From assembly GCA_025331435.1 (NCBI GenBank), contig JAIWNI010000023.1:275545-339544 (forward strand): a stretch of 64,000 bases of DNA, given 5' to 3'. Position numbers and translations under genes: made by a program. The notes under the pieces were generated by a model that made no database searches, was not told the DNA's origin, and was given only the letters and a program-made list of their open reading frames with translations. Origin of the DNA: Choanephora cucurbitarum (taxonomy: Eukaryota > Mucoromycota > Mucoromycetes > Mucorales > Choanephoraceae). The first letter of the stretch is position 1; each line of letters opens with the position of its first letter. This document shows, in pieces, positions 1 through 64,000 of this stretch.

Positions 1-655
1 TATGACGACCCACATCCACTAATGATTTATGACTAGTGAACTGAAAGGTACCCAATGATTTACGCATCACCTGTGTTCTTGAGGCACCCTTTCTACGACC
101 CAAACGACCTGATACTTGGTACTTGATACCCTGAATGGCTGAAGTCAATTGACCGTTGGCTGTCTGAGGTAGCAGACTGTTCCATTGGACACCAAAGGGC
201 ATGTTGTGAGGAAGTGGGGGCTTGACGAGGGGAACACCCTTCATGAATCGACGGGTCAGTTGAGACCAACCGATACGTTCTGAATTGACAGTCAAGTATT
301 GAGCCAGGATCTCGGCGTTCATGTATGGGTAGTGAACTCGAGTGAGACGCATATCGACGTATTTGCCGGGATAAAGCGAGCTGATCAACTTCTCCAAGGG
401 TTCTAACTTGAATTCTGGAAGGTTGCTCAAGGCGGGTTCAGCGTAATAAAAGAGTTGGATGGTCACTTTGGATGGTGAGTGGCGAAAAGCAGGGGTAGAG
501 ATCAGATGGTTTTGGAAAAAGTGCTTCAAGGCAGCTTTGGAGGCACCGTCTTTTTCCCAGAGCATGTTGTTACGAGCATGACGAGAGAAACAGTAGATGG
601 AAGTATTCCAATCTTGTTTACCCTTTAAACTAAGTGCCTTAATACTCTTTGACAT
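1..655 (-). CDS. Mitochondrial small-subunit ribosomal protein uS3 (partial)
   Basis: The frame is open from an ATG at 655 (MSKSIKALSLKG) to the window edge, about 218 residues, and the gene continues beyond the left edge. The C-terminal part carries the uS3 signature: a VSGRLGRRKGASRTQ segment, then a Ser/Gly stretch and LVDVG, as in fungal mitochondrial Rps3 proteins. Preceding residues (YVDMRLTRVHYPY, NAEILAQYL) fit the same family. It should bind 18S-like mitochondrial rRNA in the small subunit. Codon use is normal nuclear and no intron is visible. The N-terminus is moderately basic but is not a textbook presequence. In most fungi rps3 is in mtDNA, so a nuclear copy is of interest. LSM7 ends 92 bp upstream on the same strand. 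Identity is from motif recognition only. Confidence 0.7.
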   Translation of the reverse strand, partial: MSKSIKALSLKGKQDWNTSIYCFSRHARNNMLWEKDGASKAALKHFFQNHLISTPAFRHSPSKVTIQLFYYAEPALSNLPEFKLEPLEKLISSLYPGKYVDMRLTRVHYPYMNAEILAQYLTVNSERIGWSQLTRRFMKGVPLVKPPLPHNMPFGVQWNSLLPQTANGQLTSAIQGIKYQVSGRLGRRKGASRTQVMRKSLGTFQFTSHKSLVDVGRH

Positions 656-747
656 GGAAGCTTAAAAAAAAAAAAAAAAAGGTAAAGAAAGGAAAGCGGG
701 GGATTTTTGAAAAAAAAAAATTTCATAGTTTTTGGTAATCTTTTTTT

Positions 748-1302
748 TTATTGTGCAAAAGGGTTTTCAATCTCTTCCATGCCATCAAAAGGAGAAATGA
801 GGATGATGGCAGTACCACGAAGTACTGACAAGCCTAACTGTCTTGTCTTTTCTGTGACATAGCCTGTTTCTAAATCTATCAAAGTGGTCAGTTTCTTTTA
901 CATTTTCAATCATGATAAATTTCAAACCTTTTTGATATTCAATCGTATTATCCAATACCAAGTTCAATAAAGGATCATAACCCATTAATGTACCAACCAC
1001 TATAGAAACCCATTGTTAGAATGTAGCCTTTCCTTTTTTTGTTTTATTACCTTCTCTACCACCATTGAATCGAACACGAATCTTCTTTTCCATATATTTA
1101 CTCAAGTCCAAAATGGATTCCTTCTTTGGTTTGTCTTGTTGGTTGTTATGGTAACCACCACGTCCACCACGTCCTCCACCACGACCACCACGTCCTCCTC
1201 TATCTCCACCTCTGTTGTTATAATGTCCACGACCCTACAAGTCTATCAGTTTCTCTGGTTTATTCAACATATTCCATGCGATGGGCTTACTCTATCAGAC
1301 AT
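748..1302 (-). CDS. LSM7: LSM7, Sm-like protein of the LSm1-7/LSm2-8 rings, with RGG-rich N-terminus
   Basis: Four exons: 1302-1291, 1234-1051, 999-928 and 875-748, giving 131 residues. Introns have GTAAGC, GTAATA and GTTTGA donors and TAG acceptors, and every junction keeps frame. The core matches LSm7: KESILDLSKYMEKKIRVRF (Sm1), then VVGTLMGYDPLLNLVLDNTIEY, and the Sm2 segment LGLSVLRGTAIILISP with an ENPFAQ end. LSm7 sits in the cytoplasmic LSm1-7 ring (mRNA decapping and decay) and the nuclear LSm2-8 ring (U6 snRNA). The odd part is the first 35 or so residues, a Gly/Arg/Asn-rich RGG stretch that is absent from the short N-terminus of human LSm7. The start codon is confirmed by the 12-nt first exon (MSDR) joining in frame. 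Confidence 0.92.
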
Positions 1303-1479
1303 GATCTATAAAGATAGTTAAAAAAGAAAAGCTTAACTTACATTCTCATCTTGTTTATGACATGAGGGGGGGGGGGCCTTACTTTATATTATATACACGA
1401 AAGAAAGTTAAAAAAATAACAAATAACAAAATTAACCTATTTTTTTACCGGACTCTTTTTCTTTAATGCCAACATATTT

Positions 1480-2919
1480 TTAAAGAATAATACAGCCTGA
1501 ACCAGACTGACCAATTGAATTGGCCTCTAATCGTCTTTGCCTAGGATGAACAATCAAAGGTGTATAAGGTGGCTCAAATGGTCTATTCTCTGCTATTTCA
1601 TCCTCAGAGGAAAGAAAAGAATAAAAACTCTTGATAGACAACACACCTGCCTTCTTCTGTGCCTCTCGAATACCCTCTTCAGTCACACTAGAACAATCCA
1701 AGACTTGCAAGTAAAAATAAGCAGCCTTTGAACTGACGAGGTGATTGGCTATGGCCAGAACTGTACGATCTGTGATGGGACAGTTATCTAACTCAAGGTG
1801 AGATAGACGGCTTGAACGGACCAAGAGCTGGATCAGATCGTCATCAGACAGCTGTATGCAGTTGGACAGACAGAGGTGTTCAAGCTGTCTCTGATGGTTG
1901 CCGATGGATGTCAGGGTCAGTCCGGTGATCTGCTGAATGTCTTCTAGATCCAGATAGACAAGCTGCAGACGAAGACAGAGAAAGGAGAGTCCATGGTCTG
2001 AGAGGAGGACACATCCTGAGAGAGCAAGATGGGTTAGGTGAGTAGCATACAGACTGATGGTCCTGACAGAGGCATCTGTCAATCGAGCACAACTGGAGAG
2101 TGTCAGATGCGTGAGGCAAGTAGGATGGGGATGGTGTTCAAAAAAGGCCAAGAGGGCAGCATCTGTCAGGCTAGTACAGGCAGATAGATTGAGATAGACT
2201 AGGTTGGGTAGCAACAGACTGCCGAGTCCACGCATGGTAGCCGTGTCCAGTTGAGGACATCCATTCAGTTTAAGATGAGTGAGTTGAGAGCAAGATTGGA
2301 TGAGTGTCAAGACACCTGCTCCAGTCAGGTTACGACACCAACTCAGGCTTAGTTGTTTAAGTGCCTGAAATTGGAAGGTGTGATGGGCCAAGGTAGATGA
2401 TTTGATGGTATCGAGACCAGAGACATCCAAGACTTTGAGGTAGTTGGCATGTTCGAGGAAATGATTAATGCTGGCTGTTGATAGACTACGACAGTCTTTG
2501 ATGATCAGCACGTTAATATAGGGGCATTCAGCTGATAATGTTCTTAGGGCATGGCCTGTCAGCTGAATACAGCCTCTAAAGAAATTCAATCTAAATCTGT
2601 CTCTATTATTCAATAGTGTGTATTACCTAAAATTAGCGATTCTTAAGAAATGACCAGAGGATTTGATTAACTTCAAGATGAGTTCAATAGGCATAGATTT
2701 GTAGAATGGACTGATATCAATCGTAGTCCATAATGAACCATCAAACACCAATTGATGCCACTTTCGACATACCTTTTTTTTTTAAGGGTCTATTAGCCTC
2801 TGTTTAATTCAAATCGATGTATGTTATACCACAGCTAATCTTAAACGATCTTGTACAGATAACAGACTCACTATTTTTATTAATAATTCTTCAGGTAACT
2901 GCATAACATAACTTTTCAT
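1480..2919 (-). CDS. F-box/leucine-rich-repeat protein (FBXL2/FBXL20-like) with C-terminal CaaX box
   Basis: Exons 2919-2830, 2772-2627 and 2575-1480 give 443 residues. The first two exons encode an F-box (LPEELLIKIVSLLSVQDRLRLAVV then CRKWHQL), missed if only the long 3' ORF is taken. The rest is about ten Cys-containing LRRs (repeats like LTHLKLNGCPQLDTATM). An F-box protein of this kind is the substrate adaptor of an SCF (Skp1-Cullin1) ubiquitin ligase. It ends in CIIL, a CaaX box whose final Leu favours geranylgeranylation; human FBXL2 and FBXL20 also end in such a box, so membrane-anchored SCF activity is inferred. Intron 1 has an A-rich acceptor, which is the least certain junction. The substrate is unknown. 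Confidence 0.88.
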
Positions 2920-3006
2920 TTTCTTATAAAATAAAAAAAAAGAAAAGAGTTGCATAAATATGAATCAACTCCATTTTATCATTTTCAAAGACCGTCACTT
3001 TTTTTT

Positions 3007-3731
3007 TTATCGGTTCTCCACCAGTTTACCTACTAATGTATATTTGGTAGCAAAGTGTTGCTAATAATAGAGGGGGGGGGGTCAATCAACTCAGAATACA
3101 CTCACACGCTCTTCTTACCTCCCATTCCCTTAAGGAATCCCATTCTTCTGCACTCAGATCCTCTAGTCGATCAATAGGTCCCTTAGGATCAACTAACATA
3201 TCTTCATCAAATGAATTCTTGGCCAATCCACGCGAAGCATCACGTCCTGCAAAATTAGCATAAGGGCCCTCTATACAAAAAATTAAGTAAGGACCATGCT
3301 TTCTTTTTTTCTTAGAGATGTAACCCTACTTTACCAGGACCATAAAAGTTTCTTCCTCTAGTCACATCATAGACAGAACCATTGACGGCCATTAAAATAG
3401 GCTTCTGTTGGTCATGACCATCAAAGGGTACCAAGTCAAGAGGTGTATAGTTCTTAAAGACCATGACTTCTGGATGTTTAGCTGCCTGGATAACTGGTTT
3501 ATTGGAAGTAGCATAAGAACGAACAACATAGGCAAAGATCTAGTGTTGTTACTTAGTTTTCTATTCTTTCTTGTTTATCATTGTACTTACAGCCAATAAT
3601 GCCCAGTTGACAGGGTTCTCTAAAGAACAGTTAAGTTCAAGATGAACAGAAAGCTTCAATCTAACCTGATTACCTTTCAACTGTTTCATCAAAACGTTCA
3701 TTGTTGTTGTCATGGTACGTGGTGTGGTCAT
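3007..3731 (-). CDS. DAP1: DAP1/PGRMC-like membrane-associated haem-binding protein
   Basis: Five exons (3731-3674, 3619-3591, 3539-3335, 3270-3119, 3060-3007) give 165 residues with all phases consistent. The N-terminus has one membrane segment ([15 protein letters not shown]). It is followed by a cytochrome-b5-like MAPR domain: [47 protein letters not shown], and a C-terminal REWEQHFATKY helix. In yeast and animals this family binds haem through a Tyr and supports P450 enzymes such as Erg11 in the endoplasmic reticulum. The Tyr of FYGP is present. The last intron holds a run of ten Gs. The gene lies 87 bp upstream of the F-box gene on the same strand. Confidence 0.92.
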
Positions 3732-5415
3732 GATGGAATAAGGTATAAAACTTGAAAAAAAAGATAGAAAAAAAAAATTAAGTTCAGTACACTCAAAGAA
3801 GAAATTGACATGTAACAGATAGAGACCATTTTTTAGTATTCTATCATTCTACAGTTACTTCTTCAAGAGATGGTTTACTCTGAAACGCTTTGGAGGGCAT
3901 TTACTATATTCGTTAAATAATCTCAAGAGAACATCATAGTGGGTCTCATGGCATGTTCATTGTCTATTCTATACAATCAAAACAGAAGGTCTTTAAGGAG
4001 GTTTTTCTGTATTAAAAGAAAGAATAAATTAGTCTGCATAGTAACAGATGTATCATATTAGCAGAAAGTAAGAAATTTTAATGAAATTAGCTTTTTTTTT
4101 TCCTATTCTAACAAGGTGATATGTTTGTCACCTTAATAAAAAAAAAAGAGCCTAGATTGACAACTTTTTTTTTTCTTTTTTTAATTTATGTAAAAAGGAA
4201 CTCAATTGTTGAATATGCTCAATCTACCGCGGTCATACTAAACAAATTTTATCTAGTAAAAAGTACTACTACTCTCTCTCTCTCTCTCTCTCTTCCACTT
4301 ATCCTATTTTCTTCAATCTGATCAAATAGAGAGAAAGAGACAGGATTGTTCTATGCAAGCCATAGTTTGTGTGACATGTAGAGAACTGTTGTGATCCATT
4401 TAATAAAAGGATCATCAAGGTGGAATACGCATGAGAGGCTTGTTTGAATACAGAAAATAATTTTCAATTATTTTAAGCAGCTAAGATGGTTGTGTAACAT
4501 AGAAAGCAAACTTGTAAATAAGCCCTTTTTGTTGTAAAGTAAAGTCGTATTGTTACATTTAGAATAAGCTAACTCGATTTGCCAAGGTGGGTCGATGATC
4601 AAAGAAAAAAAAAGAGAGACTTGTTTATCATGCGTAGTTTATCTGTCAGAAGCATCAAATCAACTTTTAACCGGTTTAAAGTAACCATATAGAATCACAT
4701 GTATGACATGTCTTCATCTTCAAATCTATACTATCCAATTCATACAAACTGACTCTGTAGTCTATTTCACCCTCTTTCTTTTTAAAAAAGATGAATCTTA
4801 TACTTAATAGAGTAATGATACATGCTTGATTTTCATTATGCACTGACTGAGAGAGAGGAGTGATTTTATTTAAAATAGATAGATTTTAAAAGTCAGAGCA
4901 GGAACTATGTTTGATTGGTTTGTTAATCGCATAGAGAAGCAACTTTTTTTAAAAAAAAAAAAGTAAAATGGAGTTCCATTGGCTATGATTGGTTATCAAT
5001 TCAAGCTCATAAGTCTAAACTTTCTATCAAAAAAAGAAAAGAAACATCATGTCTGTGTGTTGCTTAAAATAAGAAAGGTAGGCAATGATTGTCAGGTACC
5101 AACATGATCTTATTGGTTCTTGAACGAGAAATTATCTTGATCCAACTGACATGAGAAACCTTAAAATGGTTCATTGCAGAGTTGCCTTATTTGGATATAC
5201 TGCCTTTTATATGAAAAGCCTTGTCCGCTTTAAATCGGCAAGTCATTTTACTCGATTGGAGTCGATAGTGTCAATGCAAGAAAAGGGAAAACTCTATTTT
5301 GTTTTGCATAAATATAACAATTGTGTGTGTGACCACTTTAAGAAGGAGATTGAAATCAAAAAAGTATATATAAATTCAAATTAAAAAATAATAAAAAAAA
5401 AAGAGACTTTATAAC
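3732..5415. other. Intergenic, 1.7 kb, between divergent genes
   Basis: This AT-rich spacer separates the start of the DAP1-like gene from the start of the methyltransferase gene, so it should hold both promoters. I see a (CT)n run near 4270-4293 and many A/T homopolymers. Small open frames here (4121-4321, 5151-5384) are low-complexity and look random. Confidence 0.7.
4270..4293. repeat. (CT)n microsatellite
   Basis: About twelve CT dinucleotides in a row inside the divergent spacer. A polypyrimidine run of this type is common in this genome's promoters and introns. Confidence 0.85.
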
Positions 5416-6630
5416 ATGGGCAATCAACAATCTCAACAGAAATCAAATCAAAGTAAATCATATGTTATGCCTTTGTTGCGTCGAAGTTCATCAGACACCA
5501 CTGATTCTCAGTGTAGTACACCAGATGACTATTTCACTACAAAATACTGCATTGAAATGAATGATGCTGAATTAGATCGATTGACAGATGCTGTAAGCTA
5601 AAAATACAAACAGTGATTCAATGGTTATTAATCTGTAATAGCACTATATCTTAAAGCATATCTATGGAGGCAACACATCAGCACCTGTTCATTCTCTCTT
5701 GTCTGGACAGAACTTCACTATGTATTCATTACCAGCATCACCTACATCTTCTCTCTTTTCAGAACATCAACAGAATACCCATGTACTTGACCTTGCTTGT
5801 GGTCATGGTGTATGGGTGATGGAAATGGCCTGTGCCTATCCTCATACTCAATTCTATGGTATTGACATCTACAATCATTTCCCAAATGCCATTAAGCCCA
5901 GTAATGCTCATTTCATTCAACGCGATCTACTCCATCCTACTGGACTCCCTTTTCCTGATCAACACTTTGACTATATTCATATGCAATCCACCTACAACTG
6001 TTTCTCATTAGAAGATGTCAAAGTAAGCATGGAAGCTATAGCATTCCTTTTAACTCACACAGCCTTAGTTTGTTATGCGTGAAATAGCCCGTGTATTGAA
6101 ACCAGGTGGTTATCTTGAGATCAGAGATGTCAATCCTATTCCCAAAGGTGGACCCACAACAGATGATTTCTTTTCAGACTGTAAATATCACCTATTCTAT
6201 TGATTGAACACATAACTTACATTCATCTCTAGTTGCTGAACGTATGCTTCAATACAATGGAGTTGATATCACTTGGCCTCAACAGTTACAGCAATTGATG
6301 ACAGAAGAAGCTGGTCTGACTGAATTCCATCAAAAGACGTATCCTATGCGATTTGGTATGTCAGGTCCATTTGGTACTGCCTTTAATACCAGTGTGGTAC
6401 ATGCCTGTAAGAGCTATAGACGTTTCTTTATGGAATCATGTCAACTCTCACCTGAAGCATGTGATCAGAAATTAAGTGAGATTGCTGAAGAATGTGTCTC
6501 CCATCAATCTTATGTTCAGCATTATATGGGATGGGCTAAAAAGCCACTTCATGGTACATTAACCCCTTTATCATCCTATGATCATACTATGGTTGATATC
6601 GTACATTTTGCAGATGGTTATATGGAATAA
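5416..6630 (+). CDS. SAM-dependent class I methyltransferase
   Basis: Exons 5416-5592, 5657-6022, 6069-6180 and 6233-6630 give 350 residues. The first exon is a Ser/Gln-rich leader starting MGNQQSQQKS; Gly2 could allow N-myristoylation, but this is only a sequence hint. The Rossmann core shows motif I VLDLACGHGVWVMEMA, the acidic residue after beta-2 in FYGIDIYN, motif III in FDYIHMQ, and the post-motif REIARVLKPGGYLEIRDV. This layout matches the Methyltransf_25/11 group that includes many LaeA-like fungal proteins. The substrate cannot be told from sequence. Introns use GTAAGC and GTAAAT donors. Confidence 0.85.
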
Positions 6631-7511
6631 CCTTTAGATATATCCATTATCTTTTTTTTATCCTATTGGATCATACCCTTTCCCTTTGTCATTGACAACA
6701 ATTTATTATTTATGCAACCTTTCATAACAATAAACTCCACTTTAAAAGTATCAATTAGGCAGAGTCCGCTTCCTCTAACCTGTCTGTTCTATATATCAAG
6801 TGAAACAACATGAACCTATCCTGTTCCTAATGAAGTAAAGTACCAGTGTATTCACCAAATCATATCATGTTATTACCTACCAGCATGAGTTAGAGTAAGT
6901 GAATAAAGAACGCGTATGGATGGTTTCTTATTTCCAAAAGAGGCAAATCATACTAAGCCGCCCAATAAGAGTCCAATCATTTCTTTTTTTGGAAGTTTAG
7001 GCTATATACTTTTTCCATTCGTTGTTTCATCAAGTAAGAAAAAAAAAAAGGGAAATCAATCACTTAATTCTTGTTTCAGTCATGTTGAATAGGTATATTG
7101 CTGATAGAACAAAAAAAAAAGGGGGGGGAAGCCTATGTCTAGAAATGATTAGAGAGAGAATATATAGAAGTTTGGTCCCTTATTTTTTCAATTCCGCCTA
7201 TTGGTTCCCTCTCTCTTCTAAATTTTTTTTTGTGGGGAAGATCCTCCCCTTCTATATATTATTTTCTTTTTTTTTCTTTAATTTACTCTGTCATTCATTC
7301 AAAATATATATTTACTCTTCTATTCACTATGGAATCTAAAGTAGACCATACTCTATAATAATAAAAAAAAGCCACTTGTTTATTTGAATAAATTCAAAAG
7401 ATTTTCACGTGGAAATTAACTTGATCCTCCCCGCTTCTTTTTTTTTTTTTTTTGGAAAAAAAAAGTCAATTTTTCTCTTTTTTTTTTTCTTCTTCTTTTT
7501 TTTTTCTCAAC
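6631..7511. other. Intergenic, 0.9 kb
   Basis: 3' UTR of the methyltransferase gene and promoter of the bZIP gene. It holds an ACGCGT hexamer near 6909, an A-run followed by a G-run near 7111-7128, and a long T-rich stretch directly before the bZIP start. Nothing here looks coding. Confidence 0.65.
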
Positions 7512-8832
7512 ATGTCTTCTACTTCACAACCTCATTATGGCTCATCATTAAATGCCATCTATGTCAGTAATATGCCTGCTTATGAACAACCTATCAAAAT
7601 CCGTAAAAAGCCAGGTAGAAAACCAAATCCTGCCTCACCTGCCCTTCGCAAAGCACAGAACAGAGCAGCCCAACGCGCTTTCCGTGAACGTAAAGAAAAG
7701 CACCTAAAGGATCTAGAGAGCACGATTCGACAGTTAAGGGAACAGAGAACCCATGCAGTCAAGGAACTTAACTTGACCAAGAGTAAGATGGATGCCTATC
7801 GTGCTGAGAACTGGTATCTAAAGGGAGTTGTCCTGACACTTCAGTTTGTCTGTCTTCATCATAACATTCATATCCCGACCCATTCACCCTATCTGACAGA
7901 AGAAGCCCTGAGTGAGATGGCCAAGACAACACCACATGCCATTGAGGCTTATGTGAATGCATATACCAGAAATAATATTCATCTGAAGCCTACCATGGCT
8001 GCTCATTTCTCTAATATTGAACTAGATCAAACCATGTCGCCTGAAATGGGATCATTTCAAGAAGAAGGCGAAGAAGAAGAGTGGATACAACCTAAAGAAG
8101 AAGAAGAAGAACGGACAGAGCCAGCCACTAAACCCAATCCATCTAGTATCAGTGCCATTCAACGCCTACGACTTCAACTTCGACTTCAATCCACTCTATC
8201 CAACATTGGCAAATCAGCTGCTCGATTACAGCCTACCATTCTCCAACTGGCCATCCCACATGACCCACGTATCGATCTGGTGCCTACACCCCATATGCGA
8301 GACCGTATGATTCTCTTTCGCGATCTAATGGACTATGACCGGTGTTTTGCCATGTTGTTGAATGGAGCCATCTATCATGGAGGAGACCCTACAATGAGTG
8401 CCAGTTGGGAATTACCAGCTGAATTCTTTGCTGAGTTTTGGTATTTAGCTATTAATTATGATGTCAGTCGAACAAATACCTGGCGACGATCCAAGGGATT
8501 ACCTGACATAGTGTCCGATAGTCAACAACAGACACATGTATGGGCAGATGATGTATTTGCACACATGACAGAAGGAATGCCTACTTTACAGCCATTGGAT
8601 TCAGATCATTTGGCAAGTGGATTTGATTTTGGATCATCACCTCAGTTGGGTATGTTGGATCCATCCTATCTGTTACATCCCTCTCTCTCGGACACATCAG
8701 AAAGGCAGAGATCACCGAGTCTAGGTAAAAAAAAAAAAAAAAAAAAAAAGAGGGATATGAAAATTAAACACTTTTAATAATATAGGTGTCATGATGAATT
8801 TAATGAATTCACTATCTACAGATATGTCATAG
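7512..8832 (+). CDS. bZIP transcription factor, Pap1/Yap1 (AP-1-like) type
   Basis: Exons 7512-8724 and 8786-8832 give 419 residues. I start at 7512, since the upstream in-frame codons (7452-7511) are a T-rich, Phe-rich leader. The basic region RKAQNRAAQRAFRERKEKHLKDLE (about residues 45-68) has the NxxAQxxFR signature of fungal Yap/Pap1 factors, and a leucine zipper follows. Pap1/Yap1 factors regulate oxidative-stress genes. No clear paired Cys-rich redox domains are visible, so the redox-sensing role is not supported. The second exon restores a normal end; reading through the intron gives a false poly-Lys tail. The stop lies only 14 bp from the stop of the convergent Cys-rich gene. Confidence 0.88.
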
Positions 8833-8846
8833 ATCAATTTTTATTA

Positions 8847-9422
8847 TTAGAATAAAGCAAAACTACCGATGACCATGCCAGTGATAAGAAGAAAGAGAGA
8901 ATACGTTTGAGTCAGACTATCGCTCGTCTTGGTCTCTAGATTGGTCTTTGGTGATAGAGTAGGTAACATGGATCCAGTTGATTTAGAGACCACAGATGGA
9001 GTGAGAGTGGCTGAATGATTTTAAAAAAAGTATGTGTGAGTCAAGTCTATCTTCCATCTCTATTTCTTACCAATTGGCATCTGAGATGATGTTGTATTCA
9101 AAGCTACTTTTTGATCAGGCAGGGTGATAGATGTTGGCCTGATGATGGTTAGTATAAGATAGAAGCCATTAAGATAATTTGTTTTTTTACCAAGTAGCTG
9201 CAATACATCCATTGATACATTCTTTAGAGGGATTATGGATATTACATTGAGTGACACATGCATTGGCTGTCTTGACTAAATTATACCACATTAGATTTAA
9301 CTTTTGATTTTGGTAGAAATAGACTTACCACAGGTATCAATACAAGCCTGTTCTGATGGTTTACAGTTACAGCCAGCTGAGACAGAGGCAATTAAGAGTG
9401 AGAGAATAATGAATGATTTCAT
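8847..9422 (-). CDS. Small secreted Cys-rich GPI-type protein A
   Basis: Exons 9422-9329, 9275-9191, 9138-9071 and 9010-8847 give 136 residues. It has a signal peptide (MKSFIILSLLIASVSA), then an eight-cysteine module CxC-x6-C-x3-C-x6-C-x3-C-x8-C-x3-C ending in Trp, a Ser/Thr-rich stalk, and a hydrophobic tail (LFLLITGMVIGSFALF) that looks like a GPI-attachment signal. The same cysteine layout, and a first intron at the same codon and phase, occur in the gene at 20096, so the two are homologous. The function is not known. It is convergent with the bZIP gene, leaving 14 bp between stop codons. Confidence 0.8.
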
Positions 9423-10105
9423 GAGTGATTTAAAGAAAGAAAGAAAGAAATGAATCTATCTTTTATATCTTCTTCTCCCCTATCACCTCCTTTTGCATTT
9501 TCTACTCTCTCCTCAAGTCTTTTTTTGTATATAATAAGATAAGAGACTCATTTATCACTTTTCTCTCTCTTATAAATTAAAAAGGAGAAGAATGAACAGT
9601 GACCATATGGAATGAGGATAGCATAGAAATGTCAGTTTAAAACTTTATTCACTTATAAGGGAATTTAAAACAATATGCACAAGCAAAGAAAACCTTAAAT
9701 GATTGTTTCATAAAGAACTTTATCTCCTTAGAACGCCACGCTAAGAATATAGAGTGTATAATGATTACTTTAAAAAGAAAGTGCAAGAGCTTTTGAGTAG
9801 GACAACTATTGTATCACCAACATGTATAATGCACTCCATCATTGTCACTCTTATTGATCTACAGAATAAGGTAGAAATAACCTTATTTGAATTCTACCCT
9901 CAAGGTTACTTTAAGGCGTAAAAAGTAATTCATCCAGTTGAATTACCTTAAAAATCTGTAAAATGGTTACACAATCTATCACGAGGATATATATATCATT
10001 TTATTAACATACATAGAGCATAAACAAGAATAAGAAAAGAATTGTTTACATAGAATAAAATAGCATACATAAGCGTATCATCAATAGAAATGGGCATAAT
10101 GAGGT
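9423..10105. other. Intergenic, 0.7 kb
   Basis: Promoter of the small Cys-rich gene and 3' flank of the GATA-like gene. It is AT-rich with a GAAA-repeat leader near 9435-9450. I see no gene or RNA. Confidence 0.6.
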
Positions 10106-11437
10106 TTACCATAAAGAAGAAGGAGAAGAAGCAGTGGAGGAATAAACAGAACTTCTTCTATCACTTGAAAGTTGTAAAGAAGGTAAAGGTGGTGTGATTG
10201 GATAAGAAAGTGATGTAGTGCTTGAGGTAGGACTGTGACTTGTTTGAATCTGGTTATCATAATAATAAATGTTGTTAAAGATGGCTGAGGTAGCAGACTC
10301 AATTGTCTCTATTGGAATCTCATCCCAGGACCATGTATTCCAGTCTGCCAATGTACGTATGTCCACCTTACGCTTGGCTGCCTTCAAAAATAACTCGGGT
10401 GGTCTTACTTTTGTGTGACGGAGATAATAGCTCTTGCAGGTTTCACACCAATGTCCATGGCCACATAGATTGCGATACCATTGATGTGTCTCTTGTACTT
10501 TACAGTTTGCACATGATTTCTGTTGTCGACTAGGGGTGTAGAACATGGGTTCTTCTGCTGGTTGAATACGTGGTCCTGGTCGGTTGGCAACAATCAATCG
10601 CAAGGGCCGAGATTCACCATGCTTCAGTTGATACCGGTAACAGGCAACACAGAGACGTCGTCTGGAGGCAGGTTTTGTATTGCAGTTAGAACACATTGGC
10701 TTAAACTTAACTGGTCTAGGCTGATGAAGTAACAAGAGTAAAGCTGGATAGAGAGCAGGTTGATGGCTGTTATGTTGTCCATAGAACAGGTCAGGTCGAG
10801 GTAAGTTGCGGTAATCAAGTCCTGCATGATCAAATAAGAAATCAGCCAACTCAATGGCCGATTTGAGTTTAAATGGATCAAACTGATGGAGATTGAATCG
10901 AAATAAGGTATTCAAGACATGATTCAGACGGTAGATGTGGTCTTCTTTGGCCAGATTGGCATTCTCCAGGAACCGTACATCTGTCCTGCCAGGTGTGGTA
11001 CCATGTTGGGTATAGCGAAAGAGATGAAGTAACCAGGTAGGGAAAAAGATAAATTCAGGTGAAACAAGTTGGCTTTTGGCACTCTCAGCACGAAAGAAGA
11101 CAGCCAACATCCTCATCTGTTGAGATAGTTCAGTGGATCGAATGGGTCGAGATGCCTTACTGGTGCCAATGTGGCATCGAAAAGAACCATTCATGTGCCT
11201 GCCTATGACCTTGATATGGGCCGGAATGGTAGTGTGATGATCGACTGAAGTGAGGATAGCATCCGTCAATGAGTTTCTTTCGTTTGATGTCTGGACAAGA
11301 TAGCCTGATTGTTGGAGAGCAGATTGCCATAGTGACATGAGTTGATCATCATGAACAGCTAGATTGGCTGATTCGATTCTGATTGGCTCTAGTTTGGTAG
11401 TGATCTGTTGAGGTAATAAAAGCTCTGTGATGTTCAT
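10106..11437 (-). CDS. GATA-like zinc-finger protein (putative transcription factor)
   Basis: An intronless 443-residue frame. The second of two fingers, near residue 308, reads CANC-x18-CETC followed by KSYYLRHTKVRPPEL, which matches the GATA-type layout. A first, shorter CxxC pair (CSNC-x11-CVAC, followed by YRYQLKHGESRP) near residue 247 looks like a contracted version of the same finger. The N-terminal 240 residues have no motif I recognise. The C-terminus is Ser/Thr/Pro-rich. The finger loop lacks the usual LWRR/TPLWR residues, so DNA binding to GATA sites is only inferred. The gene is divergent from XMAP215. Confidence 0.7.
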   Translation of the reverse strand: MNITELLLPQQITTKLEPIRIESANLAVHDDQLMSLWQSALQQSGYLVQTSNERNSLTDAILTSVDHHTTIPAHIKVIGRHMNGSFRCHIGTSKASRPIRSTELSQQMRMLAVFFRAESAKSQLVSPEFIFFPTWLLHLFRYTQHGTTPGRTDVRFLENANLAKEDHIYRLNHVLNTLFRFNLHQFDPFKLKSAIELADFLFDHAGLDYRNLPRPDLFYGQHNSHQPALYPALLLLLHQPRPVKFKPMCSNCNTKPASRRRLCVACYRYQLKHGESRPLRLIVANRPGPRIQPAEEPMFYTPSRQQKSCANCKVQETHQWYRNLCGHGHWCETCKSYYLRHTKVRPPELFLKAAKRKVDIRTLADWNTWSWDEIPIETIESATSAIFNNIYYYDNQIQTSHSPTSSTTSLSYPITPPLPSLQLSSDRRSSVYSSTASSPSSLW

Positions 11438-12207
11438 GATGTAAATAAATAAAAGAAAGAAAGCAATGAAAAAATTAAACTAGAGTATTTATATACTTTT
11501 TTTTTGTTGTTGTTGATTTAATAATACGATTTATTGATATGATAGATTTCCTCCTCTTTTTAAATTTTTTCCGTTTCTTTCTTTGTCTAATTTAATATTG
11601 GCTTTTTCATTGTCTGAATTCACGAGATAATATGGTGAACAACCATGTCCACTCCTTTTTGTTACAGATAAAACTATATTTAGCTCATACTGTTCTCGAG
11701 AACAAAATGATTATGTGACAACTTTCTAATACGCGTTTCTTTTTTTAATGCTCTTTCGTCCAATTCCAAATTAAGCTCTACACTTATATAAAAAAAAAAA
11801 AAGGGAAAAAGAGAGAGAGAGAGAGAGATAAACAATGAAAATACTTGAAAGCAAAATTACACTTTATAAACTATATAAGACTGCAGATCCAACTAAACAT
11901 AGTCTATAAATGGCATCAAAGAAAATGCCGAAAATTGATGTTTATATCAACCAACATACTTATAAGATAGGCGCACACTTGGTCATGAATTCCATTTAAT
12001 TCTTTGTTATAAAGGTTCGTGAAACCACTGATCATTCTTGACGTAGAGAGAGAGAAAAAAAAGTCAATGTAATTCAATCACCGCATTTTAATTTTATCAA
12101 AAAATAATAATAATAGATGACCTTTCACTCTTTTTTTTTTTTTATATCGTCTTTAAAAAACATCAAAAAAAGAACAGAAAAAGGGAAATCTTCAAACGAT
12201 AGGGGTT
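11438..12207. other. Divergent promoter region between GATA-like gene and XMAP215
   Basis: This 770-bp spacer has an ACGCGT (MCB-like) hexamer near 11732 and a GA-dinucleotide run near 11812-11828. It should drive both divergent genes. Nothing in it looks coding. Confidence 0.55.
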
Positions 12208-15200
12208 ATGAGTGCACCAGAAGAGGACTTTTCTTCTTTGTCTATTGTTGACAAATTACAACACAAGGTAATGAGTGTGTGATGATGTTCTCTCTCTTCA
12301 TCTGACCTTTTTTTTTTTTTTATATGATCAGTCCTGGAAGGCGCGTTTACAAGCCTGTGAAGAACTTACGAAATTACTTCATAAAACAGTAGAAGATTCA
12401 GATTTTGATACCTATGAACCTTACTTGAAAAAACTAGCTACGGAAGCAAATGCTGTAGCTCAAGAAGCAGGTCTTTCTGCCATTATTGAATACGTCACAA
12501 ATGCACCTCATGCATCCAAGTAAGTCCACAAATGATAAAATCTTTGCATTCTAATTTCGATTTAGTTCTCGTGAAACAGTCGTACCTGCCCTGGTGGAGA
12601 AATGTCTTGGAGCAACCAAGGCAGGCACCAAACAGAAAGCAACCGATATTATCTTACTTTATGCAGAAATAGACACACCGGATCCTGTGCTGGTAAGTGA
12701 TAGCTCACGGTAAATATAGATTGACTCACCTATGGAAAGGAATTCGTCTTGCCTGGTCTCAATGCCAAACAACCTAAATTAGTGACTCAGACAGTCTTTG
12801 TGATCAAGGAACTCGTTCGACAGTTCGGTATCAAGAAAGTCAGTCCAAAGCCTATCATCAAACTATTGCCTAAACTATTTGGACATACAGACAAAAATGT
12901 GCGAGCAGAGACATTTGCATTGACAACAGAACTCTATCGATGGATTGGACAGCCTATGATGGCTAGTTTATCTGATCTAAAGCCTGTGCAACTCAAGGAA
13001 CTGGAAGAGGCATTCTCCAAGTTACCAGCCGATAAACCCAAACCAGAACGATTGATTCGAGCTGAACAGGCAATAGAAGAAGAACCTGAAGAACAACCTC
13101 AGGAAGATATGGGTAGGGTTGTAGATTGAGATAAAGATCGATTGAAATAACCTTGATGATGTAGGTGATGATCAGGCTGAAGATATGGAAGTAGATGAGG
13201 CAGATGCATTTGATTTTGCTGATCCTGTGGACATTACAGCTAAATTACCTAGTAACTTTAATGAATTGATCGTATCCAAGAAATGGCAAGAAAGAAGAGA
13301 AGCCTTAGATGCTCTATTAGAACAAGCAAAGACACCCAAGATTCTGGATAAAGATTACAGTGAATTGATAGGTCATTTGGTCAAAGTAAGTCATATTCTG
13401 TTGTTATTGATTTCATACTAAATTATAATGATGAAGCGTATCAATGATTCCAACATTCTCTTGGTGGGTGCAACTGCATCTTGTGTGGAAGCCATTGCAA
13501 CAGGCTTAAGAACTGAATTTGGCAAATACAAGCCATTGATTGCACCTGTCATGATTGAGAAACTGAAAGAGAGAAAACCAGCTATTCTAGAACAACTGGC
13601 CAACGGTCTCAATGCCGTATTTGCCTCTGTGCCCATGTCAGAACTGATTGAGGATGTCACGGTCGCCTCAAAACACAAGAACCCTCAAGTGCGATCTGAA
13701 TCATTCAAGTTGGTGTCTCGACGACTGAAGGAAGTGCGTGAGATGCCTGGTAAGGGTGAGATCAAGGCATTTGCAGACATGTTTAAGAAATTGTTGGATG
13801 ATGCGGATGCCAATGCGCGTGAGGCAGGTGCTGAGGGTTTAGGTACATTGATGAAATTGATTGGTGAAAAACCCATGTTGGCCTTCATTGATGGTCTGGA
13901 TGATATCAAGATGGGCAAGATCAAGGAAGCTTGTGAGAAGGCCACAGTGAAAGCAAAACCACCTAAAAAGGCCGCACCACCGGTTGTTAAAAAACCTACA
14001 CCCATCAAAAAGCCTGTTGCTAAACCCAAACCCAAGGCAGAACCCATGGTGGTGGATGATGGACCTGCAGAAGACATGAGTGCCACTCTATCTCCTCCTA
14101 AACGCAAACCACCTGCTCGTTTATCCTCAGGCACAGCCAAAAAGCCAGCCCTCTCTTCTAAACCGAAACCAGCACCAGCACCAGCCAAGAAGAGTGCGAA
14201 ATTACCACCCGCAAGTGGACCTGAAGAGATTCGATACAAGTACTCTCAAGAAGATGCGGAAGCACGCGCCACGGACTATATCCCTGAATCAATCCATACT
14301 GACTTGCAGCAGGCACAATGGAAATTACGTTTGGCCGCAATGGAATCGTTGTGTAAGCATCTTGAACAAGAGGTAGAAGAGACAGAGCCTGAGATTGTGA
14401 TTCGATCGTTATCAAAGAAACCGGGATGGAAGGAAATGAACTTTCAGGTGATGGGCAAGATCTTTGGCGCCATCCAGACCCTGACTGAGTCTCCCAAGTT
14501 CAACAAGGCATGTGCTGCCCTCTCTATCCCTGTCATGGTGGAGAAGTTGGGTGATATCAAGCTAAAGAAGCCTGCAGGCGAATGCTTGGTGGCCATTGCC
14601 GAAAGTATTTCTCTTGAATTTGTCTTTTCTCAATCCTATCCAGTTCTCAAGAAAGCCAAGTCGCCCAAGGTGTTGGCAGATTCCTTGTTATGGATTCATT
14701 CGGCCTTGACGGATTTCGGCATTGCAGGTCTTCAGATTCGTGACCTGATTGACTTGCTTAAGTTTGGTTTAGGTAACACAAATGCTTCTGTCAGAACAAG
14801 TGCTGTTACTGTCTTGGGTGTTCTTCGACAATACATTGGTCCAGGTAAACTAAATAAAAGAAGATAAAGAAAGTACTAACTTGTTATATTTTAGAAATCA
14901 AATCATTTGTGGAAGATGTAAGCCCTGCTTTGTTGAGTACAATTGAACAAGAATTTGAAAAGGTATCCAAAATGGATCCTCCTCAACCTACCAAATTCTC
15001 TAAAGGAGCTGCTGCCGCGCCTGCAAGCTCAAGTAAGGGGGAAAGTCATGCACCCAGTGCCGGCAATACTGGTGCCGATGAAGACCCATTGGATGCCTTG
15101 TTCCCAAGACAAGATATCTCTGGCCCACTAGCCAAGACGGTAGCCGAATGCAGTGATGCCAACTGGAAGATCCGTAAAGAGGGTCTAGAGAAAGTCCAGG

Positions 15201-18200
15201 CGATTCTTGCTGGCGCCAATAACCGTATCAAGCCTTCCTTGGGTGGCGATTTCCCAGGCGTCCTGAAGCAAAGATTGGCTGATAGTAACAAGATTCTGCA
15301 GATGACAGCTGTTGATATCACAGGTGCACTGGCTCTGGCGATGGGAAAACCGTTTGATAAATACGCTAAACTCTTTACGGGTCCTTTGATCTCTGTCTTG
15401 TCCGACAACAAATCAAACGTGCGTGCCTCTGGTCTGACTGCGTTGGAAAATATCCGCAAGACCTGCTCGATGGAGCAGATGGCATCTGTGTTTGGCACCA
15501 GTCTAGCCAATGAAGCGCCCTTGTTGCGAAAGGAGTTCCTGACATGGTTTGCGACGGCCATCAAGGAAGAACAGGAGGCGAGTCGGTACGATCTGGCAGG
15601 CATGATCACGCCCATGTTTTCCTGTCTTCAAGACCGTAATGCAGATGTAAGAAAGGCAGCACAGGCAGCCTTGCCCGAACTGATTCGTGCGGTCGGCTAT
15701 GACGCTGTGGCCAGCAAGACTAGCGAGCTCAAGGCTGCACAACGCCAGACGGTGATGCCATTGGTAGAGGCTGCAAGGGGTAACGCACCTTCGTCTGCCA
15801 AGAAACGTCCCGAGACAGTTGAAGATCATGCTCCCAAATCGCCTGCATCTACACCCAGTCGTATCAAGACAGTCTCGCGTAAGAAAGTGGGTATTCCAGC
15901 TCCTCGATCGACTCCAGCAGCAGTATCACAAGCTGCACCTGCTGTGGAGGAGACAGTCGCACCTGTTCTCACAAGTGATGCGCGTGCTAAGGCTGTGCGT
16001 GCCAAGAAGGAGATCCGATGGCAGTTTGATGCTCCTCGTCCAGATGTGATTGACGCCCTCAAGTCTCTGTTTGATGCCAACATGAGTCCTCAACTCAATA
16101 GTCTGTTGTTCAGTAGTAGTCAGTATGCAGAGCGTGATCGTCTGAATGGCCTGACCATGTTGAACGAATGTCTTGCTTCTCCTGAGGTGTGTATGAACAA
16201 ATACCAAGTTGATTTCTCGGACATGAAGGCACGTTATGTGGCCAATGCCGATTTGATCTTCAAGTATCTGACCATTCGATTCTTTGATACGAACACCAGT
16301 ATGTTGATCAAGTGTCTGGATATTGCACAAAACTTGGTTGCTGTGTTGGATGAAGAAGAGTACAGTTTGTCTGAATATGAAGCCGTCTCTTTCCTGCCTT
16401 TCTTGATCAACAAAGTGGGTGATCCTAAGGAAGTAATGCGTCAACGTATTCGTGCTATCTTCAAATCGATCTGTCGTATCTATCCTGCTAGTAAGATGTT
16501 GAATTACCTTTTGGATGCTGCAGCTACCTCCAAGAACGCCAAAGCGCGCGCTGAATGCCTTGAAGAGATAGCCTCTCTGATTCAGAAAAATGGCATGTCT
16601 GTCATGTTACCCAACAAGGCCTTGCCTGCTATTGCTACTCATATTGGAGATAAAGATAACAGTGTTCGTTCTGCTGCCCTGAATGCTGTTGCACAAGCCT
16701 ATATCTTAGTAGGTGATGCTGTAATGAAATACATGACAAGACTTGGTGATAAAGAAAAGAGCATGTTGGAAGAAAGATTAAAAGTAAGTTGTTTTAATTA
16801 AGAAAGAGAGAGAGAGTCATTTACCATTTTCTTTCTTTCTTTCTTTCATAAGCGTACCAAACCCTCTGCCAGTGTGCTTGCTGCTGTTGAAAAGGAACAA
16901 CGGGCCAAACAAGAAGCAGAAGAAATGGAAGAAAACGAGTTACCTTCACTTAGTAACCTACCACGTCCTGGAGGAAGATCACAGATCGGTAGACCTCGTA
17001 GTAGTCCTCAGCGTTCAGTTCATCATGTACAAAGTATACCCGAACCAGAGCCTATGGAAGATGTCACTGATGATTATGGAAATATGGTACCTGAACCACA
17101 ACAAGATCATCGTCATCAAGGATTACGACCTCCTCAACAACATTATAATTACAACCAACCTCAACAGCAACAACAGCCTTATGGTCAACAAGAAGAAATT
17201 GTAGATTATCTGATTGCTCAAATCACAAGTGGCGATCCTCAACCTAGTATTGAAGCACTCAAGAGTCTAGACAAGTTCTTGACACAAAACCCTGAAGCCA
17301 TCTTGCCTGATATTGAACGATTAATCAATGCCATCACACTCCAAGTCAGACTGGCTTATTCTTCAGTAGACCCACGTCAGCCAGCCACCACTCGACTGTG
17401 TAAGCATCTGGTCAATGCACTCGTCTTGTTGTTTTCCAATAAAGACCTGGCCTGTGCAGTACCTCAAAGTGCACTGCATCATCTGTTACAAGAACTAGCA
17501 GCCCGTCTGTTGGATCAAAAGATGCTGGCATTGGAATCAGGCCCTCAACTGTCCAAGGCGCTCAATGTAGCCATGGTCAAGGTACTTGAGAACAGTGCGC
17601 GAAATGTCACATTTAGGTAAGATACCATCAGACCTGTTCGATTTTCCTTTTTTTTTTTTCAACTCACGATTTTTATAGTGCATTGTTGGCCATTCTAGGT
17701 CAATGTTCTGCTAATTTACGTCCTGGCGATTCACCTACAGCGAAAGATACCAAATATACAGAACTGATCATGAAATGTCTATGGAAATTAGCAAAGACCA
17801 TTCAAGAGAACCTTCGGACCAACACACTTAATCCAGATGAATTGTTGTACGAAATCAATCAATTCTTCATTACCACACCTCCTGCTGAATGGAAACGAAG
17901 GGCTGCTGAAAAGGTACCCTTGGGTGAAATGCCCTTGAGGACCGTCAAGACCTTATTGCTTGAACTCGTCAATGGATTAGGTGATTCCATCTTTCAACAT
18001 TTGACATTGATCGAAAACCCTCAGAGTAGCAGTGTCTATCCTTACCTTCATCATATGCTTGAAGCCTGTCGCAAAAAGGATCGATTGCAGCAACAACCCC
18101 ATATGTCCTATTCACCTCAACAGCCTATCCGAACACTTCAGCAATCGCCTGTCTATGCACAACCATCACCTCAACAACAAGACTACTTGGGTCATTCGGC

Positions 18201-19377
18201 CATGAGTCGTCCTGCTTCAGCATCTTCTTTTAAATCCAATACCATGATGAGAACACCCTCTGTTACCTCACACCCCTCTTCTGTCGAAGGCGATCACCAT
18301 GATATGTCTACCGGCAGTCCTCGTTTAAATGCATCTTCATTGAACAACAATACCGCCATCAATCATTCAGTGCAGCCCATGCAGATCGATGAGCCTTCAC
18401 CTAAAGACGGAACACCACAGCCTCTTTCTGATTATGACCTAAACGTGACCTTGACTCGTATCTTCCAGAAGATCGGCACACGAGACCAAACCAAACAGGT
18501 AAAAAGCCCTCTCTCCCTTTGAGACATGAGACTGCAGTCTGATACTCACCATTACTTTTCTATTGACACATAAAAAAAGGGTATTATTGAGCTTTATGAA
18601 TTTCAAAAGAGTTATCCACTTGCTGAAGCCAAGGTAAACAACTTCCTTGTACAAACAGGCACCTATTTCCAAAGTTATATTAGACGAGGTCTCAGCAACC
18701 TGGCTGCTGAAGACAACGAATCACATGCTGCTGCTCAAGCCAAAGCACAACAGGCACAACCATCTCCACCTCTTCAAACTCCCGTTTCAACACAACCGAC
18801 ATCTACCCTTGCTTCCCCTAATCTAAATGCAGTTTCGTCTAGCTCTCTCGACCATACCAACTCCACCTCTATTTTAGATCAAACAGCCGAACGAGTCCCT
18901 GTTGATTCCATGTCAAGAAGTGAGATGCGTTCTAGTTTACACGCAGGAGGTAAGATTTTTTTTTATTTTAAAAGGACAACACAACTCATTCTGTTCTAGA
19001 TGATACAGCAGAGATCAAACTTAGACTGTTACGGCTACAACAAAAGTTTGGTTACAAGACAGATGTAAGTTGGATAGATAAACAAAAAAGAGAGAGAGAG
19101 AAATTGATTTAAAGATGTTTAGGTTATGGAAGACACATCAGGGTCTAGCCATGCTGCTGGCCTAAGTGCTTCATCTGATACCACCAACCGATATGAGAGT
19201 TCAACGTCCTACAGTAGTTATTCTTCTCGTAGACAATCTGGCTTAAACCAAGATTATGTACAGCGTGAAACAGGTCAAGGTGAATCTGATCGACAACAAT
19301 CTGTATCTGCTCTTAAAGAAAAGATAGCCAAAATGAAACAAGTCATTAATTCTGCTGCTTCTTCACCTAATCTGTAA
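12208..19377 (+). CDS. XMAP215/ch-TOG/Dis1-family microtubule polymerase with five TOG domains
   Basis: Twelve exons join in frame: 12208-12267, 12332-12519, 12566-12692, 12740-13112, 13165-13385, 13437-14844, 14895-16783, 16853-17616, 17679-18498, 18580-18949, 19000-19064, 19123-19377 (2,179 residues). Five HEAT-rich TOG arrays are visible, starting near residues 12 (SWKARLQACEEL), 275 (KKWQERREALDAL), 600 (AQWKLRLAAMESL), 855 (ANWKIRKEGLEKV) and 1170. Pro/Ala/Lys-rich basic linkers lie after TOG2 and TOG4. A C-terminal helical domain begins near 1536 (LIAQITSGDPQPS), as in ch-TOG where it contacts TACC. The family adds tubulin at plus ends and works at spindle poles. Yeast Stu2 and Alp14 have only two TOGs, so this is the animal-type layout. 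A TACTAAC branch site lies in the intron after exon 6. Confidence 0.95.
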
Positions 19378-20095
19378 TTTCTGTTCATAATGTAGCTTAA
19401 TTAAAAGAAAAAAAAAAGCAAATAATAAGTTTAAAATGAGTGCATTGACGATACAAAAAAAAATGTTTTCTTGTGTAAGGTTGCACATTACTTTTTTGAC
19501 ATTTGGGAACACAAGAAATGGATAATGATCTATTTCTTTGTTGTCAATCCTACTTTATTCTATCATTCGGCCGAACAAATTAACAGATTGTTAGATCCTT
19601 TAAGCCTTTGAAGTTCCGCTACTGATCGGATCAATCGGGCTGAAAGTGGATCTTGTTGTTCTGATAGAGACGCACTATTTGAATCCGAAGAAACCAAGTT
19701 ATCTGACGTGTTATAATCCTCCTGATTCTTTTAATTTAGAGTCATTATGGAACGTTTGTTTGGTACCTTTAGTATCATCATATAACCAAAAAAGAAAGTG
19801 GCGATTGAAAAAAAAAATCAACACTAATCTTTCTCCTTAAAGTACGCTTGTTTACTAAACTCCAAATTCTGAAAAAAGCTTCTCTGTTGTTGCGTAGTTT
19901 CAAATTCATTGTCACCTTATAATCAATAGAGTGCTGTATTTATCGAAATGATGTAAACATTCAATTTCGGCTCTTGAAAGAGAATGGTATCATTGTCTCA
20001 AGATAAGCATGACAATCTCCGATTCACTTCTTTATAAATAGCAGGTTTCCCTATTTCTTTCTTTCTTTTTCTTCTTTTCATTTAATCTATTCATC
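19378..20095. other. Intergenic, 0.7 kb, with a possible LINE endonuclease scrap
   Basis: 3' flank of XMAP215 and promoter of the second Cys-rich gene. It holds the short open frame described separately at 19646-19840. The remainder is AT-rich and uninformative. Confidence 0.55.
19646..19840 (+). pseudogene. Possible relic of a LINE apurinic-type endonuclease domain
   Basis: A 64-codon open frame begins DLVVLIETHYLNPKKPS. The VVLIETH core resembles the catalytic ETH motif of AP-type endonucleases in non-LTR retrotransposons, and a decayed LINE exists elsewhere in the window. The match is short, and no other endonuclease motif follows. It may be chance. Confidence 0.25.
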
Positions 20096-20826
20096 ATGAA
20101 GATCTCTATTCTTGGCTTAGCTGCTGTTGCCTTCAGTTTACACAGTGTCTTTGCTGCTACTTGTGATTGTAATGCTGGTGACACTGCCTGTCAATCTAAA
20201 TGTGGTATGTAACTCAACACAATAACACTAGAGAAATCATACAACTCAATACTGTTTTAATTCAAGTTGAAAATACCAACAGTTGTATCAGTAACTGTAA
20301 TGGCAATGTAGATTGTTACCAAAATTGTATCGACAGCAACTGGCCTGGTATTCCTCGTACCAAGACTGAATCAGCAACTGTAGGTGCTACCACAACACAG
20401 AATGCTTCTGCATCTAGCTCTGCATCTGCTTCTCGTTCTGCTGCAGCCTCTACATCTGCTGCTGCATCTGCTGCAGCATCTGCCGCTACATCTGTTGCTG
20501 TTTCTGCTGCTTCATCTCGATCTGTTGCTTCTGTTTCTGCTGCTTCTTCTATTGCTGTTAGCGCTGCCCCTTCTTTATCTGCTGTCTCTTCCACTTCTCT
20601 TGCCAGTGTTTCTTCACCTGCTATTTCAGGTTCTACCACCGACATTGTGCTTAGTATTGCCTCCAGTACTGCTTCTAACTCTGTTCGTGCTTCTAGCTCT
20701 GTTGCCCGTGCTTCTGTCACTGCCTCAGCCTCTACTACTCCTAGCCCTAATGCTGCCAACAAGAATTCTGCACTTGGCTTAGCTGCCTTGACTGCAGGTG
20801 CTGCCGTTGCTCTCTTTGTATATTAA
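20096..20826 (+). CDS. Secreted Cys-rich, Ser/Ala-rich GPI-type protein B
   Basis: Exons 20096-20204 and 20267-20826 give 222 residues. The signal peptide (MKISILGLAAVAFSLHSVFA) is followed by CxC-x6-C-x3-C-x6-C-x3-C-x5-C-x3-C and a Trp. A 130-residue Ser/Ala-rich stalk follows, likely O-mannosylated, and then a hydrophobic tail (LAALTAGAAVALFVY) typical of GPI attachment. The intron interrupts the codon right after the fourth cysteine in phase 1, exactly as in the gene at 8847-9422, so the two share ancestry. A cell-wall or cell-surface protein is inferred; the function is unknown. Confidence 0.85.
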
Positions 20827-21225
20827 TTTCCTCCTTATTAGAACAATTTCAATTTTTTTTTGTAACACATGAATAATAATAAAAAATTTTTTTGTTACAT
20901 AATACGTAAAGACCTTGAATCGAACAACACACACTTTCCCTAACACTAAACTACCTAATAGAATCCAAGCATGTTTGCAAGATTACGCGTCTTGAACAAT
21001 TTAAATCAAAATGGATAGTTACAAATGATTTATTTGTTTTTTTTTAAAAAAAAAAATAAGCGTGTCATAGAATAAACATTACAAAAAGAATAAGTCCAAA
21101 TCCAGCTTGGAAATAGAATTTTTTTTCTCTTTTTTAGAAAAAAGGAGCATAGGGTATGTTACATAGCAATAGATTATCATAATTCATAAAGCATAATCAA
21201 TTGATTTTCTGCATGATTTCTTGTT
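20827..21225. other. Intergenic, 0.4 kb, between convergent genes
   Basis: 3' flanks of the Cys-rich gene B and the WRKY-like gene. A tRNA-like patch on the minus strand near 20913-20960 was considered and rejected. No gene seen. Confidence 0.6.
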
Positions 21226-22212
21226 TTAAACATCCACAATGCGTTGTACTTTGTTACAATCTGTTAAATGTTCTCCTCTATATTTGATCAAATATTCACC
21301 ATTTTCTTTCCAGGTCACTGTCTTGTTAACAGGACAACCCTTTAACAAAAAAGTTAGTTTTGATGCAAAAAAAAAAGCGACCACTTACTTTAGTGCTATT
21401 GGAGCATTTGTAATAGACACTTTTGTTGCCTGTCTTCTTTTGTACAGTGTTACCATTGTTCTTCCAAAAATAGCCATCAATGTATGGATATTCTCGTGTC
21501 TCCACAATTTTCGTAATTGCCTGCATTTCTCTTCTTCTACGAGGACGTGATGGGAAATCATAGCGTGTGGGTGTGATGGAAGCTCTGTGTTCCATTGGAT
21601 ATGATTGAGGAATATGAAAGGCATCTTCATCTAAACGATATTCAGGTGAAAGTGGGTGTTGTTTATTATGGAGTGACGACATGGTAAAGCTAAAATAAAT
21701 TGTGTTTAGTCATTTAAAAAAAAAACGGGAAAGGGTTTTCTGACTCGGGGATTGGTATATCGTGGGGTAAGCGGGATTTTTTTTTTTTTTACCTTTCCAT
21801 TTGAAGCAGTGAAGATGTGGAGACCGGGGTAGCAGATGTGGGGATTGGTGAAAAGGTGCGGTCATCTAACTCATCCGAATCTGCACTACCATTAAAGGAT
21901 GAACCTATCGTTGAATCTCTTCTATGCTGTTGTTGTTGAATAAATGGTCCACATTGAGTGGGAGAAGACAAGATGGCATCTAGGCTTGTGCGTCTTAGGT
22001 TATTGAACATTCGACTGTCTGTGGAAGAGTTACTGCTTAAGGGAGGTGTAGGATGAACAGTGAAATCTGATGTATTGAGGTTTTGTGGTTGGAAAGTGTT
22101 TATTGAATTGGCAGATGAAAGATCATGATTATCGTTTGGGTTCATTGAATGCGAGTTTAACAATTGTTGCTGTTGTTGTTGTTGTTGCTGTTGTTGTTGC
22201 TGTTGCTGTTGC

Positions 22213-22285
<73 letters not shown>

Positions 22286-22664
22286 GCTGATGTTGCTGTT
22301 GTTGTTGCTGATGTTGCTGTTGTTGCTGCTGTTGCTGTTGTTGCTGTTGTTGGATCAATAAGAGATCAAGTTCCTTTGCCTTTAATTTAGCTTCTTCTGC
22401 TCGTCTTTTATCTTCTTCCAATTTACTTAACAAAATAAGCTTCAGAAGTTCAGGCTGCGATTGATAGCTATAGATAATATCCTGTAGATCGCCTGAAGCA
22501 GGGTTCTGTGTTGGCATATCTTGTTTCATAGGTGGAGAGGCAAGGTTTGCCATGGTATGCATAGGTCGGGAAAAAGAGTGAAATGGGACTTGTTCATGAT
22601 GATACAATTGAACTGTCTTTGCTGTATCTTTTGCCAATGTATAATTCGTGTTATAGTCGGACAT
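21226..22664 (-). CDS. WRKY/GCM1-superfamily zinc-finger protein with a long polyglutamine tract
   Basis: Exons 22664-21793, 21689-21389 and 21339-21226 give 428 residues. The C-terminal domain reads YPYIDGYFWKNNGNTVQKK, then SVYYKCSNSTKGCPVNKTV, a W, and YLIKYRGEHLTDC. This follows the WRKY order (DGYxWRKYGQK, YYxCxxxxCxVxK, YxGxH), with WKNNGNT in place of WRKYGQK and likely Zn ligands C-x6-C-x21-H-x3-C. The N-terminal half has a helical Lys/Glu-rich segment (LLKLILLSKLEEDKRRAEEAKLKAKELDLLL) leading straight into 63 codons of Gln with two His. Such a layout suits a transcription factor. The three-exon join is supported by frame and by the recovery of the third and fourth Zn ligands in exon 3. 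Confidence 0.8.
22164..22352 (-). repeat. CAA/CAG trinucleotide tract encoding 61 Gln and 2 His
   Basis: Sixty-three codons within exon 1 of the WRKY-like gene. The middle is almost pure CAA, and the 3' part mixes CAG with two CAT codons. The frame is kept, so it is translated. Long pure CAA runs are prone to slippage, so the length probably varies between strains. Confidence 0.95.
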
Positions 22665-24664
22665 GTTTTTCTTAATAAAAAATACAAGAAAAAGAAAGAA
22701 AGAGAGAAACAGGGTTTCCCGTTAACTCTTTTCTTTTGATCGTTTTATTTTCTCAGGGTCACTCGCATTGGCTCCGCTCTTTTGAATTCGTCAGGTTAGT
22801 TAAATGTGTGGAGTCATGAGTGTGGGAGAAAGCGGTAGTTCGATTCGATTGGTGTATGGATGGTCTTGTTTAATCTCAGAACAACACTTTTGGAATAAAA
22901 GGGTAACTGAAGCAAAATAAGATGAATTGAATTGCTTAACAAAGAACACTTTTAGCTAGTATTTGGCATAGTACATGATAGTTTGATGTGTTTCTTACTG
23001 TATATTCAAAGTCATTAGGATAGTTCGTTATTTGTCTATTGGTAATAATTGACACGTGTTTCGTGTATATCCCCCCCTCCTTTCCCTCCCAAGATAATTT
23101 ATATCAGGCGATTTCAAAGTAAAAGAGAAACAAAGAGAGAATAGCCTCTAAGCTATAAAAAGAAATAAGCTTCAAGTAAAGGATGTTTGTTCACTAAAGA
23201 ATTTGCTTATCTAAAGCAAAGAAAGGGTCTTTTTTATTATTATATTTCCTGAAACGGGAAAAAAGAAACTTAAATAATTCATCAATTTACAGTTGAAACT
23301 GTTGGATGTTTCAGTGAGAAAGTCTATAAAATAAAAGGGAAATTTCCCTTAAAAAAAAAACCTCCTAATTTATTGAAACAAAAAATCAAAAATAACAATA
23401 AACTATTGTCATGGCCACATACACTAAACAGACAAAATGACGGACTTTTACAGAAATGGGTAACGTGGTTTGAGTGTAACTTGTAGCTTGTATTGTTCTG
23501 TTTAAACAGGCAGATTATTCTACTTTAATACAACTATATAACTAAAAAGCTAGTTTCTCTTTTTCTAATCTTTCTGTTTCATTAAATGTTGTTTATTTGA
23601 GTGACATTTTAAGAGTAATTGTCTCTCTCTCTCTTATTGACTAGTTGAAGGAAGGAGAGTGTAGATCATTCACCCAATTGAAGCATAAAACTTTGTAAGC
23701 TTTATGCATTGAAAATAGGGATATTTGGCTGGTAAGCTTTATCTTTCTCTAAAACCCTATGCTCAAACTGAATTTTTGGGAGTTTTTAGTATGTTTGAAT
23801 TGGAATATCACTGTAAGCATAATGCATAAAAATTAAAAAAAGTTTTATGCTTAAATCAAGGGTACCACTGTATTAAAAAAAAAGAGATGTCAATTGACTA
23901 TCATGCGATATAGAAAGACAAAAGTACTTTCTTAATTTCAATACTGTGAAGGTCTAGGTATATAAACTACTAAATTGGTTTCAAACATATTAAAATTAAT
24001 AGAATGATAGACTTATAACTTCTCTATTATTCACTAGCCTAACTTTCATAAAAAAAAACAGCACTTTATAAATCAAGTGTAAACTGGTTCAAATCAACCA
24101 GTGAATATTTAATTTCTAGAGTGATCGTTTAAATTAGCCATCCTAATGAGATAGAGATCGCTTCAAGCTAAACCTATTTTACATTCACTATGAGACTAGC
24201 TAGATCTCTTGGTAATATGGGTTAGCAACAAGTCATCATGTCAAATTATTATCAAGGCCATTGTTACTTCTACTGTTCAGAGAGAGAGATCTACCCGCAG
24301 TATACACTCAAGCAAATCAAACACACCTGTCAAATAGACCTTTACCGGGCCAAACATTCATCGCCATTCAATGTCCGCCGGGACCAAGATTTTTTTTTTC
24401 GTAGTGTACTTGTGTTATGGATTACTGTATCCTTGAGCCCGTTCTCTTTTCACTTACTGGTCATTTGTACGTATTACCCCCCCATCCATCCATCCATCTC
24501 CTATCTCTCTCTCTCTCTCTCTTTTTGTATAGAAGAACACTCCATCTCTGTTAAGAAAAAATAAGCCCAAAAAATAGAACAGTCGAAAAGAGAGAGAGAA
24601 TGTTATCATCGGGATAATGACTAACTTATTTTTTCTTTTCATTGGAATTGGATGACATCAGATC
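22665..24664. other. Intergenic, 2.0 kb, with an inverted-repeat element
   Basis: Between the divergent WRKY-like gene and eL13. It contains the imperfect inverted repeat listed at 23681-23869, a C-run near 23072, (CT)n runs near 23620 and 24505, and a CATC repeat near 24482. No coding frame looks real; the 24238-24564 frame is low-complexity. Confidence 0.6.
23681..23869. mobile_element. Possible MITE / Tc1-mariner-type inverted-repeat element
   Basis: Two arms face each other: AAGCATAAAACTTTGTAAGC followed by TTTATGCAT on the left (23681-23709) and, on the right (23822-23852), ATGCATAAAAATTAAAAAAA followed by GTTTTATGCTT. The right arm runs on into GGGTACCACTGTA, which resembles the CAGTGG-type termini of Tc1/mariner elements. 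The matching left terminus is not clear and there is no transposase inside. This could be a decayed MITE or a chance hairpin. Confidence 0.35.
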
Positions 24665-25349
24665 ATGGTTTTGAAGCACAACAACCAGTTGCCTAACCAG
24701 CACTTTCGCAAGCAATGGGACCGTCGCGTTAAGACTTGGTTCGATCAAGCTGGTCGTAAGCAATCCAGAAGAATTGCTCGTGCCCAAAAGGCCGGTCGTA
24801 TTGCTCCCAGACCCCTTGACGGTCTCCTCCGTCCTGCTGTTCGTTGTCCCACTGTCCGTTACAACATGAAGTTGAGAGCCGGTCGTGGTTTCACTCTTGA
24901 AGAACTCAAGGTAAAAAAATAATTGAATATAAAATTGCATAAATTCACACTTTGAATAGGAAGCTGGTATTCGTCGTAAGGAAGCCCGTACCATTGGTAT
25001 TGCTGTTGACTTCCGTCGTCGTAACAGATCCAACGAGTCTCTTGAACTCAACGTTCAACGCTTGAAGGCTTACAAGGCTAAGCTCATCGTCTTCCCCCGT
25101 AAGGCCACCAGCCCCAAGAAGGGTGACAGTGAAGCTACTGAAGTTGCCACTGCCGTTCAACTCCGTACTCCTCTCTTCCCTGTTGAACAATTGGCTGCTG
25201 CCCCTGAAGCCCGTGCTATCACTGCTGAAGAAAAGAACGTGAATGCTTACATGAAGCTCCGTTACGCTCGTTCTGCTGCCCGTACCCTCGGTGCTCGTGA
25301 AAAGCGTGCTCGTGATAAGGCCGAAGAAGAAGCCAACAAGAAGAAATAA
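24665..25349 (+). CDS. RPL13: 60S ribosomal protein eL13
   Basis: Exons 24665-24910 and 24960-25349 give 211 residues. [25 protein letters not shown] and the [37 protein letters not shown] segment are diagnostic of eL13. Codon use is strongly biased to C-ending and highly expressed codons, unlike the neighbours. The protein binds 25S rRNA in the large subunit. The bases just before the start (ACATCAG) resemble an intron acceptor, so a 5' UTR intron is possible. The intron is 49 bp with a GTAAAA donor. Confidence 0.97.
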
Positions 25350-25465
25350 ATGCATTAATTTTTTTTTGTGTGTGTATGTATGTATATGTTGTCAATGGAT
25401 TGTTTATTTTGAAATATGTAAAAAATTGGGGAATGCTTTAAAATGATGTAATATATGTGGGAATT

Positions 25466-26210
25466 TTAATGATGAAATGAAATGACTCTTCTGATCCTTT
25501 TGGATAAACTTTTGCCTTTGGTGGATAGTTTAGCTGATTTTCTTCGGAAGACGTCCAAAGAAGAAGTATTGGTATCATTAGCCAAGATAGGGTCTGTGAT
25601 AGGAGGTATCTCTTGATTTAAAGGATGGTGACTGAATTTCTCTAGGAACAGACTTCTTCTACGGCTTAGGTTAGATCGACTGCCACGTAAGATTCGTTTG
25701 GGTGATAGTTTAGATGAGAATGAGATGTTGCTCTGAACTGGTTTCTGAAGATCTTCATCTGACACATCATCATAGTATTGACAGGCAGAATGGATCATGT
25801 CGCTTGTGACATTAGGGGGAGAGATCACCTTGATTTCTTCTGGTGATTGTGTTTGAGGTGTTTCAGGACTCAGAGAAGAGGAAGCACTAAATAGACTGTT
25901 TGTCATACCAGGGCTGTCATCACCACTCTCTAGTGTGCTAACTGAATTTGATGAGGAAATGACTGCATCATTTGGTAAGCCATCTTCCTTTACTACTATG
26001 GCTTCATCTTCTGAGGTATATTTGGTTACTTCTAAAGAAGGTGCTGATAATAAAAGATAAGCTTAAAAGACTCTTTTTTTTTTGCCATTTCTTTTTACCT
26101 TCATCCACAGTAATACTTGGTGTATAGATGGATCTTGTTTCCCTTAAGAGAGCTACAGTAGGTGAAGACCAAACTTTTTCAAGGTAAAGTATAGAAGATA
26201 CTCGCAACAT
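25466..26210 (-). CDS. Hypothetical Ser/acidic-rich protein
   Basis: Exons 26210-26099 and 26043-25466 give 229 residues. I recognise no domain. The sequence is rich in Ser, Asp, Glu and Pro, and probably disordered. Its last third is basic, with RGSRSNLSRRRSLFLEKF and SKRIRRVISFHH, which looks like a phosphorylatable or nuclear-localising segment. The intron has a GTAAAA donor and a CAG acceptor, and the frame is open on both sides. It is convergent with eL13 (116 bp between stops). Confidence 0.6.
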
Positions 26211-26471
26211 AAAAGAATAGATGAAAAAAAAAAAAGAGAAATAAAGGATTGTTGTCTTTATATAAAAAAGGGGGGAAATTTAGAGTTTGAAGGAGTGTGT
26301 GTGTAACATGTATCATTTTGCATAAGCTTACCCTATTTATTGTGATAAAGAGAATAACATCATCTATGAAACAAAAAAGGATGATTGGGATTTAAATAAG
26401 CACCTTTTGAAACAAGGCACAGAATGTATTTTATTGCCTGCAAATAAACTACAATGGGTCTTTATGGTATC

Positions 26472-27090
26472 TTAGTAATAAATGCTATCTCTCTCTATTC
26501 TAGCCAGAAATTCACCTTCTTCTTCACTCTCCAATGATTCCTTTTGTTGCACATCTTCTTCTCGAATATACGCAAATACTCGGTCACATCGATCAAAATA
26601 CTTGAAGGTTGATTTCAACTGTTGATCTGGCATTGAATTAGTCAACTTATCCAATCAAATCTAAACAATACTTACCTTGGTCACCTGTCATCAGAGACAT
26701 GCGAAATTTTTCACTTTCAGATATCTTCCACCATGATTTACCTGTAGCCAGACTGATGGCTTCCCAAGTAGACCATAGCCAGAGTATCTTTTGAACGATC
26801 TGTTCTGCTGATTTAGGTTCAATAAAAGGTAATGATCTTGACAGATACATGGCATAAGGTAATCGTTCATCTTCATACATAAATCGATTCATGCCTTCGC
26901 CTACTTCCACTTCAAGTTCTTCTAGCAACACAATTATGTCCTGGTCCAACCAAATAAGACCATATTCTTCTGAATTAGCCAGTCTGAGTGCAAGTGATCT
27001 CCTCTGTCGATCTTGTTGTTGAACTGGATCTACTTCAAGATCACCAAAGTCAGAAGAAAGTAGTCTTGCAGCACTTTCACTTCCTACCAT
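26472..27090 (-). CDS. Hypothetical protein, helical, acidic
   Basis: Exons 27090-26676 and 26626-26472 give 189 residues. It is rich in Glu, Leu and Trp (KILWLWSTWEAISLATGKSWW) with predicted helices, and its C-terminus is acidic (ESLESEEEGEFLARIERD). I cannot place it in a family. The intron has a canonical GTAAGT donor and the join keeps frame, which supports a real gene. It is divergent from the Bem46-like gene across an 826-bp spacer. Confidence 0.6.
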
Positions 27091-27916
27091 CTTACTCTGG
27101 ATTGGAATAAAGAAGAATGATTATCCTTTCAATCAATAGAAGAAGAAAAAGAGTTTTCTTAGTTGCATAAAACAAAAAATTATAACTATCCAAGAAAGTG
27201 ACTGAGATTGCCTTATTTGGTAACTATATTTTAAAGAGGAGTCATCCTTAAAGTTTAAGAAGGGTACCCAATGCCTACTTGAAAAGGCTGTGTTCCGAAT
27301 AACCAATTAAACTTTTCGTGATACACAATGCTTAGTAGATTGATAATATGTCTTTGGTTTTTTAAAAAAAAAAAGATACAATCAAAATGAACCAATGGTA
27401 TTGGATATGTATTACATAATTGTCTATCTCTCTCTCTCTCTGTTTGTTATATAGCCTTATAAGGCGTAGTTTAAAATACGAGTTATCAGACCATTAGGTA
27501 CAACCTATTGATTGGCATGATTTTTTTTAATGGGGGTGTTTTTTTTTTGGAGATTTATTTTGTTTATTTATTTATTTATTTTTTATAGGATTTTCACCTG
27601 AAAATTAGTACTACTTTGATGTCTATAGTAGAATGAGATTTAGACTGAACACAGAAGATAATCAGTGCATGTATAAAATAAAGCCTTTATTTTATCTTTT
27701 TTAAAAAAAAAAAAAGTCATTTTTTATGTGATTTGATAATGATTATTTGATTTATTTTATTTTGAAATTCAGTGCTTTAAAAAAATGGGGGCATCACGTG
27801 ATAAATGGGGTAGGGCAATAACTTTCAATGGCACTTTTTTTTTTTTCCTTATTTCCTTTTTCTTCTTCTTTTCTGTATATAACAAGGGCCAGCTAGAAGA
27901 TAGATCAAGGGCTTCA
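27091..27916. other. Divergent intergenic spacer, 0.8 kb
   Basis: Upstream of both the hypothetical gene and the Bem46-like gene. It is AT-rich with TTTA repeats near 27555-27580 and A/T runs. No gene seen. Confidence 0.6.
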
Positions 27917-29176
27917 ATGTGGATCTATTTATTATATGTGTTCTATTTCGCAATAGCAGTGACAGTAGCACTTTCATTGTTGCTTTATACCTATCAATGT
28001 GAATTACTCTATGCTTCAGGTTTCCCAGCTGGATCAAGGACAGTTGTAAGTAATACGATGAAATAAAGAATGAGGATAGTAACAACCCTGGATTAGGTAG
28101 CTAGACCATCACAGTTTGGTTTACCGGATAAAGAAGTGATATTGGTGACAGAAGATGGATATCGTATTCGAGCATATGTGATGATACAACGTGGTGAAGA
28201 AGTGGCCATTCAATCACCTACTGTTGTCTGCTTTCATGTAAGTTTAAATAGGTACAATCATCCGTTTTCTCACCCAGCAAAAATTATATAGGCACATACA
28301 GGAAATATGGTAAGTTGAATTTAAAAGAAGAAAGTGTCAAATGAACTCATCATTGTTATTTTAGGGACATCGATTGCCTATTGCTCAAGTATTCTATAAG
28401 AAATTAGGTTATAATGTAGTGATGTTATCTTATAGAGGGTAAGTAAATAGATTGGGTATGAAGGAGCTATATGATTGACATGATATTCAAGGTATGGTTT
28501 AAGTGAAGGAAAACCTACAGAAAAAGGTTTAAAGATTGACGCGCAGGTACAAAAAAAAGAATGGGGTATGGGTTAAGGTGACACCAACAACACGACTCAT
28601 TCATTCTCCGATTAGACTGTGCTTGAATACATTAAACAACATCCTATTCTGAAGCATACTAAATTGATTGCTTATGGACAATCATTAGGTGGTTCAGTGG
28701 CCATCAGTCTAGTGTCACGCAATGAAGATAAATTTGATGCATTGATCATTGAGAATACTTTCCTAAGTGTGGTAAAGTGAATGAATACTATGTAGCCAAC
28801 ACTAAGCTAATAGCTTATTTAGCCCTTGTTAGTACCCCACATCTTCCCTGCATTAAGGCATTTGGTCTATTTAGTGCATCAAACATGGCGTTCCTACAAG
28901 ACAATTAAATATGTACAACATGTGCCTATCTTGTTTCTCTCCAGTCTAAAAGATGAATTAGTGCCACCTGGTCATATGGCAAAACTCTATAGTATTTCCC
29001 AGACCAGTGGAGTGAAGGTCTGGAGGGATTTTGAGAATGGAACTCATAATGATACGTGTATGCAGGTAAAGAAGTCATGTTGGTAGGGTAGAACTAGGAC
29101 TGATCTGATTGGTTAGAGTGGATTCTTTGAATCAATTGCAGAGTTTGTAAGAGATAACGTTTGGCAATTGGATTAG
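27917..29176 (+). CDS. Alpha/beta hydrolase, Bem46/ABHD13-like
   Basis: Eight exons: 27917-28045, 28097-28237, 28292-28309, 28365-28438, 28492-28546, 28616-28771, 28823-29065, 29117-29176 (291 residues). The third exon is only 18 nt (AHTGNM), recovered because it restores the HxGN oxyanion motif. The N-terminus has one membrane anchor (IYLLYVFYFAIAVTVALSLLLY). The nucleophile elbow is GQSLGG, and the acid and His candidates lie in LSSLKDELVPPGH and NGTHND. Bem46 proteins are membrane-anchored hydrolases linked to polarity in fungi; their substrate is unsettled. The acceptor of exon 7 was chosen as the only one that keeps both frame and the LSVPLLVPHIFP family motif. Confidence 0.9.
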
Positions 29177-29420
29177 AATAACTCATTATCCCCCTCTTTT
29201 GTATACACACATCTTTTTTTTTTATTATTATTATGTTTAAAAAAAACCCCCTCTTCACTTACATAGTTCATACCCAAATTATATATTTAATAATAAAAAG
29301 AATTTCCCTATAGTTTGACAGGTGGGAAAACTCTTTTCCTTCTTTCTTTTAAATTTCATTTCCCTCCTCATTCTTATTTTTCCCCTCTTTTTTTTTTCTT
29401 TTTTTTTTCTCATCAATACC

Positions 29421-30150
29421 ATGTCAACTGCTTATGGAAAAATACCAAAACCAACATCTTCAGTTGATCTGAATACTATTTTACCTATTAAGAAAATCTT
29501 AAGGGATGGTACAGAAACCATGATTCAGACTGTAGATCCAAATAACCCTTCTTTAGTGGATTATTTACATGCAAGATTCAATGCTGAAATTGAAGCAGGG
29601 TAAAATATCAAATTATCTTATATCTATATATAAACTCATTTTCGAAAAATAGATCAACTTATCCACAAGAGAATGTATTGGATTCTCAAGGCTTTAGAGA
29701 TTATTTCTTGGGGTAAGAGAGAGAGATCTAAATAGATACTAAAGCAAAACTGATCAATATGAAAGGTCAGATGCCTTTGTGATGTCAGTAGATGGTCTGA
29801 TTGAACCTGATACAAGCTACCATTGGGAAGAAAAGATAGTAGGCATGTTCTATATCAAACCCAACTATCCTGGTCGATGTTCTCATATCTGTAATGGTGG
29901 TTTCTTTGTGATGGATCATTACCGTGGTAAAGGGGCTGGTCTGATGATGGGAGAAGCCTTTAAGGTGTTGGTGCCTGCTATTGGCTACAAGGCTTCTGTC
30001 TTTAATCTCGTATTTGAAAATAACCCAGCTTCCATTGCCATTTGGAGAAGATTGGGTTTTGAACAGATTGGACGTGTACCTAAAGCAGGTCGTTTAAGAA
30101 ATAGTTCTGAATTGGTAGATGCACTTGTATTCTATTATGATTTTGAATAA
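29421..30150 (+). CDS. GNAT-family N-acetyltransferase, Mpr1-like
   Basis: Exons 29421-29599, 29653-29712 and 29766-30150 give 207 residues. The acetyl-CoA loop is seen in DHYRGKGAGLMMGEA, followed by GYKASVFNLVFENNPAS, IWRRLGFEQIGRVPKAGRL. This long motif is shared with yeast Mpr1, which N-acetylates toxic proline analogues and helps oxidative-stress tolerance. The same substrate here is an inference. It starts at 29421 rather than at the upstream hydrophobic T-rich extension (29322-29420). It ends 65 bp from the stop of eS27, which is convergent. Confidence 0.85.
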
Positions 30151-30215
30151 AAAAAGAGAGAGTGTATATCATTTATTTTCTAAATAACACACATATGAAT
30201 TGTTTATTACTAATT

Positions 30216-30801
30216 TTAGTTGGCCTTTCTACGGAAAGAACAACCTTCAGTCAAACGAGCACGACCACCAGTGGGTTGACACAAGACAGTACCACAAGAA
30301 GAACAAAGGACAACAGTTTGAGCATGGCTGAAGACAGTGCTGATGTTCAAACAACCTATTGTCATCATAAGTATCTAATGTATAGTATCATAACAAACAA
30401 TCTTACCGGGACACTTGACATCCATAAAGTAAGAGTTGGGAGATTGCACAAGTCTCTTAAGCTTGTGAGAGCGCTTCTCATGTTCAACAGAAGGGTTAAG
30501 AAGATCGACGGCCAACTATGAATAAAATAAATAAGTGTCTGGGACAACTACGCAATAAGAGAATGCTATCAGTAGCCATTGTTGTTGTATTTGCCACATG
30601 AGTTGGGATGGCCTATTCATCGTCATCATCGTGTTCGTCATCGTCTATCTTTCATGTTGTTATATCAAATCCATCCATCCATCTAAAACTTCATATTGAA
30701 CATGCTGTATTTTCATTTTATTCTCTAATTTTTTTTTTGGAATTGGCTACTGATAGTCTTCTCTTTTCCTTTTTTTAAATGTTGACCTTACTTACAGTCA
30801 T
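30216..30801 (-). CDS. RPS27: 40S ribosomal protein eS27
   Basis: Exons 30801-30796, 30515-30407 and 30355-30216 give 84 residues. The first exon is just ATGACT, followed by a perfect GTAAGT donor and a 280-bp intron; this joins in frame to [20 protein letters not shown]. The zinc finger is complete: VKCPGC and LCSSC, with the [11 protein letters not shown] and [15 protein letters not shown] signatures. It binds 18S rRNA. Placement of a long first intron right after the second codon is typical of ribosomal protein genes. No snoRNA is obvious in the intron, which holds a CATC repeat. Confidence 0.93.
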
Positions 30802-31026
30802 ATTACTGTGTCGAAGGCGTTGTAAAAAGGGAAGGTGTATCTTTAAATCAGAGAACAAAGGAAATTAGGGAGAGAATTAAAGACAGTCACAGAACCGGAA
30901 TGATCGTCTGTGCTCTGATTGGATGAACTGCGGATAAGAAACATATGATTTGTTCCTTTTTCACACTTTTCTCTTTTTGGTAAAATCTCGATTGAACTGC
31001 GGTTAGCATAACCAATCTGTTGGATC

Positions 31027-31902
31027 TTAGATGGGTAATTTATTGGTACAGTGATGCATAAGGGACATAGAATATTGACAAAAGCATTGAAGATCAATCA
31101 GACGCATTCGATAGAACACATCCAACATGGTTGAAATAAAGGCACATTGAGTTACCAACTGAATCAGTCGATTTTGACAGGCAGACCAATACTGTTCCAT
31201 CGGATCCAAATCCGGAGAGAAATGGGGTAGACAAATACAGCTATAGCCTCGATGGTAGACTTGACTCGCAATGGAATCATGCTGAGTCACCACATAATAC
31301 TTGTTTAGCCTATCGTCTTGATCCATACTATAGGCTACCTGTTGTACAAATCGCTCAAATCTGATTTGATCTTCTCCATCCGACATACTTTCCATAATAT
31401 CTGCCTTGAGAACACCATGAATCGTAAAGGCACACATGGCAAACACACTCTTCTGTTTATCCATGCTATAGAATCGTGTGTGGCCTAGAAAGAGACAGTT
31501 GGTGGTATAGTTCATGGTGGAGTGATCTTTCCAGTAGGTGGCCCATTGGTATCGTTCTTCTAGACTGGAAAGATCGTTTCGTTTGGTTCTTAATTCGCTT
31601 TTGTCGAGGGGTATAGTGATGTCACGATAGACAGGTTTTTTATTAGGCTTGAGCCAGTTATTGGCCATACGCCGAGGAATGGCAAGATGTTTGGCTACCT
31701 TAGTAGGTGCAAGATAATGCTCTCGAATCAATGAGAGGAATTGTTGTTTTAACTCATTTTTTGTCTTTGATTTAATAGTATTGAATTGAAAAACAATGGG
31801 TTGCTTGACTAAGACAGATCCATGGTGATTCATACTTTTATATAGAGTTGGAAAATAAAAAGGGAAAAGGAAAAGAAGAGAGAGAAAAGCAATAAATGGC
31901 AT
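31027..31902 (-). CDS. Tc1/IS630-type transposase-derived protein (catalytically degenerate)
   Basis: A single 291-codon frame; the N-terminal 23 residues are hydrophobic, and a start at 31833 (MNHHGSVLVK) is also plausible. The central part has a helix-turn-helix-like segment (PTKVAKHLAIPRRMANNWLKP). The C-terminus has the DDE_3 core end LPHFSPDLDPMEQYWSACQNRL, with the last acid present. The second acid may be in VTQHDS, but the first catalytic Asp (usually in a DET motif) is replaced by LGHTRFY. No terminal inverted repeats were found next to it. An intact frame without a full triad suggests a domesticated or dying element. Confidence 0.65.
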   Translation of the reverse strand: MPFIAFLSLLFLFPFYFPTLYKSMNHHGSVLVKQPIVFQFNTIKSKTKNELKQQFLSLIREHYLAPTKVAKHLAIPRRMANNWLKPNKKPVYRDITIPLDKSELRTKRNDLSSLEERYQWATYWKDHSTMNYTTNCLFLGHTRFYSMDKQKSVFAMCAFTIHGVLKADIMESMSDGEDQIRFERFVQQVAYSMDQDDRLNKYYVVTQHDSIASQVYHRGYSCICLPHFSPDLDPMEQYWSACQNRLIQLVTQCAFISTMLDVFYRMRLIDLQCFCQYSMSLMHHCTNKLPI

Positions 31903-32067
31903 GGTTTAATAGTATACAGAACAATCATCAGTCAAACCAATAGAAACCGATTTGACTTTTTCTTATTAAGTAGATCACAGAGAAAGATCAGAAACAATGA
32001 AGCTTCTCGAAGAAAAAGGAAGCCAGACTAAAAAAAAAAATGCTGACTTTGAAACATGTCCAATCGA

Positions 32068-33491
32068 TTATTTCAAAGCTGCATTATTTAATCGGATTCT
32101 TCTTTCGTTAATAGGTTCAATCCCGGCTAAACAATAGACAACCACCGAAAAGACAGCCACAGCAATTGCACCATACCACATTCGTTCATATGTATGTGAC
32201 TGATCATACAGGACACCAGCAATATAGGCGCCTAGAAAGGAACCGATTTGATGACCAACAAACGTAATGGCCGATAAGGTACCAAGGTATTTCTGTCCAA
32301 ATACCTGTCCAATAAACTGTGTTGTGGGTGGTACTGTTGAGAGAAAGACAAACTATGTTCAAGATGAGTCAATGGCATTGGCCTATCAGAGAAACTTACA
32401 CCGAAAAAGACAGAGAACACAATGACAGTGGTGATAGAGACAGGAAGAAAGACCAAGATGACCATCAGGACAGCACGGATAGCAAAGATGGCCATCAGGA
32501 TATACTTGGGTTGAATCAGACTGGAGAGATAGCCAGATAACATGGTACCTATGGAAGAACATAAGCCAAAGATAGAGATCGTCCAAGAGGCCAAAGAGGG
32601 ATCGATGCCATGGTCTTGTACAAAGGCAGGAAAATGAGTGGTCAGGAAGGCCACATGAAATCCACAACTGGAGAATCCGAGTGAGATCAACAGGAAGGTA
32701 GGGTGAGTGAATGCTTCCTTCAGGGCTGTCTTGATATCAGGTGCAGAGATGTCTTCTATCGGTCTATCTTTCTCTTCATACGCTTCTGCATCTTTTTCCT
32801 TGAGTTCATTGGCAGGCTTGGGTGGAATGGACTGAAGGAAATAGGCCAATGGTGAAAATCCAATCATGATACTACCTATATATATGTGTGTGTTACCCTA
32901 TTAGACAAAGCGTAGGAATAATTTCTGATTTTTTTTTTTACCCATCACAACAAAACACATTTTCCAACCGATATGGATCAACATGGCTCTGGCAATAGGC
33001 AAGAAAGTAGCCTGTCCAAGACTACCAAAACTAGAGACGATACCGAATGCAATGCTCTGATGTTTACTGTTCTGATGAAATCGTCTACCAACACTGGCCA
33101 AGACGTTTGGAAACGAATTGCCACCTGCACCAATACCGACAAACACACCCATACCCAAAACAAACAGGCCTTCAGATCCACCTGAACCGTAGAGAACAAA
33201 GCAACCGACGGCATACAGAAGACTGCCAAAGAAGATGACCTTGCCAAAGCCTAATTTCTGTTCGGCGCCAAAGACCAAAAAAGGTTGAGAGAAGCCCCAT
33301 AAGAGCTGTAAGAGGGCAGCAGCGATTGAATAGCCAGATCGACTCATGCCTGTATCTTCTGTGACCGGTACCAAAAAGACACCAAATGTTTGCCGAATAC
33401 CAAAGGAAACCCAAAGGATAATGGCGCCTGATACACAAGCCATCATAGGCGAATGGATCAATCTTTGATTCAATGATTTGGTTTTTTCCAT
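32068..33491 (-). CDS. Major facilitator superfamily transporter, monocarboxylate-transporter-like
   Basis: Exons 33491-32942, 32875-32400 and 32352-32068 give 436 residues with about 12 membrane segments. The first half includes ILWVSFGIRQTFGVFLVPVTEDTGMSR, a loop layout seen in fungal monocarboxylate/MCH-type porters, and GIGAGGNSFPNVLASVGRRF. The central loop is charged (KEKDAEAYEEKDRPIEDIS). The third exon gives the last TM segments (FVGHQIGSFLGAYIAGVLYD). The substrate cannot be assigned; monocarboxylates are only a family guess. The start at MEKTKSLNQR is chosen because the upstream extension is Phe-rich low complexity. Confidence 0.85.
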
Positions 33492-34690
33492 ATGAAAAAG
33501 AAAAAGAGAAAAGGGAAAAAAAAAGCGAAAAAAAAAAGAGTAGATTACCCTATTTATACTGTGTTTTCTAAGATAGCTCAATCTAGGTGCTGTCTAGATG
33601 ATGGCCCATCCTGTTTGTCTGATGGTCTACCGGTTAAAACTCGGACACGGATTCATGAGATAATTCTTCAATTTCTGTTCTGGAACGCAAAAAAAAAATA
33701 GGGACAGAGGTCAAAATTCCTAAAATGGAAGGGGACATCTCTGTCCGTGTCTGTGAAATGAAAGACAGTTCCCTTTTGTACCACAAAAAATTGTTGAATT
33801 TGGTTCAACTTCATACTGCATGAAGGCTTTTCCACTTTCGAGCGTCATCAACCTGTCTTACTATGTTTACATTTTAAGTATTTATGTTACAAGAGACGGT
33901 TACAAAAACAAGAGAAAAGGAAACTATTTGGCTGGGAATAAAGCAGTAGTTATACCAGCATATTTTTTTTTGGAAAATTAAAGAAGTTGACTATCGCTCT
34001 TTCTTAACCATGCGATGAATTTTATTTTTTCACTCTTTCTTTGTATTTTTTTTTGTCTTTCCTCACAAAGACGTTTGATAATCCGACAAGGTAGGTAAGC
34101 AGATAGTCTTTCGTTTTTTAATTTATAACTGAATCTAGCGCATGTAGATTCCAATGCCGCGCTTTGTATCCTTGAAAGACCCATAAACCTTGAAGTTTTA
34201 CAACTGTTTAAGGTAATTTATAAATAACAATATAATGTTCACTAAATTATATCAACTTTAGTTATTTTAATGACTGTGTCATAAGACGATGCTGTAAGAT
34301 AAAGTAAGCGGAATCTATCGTCTTTTTAAAGATAGTATTCTAATTTTGATGCATATGGAGCCATATCCAACAGTGAGCAACATAAGTAAATTGTTTTTTT
34401 TTGTATATCTTGAGAATCATTGCTAACTTTAAAGTGTGTAGTCATCGCATATTCATCACCTTTCTTCACTGTGCCTCCTGCTTTCCTGTCGTGGTCCTTA
34501 AGCATATCGTTGTAACATTCAACAACCTGAAGCTCTTGCACCCCACTGGGCTGCTACTACCCTGCTCAATTACGGTTTAAACGTAACATAGAATAGTCAC
34601 ATATCAAAAGAGCGGTGTGCTAAGAGAATGTATTAGTTATCGAAGACGTTTCATTTTAGAGATCACAAAAGACTCAGTCAATGGAGTGCC
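33492..34690. other. Intergenic, 1.2 kb, no clear gene
   Basis: Upstream of the MFS gene and downstream of the LINE relic. Two short minus-strand frames (33978-34184 and 34326-34541) code for peptides I do not recognise. The second (ELQVVECYNDMLKDHDRKAGG) is not low-complexity and could be a relic of a gene or element. No start or splice context supports either. Confidence 0.5.
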
Positions 34691-36420
34691 TTGACGAACA
34701 AAGGCCCTAATGAGAGTCCCAAATGGCCCTCAAGGTGGCAGCACATAGTAGGGCGGAAAGGTGTTGAGGAGACCTGTTCAGGAATCCAAGGACAGACACA
34801 ATATGATCAGGCTGAAATTCTAGATAAGGATACTGAATGTAAAGTATGAACTTCCATAAAGACAACTTCATAGGACATTCCACTAATAAGTGTATCGTCT
34901 CTAATGAAGCCGAGCAGGGAAAGGCAAGAAGCTTGAATGTTGGAACGGAAAAGGCCAATAGATATTGTGAGTGAACCTGGTTGTAAATTACCCTAAATCA
35001 GAGAGACCTGCATTTTGGAGCCATAGGAATGGACAAAAAAAAAAAGACTTCTAGTGGCAGAACAAAGGAAGAACCAGGAAAGAGACGCGCGGAATCTTAG
35101 GCTTGAAGTGTCAAACCAAAAACGGAGCAAAGACTAGTAGATTGACGAAAGGCGTAAAGTGGATGGGTTCAGGAAAGTCAGGGGGGGGTGAGTTAATATG
35201 GCATCTAAAAGACGAGGCGTCATTACTAACTCATTGGAGAGTAGGTCCCGACGCAGCTTTCCGCTCAAGTTGGGAAAAAGGGGGGGGGAGTGTGTCTATC
35301 GAGTGGAGAGGGCCGAAACAGTGTCTGCGAGTATCAACATGGAAGAAGTCTTTCTTCAACAGTATCCGAAGGCGTTTGGTGACAATTCAATGGTTATCAG
35401 GAATGGCAGAGAACCCAACGCTGATAGAAGTGTTACATGATTCAGAGATGCGAGAGGGAGGAAAACTTGTGTAGTAGTCAAAAAAATCTAGAGAGAGCAT
35501 TCATAAAGTGAGCATAAATGAGATCACACGGTTTGCGAAAAGCCGGATCAGGAAAGGAGTTGCCCTCAAGAGAGCAGAGTCTGCCTATATGATACAGTAG
35601 GTGAATACCCGACAGTGGAGGCGGGAGTGGAAAAAGGGGGAACTTCTCGAGGCCAACGAATAAAGAGGCTATCCTGTTGAATGTAAAGATCAAGAATTCC
35701 CAAACCTCCTTCAAATACTCGGTTGCATAACAAGTCATAACTGAAGATAGGCTTAATATCGTGACTGACAAAGTGCCCAATCAGCGCCTTCATACCGCGG
35801 AAGAAGGGATTGAGGTAAGCCGATGACTCAGAGAACATGCCAGAGTCTGGACAGAATAATGGAGTTAAGGACCACGGCTCGGCCTCGTAGGGACAAATTC
35901 CGTTGTTGAAATGCAGCACACAGTGATCGGGTGGCGTCTAGAAGAGTCTTCTCGACAAGACGTCTTTGTGTTAAGGAGCTGATCAAAAGGGAAGCCGAGA
36001 TAGTGAATTGTTTTCGATGAGGTTCGATCATGTCAACTGGAAATATTGTAAAATGTTTTGCCAAGGAGAGGGGGATGGTCTGCCGCTCAGGGAGACTACC
36101 TCTGTTTTTTTCGGTGTTAATCTTTGCATTGGAGACTTGACCATAGCTCAAAGGGTGATGTTGTAACCGAGTGGAGTCCTGCTCAGGAGAGAAACACACA
36201 TACATCGTCAGCATACGCAAGGACGCGAAAGGGGAGGAGTGATCATGGGAAGGGATAGGGTAGACGTCTCTGAGGCAGAATCAAACCTGTAGCCCATAAA
36301 CGAAGGGTCAAGCAAGATATGCTGCTCCATTGCAAAGTTGAACAGGAGTGGGGAGAGAGGACGATAAACAACTTTTGAAAATAATCCTTAGAAATCAAAC
36401 AATCCGATCAAAAAATCGTT
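34690..36420 (-). mobile_element. Decayed non-LTR (LINE) retrotransposon, reverse-transcriptase 3' part
   Basis: Several minus-strand frames, broken by frameshifts, read in LINE order. Near 36380 is PLSPLLFNFAMEQ; near 36210, in another frame, LAYADDVCVF (the RT catalytic YADD). Around 35900-35830 is QRNLSLRGRAVVLNSIILSRLWHVL. Near 35780-35640 is FRGMKALIGHFVSHDIKPI and GGLGILDLYIQQ. Near 34920-34860 is ETIHLLVECPMKLSLW, a zf-RVT-like end. The region upstream of PLSP seems deleted, and the endonuclease is absent, so the copy is 5' truncated and dead. Base composition is higher in GC than the flanks. Boundaries are approximate. Confidence 0.8.
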
Positions 36421-36746
36421 CCAAATATTTCTATACACCATATTGAGTTTAAAGGCATGAAGTACAAGAGTCTAAATACATTTGCGCTATTCAAAATTGA
36501 GGTTTGGCTGTACGACTCTGGACAAGGACAGCCAAATCTTTTTGCCCATTCCTATTTTTTTTTTAATCGAGTGCGGATTTTATGCTTAAGGGTTTGGTGT
36601 GTTTGTCTGCCAATCATATTCCATAGGAACATGAACAAAAAAGAAAAAAGAAAAACAATCTGTTCTAATAGAAGTGTCTGTATTCCAACTTTGATAAAGT
36701 ATAAAGTAAAATCCCTCTTTTTCATCGTTGTCTATAAAGTAATAGC
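36421..36746. other. Intergenic, 0.3 kb
   Basis: 3' flank of the Q/M-rich gene next to the LINE relic. No gene seen; the frame 36457-36750 looks random. Confidence 0.5.
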
Positions 36747-37700
36747 TTAGAAATAACCTCTTCTGGGCATATAGGGGTCATAGGGATCAGTGTAATTAGT
36801 ATAAGGACCTGTCATGCCCCGTTGATAACCAGCAGACACATAAGGTGTAGCACCACTACCATAATAATAATTATGATGGGATGGATCATAATCACCATAA
36901 TAACCACTATTCTGTGCCATATAATTTGGCATATAACCAACTTGATTTCCATACAGTGTTCCATTCATCATTTGTTGTTGTTGTTGTTGATAAGGTGGAT
37001 TCATCATGGCCATCATTTGTTGTTGAAGCATAGGATTAGAAGTCATCAAACTATTTCCTGGTGTCATTGTACCAGGATTAGAACCCATCAGTTGTGGATA
37101 CATCATTTGAGGATGTTGCATTCCTCCAGGTGTTAACATAGAAGGATTGGCCATACTACTCATCATCATGGCCATCATCAATGCCTGTTGTTGTTGTTGT
37201 GGAGATAACATGGGTGGCATCTGTTGTTGTTGTTGTTGTTGTTGTAAAAGCATATGATAGGATTGTAAACTATTCATCATATCTTCAGGTCCATTGGTGT
37301 TCATCATATTCATCTGGTTGGGTTGCATCATGGGCATCATACCAGCAGTAGACATCATATTGCCATTAGGAGGCATCATCATGTTAGGATACATACCACC
37401 ATATCGATTCATCATCATTGAGGATGGGTCTATGTTGGATCGATAGCCTGTGGCTTCTTTAAACTTGCGTTTGACCATATCGAATATACCTCCTTGAGGT
37501 TCAGCATAACCATAGAATCCTGCTGCTGCTGCTGCTGCTGCCGCCGCCGCGGCTGCTTGTTGTTGTTGCTGTTGTTGTTGCTGTTGTTGCTGTTGTTGCT
37601 GTTGCTGTTGTTGTTGTTGTTGTTGAGATGGATTAGGTTGATTTGATATTGGAGGTGAATGATGGGCTGATGGCATTGAATTAGGGGGTGCTTGAGCCAT
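36747..37700 (-). CDS. Gln/Met/Asn-rich low-complexity protein with polyQ-polyA tract
   Basis: An intronless 317-residue frame. The only non-repetitive stretch is GIFDMVKRKFKEATGYRSN (about residues 70-90). It begins with a polar leader, a run of about 23 Gln and 12 Ala. After that it is Met/Gln/Asn/Pro/Tyr-rich (MMM, PYQQQQQQMM, NYMAQNSGYYGDYDPSHHNYYYGSG) to a basic end RRGYF. The composition is prion-like and suggests a condensate or RNA/membrane scaffold, but no domain supports a specific role. The steady frame over 950 bp argues for a real gene. Confidence 0.65.
   Translation of the reverse strand: MAQAPPNSMPSAHHSPPISNQPNPSQQQQQQQQQQQQQQQQQQQQQQQAAAAAAAAAAAAGFYGYAEPQGGIFDMVKRKFKEATGYRSNIDPSSMMMNRYGGMYPNMMMPPNGNMMSTAGMMPMMQPNQMNMMNTNGPEDMMNSLQSYHMLLQQQQQQQQMPPMLSPQQQQQALMMAMMMSSMANPSMLTPGGMQHPQMMYPQLMGSNPGTMTPGNSLMTSNPMLQQQMMAMMNPPYQQQQQQMMNGTLYGNQVGYMPNYMAQNSGYYGDYDPSHHNYYYGSGATPYVSAGYQRGMTGPYTNYTDPYDPYMPRRGYF
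37521..37625 (-). repeat. Adjacent polyglutamine and polyalanine codon tracts
   Basis: Twenty-three CAA/CAG codons (37625-37557) pass directly into twelve GCA/GCC/GCG codons (37556-37521) in one frame, inside the Q/M-rich gene. The Gln to Ala change is at a CAA-to-GCA border, which can arise by slippage followed by a frame change. Confidence 0.9.
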
Positions 37701-38426
37701 TATAGTTATAATATACTATGTACACACAAAGAATAGGGTATCTATTGATTTAACACGCAATCAATTAGTTTCAAAAAAGAAAGAAAGAAAGAAAGAAAAA
37801 AGAGTTTCTTTTGTTGTTGTTATGGTTTCCTTTTGGGCTTACTTTTATGATCATGTGCTTTTTATCTCTAGGTTACACATCTTTTTAGTAGATCTCTTAC
37901 ACTGTTTTCATCATTGAATAGCATTCTGTTGTAGTAATAGCACGCATCATTCTATAGAAGGCATATATCACTTCAATTAAGCTTATGAAAGCTAGTTTGA
38001 TTCTCTTGAAACAAACGCATATGAATGATGACAGTGTACTCTTCTTGAAAAGAGATGATTTCATTATTTAAACTACCTTGTACCTGTTCATTAGAAAGGC
38101 TGGGTGATTTTTATAGCTATACAATCTGTTGAACTTTTAAAAGGCATATAGCTTCCATGCTTTACTTATTCTACTTATAAATAGCATATTTAAATAAGAA
38201 CCCAACTATGGAAACATTAGTTTTTTTTTAAGAAAGAAGAAGACGTCATAGCTTATGTCTCAATACTGGAGATATACCTAACTATCTTGACTTTCATCAT
38301 ACTCTGTAAATGAATACCTGTAATTTCTGATGACTTTAATCCAGTTTTATTATGTGCATTTAGCCAATTCAAAATAGGAAAAGATCAATCCACCACAATG
38401 CATGTACTACAAACAATGAAGCTATA
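37701..38426. other. Intergenic, 0.7 kb
   Basis: Promoter of the Q/M-rich gene and 3' flank of the dehydratase gene. There is a GAAA repeat near 37775-37800. No gene seen. Confidence 0.6.
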
Positions 38427-39956
38427 TCAAGATTGCTGTAGAGCAACAGGTGTCAAAGAAGGCATGTCTTCATCTTCATCCTGAGTACTATGAAACAGTT
38501 CTTCAGCAGCATTGGCATCAGGCTGAGTCTGTTCTTTTTGTTGTTCTTGCTTTTTCTGCTTTGATTGTGAAGACCGTGCTGACTTTTGTGATGCGCTTAT
38601 CTTTGCCAGATTATCCCCAGATATGCCCAATGGATGATTGATGTCCAAATGTTGTGTCATATGGGTCAGTTTATCATCCATCTTCAGAAACACTTCACCA
38701 CCACTCTTCACAATCACAGGCGGTCGAAAGTATTTCTTGCGGTATTCATCTAGTTGTCCCAGACTGATGTCAGATCCACCTGTCACCAACACAATCACAT
38801 CACACTCTTGTTCTAATGAAGGCAAAATATCTCGAATGATCTGAGTGTAGCAAAGGGATAGACCAGCACCTGATGCAGCTTCCACAATCACCTTATTATC
38901 CTCTATCCATTTACATTTGATCAGCCACTAAGCTACATTGCTTTCTTGACTTACCTGCAAAGAGTCGAACAGCATCAGCAGCCATGGCATCACTCACTGC
39001 AAAGGGCACAACAGGATGCATCAGACTGAGCTCAAGTGATCTCTGACAGACAGAGGCAGAAGCCAGTCCAGAGGCAATGGTCGTTATCTTTGGCAACACA
39101 ACCAATTTGCCTGCAACTACAGATGCTTGAAATGCATTACTTCCATGTGTCTCTACTGCAATCACAGGCACTTGTTTCCATCCAACCTCCTGTAAGCCCA
39201 TGATCACACCATTCAGCAATCCTCCTCCTCCTACAGGACATATGATGGCTGCTGGCGGTCGATCCTCTAGTTGTGCCTTTAATTCATATATAATACTTGA
39301 ATGGCCTTCCCAGATAGCTTCATGATCTGCAGAAGGTACATACACACTAAAGAATATAGAGTTAACATAATATAACACTTTTAAAAAAAAACATGACTTG
39401 CCCATTTCTCTTGACCAACTTCCTTGCATGCGATTCTGCTGCTGCCCAATCCTCACCAAACAAGATCACTTGGGCTCCTTCCAATCGAACGGCATCACAG
39501 ATAGCACTTGATGATTCTTTGGGTAATACAATGATAGCATTCACATTCAACTGTCTGGCACTATAGGCCACAGCCAATACTGTGTTGATACCTGAGCCTG
39601 ATATCAAATAAGTATCCGTGCCTCTAGCTTCCACTGCTCGAAAACAGAAATTGCCTACACCCCTTATGGTCTATGTTGGTTACTTTTTGTCATTGTCTAC
39701 TTGGCTTTTTTTTTTTACCTAATCTTGACTGAACCAGAAGGTTGAATGTTTTCCATCTTGAAGTAAATATTACTTTAAATAAAGAGACTGCGTAAGCTTT
39801 TAAGCATAGTTTTTTGGTTGAACAGGAGAAAGTAATAGGATGCGTTTACCAATCTAACTTGATACTCAATTTAGGTGAATGTATCAAGGGTGTTTGTACG
39901 TGAAGATTCTGTATATTTGAGAAACCTTGGACTTCATCTTCAGAAGTGTCATCCAT
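38427..39956 (-). CDS. PLP-dependent serine/threonine dehydratase (SDS/Cha1-like) with long acidic tail
   Basis: Exons 39956-39850, 39772-39719, 39662-39402, 39346-38955 and 38902-38427 give 429 residues. The PLP lysine is Lys52 in MENIQPSGSVKIRG. The phosphate-binding loop is GGGGLLNG, and SGSGIN sits where family members have SSGN. VPSADHEAIWEGHSS and VEAASGAGLS also match. The enzyme deaminates L-Ser or L-Thr to a 2-oxo acid and ammonia. The third intron begins GCAAGT: only this GC donor keeps the frame through VYVPSADH. The last 60 or so residues are a Gln/Lys/Ser then acidic tail not normal for the family. It is head to head with FANCD2. Confidence 0.88.
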
Positions 39957-40116
39957 TGTGAAAAAAGAAATAAAGTAGATCAAGACATGCAACAAAAAAA
40001 ACACTTCTAAAGGAACAAAGTTGAATACAACGCGTATCTGGGTCTCAAAAAAGGCGCGTAACAGAAAAGGACGCGAAATGCTTTAATTCCTGTCACTTTC
40101 TTTTTTTTTTCCTATA
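39957..40116. promoter_or_regulatory. 160-bp bidirectional promoter with MCB/SCB-like sites
   Basis: Only 160 bp separate the start codons of the dehydratase gene (minus) and FANCD2 (plus). Within it are ACGCGT (40030-40035, the MluI cell-cycle box), GGCGCGT (40053-40059) and ACGCGAAA (40071-40078, matching the SCB-type CRCGAAA core). In fungi such sites are bound by MBF/SBF and drive G1/S expression, which suits a replication-repair gene. Motif function is inferred. Confidence 0.6.
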
Positions 40117-43100
40117 ATGTCAACTGAAGCATTGATTGTAGAAGCAGGTTGTCAGTTAGATGCCACTGTACCTGTATTTGGTAAACTCTACTTGAACAAC
40201 AAAAAGAACAAGGACAACTGATGTCTTTTGTTTGGTAGATGTCGAGCCTGTTTTGTTTCGCAGGAAACTTGGAAATAAACTGCGCAGTCAGGCAGATTTG
40301 ATAGATCAGTTTATTGAAGATTTACAAGCATATACAGAAGATGTCTCTGTATTTCGTAAATTCTTATTACCTTCCACGCTATCTGAAAATGTACCCAAGA
40401 CATCACGGTATGTCATCTACTTTAAAAAAAAAAGTTGACAAGTCAATTGAACACAACCTATGTATATAGCACTTCTAATTCAGAGAGTGTATTCAAGACT
40501 TTACTTGCTATCGATGCCATTCAGCCTCATTTAATTACCTATCTACTTGAACGTTTACCTGAGTTTTATGATGAACTAGAAGCAGAGTATGTGCGTAGTG
40601 TATCATGCTGAGTAGTATATCTGAGAAAAACAAAGACAGCTGATCTTGTGCTATTTAGTCATTCAAGCTCATGTACAGCCCGATTGATTTTACATCAGTT
40701 ACGTTGGTTGGATTATATTGCCCAACCTGAGGAATTGACTGGAAAGCTGATTGAAGTAAAGATATTAAGCAAACTGAACTCGCTATGACTTTTTCTTTTT
40801 TGGTTGACTATGAATCGATAGATCATTCAAATAACACCTACTGTCATTCAGTGTGAAATCATTACTTCTTTACCGGATATTGTGAATGATTCAGAACACA
40901 AAGTAAGTTGATTGAGTATCTGCTCTAGTGTTGTCTCTCATCTGTCCTCTCTTTTAGCCAATTGTGGTTTACTTGAAAGAATTGATGAACGAGAGTTCCG
41001 AATTGACTGTGCCCATCCTGGATGCTCTATCAAACCTGACATTACACTCTGAAAGTCTGGATGATGTGCGTGAGACAGTACTTGAGAGATTGGAATCAGC
41101 CGAGATTGATGATTTGGCTACCATTGTCAAGTTCTTGCTCCAGACAGTCACGCCAACCACAATCGATATGGTTGTCTATGGGATTCGACAGAAGCTTGAT
41201 TTTAGATCCTTGGGCAAATTGCAACAACAGCAAGCAAAGCATGCGGAAGCACTGATTTTGGAATCCATCAAGTTAGGCTTACAGTTCCATAAGTTTGTGT
41301 GTGATGCTTGGCTTCGGTCCGTTGTGGCATTAGAGTCTCAGGTAAGATGGAGTGATGAGACAGTAAGAATGGTCTAAAATAGATACTTTGTTTAGCGAGA
41401 ACATAAAGTAGTGGATGTGATGGTCTTATTGATCTTGCATTCCATTACTTCAATGAAAAAGAAGGCAGAATCGATCATCAAGAAGAAGATAATACAGGAT
41501 CAGATTACTGCTTCATTGATTCAAGAAACCATCACTTATCATGCAGATGGATTATCAAAGCAAGTTGATTTGGCATCTTGTTGTCTACTCTATATTGACA
41601 ACTTCTTTTTTTCTGTTTTAGTTATTGGAGTACCATTCTTTCCTTATCTGAAAGCATCTTACGTTCCAGTCAACAAAACCAATTACTTTCTCCTTGTGCC
41701 AGTACACTGTATACTGCTAGTTTCAAAGCTGCAGATGCCTATTACCGACAAGAAATCATAGGTGCTTTAGTGACGCACATCGGTAGCGGTATTGAAGCAG
41801 AGATGAATGTAGCATTGACTGTGTTGTTGAAACTAGTCAAACATAACGTGTCTCAAGTGGCTGTCTACAGTGTGTTTATCAAGGGTATTCTTGACTACCT
41901 CGACAACCTGAATGTCTATCAGATTCGCACACTCTTTGATATCTTCAGTCTATTAGCTCTTACGACAGGCAATGCCTCTGATGGATCTGCCAATTTATGG
42001 TCCGATATTCAGATTGTCATTCGAAAGCAACTGTCCAATCCTCGAGAGAAGTATAAGAATATTGGTATCATTGCCAGTCTGTGTTCTGTCAAAGTGTTGG
42101 GTTCTCGACAGTTATGTGAAGATTATCAACCAGAGCAATCGGCTGGATCGAGCACACAAACGACTGGGAAATCATACACGAATGCCATGCGACACCCTTT
42201 GTTGCGCCAGGCAACGAACCTGCTTGAATTAGCTTTACGTTATTCAAAGGAATATCCTCATTGTATTGCTCTTGTGTATGATGAATTGGCGCATATGTTT
42301 GCAGAAGAAGATATGGATGAACGGTTTATTGCATGGGTGAAGGAGAACATGGCTTCTGATTTTACAGAGTTCTATGTAGTGGCTACTACAGATGCTGTAG
42401 AATATATCAATCAGTCTGTTATCTCTCAATATACAAAGTTGATGCCTGAATTACAGATGGGTTTAGATGGCGAAGTAAGCACTACTTTGTTTTGACTTGA
42501 TAGCATTGTACTCACCTTTCTTTCTAGAATGATCAAATTGCAGTCAAGTTCTATGAAGTGATCTATAGTCCTGAAATCAAGAAGAAAAAGTCAATGATTG
42601 TACCCATGTGCTCTATTTTCAATTTGATTCAAAGTTGTGAGCAACAGTTGAATCAGGGCAGTCTTGTTGAAGTAGATGCTTTGTTTGGCTGTAGTATTGT
42701 CTTGTTCAAGATAGATGATGAACATGAATTGAATACAGAAGAACTTGAATATGCATGCGATATGCTTTTCTATACTATCAACTGGTAAACCTGACACAGA
42801 CATAAAGGAATCAATCACTGATATATGCATAGGTTTAGAGAGCTTTTGAATGCTTTCATGTTCACAAAAGAAGAAGAGAATTTTAGAACTCGATTGATTA
42901 CTCGACTCCGTAATATCATTGAGATGGAGCAGCTCATGTCTCAGTTAATGCAGCAATTACCAAATTATGTGCCCTTGGAGTTTCAACAGACGCATTCTGT
43001 TGCTATAGAAGAAACTGCATTACAGATTGCTAGATTCTCAAAAGATTCTCCAGAACCAACTAACAAAGTCGTAAAGAAGTCTACAAAATCAAGTCATATC

Positions 43101-45609
43101 AAATTCGGTTCGATTGTTGATCTGAGAGCCTATATGAGAGCATTTGAGGTAGATAGAAAGGACAACATATTGTGTTGTGATTTCGAGGTTATTGAAGCTA
43201 TTCTACTCTAGATTCATTTGCTTGAGATGTTGAAATACAATGAAGAAATAGAAGAGGAAGATGAACGTATGACAGTAAGTGAATATGAAAGAGATAACAA
43301 AAAAAAAGAGAAAAACTTACGGCTTTTTATCTTTATAGTATGAAGAAATCAATTATATCTTGGATGATATGAATCAAAAGCTCAATATCAAGATTGTATC
43401 ACCTCCTGCTTCAACTGCAGGAAAGAAGAAAGCTGTTAATGACGAGAGTAAATACCCAACATGCAATTCAGTTATGTTGGCCAGAATGGACACTAGAAAG
43501 CTGATGCAAAAGGTTTGATTGAACATCTGTTTTGTTTTACATCTTCTAAACACACTCCTTGTTTTTTTATAGATGATTGGTTATCTACCCAATTTGTTAC
43601 AAGTTCTTGAAAAACTCTATGAAGATATACAATCTAAGGTGAAGAGAAGACCAAAAGAGTAACATCATTTCAAATTCTCATCAAAAGTTTTATTAGGATA
43701 TTGATCCTGGTCGTGTTCAAGTAAGCAAGGAAGACAATGCAATATCACTGCTCTTCTTATTCTCATTTCTTTTTTTTAGGGATCAGAAGAACTCGTGTTA
43801 GCTGTATCGCATATTTTCAACATTCTGTATAAACTGTTCCATTGGTCAGACATTCAGAACTCAGATAACCAAGATATCCTTCACAGTGCCATCATTGCTA
43901 TTTCTAATCGCAATACAGGCGGTAAACAAAAGGGCAAATCGGTTGCTTCAACAAGTGGCTTTGAACAAGCATTTCATTATCTGTCTCAATTTGGCAATAA
44001 CATGCCTCAAGCCAAAACAGCTGTCCTCTTGTTTAAGATTCTTCAACGCCTCATGACTCTATCTGAACAAAGCTCTGATCAAGTAAAACGAGATGCTTTA
44101 GGCGTAGTTAAGCAAATCATTTCCACCAGTTGGTTTGATTGGCGAGATATTAGAGTAAGTTTGGTTTCTTTTCCCAAAAAAAAAAAACAATTCATCCAAT
44201 CTGATTACTCATCATAATAACAATAGAAAGAGATACAGTTCTTGTTTGAACAATACATTGAGTTAAGTAAAAACTCGCTAGAAGTATTGCATGATATCGT
44301 CAATGATGAATTGCCCAAATTTGAAGAAGAGAGAGGTTTGAAGGAATATCCTTTATTGAGAGAAGATACCATTGTTGATCATTACCAGGTAAAAGACGAT
44401 GTTACATTTTTTTTTGGGTTGACTAAATTTAGCAACAATAGGCTATTATCAATCAAATTGTCAAGTCGTTTGATCTTTTGAAGGAAACAGATCAAGATGT
44501 TGAAGTTACCTTGTTACAGACAGCACAAATTGTGAAATCGTTCGAAAGAGTGACCAATTATGTCAAGACAAGAGAACAGAAACTGTTGCTTGGTATCTTA
44601 CTAAGGACAAGTCGTACCTATATTGAGCAGTTCACAAAGCACTCTATTCCATTCTTCACCAAGATATTCAAACAGCATAAAAACAGTATTTTAGCCATTT
44701 TTAAGGATTTCCAAACAAGTACTCGTATGCTTCAAGTAAGTTACTTCTTTTTTTTTTTGGTTAATTGCTGTTTTTTTAACTTATTGTTCTTTTTCCTCTA
44801 TTAGATTATTTGTTCTCATGTCAAAGTATTAAAAGAAGTTCAGTTGGCTGCCTATGTACCTACATTAAAAAAAGTTTTGGAAATTGTCATTTATCAAGTT
44901 AAAATGCTCTTGACTGAAAACCATATTCCTCCATCCGCATTCTTTATGGGTAAGTTTTTCTTTTTCAACTTTGATTCCCTGAAAGATGATGTCTCTTTTC
45001 TAATAAAAAAAAAAATTAGGTGCTTTAAAGCATAGAGATATGCGAGGTGCAGAAGTCTCAAGTCAAGTAAGTCATTTATTGACAGCCTCTCATTTCGATT
45101 CTAAAAAGAAACAATAGATTCCTCATGAACCAAGTGATGAAGAAATGGAAGAAGATGCCAATGATCAAGAGGAAGAAAACATCCTGAATGATGACGCACC
45201 TGCTCGAAAAGTCTATAAGCCTGCACGAAGAAGACGTAAGAATGCATCTCCTCTAACACCTCAAGACTATAGAACATCCAGTGTTGTTCCCTCTTCTGAC
45301 GAAGAAGAAGAGGAAGAAGCAGATGAACAGTTACCTGACGATGATGATGAAGAAGAAGAGGAGGAAGAAGAAGACCCATTACCAGATGAAGAAGGGTCAG
45401 GTGAAGAGGATTCGCCAGGTCGAAGCGGTATTAGCATAAAGCGTAAAAGAAGGGAAGAAGGCGACGAAGATGAGATCATCATTCGATTTGATAACAATCA
45501 AAGTAACGAAGACGAAGAAGAAGAGGAAGATACTAAATTGACAAAGCAACAAGTCAAACGAAAGCGCTTAGGAGTAGGAAGATACAACAAACCTTCAAAC
45601 AAACGATAA
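40117..45609 (+). CDS. FANCD2: FANCD2, Fanconi anaemia ID2-complex subunit
   Basis: Twenty exons were joined: 40117-40180, 40239-40407, 40470-40586, 40659-40755, 40822-40902, 40958-41341, 41396-41559, 41622-42474, 42528-42784, 42833-43148, 43212-43274, 43339-43512, 43573-43638, 43697-43720, 43780-44154, 44227-44388, 44442-44735, 44805-44949, 45020-45066, 45118-45609 (1,447 residues; human is about 1,450). Family signatures run throughout: LDALSNLTLHSESLDDV, KFLLQTVTP, ALVTHIGSGIEAEMNVAL, VFIKGILDYLDN, VIRKQLSN, FYTINWFRELLNAF, YVPTLKKVLEIVIYQVK. The lysine monoubiquitinated by FANCL/UBE2T corresponds to Lys504 in KYKNIGII. The C-terminus is acidic with a basic end. Exon 7 appears to end at a GC donor. 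FANCD2-FANCI clamps DNA in crosslink repair; most yeasts lack it. Confidence 0.96.
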
Positions 45610-45860
45610 AAAAAAATAGACATATGAAAATAGAGAATAGATACTTGTAACTTTGGTAAAGATAAATAAATTATTTTATAAGCTATACATACATATGAAG
45701 CATACAAGGCAAATAACAAAGCACTGCTTTTAAAGAAACAAGTGGGAGATATGCACATAATAATACAAAATAGAAAGGCATAAGGTACATAAAGAAGGGG
45801 GGGATGAAGGAAGAGGTATAGAAGACTAAAATACAATTGAGACAGGCTGAAGGAGGGTTT

Positions 45861-46945
45861 CTATTTCTTTCTCTTGTCTTTTTCCATCTCTTGCTTGGTT
45901 CTACGATGATAAGGCTTTCTTTCACGCTTAGGCAAGAGTTTAGCCACACTCGCTCGTTCAACTGCTCGTTCACGAAGGACACGTTCTCGCATCTGTTTTT
46001 CTCTTTGCTTTGCCAGTTTTTGCTCACAGAGCCGTCTCTCATGTTCAGCTTTTCTCATCTCCAATCGTTGTTGATTGAAACTAGATAACAGACGTGTTCC
46101 CTCAGGCATCTGTGCCAAGACATATTGCAGTATCTGACTCTCTTGTTCTACCATGGCAACTGTGCGTTTTAGATGATAGATGTATTCAGTTGCCTTTCGA
46201 AGAATTGTGGCCTTGTTGAGTTTTCTGGCGATTTCTACACCATCAATGATTTGCTCGGAAGATTCCTGCTCATCATCACTGTTCTCATCTGAGCTATGCG
46301 ATTTCTGGTTCTTGTCTACTTTGGCCATATAAAGAGCGGGAACAGCATTCTTGAGTTCAGAGATACGTTCATTGATGTTGTTGCGGTATCGTCGTTCAAT
46401 GGCATTATGTGAAATCTTTTTGAGTGTAGGGTCTGTGTGGTAGGAATAGTTGTCTTTGATGGTGGGTTGTTGATCAGATAGAGAATAGTTGAAGTTAGCA
46501 AAGGCATTGGCTACCAGTTGATTTGGGTCATTTTCTGTTGGCTGACTGAATGGTTTGTCCACTCGTAAGTTCTCTGTGCCTTCTGTTTTGGATAGAATGT
46601 CAATAAAGAGCCTTCTCTGTAAAACTTGTTTCCTTTACCTTGGTTTAATTTGTTCCATTGATCGATCATTTCTAACGTATCATCTGTGGATGAGAAAGGA
46701 CTCATGATAGCAGAGAACAAGTCATTGGCTGTAGCATTGATGTGTGGTACATCAGCAACCGTAATGTCTGATTGAGGAGATGAAAAACTACTAAGAGATG
46801 CATCTGAATTTTGATGGATATCAGCAGAGAGTGGTTCCTGAGTTGAGATGTCTTCCAAACACCAGTTCAGTAGTGCATCTTTATCGGGATAGATCGATTT
46901 GAATTCAAAGATAGAATTGGCTTGATCAAAATTGAGGTTTGACAT
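45861..46945 (-). CDS. bHLH transcription factor with SREBP-type basic region
   Basis: Exons 46945-46639 and 46573-45861 give 339 residues. The basic region HNAIERRYRNNINERI has the Tyr that marks SREBP-type bHLH proteins (normally Arg). Helix 1 is ISELKNAVPAL and helix 2 LNKATILRKATEYIYHLKRTV, with an acidic loop insert (SSDENSDDEQESSEQ). A long Arg/Lys/Glu coiled coil follows. There are no transmembrane segments, so the membrane-tethered cleavage mechanism of full SREBPs is not supported here. The exon-2 acceptor could be CAG at 46574 or the GAG 10 bp on; I chose CAG. A 35-nt T run (A on this strand) lies about 28 bp upstream of the ATG. Confidence 0.85.
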
Positions 46946-46971
46946 GGCTGCAAAGAGTGGAGGGTCTTGGC

Positions 46972-47009
<38 letters not shown>

Positions 47010-47934
47010 GTCAGATCAACTTATATATATATATTGTGAATCGAGTTTTTATAATCATTAGTGATCAGCCCATATTTTGATTCCGATTGCTGTTTCTTAA
47101 ACTGCTTTCTGAGTACAGTAAAAGTTACGGTATACTTCAACTCATCAAACTCCAAGGACTCAAATGGACTTGTCCTACCCTTCGGAATAATATATCAAAA
47201 AATAAAGAAAGGGTTCATTCATTATCGAATGCCATGATGAGGTCAAAGTGAAATAATTTTGGTCTGGCTAATTGTTTATGAGCAATCTAGAATGTCATTT
47301 TCTGTAAAAGGGAAGAAAAAATAAAGAAAGCAAAGAAGGAGAGCCTATGGTAGGACACAGTATGCATATAATTCAGTTATAGATAACTCAAGGGTTCATT
47401 CCCTCCAAGATAAGCCATTCAAGCAACCAAGGAAAAAAGAAACCGGATCTTTTGACTCATAAACAAGAGTCTATCGGGATCGAATTTCCGTTATGCCCGA
47501 ACCTATCACGGTTGTCATTGGTGTAGTAGGCTATTTCACTAAAAAACCCCAATCTCCAGGATCAAACCAGGATTCTTAGTCAGCAAGCCTACCCCCTTTT
47601 CCCCTCATTTTGTGTGATAGGATATAGTTTAATTTAATCAGCGACATACAAAATGAGAATGCAAAAGGACCTTCTTTAGACAGATGCATGCCAAATCAAA
47701 TATGATAATAATAGAGATAAAAAAGGAAATCAACGATGCTATCTCTTGACACCTTGTTTGGGCAAAAAAGAGGAGGAATTGTTGACTATGTTAAAGAGTT
47801 GTATCCTCTTTTTTTTTGAACCATTGTTATTTTCCGGATAGCAACTCGATAAGTGAAACAGTCTCTATTTCTATCACTTTCGTGTCTTTTAAATCACCGC
47901 TGCCAACGTTTCTTTTTTTTTTTTTTTTTGAACA
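46946..47934. other. Intergenic, 1.0 kb, divergent promoters
   Basis: Between the bHLH gene and cyclin L. It holds a 35-nt T homopolymer (46973-47007) followed by a short TA run, and a GC-richer patch near 47480-47600 that looks vaguely tRNA-like but does not fold properly. No gene seen. Confidence 0.55.
46973..47007. repeat. 35-nt poly(T) homopolymer
   Basis: An uninterrupted run of 35 T, longest in the window, 28 bp upstream of the bHLH start codon. Poly(dA:dT) tracts exclude nucleosomes, so it may be part of the core promoter. Confidence 0.9.
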
Positions 47935-48890
47935 ATGTCAGTTGCCTTGAAGAATCCTTTAGCTTCACTTGAACAATTAGAAGTAACTATATCTCGACGC
48001 GATGGCATCAGTGAAGAGTTGGAAGAAGATCTACGCCATTTGGGAGCAGAACTTATTCAAAGTGCAGGCATCTTACTGAAACTGTAAGATCTTTTGGTTG
48101 TTACTAAACTTAAGACTAACTCACAAAATAAAGACCCCAAGTAGCTATGGCAACAGCACAAGTACTGTTTCAACGATTCTTCTATATGGCCAGTTTAAAA
48201 GAATTCGGTATTGTGGTATGCGTTACATTTCCTTCCCCTCTTTTATGCAACTCATGGATTTTTTTTTTGGTGGGTTTAGGAAATTGGCATGGGCGCATTA
48301 TTCCTAGCTTCCAAATTAGAAGAATGCTTTGTTCGAATGACTCATTTGATTACTGTCTATGATCTATTGACCAGAAGAATTAAAAACCAGTCTATCAAGA
48401 CACCTCTAGATGCATTCTCTCAAGTAAGATCATACGTAAGAAAACAAGAAGCGATATTCATTGTCTTGTTTAGAAAGCCTATACAATGAAAGACATGGCT
48501 ATTGCGGCAGAAATGCAGATATTACGCAAATTAGGATTCATTGTTCATGTTCAGCTTCCTTATAATCTGATGATCAACTACCTTCGTATTCTAGGCTTAG
48601 AAGAACATAGGGCTATCACAAGGCGAGCATGGAATTATCTCAATGATGGTCTGAGGACAACTATCTATGTTACACATGAGCCTTCTACTATTGCCTGTGC
48701 AGCCATCTGGCTTGCCTGTCTTGAAGAAAGCGTCAAATTACCCACTGATCTAGGCAAAGAATGGTGGCTGTTGTTTGATGTGGACTCTGTTCATTTTAAG
48801 AATGCTGCAGCTCATATCAAACGTCTTTATTATAGAAAACTAGATAAAGCCAATTTACCTCTCTATAAACTTTCAAATGAACAATTATAA
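47935..48890 (+). CDS. Cyclin L (short form, no RS domain)
   Basis: Exons 47935-48083, 48134-48215, 48280-48423 and 48474-48890 give 263 residues. Two cyclin folds are complete: [52 protein letters not shown], and the second with LRKLGFIVHVQLPYNLMINYLRIL, ACAAIWLACLEES. The family partners CDK11-type kinases and joins splicing and transcription. The C-terminal Arg/Ser domain of animal cyclin L is missing; the chain stops right after the fold. The stop is 14 bp from the convergent membrane protein's stop. Confidence 0.9.
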
Positions 48891-48904
48891 ATATAACACC
48901 TATT

Positions 48905-49816
48905 TTAGCGAATGCATGTATAATATTGGAATGGTAAAATTGAATCTTGAGCATCTTGTGTTTCGGGTAAAATAACACTATTTGATAATTGAGCTCTATA
49001 GGTTTGAATGATACTGGGTCTTTGATGAGAGAGTTGTTGACGCTCTGCTATCTTCAGTACAGGTGTTTTTGGGCATTTGATGGATCCCATGGGACTCGAA
49101 AGGGCATCTGCATAAATGGTGCTTGTGGTAGAGAAAGACCCGGTTGATTTCGGTCTAGCATGACTTGTCAGAGTGATTGAGCTTGTTCGAGAACTGAGTG
49201 GAGGCATAGGTGGTAATGGTGGTTTCTCTGTCACTGTTAGTCTGGTTGATTTGGCATACACGATCCTATTATTATCCTCATCATCCGATAATGAAACATC
49301 ATGAAATCGGCCTTCGTCGTCTCTATCATTGTAATCTCTGTTCTCTTGGCTCTGTCGTCGTCGTCGTCGCTTTCTCTTGGTGGCCACAATGAAAAACATG
49401 GCAGCTGCAATCAACACAATGCCACCACAGACACTGATGATGGGTGCAACAATACTGGCAGTAGATAGAGTGCCGTAATTTGACTTTGGAGAAGGCTTGG
49501 TAGGGGCTAAAGAGGCCTGAATACCATCCATTCTGCTGAATTCGCTTGGTTCTTTCTGATAAACTGCTGATTGAACAAGATTGGAAGTGGGTGCCTCCTT
49601 TTCGTGAATGTGAGTGGGTGTGCTATCATGAACAGATGCTATGGATTTTGAGATAGTGGTTGGTTTATGGTATGCCATAGCTGTTGAAGTATGTATCAAA
49701 GCACTCTTGGCTCTAACTCGTCTTATCCTGATGATCCTTCTTCTCTTTCTCTGACTGTGATCTGTAGGCCTTTTCCCCATTCGAAAATAAACACAAACAA
49801 GAAAAGAGAAAGGCAA
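48905..49816 (-). CDS. Single-pass membrane protein of unknown function
   Basis: An intronless frame of 303 codons; the start at 49780 (MGKRPTDHSQRKRRR) is more likely because the upstream residues are hydrophobic leader of low complexity. One membrane segment (IVAPIISVCGGIVLIAAAMFFIVA) is followed by a very basic stop-transfer KRKRRRRR. The N-terminal half is Ser/Thr-rich and starts with an Arg/Lys cluster, without a clear signal peptide. The cytoplasmic side has a Pro patch (EKPPLPPMPPL) and a Ser/Thr-rich tail. The layout recalls wall-stress sensors, but no WSC or mid2 domain is seen. Confidence 0.65.
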   Translation of the reverse strand: MPFSFLVCVYFRMGKRPTDHSQRKRRRIIRIRRVRAKSALIHTSTAMAYHKPTTISKSIASVHDSTPTHIHEKEAPTSNLVQSAVYQKEPSEFSRMDGIQASLAPTKPSPKSNYGTLSTASIVAPIISVCGGIVLIAAAMFFIVATKRKRRRRRQSQENRDYNDRDDEGRFHDVSLSDDEDNNRIVYAKSTRLTVTEKPPLPPMPPLSSRTSSITLTSHARPKSTGSFSTTSTIYADALSSPMGSIKCPKTPVLKIAERQQLSHQRPSIIQTYRAQLSNSVILPETQDAQDSILPFQYYTCIR

Positions 49817-51101
49817 TGAATGAGTTATGACATTTTTTGTTATATTGCTGAAATATTTGTTTATTTTCTATAGTAGCCCTTAACAATAATAAAGTAGTAA
49901 GCCCTTTTCCAGGAGGCTAAACATTTTGTAAATTAAAAAAAACAAAGGGGGGGGGGCTATCAATTGACTTATAAGCTTTTCTCGATGTTTGTTTAGAAAG
50001 ACCATTTTGATAATTCAACCCCATTTGTTTCTATAGACAGAAAGGACAATTGGTGATAACAGATGGGCTATTGTTTTCATTCTTTTTCTCTTCTCTTTAG
50101 CTGCATCTAAATTTGTACATTCTCTAGTTGAAAACAAGCAATAAGAGTCATAAGCAATCCCTTTAGTAGTATGGAATGTTTATGGGGAAAAAAAAAAGAG
50201 AGAGAGGTTCTTTGATTGAGTGATATAAAAAGAGAGTTTTTTTTTTGTTGCAGCCAAACAGTAGCATGTTTCTACTAACCTACATTATTCCAAGACAACA
50301 ATCAAAAAAGAAGTTTGTCATGAATTGAGTTACACTCTTTCTCACTCTGAAAAAATATGTTTCTCCCCCCCTTTTTTACTTCAGAACCAAAAAAAAAAGA
50401 AATAAGCTTATTACCGAAAAACTTATCTCATGCATATCTTTCTATTCGAGATCAATGCATTACATTTACTTTTCATTGGTGTATCCACTCTCTTTCTCTG
50501 TTTTATGTGTGACCATTCAGGTCCGGCCCGAAATAATTGAGCTTGTTTACAACAAAGAAAAAGAGAGAGAAAGTTAAAAAAAAATTTTTTTTTTCAGAAA
50601 AAAAAAAAGATACTTCGTCACCCTCTTTTCTTGTTACGTCGACTTCTTTTTCGTCACCAAAAAAGTTATTCCCGACTATTTGAAAAAGTGGAAGAGCTTA
50701 TCCAATAAAATAAAACGCATATAATAATCGGTAAGTGGAGAAACAAAAAATAAAATAAAATAAAGGACACACAGAACCTAGCCTTACTCTATGATGAATA
50801 TACACCAGAACACTAGATGATATACGTTATCGTCTTGTGTTTCCTTTACCCTCTTTCTTTTTCTTATTCATTCTTTGTTCTGTGTGTTCCTTTATTTTTT
50901 CTTGAAAAAGTGAAGCTTATCACCTAGTTTAACTCACTCTTCTTTTTTTTTTCTCTTTTCTCTATTCACTACTCTCTATCTATCTATCATTTACTCTCCT
51001 TATCATGTCCTAATTGCTTACTTATACTACGTCACCACTATGATTTCCCCCTCCTCCTCAATAAATCCTATTGTTAATTTAAATTTTAAAAAGCAGTAAA
51101 C
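49817..51101. other. Intergenic, 1.3 kb, divergent promoters
   Basis: Between the membrane-protein gene and the CREB-like gene. It contains a G run near 49945-49956, several A/T runs and a pyrimidine-rich strip near 50935-51000 just before the CREB-like start. It is the likely long 5' leader or promoter of the bZIP gene. No gene seen. Confidence 0.55.
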
Positions 51102-52220
51102 ATGTCCGAAGCAGCTTCTCCCAACAATACACCTCCTACCGAGCCTACTGCACTGGACTCCAATGGTACAAAACGACCTGCACCTGAAGAAACCAATGAA
51201 AACAGAGAGACAAAGACAGTAAAACTCGAATCCACTGCTGCCGAAAACACCAATCAACAGACCACTGAAGAAAGTCATGACAGTCCTGAAGTGCAAGAAA
51301 GCCCAGCATCTCCACAGCTACCTCAAGAAGAACCTCCAACGGCACCACATATCGCTCGACCTCTCTTGAGTATTCAACAACATCCACCTCATCCACACCC
51401 ACCTGCTGCTTTACATCTCTTGACTGAATCACAACAACATCAACTGATTCAACATTATGTTCAAGCACAGGGCCATCCTGATCTTGCTAACCTGACAGCA
51501 TCTTCACTAGCTCAAGCTATGGTATCTCCCATTGCTGTACCTGCATTGGCCACCAATCTATTGCAACAGCTTCAACAAGGAGGCAACATCATCACTGCTT
51601 TACCTGGACCACCGCCACAGATACCTCATCATCCTCATCCTATCTCCAACACATCCGCTTCTTCTTCTGTACCTGATCTGACAGATGGTGGTATGGTCGC
51701 AGGCAGTAAACGAGTGAATTCGCGTAGTCTGTCCAATGATGAGAGACGTCAACGCCGCCTGTTGAGAAACCGAGTGGCTGCAAAGGAATGTCGTAAGAAA
51801 AAGAAGCAGCATATTCATGAGATGGAAGAGAAGATTGAGAAGCTGGAAAAGGAGAATGCTAACTTGACAAAGGAAGTGGAAGAACTCAAAGCCAAGCTAT
51901 CTTTAGGTGCCATGCAAGGACCTGAGGGATATCGTTTGATGAAAGAAGTAGAAGAACTCAATGCTAAATTAGGCATGAGTGGTGCCTTAGCCTCAAATAT
52001 AAACATGAATCCCTCTTCATTAAACACCACTCCTCCAACTCAATCATCGGATACACAGCCAAAAGAGAACGAAGAAAAAGAAGATGAAAGTAAGCAGGCA
52101 AAAGTAGAAGAAGAAAAGAAAGAAGTAAGAGAGACAGTAGATGATGCTGTAGCTCCATCAGAGCCTACTGTCATTACATCTGAACCATCTGCTCCTGCAG
52201 TCACTGCCACAAGCACATAA
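51102..52220 (+). CDS. CREB/ATF-type bZIP transcription factor
   Basis: A single 372-residue exon. The basic region RRQRRLLRNRVAAKECRKKKKQH (about residues 215-240) with the RNRVAAKECRKKK signature is diagnostic of CREB/ATF1 bZIPs. A leucine zipper (IEKLEKENANLTKEVEELKAKL) follows. The N-terminus has an acidic Ser/Thr/Glu part and a His/Pro/Gln-rich activation-like part. The C-terminal tail is Glu/Lys/Thr-rich. No kinase-inducible RRPSY motif is visible. It likely binds CRE-type TGACGTCA sites; the regulator it answers to is unknown. Confidence 0.9.
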   Translation: MSEAASPNNTPPTEPTALDSNGTKRPAPEETNENRETKTVKLESTAAENTNQQTTEESHDSPEVQESPASPQLPQEEPPTAPHIARPLLSIQQHPPHPHPPAALHLLTESQQHQLIQHYVQAQGHPDLANLTASSLAQAMVSPIAVPALATNLLQQLQQGGNIITALPGPPPQIPHHPHPISNTSASSSVPDLTDGGMVAGSKRVNSRSLSNDERRQRRLLRNRVAAKECRKKKKQHIHEMEEKIEKLEKENANLTKEVEELKAKLSLGAMQGPEGYRLMKEVEELNAKLGMSGALASNINMNPSSLNTTPPTQSSDTQPKENEEKEDESKQAKVEEEKKEVRETVDDAVAPSEPTVITSEPSAPAVTATST

Positions 52221-52326
52221 AATAAATTCCTTTTTTATTATATCAAAAGCTAGAATAAGTTAAATCATCTTCAGAAGACTATAGAAATGTGAGTCAGTAT
52301 TTTCTCCTTTTTTTTTATGTTTTCTA

Positions 52327-52922
52327 CTATCTTACATCGTCATCATAATTTCTATAACCAAAAAAAGAAAAATGTCAGAGCCTAAAGTTGACTATGTTAT
52401 GAAATCACTTACGATTCTCCCAAGACACCTTGAAGATCTCTTATCTGACTTTTAAGATCGTTTTTTGTATTGATTAAATGTCGAATATGGTCTACAGCTA
52501 AAAGATTTTTTTTCACTCTTAATATTCATGAATTTCCCACGCAATAGAATATCATATTACATTTCTGCAGAATAAAGGCTTCTGATCGGTTGCCCTGTGT
52601 TAATGAGGGCACAATCTCTATTAGTTGATCAAATCCAAGTCGAATATTCTGTCTGCGTTTCTTTTCTGAGGCAATATGATTTGCTTTCTTTTCTGCATCT
52701 GTCAATAGCTCATGAGGTGCCTTACGACCCTTTCTCTCTTTCTTGGGTGTTTCTTTTGATGTGTCTTCATCATATGCTCTTTTTCGTGTGTTGGAAGATG
52801 ACGACGATGAGGGAGATGCAACTTCATCTGATCAACAGTCAGCTTGGTTGAGTCAAATACACTTTCTATTGTTTGCTTACCGGGTATTGTTAGTGAATGC
52901 TTGTCTTGTGGTTCTGTCATGG
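52327..52922 (-). CDS. Ino4-like basic helix-loop-helix protein
   Basis: Exons 52922-52883, 52827-52561, 52497-52413 and 52351-52327 give 138 residues. The bHLH reads KKANHIASEKKRRQNIRLGFDQLIEIVPSL, then a helix 2 VDHIRHLINTKNDLKSQIRDL. The HIASEKKRR signature is that of Ino4 and of animal Mlx-type proteins. In yeast, Ino4 pairs with Ino2 on phospholipid-gene promoters. The partner here is unknown. Exon 4 (ending NYDDDVR) is chosen because exon 3 ends at a perfect GTAAGT; without it the protein would stop eight residues earlier at GES. Confidence 0.82.
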
Positions 52923-53645
52923 AAAGGTATATATGCAAAGGGGAGGAAAAAGAAAAGAGACAGAGACTCAAGCTGGCTATTTTAATGGGGAATTTTCGAA
53001 TGAAAGCAAATTTGATTGGATTATCCGGCTTACTTTTCACGTGAAAGAATTCAAGTGTTGTCATTGCTTGAATTAGTCTCCATGGAAACATCCTTATGCT
53101 GTTTCTCTCTCTTTCTTGACTTGCTCGGTAAACTGGCTTCTACTATTGACATTCTATTCTGAGAACACAATATAACAAACAGAGAAAAGTGACATGAATA
53201 CGTGTGCTTCAAGTCAAACAATCAATAGTTGTTATGGTCTCAAAGTCAGATATATCCTAGTAACAAAAATTTAAATCATTGCTGTCCCATTGTTTAAGAA
53301 AGAATTTTTTTTTAGCCGGAAAAGCATCTAATACATCTAATTTTGATGTCAATGCAACCATAGCTTATATAACGGATCAAATGCTCCACTTGAAGTTATG
53401 TTGACATAATCATGAAATCCCCTTTCCACTCTTTCTTCAGTACTGTGATAATCGTGCAGTCTTGGCCTTACTTTATAGTTAACACTCGAATTAAGCTTTT
53501 CTTTTTAATCTAGCTAATTGACACACTAAAAAAAAAATAGATGTCACTCATCTGAATTTAAAACAAAGATAAAAACCAATAGATCAAACATACCTTAGTC
53601 TTTTTTTTTTCTTCTTCTTTTTCTAATTTCTATAAATTATTAAAA
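52923..53645. other. Intergenic, 0.7 kb, divergent promoters
   Basis: Between the Ino4-like gene and FKBP12. A TTCACGTGAAAG palindrome (CACGTG E-box) lies near 53036-53047, about 115 bp upstream of the Ino4-like start. No gene seen. Confidence 0.6.
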
Positions 53646-54088
53646 ATGGGTGTCACGTAAGTTCAGTTGTCTTTAGTTGGAGGAGGATCATTGACAGTCT
53701 TATCGTTTATCAGTGTTGAACGTATTGCTCCTGGTGATGGTGTTAACTTCCCCCAGAAGGGTGACAGAGTTACCATTCACTACGTTGGTACCCTTGAAAA
53801 CGGTCAAAAGTTCGACTCTTCTCGTGACCGTAAGAGTCCTTTCCAATGTACTATTGGTGTTGGTCAAGTCATTAAAGGTTGGGATGAAGGTAAATGATAG
53901 TGAGATAAGTTGGAATGAAAGCCCTTTTTTTAACGCGTCTTTCAAAAGGTGTCACTCAATTGTCTGTCGGTGAAAAGGCCAAGTTGATCTGTACTCACGA
54001 CTATGCTTACGGTGACAGAGGTTTCCCTGGTTTGATTCCTCCCAGAGCCACTTTGAACTTCGAAGTTGAACTTCTCAAGATCAACTAA
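53646..54088 (+). CDS. FKBP12 peptidyl-prolyl isomerase
   Basis: Exons 53646-53656, 53714-53889 and 53949-54088 give 108 residues. The first exon is 11 nt (MGVT) and joins at a GTAAGT donor. [63 protein letters not shown] define a single-domain FKBP12. The drug-pocket residues (Tyr in IHYVG, Phe-Asp in KFDSS, Val-Ile, Trp in GWDEG, Tyr in YAYG) are all present, so it should bind FK506 and rapamycin. In Mucorales the homologue controls drug sensitivity through calcineurin. The second intron holds an ACGCGT. Confidence 0.96.
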
Positions 54089-54211
54089 GCTGCTTTTATT
54101 ACACTTGATAAATAAATCATTTGTTTGTTTGTTTTTTTTATATTGCGCTAAGATCTAAAATGTCTAAATATAATTAAGGATTTAAAAGGAGGAGGGGGGT
54201 ATTAACAAATT

Positions 54212-56516
54212 CTACATCATGATGATACGGACGCCACCGAAATCACCAAAAGAGCAGTTAAGGTTTTTACCGGGACAAGCCATAAACATCTTTGCTTTGG
54301 GTATATCAATTTGCCTCGAAATGGCATCTACTGTAGCAGGTGTAAATTCACCTTGAAGAAAGATCTAAACATGATTTAGTATGTGTGCGTATACATAAAC
54401 AAAAAAAAACATACCAAGTCTATTTGTATTTTAGGGTACATTTCATCCAACATACGATGATGTGATTCTAAATTTTCGGGAATATCATGATGTCGCTGAT
54501 AGAGATGAATGAACTTGACATGACCAGAATCTTCATTCTTCTTGATATATTGAAGCGCCTTGTTCATGATATGGGGTTCATCTGTCTTCAAAAAGAACAC
54601 AACAGGCTGTTTACGAATCTTCTTGATCTGCATCTGAATAAACAGTTCAACCTTGGTAGACAAACGAGGAAATCGACGCATGAAATCCATCTGATCAAAC
54701 AACCAATAAGACAACTTCCATAACCAACATCGCTTCAACATGGCCAAGATCACAACCAACACAATTGCAAAATAGATGACAAAGTATTCTGCAATGGAGG
54801 GATCAATCACAATGTTGCCTATCAAACTGGCCACAAGGATAGCTGTGGTACATAAGGCAGTCACCAAACTCACTTGGCTCAATCGAGGCAGTCGTGCACG
54901 CTTGTACTTGATGATGATATTGGCTACACCAAAAGTAGATAGACTACCTAAAAAGGCCACAGCAAAGACACCCGAGAGTGAAGTTGTATCACCACCTACA
55001 ATGCAGTAAAGTGTGATACTCAAAATCAAAAAGACCAAGATGATGTACTGATAGGATCCTGTCCATCGATTACGAATCAAAAAGAACCTGGGCAAGATAC
55101 CATCACTGGCCATTCTCTGAACCAGTCCGATGGCTCCAATCAAGCCAGTCAAGACGCCTGCACAGAGCACAATGACTGCATCAATCATGATCCACATTCT
55201 GAGCCATCGACTGCCGTTTGCAGCATATTCACCTAAAAAGGAGACAGCATTTGCTTGATTTTCTTGAAGGATAGCGATGGGTACCAAAGCAGTACAGAAG
55301 AGGGTCATTGGAGCATTCAACACAAGCAAGAAACCAAACATGTTGTTCATTACTTTAGGAAAAGTGCCTGGCTTTAAATCCTCAATATAGTTTTCTGCAG
55401 ACTATGTACACATTGCGTTTAGTATATCCCTATCGACAAATTCAACTCATACATACCTCAAATCCAGTCACTCCCAGTAAGCCAATACAGACACCACGAA
55501 CAATCAACAGCGCTGGATTTGTTCCTTCAGGATCAGGAATACTTGTCCAGTTATCAATCAAGACACCACTACCGTTCTTGCCCCAAGTCACCATACTTGT
55601 GACCATCACAACAGCCATGGTGATACTATGGAGCGTGAAGATAGACAGTGTTAGGGTAGATGATTCGCGTAGACCCAAGAGACAGATCAGTGAAAAGGCA
55701 ATCAGGATAACAATAGTTAAGGCAAAATCCGTAAAATTAGATGGTAACACAACTTCTGCAGCTAAATAAGCGGAAGCAGTGGATGCCGATACAACACATG
55801 TTGCCAAATAATCAAGAATAGAGAGACAGGCAGCAATGGCAGCGACTGACTTAGATGTTGAATTGAGCATGGCATTGTAGGTACCGCCATTCAAGGGCAT
55901 GGCTGTGGCTACTTCTGTAATGATGCGCTTCATAGGGTACATCAAGAGAGCGATGATGAGCATGGAGATGGGGGCATATTTTCCTGATTGTGCTACACAT
56001 GGTCCAATGGAATAAAGGACGGAAGCAATCAAGTCATTGCCTGCAATAGACGTTGCTCTCCACTGGCCGATCAGTATTTTGTTTTGGCGATTGACTTCAT
56101 ACACGTCAAGATCAGAAGGTTCAATCTCCATGTAGTAAGTGCTTCCCCATCTACCAAAGGAAACCATAGAAGAAAAAAAAAAGCCGAGAATAATAAAAGG
56201 GTCAACTCTCTGTTTCCTTACTTTTTCGTAGTGTATTAATTACCCTGCAAATTCCCAAAGGTTGCTTAAATTAGGATAGCGAGAAGGTACATTTGACCAC
56301 TTTAATAGACTTCTGCTGGCATTTTGATTTCTTTGTATCTGGTGAAATTCGGATTCAGCAAAAGAAGGTGGAGGCAGCGCTAGAGTTAAATGCATATGAG
56401 TAAGGAGATTTCCCTTTGAGTACAAATAAAAGGTTGAAAAGAATTGATTCTTTTATCTTTTTGTTACCTGCATTATGTGCAGATGCTTCGTCTGGAAACT
56501 TCTCTGAGCTTGACAT
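54212..56516 (-). CDS. Amino-acid permease-like APC-superfamily transporter
   Basis: Exons 56516-56468, 56379-56244, 56150-55457, 55401-54415 and 54364-54212 give 672 residues with about 12 membrane segments. Motifs include ASVLYSIGPCVAQSGKYAP, PLNGGTYNAMLNSTSKS, LLGVTGFESAENY and GLIGAIGLVQRMASDGILPRFF, as in the APC (SLC7/SLC12-like) fold. A cytoplasmic C-terminal domain of about 150 residues (QPVVFFLKTDEPHIMNKAL) follows the last TM segment; it is unusual and may be regulatory. The substrate is unknown. Reading the first exons is needed, since the long frame starting at 56167 lacks the N-terminus. Confidence 0.85.
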
Positions 56517-56806
56517 GTCGGAACAATCTACAAGTAAAAAGAAGAGTAAAAAAAAATCAAAAGGTGAAAATTTAAACTAAATAAGTTAAGCTGTGACAGG
56601 CTTTAGAAAAAAAGGCCACTAAAAAAAGGCAATTCAAAAATCACACCCTTCTCTTTCTTTAAACAGGTATTTTGTTTCATTCAAGATTGTGGCTAGAGAA
56701 TAATCCTTGTTTGATAAACTTCATTCAGCTAACTGAAGATGAGTATGAGTAATTCCTTTCTTTTTTTCTTGGTTTTAACATGCAGCTGAAATCAATTCTT
56801 TGTATC

Positions 56807-57135
56807 TGAAATATTGGGATTTGTTTCGGATTGGATTTGGAGATAGAATTTAACTAGTCTGTAATATATTTAAGATAATATATATAGTAAAAAGCTTTAT
56901 TGGATAAGTATATGATATGATATTGATATTGTAAAAAAAAATGGCTTACTTTTTCTAATTCTCGAGTTATGTTTGAGACAAAATCCGAAGAAAGAACAAA
57001 GTAATAAAATAAAGGATAAATATATAAAGGATTGTACTATAGGTGTAACAGATACACAAGAAGACAGAGAAGTAACCAGAAAAGAAAAGGGCAAATCGAT
57101 GATTCCCTAAATACACACCATTTTACCACCTTTCA
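56807..57135 (-). repeat. LTR (3' LTR of the element)
   Basis: 329 bp, TG...CA, same sequence as the copy at 61934-62262. A 65-codon frame inside it is identical in both LTRs and is not a gene. Confidence 0.95.
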
Positions 57136-57147
57136 GTCATCCCCCTC

Positions 57148-60100
57148 TTAAGCCTTGAATATATTTAATGCTTGATTCTTTCTTGCATTAAATTTCTTCA
57201 AATGGTTGCCATTGACTGCTCTCTTAATCTTTTGACCTTGATGATTCATCAAGATATATGTATTGTTGTGAAATTTGCCTAGGATTACATATACGTGGTC
57301 TTGGTAGTTTGCATCCAGCTTATTCTTCTTGATTGCTTTGGTCCTAATAACTTGATCACCAATTTCTAATTTGGTCTTCGCTGCTTCTTTCCTTTCTTGA
57401 CGAGCAAAATACGCTTCTTCATCACCCAGTCTCTTGTCCAACAATAAGTACAGTCTTTCTATACCTAGTTTTTCTACCAAGTGTTTGCAATGGATCGTTA
57501 TCTGTTGACCTAGGCGGTACTCCATATAGGGCTTCGAAGGGTGATATACCAAATGTCTTGTGAACTTTCGTTCGATAGGCGTACAATATGACCGGCAGGT
57601 ATGTGTCCCAATTCTTAGGATTATTTTCCACCATTTTCCTGATACCTCGGACCAAGACCCCGTTCAAATGTTCTACTTTTCCGTTTGTTTGTGGATGATA
57701 TGGTGCTGCGAACTGGTGAGTTGTGTTGACGAACTGGACGAATTTTTCTACTTCTTCGCTTGTAAAGTGGGTGCCGTTATCGGATAATAACTTTGCACTG
57801 GGACCAAAGTTACAGAAGATGTCTTCGTACAAGAACTTCACCGTAGTATCAGAATCGGCTCTTCTTACTGCCTTGGCGATAGGCCAACCGGTATAGTATT
57901 CCACTGCGGTAATGATATACTTGTTTTTTCTGTCACTGGTGGGAAATGGCCCCACATAATCTATGGCAAACCTTTCAAATAGGTTCTTAATTGGAACGAT
58001 CCCTTTTGATTCTAATTTGTTGGGCAAATAAGAATGAATTTGACATTCTTCGCAAGTCTTGACGTATTCTTTTACTGTCTGGTAAGCTTCCGGCCACCAA
58101 TATTGGCTGTACAGACGTTGCCAGGTTGCTTCCTGACCAAAATGGCCATGTCCATCGTGCACTTCTTTCAATATCTTCTCCCTTTCTTCATAGGTGGGCA
58201 CCTTCACGTATCTATCACCAACTTTGCGTAACAACGACTTTTCTTTTCCTAATCTAAACCTGGAGAGATTTCGATGTTTCTTGTCACCAGTATTTTCTCC
58301 ATTTGCTTCTTTTTGTAATGCCTCATGTATTTGTGCTAAGTGAGTCTCATATCTTTCTTCTACTCTTTCAATCAACCAAGAATTGTATAGATGGTAGTCG
58401 GGTGATTCTTCATCTCCTTCTTCTAGTTTCATAGGCGGGTAACGTGACATAACGTCAGCAGCGATGTTCCTCTTCCCAGGCAAGTGCTGTACTTGGTATT
58501 TGAATTCTTGTACTGCTACTATCCATCGTTGCAGACGGCTACCCGGATTTGATTTTGTAAACAAATATTTTACTGCGGTGCTGTCTGTAAGGATAACCAG
58601 CTCTTTATCCAACACATATCTTCTCAACCTGGACAACGCAAACACCAATGATAGACACTCCTTTTCAACCGTAGGGTAATTGGATTCTGTAGGGGTCAAC
58701 TTTCGTGAGAGGAAACAGACGGGTCTGTCTTCCATTATTTCTTGATCCCATTGCACCAGCACGGCTCCTATACCTAGATCACTAGCATCACAATATAACT
58801 TGTATTGTGCCTTAGGATTTGGATACTTCAATTGTGTTGCATTACCAATAGCATTCTTAACTTCTTCAAAGGCTTCCTGGTGTTTTCGTTCCCATACAAA
58901 CTTTGCGGCTTTCTTTAGAAGATCGTTCAAGGGACTAATTATATCGCTGAAACAATTGATATGGCGTCGATAAAAACCTGCTAAGGCGGAGAAGGCTCTA
59001 ATGTCTGTTTTGTTTCTGGGCACAGGGAAGGCTATGACTTTATCTATATTTGCTTGACACGGCGCGATTCCTTGACTGGATATAGAGAACCCAAGGACTT
59101 CGACCTCCTTGTTTGCAAATTGAGCTTTGGATGGTTTTACTGTCATATTCACTTCTGCTAATCTTTTTAACACCATAGCAATATGCTGTAAATGTTCGTC
59201 AAATGTCTTCGAGTATATAGTTATATCATCGATATACGTCGTAACGAATTGATCAATAAAGTCTTGCATCGCCAGATAAATGGCCCTAGAGAAGCAAGCA
59301 GGTCCATTCACAATCCCAAAAGGCATGACTTTGTAAGAATAACAACCCCACGGTGTAGTCATAGTCAGTTTGTGTATGCTGTCATCTTCAACTTGGATTT
59401 GGTTGAACCCTTTCAGAAGGTCTATTGTTGTGAAATATTTTGCACCTGCATATGACTCCATTAGGTGCGTTATAGATGGCAGAGGCCATGGATCCCTTTT
59501 CGTGATCGCATTCAATTCTTGGAACTGTACTACGAGTCTCCTTTCTTTCGTGTTCTTTTTTCCAACATACATGACAGGGAAAGCCCATCCGAAAGAATTT
59601 TTGCCTTCCTTGTTTGGGAGATGCATTGTAGGGACAATTTGACCGGTCTTCAACATTTTGTCAAGTTCCATTTTCAAGTCTTCTAGCTCGGAGTGCGACA
59701 TGTATTTATTCGGTTTCTTGAGTATTGGTTGGTGGTCTCCTGTTTCGATGTGCAATTTTACTAGATGGGTTTGTTTAAGATCATTATAATCTATTCCAAA
59801 TACCACTAGGTAGTCCTTGAGTATGTTCAATAATTGATGCTTCTGATTCTCGTCCAATTCAATACATTCTCCTATTTTTGTCTCCAATACTTGTGTTTTC
59901 ACTTCATCTGATGTGGGTTCAGTTGGATCCAATGGAACAATTGCCTGGTCATTATATCTTTCATTAGCCATAGTGTAGTATGTTTCACCCTCATCTTTAC
60001 AAGGAATAACAAGGTAACTTTCGTAATAGGAGTCATATGTATCGTCCTCAGTAGATCCGTCTTCATCCGAAGTGTAGTCTTTTTCACTCTCAGAGGACGA

Positions 60101-61888
60101 AAGTTCTCCTTGATTCAACCTTTGCTTCCTGAGTATGTGTGTATCGAATGCAACTTCTAATGGGACCAGTCCATTATCTGTTCTTATGGAGAAGTGAGAT
60201 GTGGAATAATCAGCTGCGATACCTAACAGCTTCATGCAATCACTACCCAATAGCAGATCATACGGCGGGTTCTTGAAGACAACGAAAGACATTTTAACCA
60301 ATACACCTTGGACTGATACTAGCAATTCCTTTACTTCACCAATCGGTCTGACTAAGTTGCCATCTGCCATACGACTTCCAGCAGTGGAATCACCATTCGT
60401 AATAGGTACATTAAGGTCCTCGGCGAGACTTCGACTCATAATAGAGCAGTGAGATCCCGCGTCAAGAATGGCATCAACTAGCATTTCGCCACCCACGATT
60501 GCTTCCACACGAGGAGCCCCGGTACCATTATTGATGTTATTAGCAAATTGACGAATAGTGTTGCCTCTTTCTACTCTATACACTTCAACAATTTCTTTAT
60601 TTGAGATGCTTTTGGTTTTGGGAGATTTTCGAGTCTTCTTAGTCTTCCTCAATATAGCTGTTCTTACTCCTGGGATCTTCATCAGTTCATCTAAGGAACT
60701 TGTATACCTCTTGGAATGCAAGATCTCGTTGATGTCTATTCCTTGCACAAGGTCCTTGGAATCATTGGTTTTGGGAGTTTTTACCATATCCGGAGTGTTT
60801 TTCCCTTGTGTTTCTGGAGTTACTTTGCCCGGTGTAACCTGTTTCTTCTTTAAGTGAGGTGGGATGGTGTCATGAACCTTATTTCTCTTTCCACTTCGAG
60901 ATACTCGTACATCCCTTTCAGAACTACTCTCGTGTTTTCTTTTCTCCACAGCATAGGTTTCAGTATAGTTTGTAGAAGGTTCTTCTTTATTAGCTTTCAT
61001 AACTAGGAAGGAACTTGAAGTGGGCCTTTTCTCATACTTTGGGCAATTCCAAAACAAATGCTCTCCTAACTGTCCTTGACAAAGTTTACAACTCTTCCTA
61101 CAGTTATTGGCTACATGTCCTGACTCTTGGCAGTTGTAACAAGTATTTTTAGAGGGTACTTGATTCCTTTCGACCAGAAGTGTGAGACGTTGAAGAGATT
61201 CAGTAAGATCCTCGACTTTCTTTTCTATATCCTTGTGTTTCTTTTCGGGATAGTTTTCTTGCTTCTTTGTGGCCTTGTCCTTCATGAACACATTGTCCTC
61301 CTTGAGTTGGACTTCTGCCGTGACACCTTTCACAACATGTTTAGTCAGCATTACTTCTTCGGCATCATCGCACTCTCTAAGAGCTATCTTTTGTGCTTCG
61401 ATCAAATCCTTTGGGACATGCTGTTTGACAATGATTTTTAAATAGTGAGGCTTCAACCCATCTACATATGTATCTTTGAGAACCTTGGTGTTGATGGAAC
61501 CCCAGCCTTCATTCTTGCTTCTCGCCTTGTCATAACTAGCTACCATTTGGTCAAATCTATTATTATAGTCTTTGATAGATTCATTTTCCAGACGGCCTGC
61601 AGACAGTATCTTCCCCAAGAGTGTATTCATATTGACTTTAGGTGCTTGAAACCTTTCGGTTAACTTGGTCTTAAACTGATTCCAATCAGAGAATTCGTGT
61701 TGGTAATACCAGCTTGAGATTAAGGTTGATGCAAGATAACCAGTGACTAAGCTCAGTTTTTGCTCATCGTCCATTTTGATGACATTCATATTAGCTTCAA
61801 ATGTCTTTAACCACTGGGCAGGGTCCATTTTCTCGTTGAACTCTGGAATGCGAATCACACCAGCAGCTAGCATGTTCACTTGCGCCAT
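57148..61888 (-). CDS. Gag-Pol polyprotein, single frame with one break near the C-terminus
   Basis: The main frame, 61888-57422, is 1,488 codons. Gag ends in a zinc knuckle CYNCQESGHVANNC near residue 250. Protease has an active site written DAGS near 471 in place of D[ST]G. RT has YIDD near 888, RNase H YCDASD near 1036, and integrase has the HHCC finger near 1250-1285 and a DDE core near 1311-1405 (YVGP, SDNGTHF, PQTNGKVEHLNG). The last part of integrase lies in another frame (57148-57552): the main frame goes off near 57478, where one extra G appears to sit in a TTGG. Either a single disabling indel or a sequence error explains it. Gag and Pol are fused without a frameshift between them. 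Confidence 0.9.
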
Positions 61889-61918
61889 GTTACTTTCTTT
61901 ACTTGATGATGTTCTCTT

Positions 61919-61933
61919 ATTTAGAAAAACTAT
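61919..61933 (-). other. Candidate primer-binding site with LTR complementarity
   Basis: Right after the 5' LTR, the minus strand reads ATAGTTTTTCTAAAT. It is not a TGG-type tRNA 3'-end PBS. Nine bases (TTTTTCTAA) are complementary to TTAGAAAAA inside the LTR (plus strand TTTTTCTAA at about 62076-62084), which resembles the self-priming layout of Tf1/sushi elements. The match is short and A/T-only, so it is a hint. Confidence 0.35.
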
Positions 61934-62262
61934 TGAAATATTGGGATTTGTTTCGGATTGGATTTGGAGATAGAATTTAACTAGTCTGTAATATATTTAA
62001 GATAATATATATAGTAAAAAGCTTTATTGGATAAGTATATGATATGATATTGATATTGTAAAAAAAAATGGCTTACTTTTTCTAATTCTCGAGTTATGTT
62101 TGAGACAAAATCCGAAGAAAGAACAAAGTAATAAAATAAAGGATAAATATATAAAGGATTGTACTATAGGTGTAACAGATACACAAGAAGACAGAGAAGT
62201 AACCAGAAAAGAAAAGGGCAAATCGATGATTCCCTAAATACACACCATTTTACCACCTTTCA
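61934..62262 (-). repeat. LTR (5' LTR of the element)
   Basis: 329 bp, TG...CA. It drives minus-strand transcription. It ends 45 bp before the Gag-Pol start codon. Flanked by TATC on its outer side. Confidence 0.95.
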
Positions 62263-64000
62263 TATCGCTTAGTTCAATCTGATGTTTGTTACACAGTGAA
62301 AAAGAGGGAAAGGGGGAAGTATTTATTGCATTACCCGTACTTGTTAATATCATGAAATCTGACAAATGCTTTACATTTCGCATGGTTCTCTTTTGGGTTT
62401 TGTTGTTGTTGGTAAATCACGATAAAACCAGTCCAGGCCCTTTGTCTTGGAACTTAATGTGATCATTTAAAGGTTAAACTTGGATTCGTTGACTGAATAG
62501 AAAAACATAACATGTATTGAGTCATAGGACATGTTTACTTTTTATCATATCAACCTACTTGTGATACTTTATTCTAGCTTACGCTTTTCATGCTCTCGTA
62601 TAGCTTGCTAAGTCATTCTCGTTCCATTTTTTAATCGTTCCAAATTATACATTTGGTTTCAATTAGTAGTTTCAGCACTATTATCTTGGTTTGTGCTACA
62701 TTGTAACTATTCAACTGTATTGGTCTCTTTTTTTCTTCCTTTCTTTTTGTTGTTGTTTAGTAGTGATAAACAAGGTTTGCCGATTCTGCTCATAAATACA
62801 ACAAGGGAGGAAATTGCTGAGATAAACTAATAATAGAAATGTGTCTAGTTGTTCCATAACAAACATTTGCATTCACAAACCAACACTCAAAGACTAGACA
62901 ACATCTTGTCAGTGTGCAATTTTTGGGTAAAAATAAAGTATCTTTAGAATAAAAGAAGGCTAGTACTGTACAAGTCCATGCTTCAAATAATCACGATATA
63001 GTATTTGAATTAGCAGATAGGAAAGAACTAGACCTTAAGACAGCAAATTTTGTTCTGATATTTCGAGATTATGAAAGTAGATAACAGGTTATGAAAGTAG
63101 TTTGAGATTGTTTTTCGTATGGCTTTATTCTGAAGAAAACATAGAGAGTATCTATGCTATTTGCCATCTATTACAGCTATTGCGTTTTGACTTCCTTTGA
63201 TCCATATATTTTAGTATATCAAGATATTACAGAGCTTATTGTGCATTACTAGGCCTATGACACCTTTATAACATATGGTCTGTATGTTTTAGTCTAACAG
63301 TACTCCACTGCTAGCACCCAACTTAATCTGTAACCTTGTATAAACCATAGTACTTACTTGTGCGATTTCTCTAGATTAGTTTAATTGATGACCTCATTAC
63401 TAAATCCATAATGACGATCATGACATTTATCTTTAGCGTCCAAATAGGTGTATCTTCTTTGAGACTGATATATCGTAGAGTACATACATCATATGATTTC
63501 TATTCTATTTGAAACAAGGCACAGATCCTATTCTGTCGCACCATAATCAATTTATGTTGTCATTCAATCCATGCACTGAGTAAAACCTTTTCTTTAATCT
63601 TGTTTTATTTTCTGAAAAAGCAATGGAAGAGAAGAATTTATTTTTGTCTCAATTGAAAAAAAAAGCTTGAATGAATCAAGCCCCCGAGAAAAAACTGACT
63701 CAAACTATCCTATAAAAAACTCATCGTGCTAATTACTCTACTTGAGCATTTTGGTGGTTCACTATTCAGATTTCTTTACACTTTCAACAATAAAATACTG
63801 CAAAATATGGATGAAAATAACTTCATGATGATAAAAGCTAAAGTTGAGCAGCAAAAGAAAGATTATTCAAGCAGACTTTACTATTATCTTGTTTGAAATT
63901 CTGTCTTGTCAACATTTCCACCAGCAGCCTTATCAATAAACATTTTTTTAAGGTGCAATTATCGTATGCTTTATCTTGCGTTATTAAAAAATAAAATATA
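62263..64000. other. Gene-free AT-rich tail of the window, 1.7 kb
   Basis: No open frame or splice pattern that I trust. A direct repeat GTTATGAAAGTAG/GATTATGAAAGTAG lies near 63068-63101. The rest is unstructured AT-rich DNA and may be the flank of a gene beyond the right edge. Confidence 0.55.

What the first reader, a model, noticed from the sequence alone, without database searches (positions are those of the whole stretch)
8847..20826. Two homologous secreted proteins sharing an eight-cysteine code and intron position
Genes at 8847-9422 and 20096-20826 both have a signal peptide, then CxC-x6-Cx3C-x6-Cx3C-x5/8-Cx3C followed by a Trp, a Ser/Thr or Ser/Ala stalk and a GPI-type tail. Each has its first intron right after the fourth cysteine, in phase 1. 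I do not recognise this module from a named family. Three repeated Cx3C pairs suggest helical hairpins held by disulfides. They sit 11 kb apart, on opposite strands.
Basis: partly seen in the sequence, partly recalled or inferred. Interest (0 to 1): 0.75.

Follow-up and report, generated by a model that had tools for sequence, protein, structure and literature searches.

The report
Eight-cysteine fungal surface protein family
Two genes in this fungal sequence belong to a small, so far unnamed family of probable cell-surface proteins with a knob locked by eight cysteines on a stalk, seen so far only in one family of moulds; its job is not known.

Summary
Genes A (8847-9422, -) and B (20096-20826, +) encode a signal peptide, CxC-x6-Cx3C-x6-Cx3C-x8/x5-Cx3C...WP, a Ser/Thr- or Ser/Ala-rich stalk and a GPI-type tail, with the first intron in phase 1 after Cys4. 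The window lies in Choanephora cucurbitarum, a Mucorales crop pathogen. The assembly holds two more members, C and D, with the intron at the same place. D has relatives in Blakeslea and Gilbertella, also Choanephoraceae. A joins the others only by profile: 0 of 2000 cysteine-kept shuffles reach its score. No Pfam family reaches its cut-off; CFEM does not appear. AlphaFold gives moderate confidence to a two-helix hairpin, Cys3-6 on one helix, Cys7-8 on the second; no convincing PDB match. Best reading: a lineage-restricted family of GPI-anchored surface proteins, laid out like CFEM proteins but not shown to be members. Function is inferred. Real and apparently undescribed, but orphan secreted families are common in fungi, so interest is moderate.

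The parts
8847..9422 (-). Gene A: exons 9422-9329, 9275-9191, 9138-9071, 9010-8847; 136 aa
   Evidence: introns 1 and 2 agree with deposited protein P0002; intron 3 is my model
9375..9422 (-). Gene A signal peptide (about residues 1-16)
   Evidence: Sequence, by eye; no predictor run
9138..9371 (-). Gene A eight-cysteine module, Cys18 to Trp60, interrupted by introns 1 and 2
9276..9328 (-). Gene A intron 1, phase 1, after Cys4 (position shared by all four members found)
9011..9070 (-). Gene A intron 3 (60 nt), kept in the deposited 85-aa model, which so lacks the tail
8850..8930 (-). Gene A GPI-type C-terminal signal
   Evidence: Hydropathy and charge pattern; no predictor run
20096..20826 (+). 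Gene B: exons 20096-20204 and 20267-20826; 222 aa
20096..20155 (+). Gene B signal peptide (about residues 1-20)
   Evidence: Sequence, by eye; no predictor run
20162..20343 (+). Gene B eight-cysteine module, Cys23 to Trp62, interrupted by the intron
20205..20266 (+). Gene B intron, phase 1, after Cys4
20344..20748 (+). Gene B Ser/Ala/Thr-rich stalk
   Evidence: S+T 43%, A 28%
20749..20823 (+). Gene B GPI-type C-terminal signal
   Evidence: Hydropathy and charge pattern; no predictor run

Best explanation
A and B are two of at least four members of a lineage-restricted family of cell-surface proteins in Choanephora cucurbitarum. Shown from sequence: a signal-like N-terminus, then an eight-cysteine module, a stalk, and in A, B and C a GPI-type tail. 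Predicted: the module folds as a disulfide-locked helical hairpin, with Cys3, 4, 5 and 6 along one face of a first helix, Cys7 and Cys8 on a second helix, and the CxC strand tied back to them; a Trp-Pro caps it. Inferred: the protein is carried to the plasma membrane or wall by its GPI anchor, the stalk is O-glycosylated and holds the compact head at the hyphal or spore surface, and the head serves as a protease-resistant wall or adhesion/ligand-binding knob. The members differ in stalk length and head surface, as expected for surface proteins facing different partners.
For: Phase-1 intron after Cys4 in 4 of 4 members. Invariant Cys1-8, Val after Cys4, Ile after Cys8 and Trp-Pro in 4 of 4. Homology of A beyond cysteines: 47.0 bits against a profile of the other five modules; best of 2000 cysteine-kept shuffles 39.9, best of 2000 cysteine-, W- and P-kept shuffles 46.2. 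Stalk and tail composition. Relatives in Blakeslea and Gilbertella with the same layout. Two-helix models, block pLDDT 75-84 over residues 21-60 of P0002 and 64-80 over residues 21-60 of P0001. Cys3-6 fall within 60 degrees of one another on an ideal helix in 6 of 6.
Against: No transcript, proteome or localisation data. GPI signal and signal peptide judged without predictors. A is not linked to B, C or D by single-sequence searches of the genome, and one shuffle came within a bit of its score (46.2 against 47.0). D ends in a tail with charged residues near its end (nearest 9 from the end), atypical for a GPI signal. Models rest on alignments of 3-4 sequences, with pTM 0.45 and 0.30. Disulfide pairing was not read from coordinates. 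Nothing found here shows adhesion or ligand binding.
Confidence: 0.55

Rival explanations
1. A divergent CFEM-type protein: a GPI-anchored eight-cysteine head that binds haem through an acidic residue and serves iron uptake.
For: Same layout (N-terminal eight-cysteine domain, mostly GPI-anchored) as CFEM proteins described in PMC8540330 and PMC13030711 (passages). UniRef's name for the Gilbertella relative begins 'Extracellular membran' (cut; that it goes on to CFEM is my guess). An acidic residue stands three before Cys3 in 6 of 6 modules (sequences).
Against: No PF05730 row at E <= 10 for four spliced proteins and three relatives. A loosened CFEM spacing, recalled, fits 0 of 6. The models show two helices in the module, not the helical basket. 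No PF05730 match in the genome (searched exon by exon, and no control genome passed the cut-off, so this is weak).
Confidence: 0.1
2. A secreted antimicrobial or host-directed peptide of alpha-hairpinin type: the head is cut from the stalk and acts on competitors or plant tissue.
For: Cx3C-x6-Cx3C fits the lax alpha-hairpinin 4C motif CX3CX4-20CX3C and is the most prevalent spacing there; CxC before the core is a listed variant (PMC11591084, passages). Helix-loop-helix model. The fungus is a plant pathogen (PMC5238444, abstract in the listing, passages).
Against: Stalk and GPI-type tail argue for a tethered protein. Net charge of the module is -6 to 0 in the six, unlike typical cationic antimicrobial peptides (general knowledge). 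In that paper alpha-hairpinins are plant peptides. I did not look for a processing site.
Confidence: 0.12
3. A and B merely converged on the same cysteine spacing.
For: Only 4 of 23 aligned non-cysteine positions agree between A and B. A as a query finds only itself in the genome at E <= 10, and B, C, D and P0003 as queries do not find A. Cysteine codes converge easily.
Against: Same intron position and phase in 4 of 4; invariant V after Cys4, I after Cys8 and W-P; 0 of 2000 shuffles reach A's profile score even with Cys, W and P kept, although the best came near (46.2 against 47.0).
Confidence: 0.04
4. A twin-Cx3C protein of the mitochondrial small Tim kind.
For: Weak profile match to yeast TIM8, E 0.28.
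Against: Signal peptide and GPI-type tail; the match covers about 30 residues and is not significant; no Pfam match.
Confidence: 0.01

Closest known systems
CFEM domain proteins (PF05730)
   Same: Fungal, N-terminal eight-cysteine domain, mostly GPI-anchored, helical
   Different: Cysteine order and spacing differ (spacing recalled), no HMM match, predicted two-helix hairpin instead of helical basket; haem binding untested
Plant alpha-hairpinins (4C/6C antimicrobial peptides)
   Same: Cx3C...Cx3C pairs and a helix-loop-helix model
   Different: Eight cysteines, third Cx3C pair, acidic or neutral, GPI-type tail and stalk, fungal
Twin Cx3C small Tim chaperones
   Same: Two helices with Cx3C pairs
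   Different: Secretory rather than mitochondrial, different loop lengths and cysteine number (recalled)
Hydrophobins
   Same: Small secreted fungal proteins with eight cysteines
   Different: No adjacent cysteine pairs in the module (the defining CC doublets are recalled), no Pfam match

Membership tests
CFEM (PF05730) | Match to the CFEM profile above its curated cut-off (22 bits) | tested here: not met
   No CFEM row at E <= 10 for A, B, C, D (full spliced proteins, and the modules) and P0001-P0003
CFEM (PF05730) | CFEM order and spacing of the eight cysteines | tested here: not met
   Loosened regex (spacing recalled, not from a call) fits 0 of 6 proteins
CFEM (PF05730) | Helical-basket fold with four disulfides | tested here: inconclusive
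   Two-helix models of moderate confidence; Foldseek and VIA lists show no CFEM, which excludes nothing
CFEM (PF05730) | Haem bound through a conserved aspartate | not testable with these tools
   An acidic residue is conserved before Cys3, but its role is unknown
CFEM (PF05730) | N-terminal cysteine domain on a GPI-anchored protein | tested here: met
   Layout in A, B, C by composition only, no GPI predictor; not specific to CFEM
Plant alpha-hairpinin | CX3CX4-20CX3C core | tested here: met
   Spacings; motif definition in PMC11591084
Plant alpha-hairpinin | No three or more further cysteines unless they form another such motif or part of it | tested here: inconclusive
   Four further cysteines; one pair is again Cx3C, the CxC pair is not
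Plant alpha-hairpinin | Released peptide with antimicrobial activity | not testable with these tools
   No processing or activity data
Hydrophobin | Two CC doublets among eight cysteines (recalled) | tested here: not met
   No adjacent cysteines in any of six modules (spacings); no Pfam match
Small Tim (twin Cx3C) | Significant match to a small Tim | tested here: not met
   Best PDB sequence match TIM8 at E 0.28; no Pfam match

The most novel reading that the evidence does not exclude
In Choanephoraceae this module is an independently evolved counterpart of the CFEM domain: a new disulfide-locked helical-hairpin head that fills the place of CFEM on GPI-anchored wall proteins, binding a small ligand or wall polymer in fungi whose genome shows no CFEM match.
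Probability: 0.12. Interest if true: 0.6.

Novelty: new variant of a known kind. Interest (0 to 1): 0.35.

Why it matters
Many surface proteins of Mucorales have no family name. This one gives a clear signature (cysteine code plus a fixed intron) that can be tracked across genomes, points to a deposited gene model that probably lost its tail, and adds a gene (B) that the protein search did not find as deposited. If the head binds a ligand, it would be a case of a CFEM-like design arrived at separately.

Tried and rejected

More members in the genome: an exon-2 pattern gave 6 places (reversed control 0), of which 3 are B, C, D and 3 lie in frames without the module. An exon-1 splice-junction pattern gave 36 places (reversed control 43), of which 30 came as loci and were read. 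Outside TG repeats only A, B and C carry both halves of the code; one more, L036, fits the first half by letters but has a stop in it and no second half; 6 places were not read. D lacks the splice consensus used there. Query peptides for exon 1 and exon 2 found no further member.

Literature: nine searches; I saw listings, which were capped (20 of 41; 15 of 29; 15 of 31; 12 of 62; 10 of 53) and complete (11; 12; 5; 2). None of the titles or abstract starts shown describes this module. Passages only were seen of PMC5238444, PMC4161775, PMC8540330, PMC11591084, PMC13030711, PMC9723739, PMC5872309 (no CFEM in its text) and PMC7693903 (the CFEM passages shown concern Candida). No paper was read whole.
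Full report
WHAT WAS CHECKED. Both genes were rebuilt from the window DNA. Gene A runs 9422..8847 on the minus strand in four exons (136 aa); gene B runs 20096..20826 on the plus strand in two exons (222 aa). The cysteine spacings are 1,6,3,6,3,8,3 (A) and 1,6,3,6,3,5,3 (B), followed by Trp-Pro. The first intron starts one base into the codon after Cys4 in both. A combined pattern of both exon codes round a GT-AG intron is found twice in the window, at A and B, and 0 times in 500 dinucleotide-preserving shuffles; places with more than 11 cysteines were dropped in both.

WHERE IT IS. The window is G000:C146:275545-339544 of an assembly of 33.4 Mb in 357 contigs. The deposited protein P0002, named as Choanephora cucurbitarum EDC96DRAFT_505600 and lying on a contig of 339,544 bases, the length of C146, is letter for letter my gene A with intron 3 retained. 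The organism is thus most likely Choanephora cucurbitarum (Mucorales, Choanephoraceae), which causes blossom rot in cucurbits (PMC5238444, abstract in the listing; that paper describes another assembly, 29.1 Mb). The deposited 85-aa model agrees with introns 1 and 2. It ends inside intron 3 and so lacks stalk and tail. I prefer the 136-aa model, because the exon after intron 3 supplies the GPI-type tail that B and C have. GT..AG ends hold in 8 of 8 introns of A-D, and a loose branch-site word occurs in 7 of 8, not in the first intron of C. This is inference without transcripts. Proteins matching B or C were not found in the protein database, so they may be missing from the deposited gene set or modelled differently.

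A FAMILY, NOT A PAIR. Protein searches of the same assembly found two further members: C on contig C157 (216 aa, minus strand; E 4.2e-6 from B) and D on C348 (175 aa, plus strand; E 0.066 from B). From D, C scores E 0.024 and B E 0.068. All four have a phase-1 intron right after Cys4. The alignment has invariant Cys1-8, Val after Cys4, Ile after Cys8, and Trp-Pro. So A, B and C have no relative in another species among these hits. The three named species are all Choanephoraceae. The search needs shared five-residue words, so more distant relatives in other Mucorales would be missed; the restriction is a statement about what this search could see.

HOMOLOGY OR CONVERGENCE. A is the outlier: it shares 4 of 23 aligned non-cysteine positions with B and also with C, against 10 of 23 between B and C. 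As a query A finds only itself in the genome, and B, C, D and P0003 do not find A. A profile of the other five modules scores A at 47.0 bits. Of 2000 shuffles of A that keep the cysteines, the best reaches 39.9 (mean 21.0, s.d. 4.7); of 2000 that also keep W and P, the best reaches 46.2 (mean 27.7, s.d. 5.2). Together with the intron position, this supports common descent. A and B are neighbours at 10.7 kb, but not each other's closest relatives.

OTHER MEMBERS IN THE GENOME. An exon-2 pattern matched 6 places (reversed control 0): B, C, D and three places in frames without the module. A pattern for Cx3C at a consensus 5' splice site matched 36 places (reversed control 43, so it is unspecific), of which 30 were read. 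Outside TG repeats only A, B and C carry both halves of the code; six places were not read. Four members is therefore a lower bound at this sensitivity.

KNOWN FAMILIES. No Pfam family reaches its cut-off: hmmscan of full A and B, the four modules, and P0001-P0003 with full C and D. The few weak rows lie outside the module. NCBIfam and PHROGs gave nothing of use. The best PDB sequence match is TIM8 at E 0.28. CFEM is the nearest known design: fungal, eight cysteines, near the N-terminus, mostly GPI-anchored (PMC8540330 and PMC13030711, passages). But the profile does not match and the recalled CFEM spacing, loosened, fits 0 of 6. The UniRef name of P0003 begins 'Extracellular membran' (cut); it may go on to CFEM, and such names are often automatic (my knowledge). 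PF05730 has no match in this genome, but the genome was searched exon by exon and no control genome passed the cut-off, so that absence is weak evidence. The plant alpha-hairpinin motif CX3CX4-20CX3C is formally met, and CxC before the core is a listed variant (PMC11591084, passages). That motif is lax, and the peptides in that paper come from plants.

HOW IT MOST LIKELY WORKS. Shown: the sequence layout and family. Predicted: the helical head. Inferred: secretion, GPI anchoring to membrane or wall, O-glycosylation of the stalk, and a head held at the surface as a tough wall or adhesion/ligand knob. The D group differs: a ninth cysteine two before Cys1 is present in all three genera, and the stalk carries HTTVIRLTTVTP, identical in Choanephora, Blakeslea and Gilbertella, with one match in this genome. 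So D probably has its own, conserved role. D of Choanephora has charged residues near its end, so its GPI anchor is doubtful.

VERDICT. A real and apparently undescribed small family: nine literature searches (five of the nine listings capped) showed no paper on it in the rows listed. The Choanephora genome paper reports 657 genes with a signal peptide, of which 97 are orphans, 84 of these without known domain (PMC5238444, passage). So a lineage-restricted secreted family is expected rather than surprising. I rate it a new variant of a known kind, interest 0.35.

Noticed in passing
window 21326-21709 (-): ORF beside gene B with a partial WRKY domain match (PF03106, 21.0 bits, equal to the cut-off of 21, E 3.9e-4, profile 2-29 of 59): a WRKY-like zinc finger in a fungus, perhaps continued in another exon.
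   Followed up: partly
window 9011-9070 (-): The deposited protein for gene A (EDC96DRAFT_505600, 85 aa) equals my model with intron 3 kept, and so loses stalk and GPI-type tail.
   Followed up: yes
L004 (G000:C348) 484-1144: Member D: its stalk motif HTTVIRLTTVTP is identical in three genera; one match in the genome. A ninth cysteine before Cys1 is shared too.
   Followed up: partly
window 7425-8774 (+): ORF with DUF3425 (above cut-off) and a bZIP match (below cut-off): a likely transcription factor gene next to gene A.
   Followed up: no
window 10109-11479 (-): ORF between A and B with, by eye, two CxxC-type fingers; one resembles a GATA finger, below cut-off (14.3 bits).
   Followed up: no
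window 13422-14864 (+): Open frame with TOG/HEAT domains of the XMAP215/Dis1 kind between A and B; by eye the gene seems to extend over neighbouring open frames.
   Followed up: no
window 21789-22721 (-): ORF with a long polyglutamine run.
   Followed up: no
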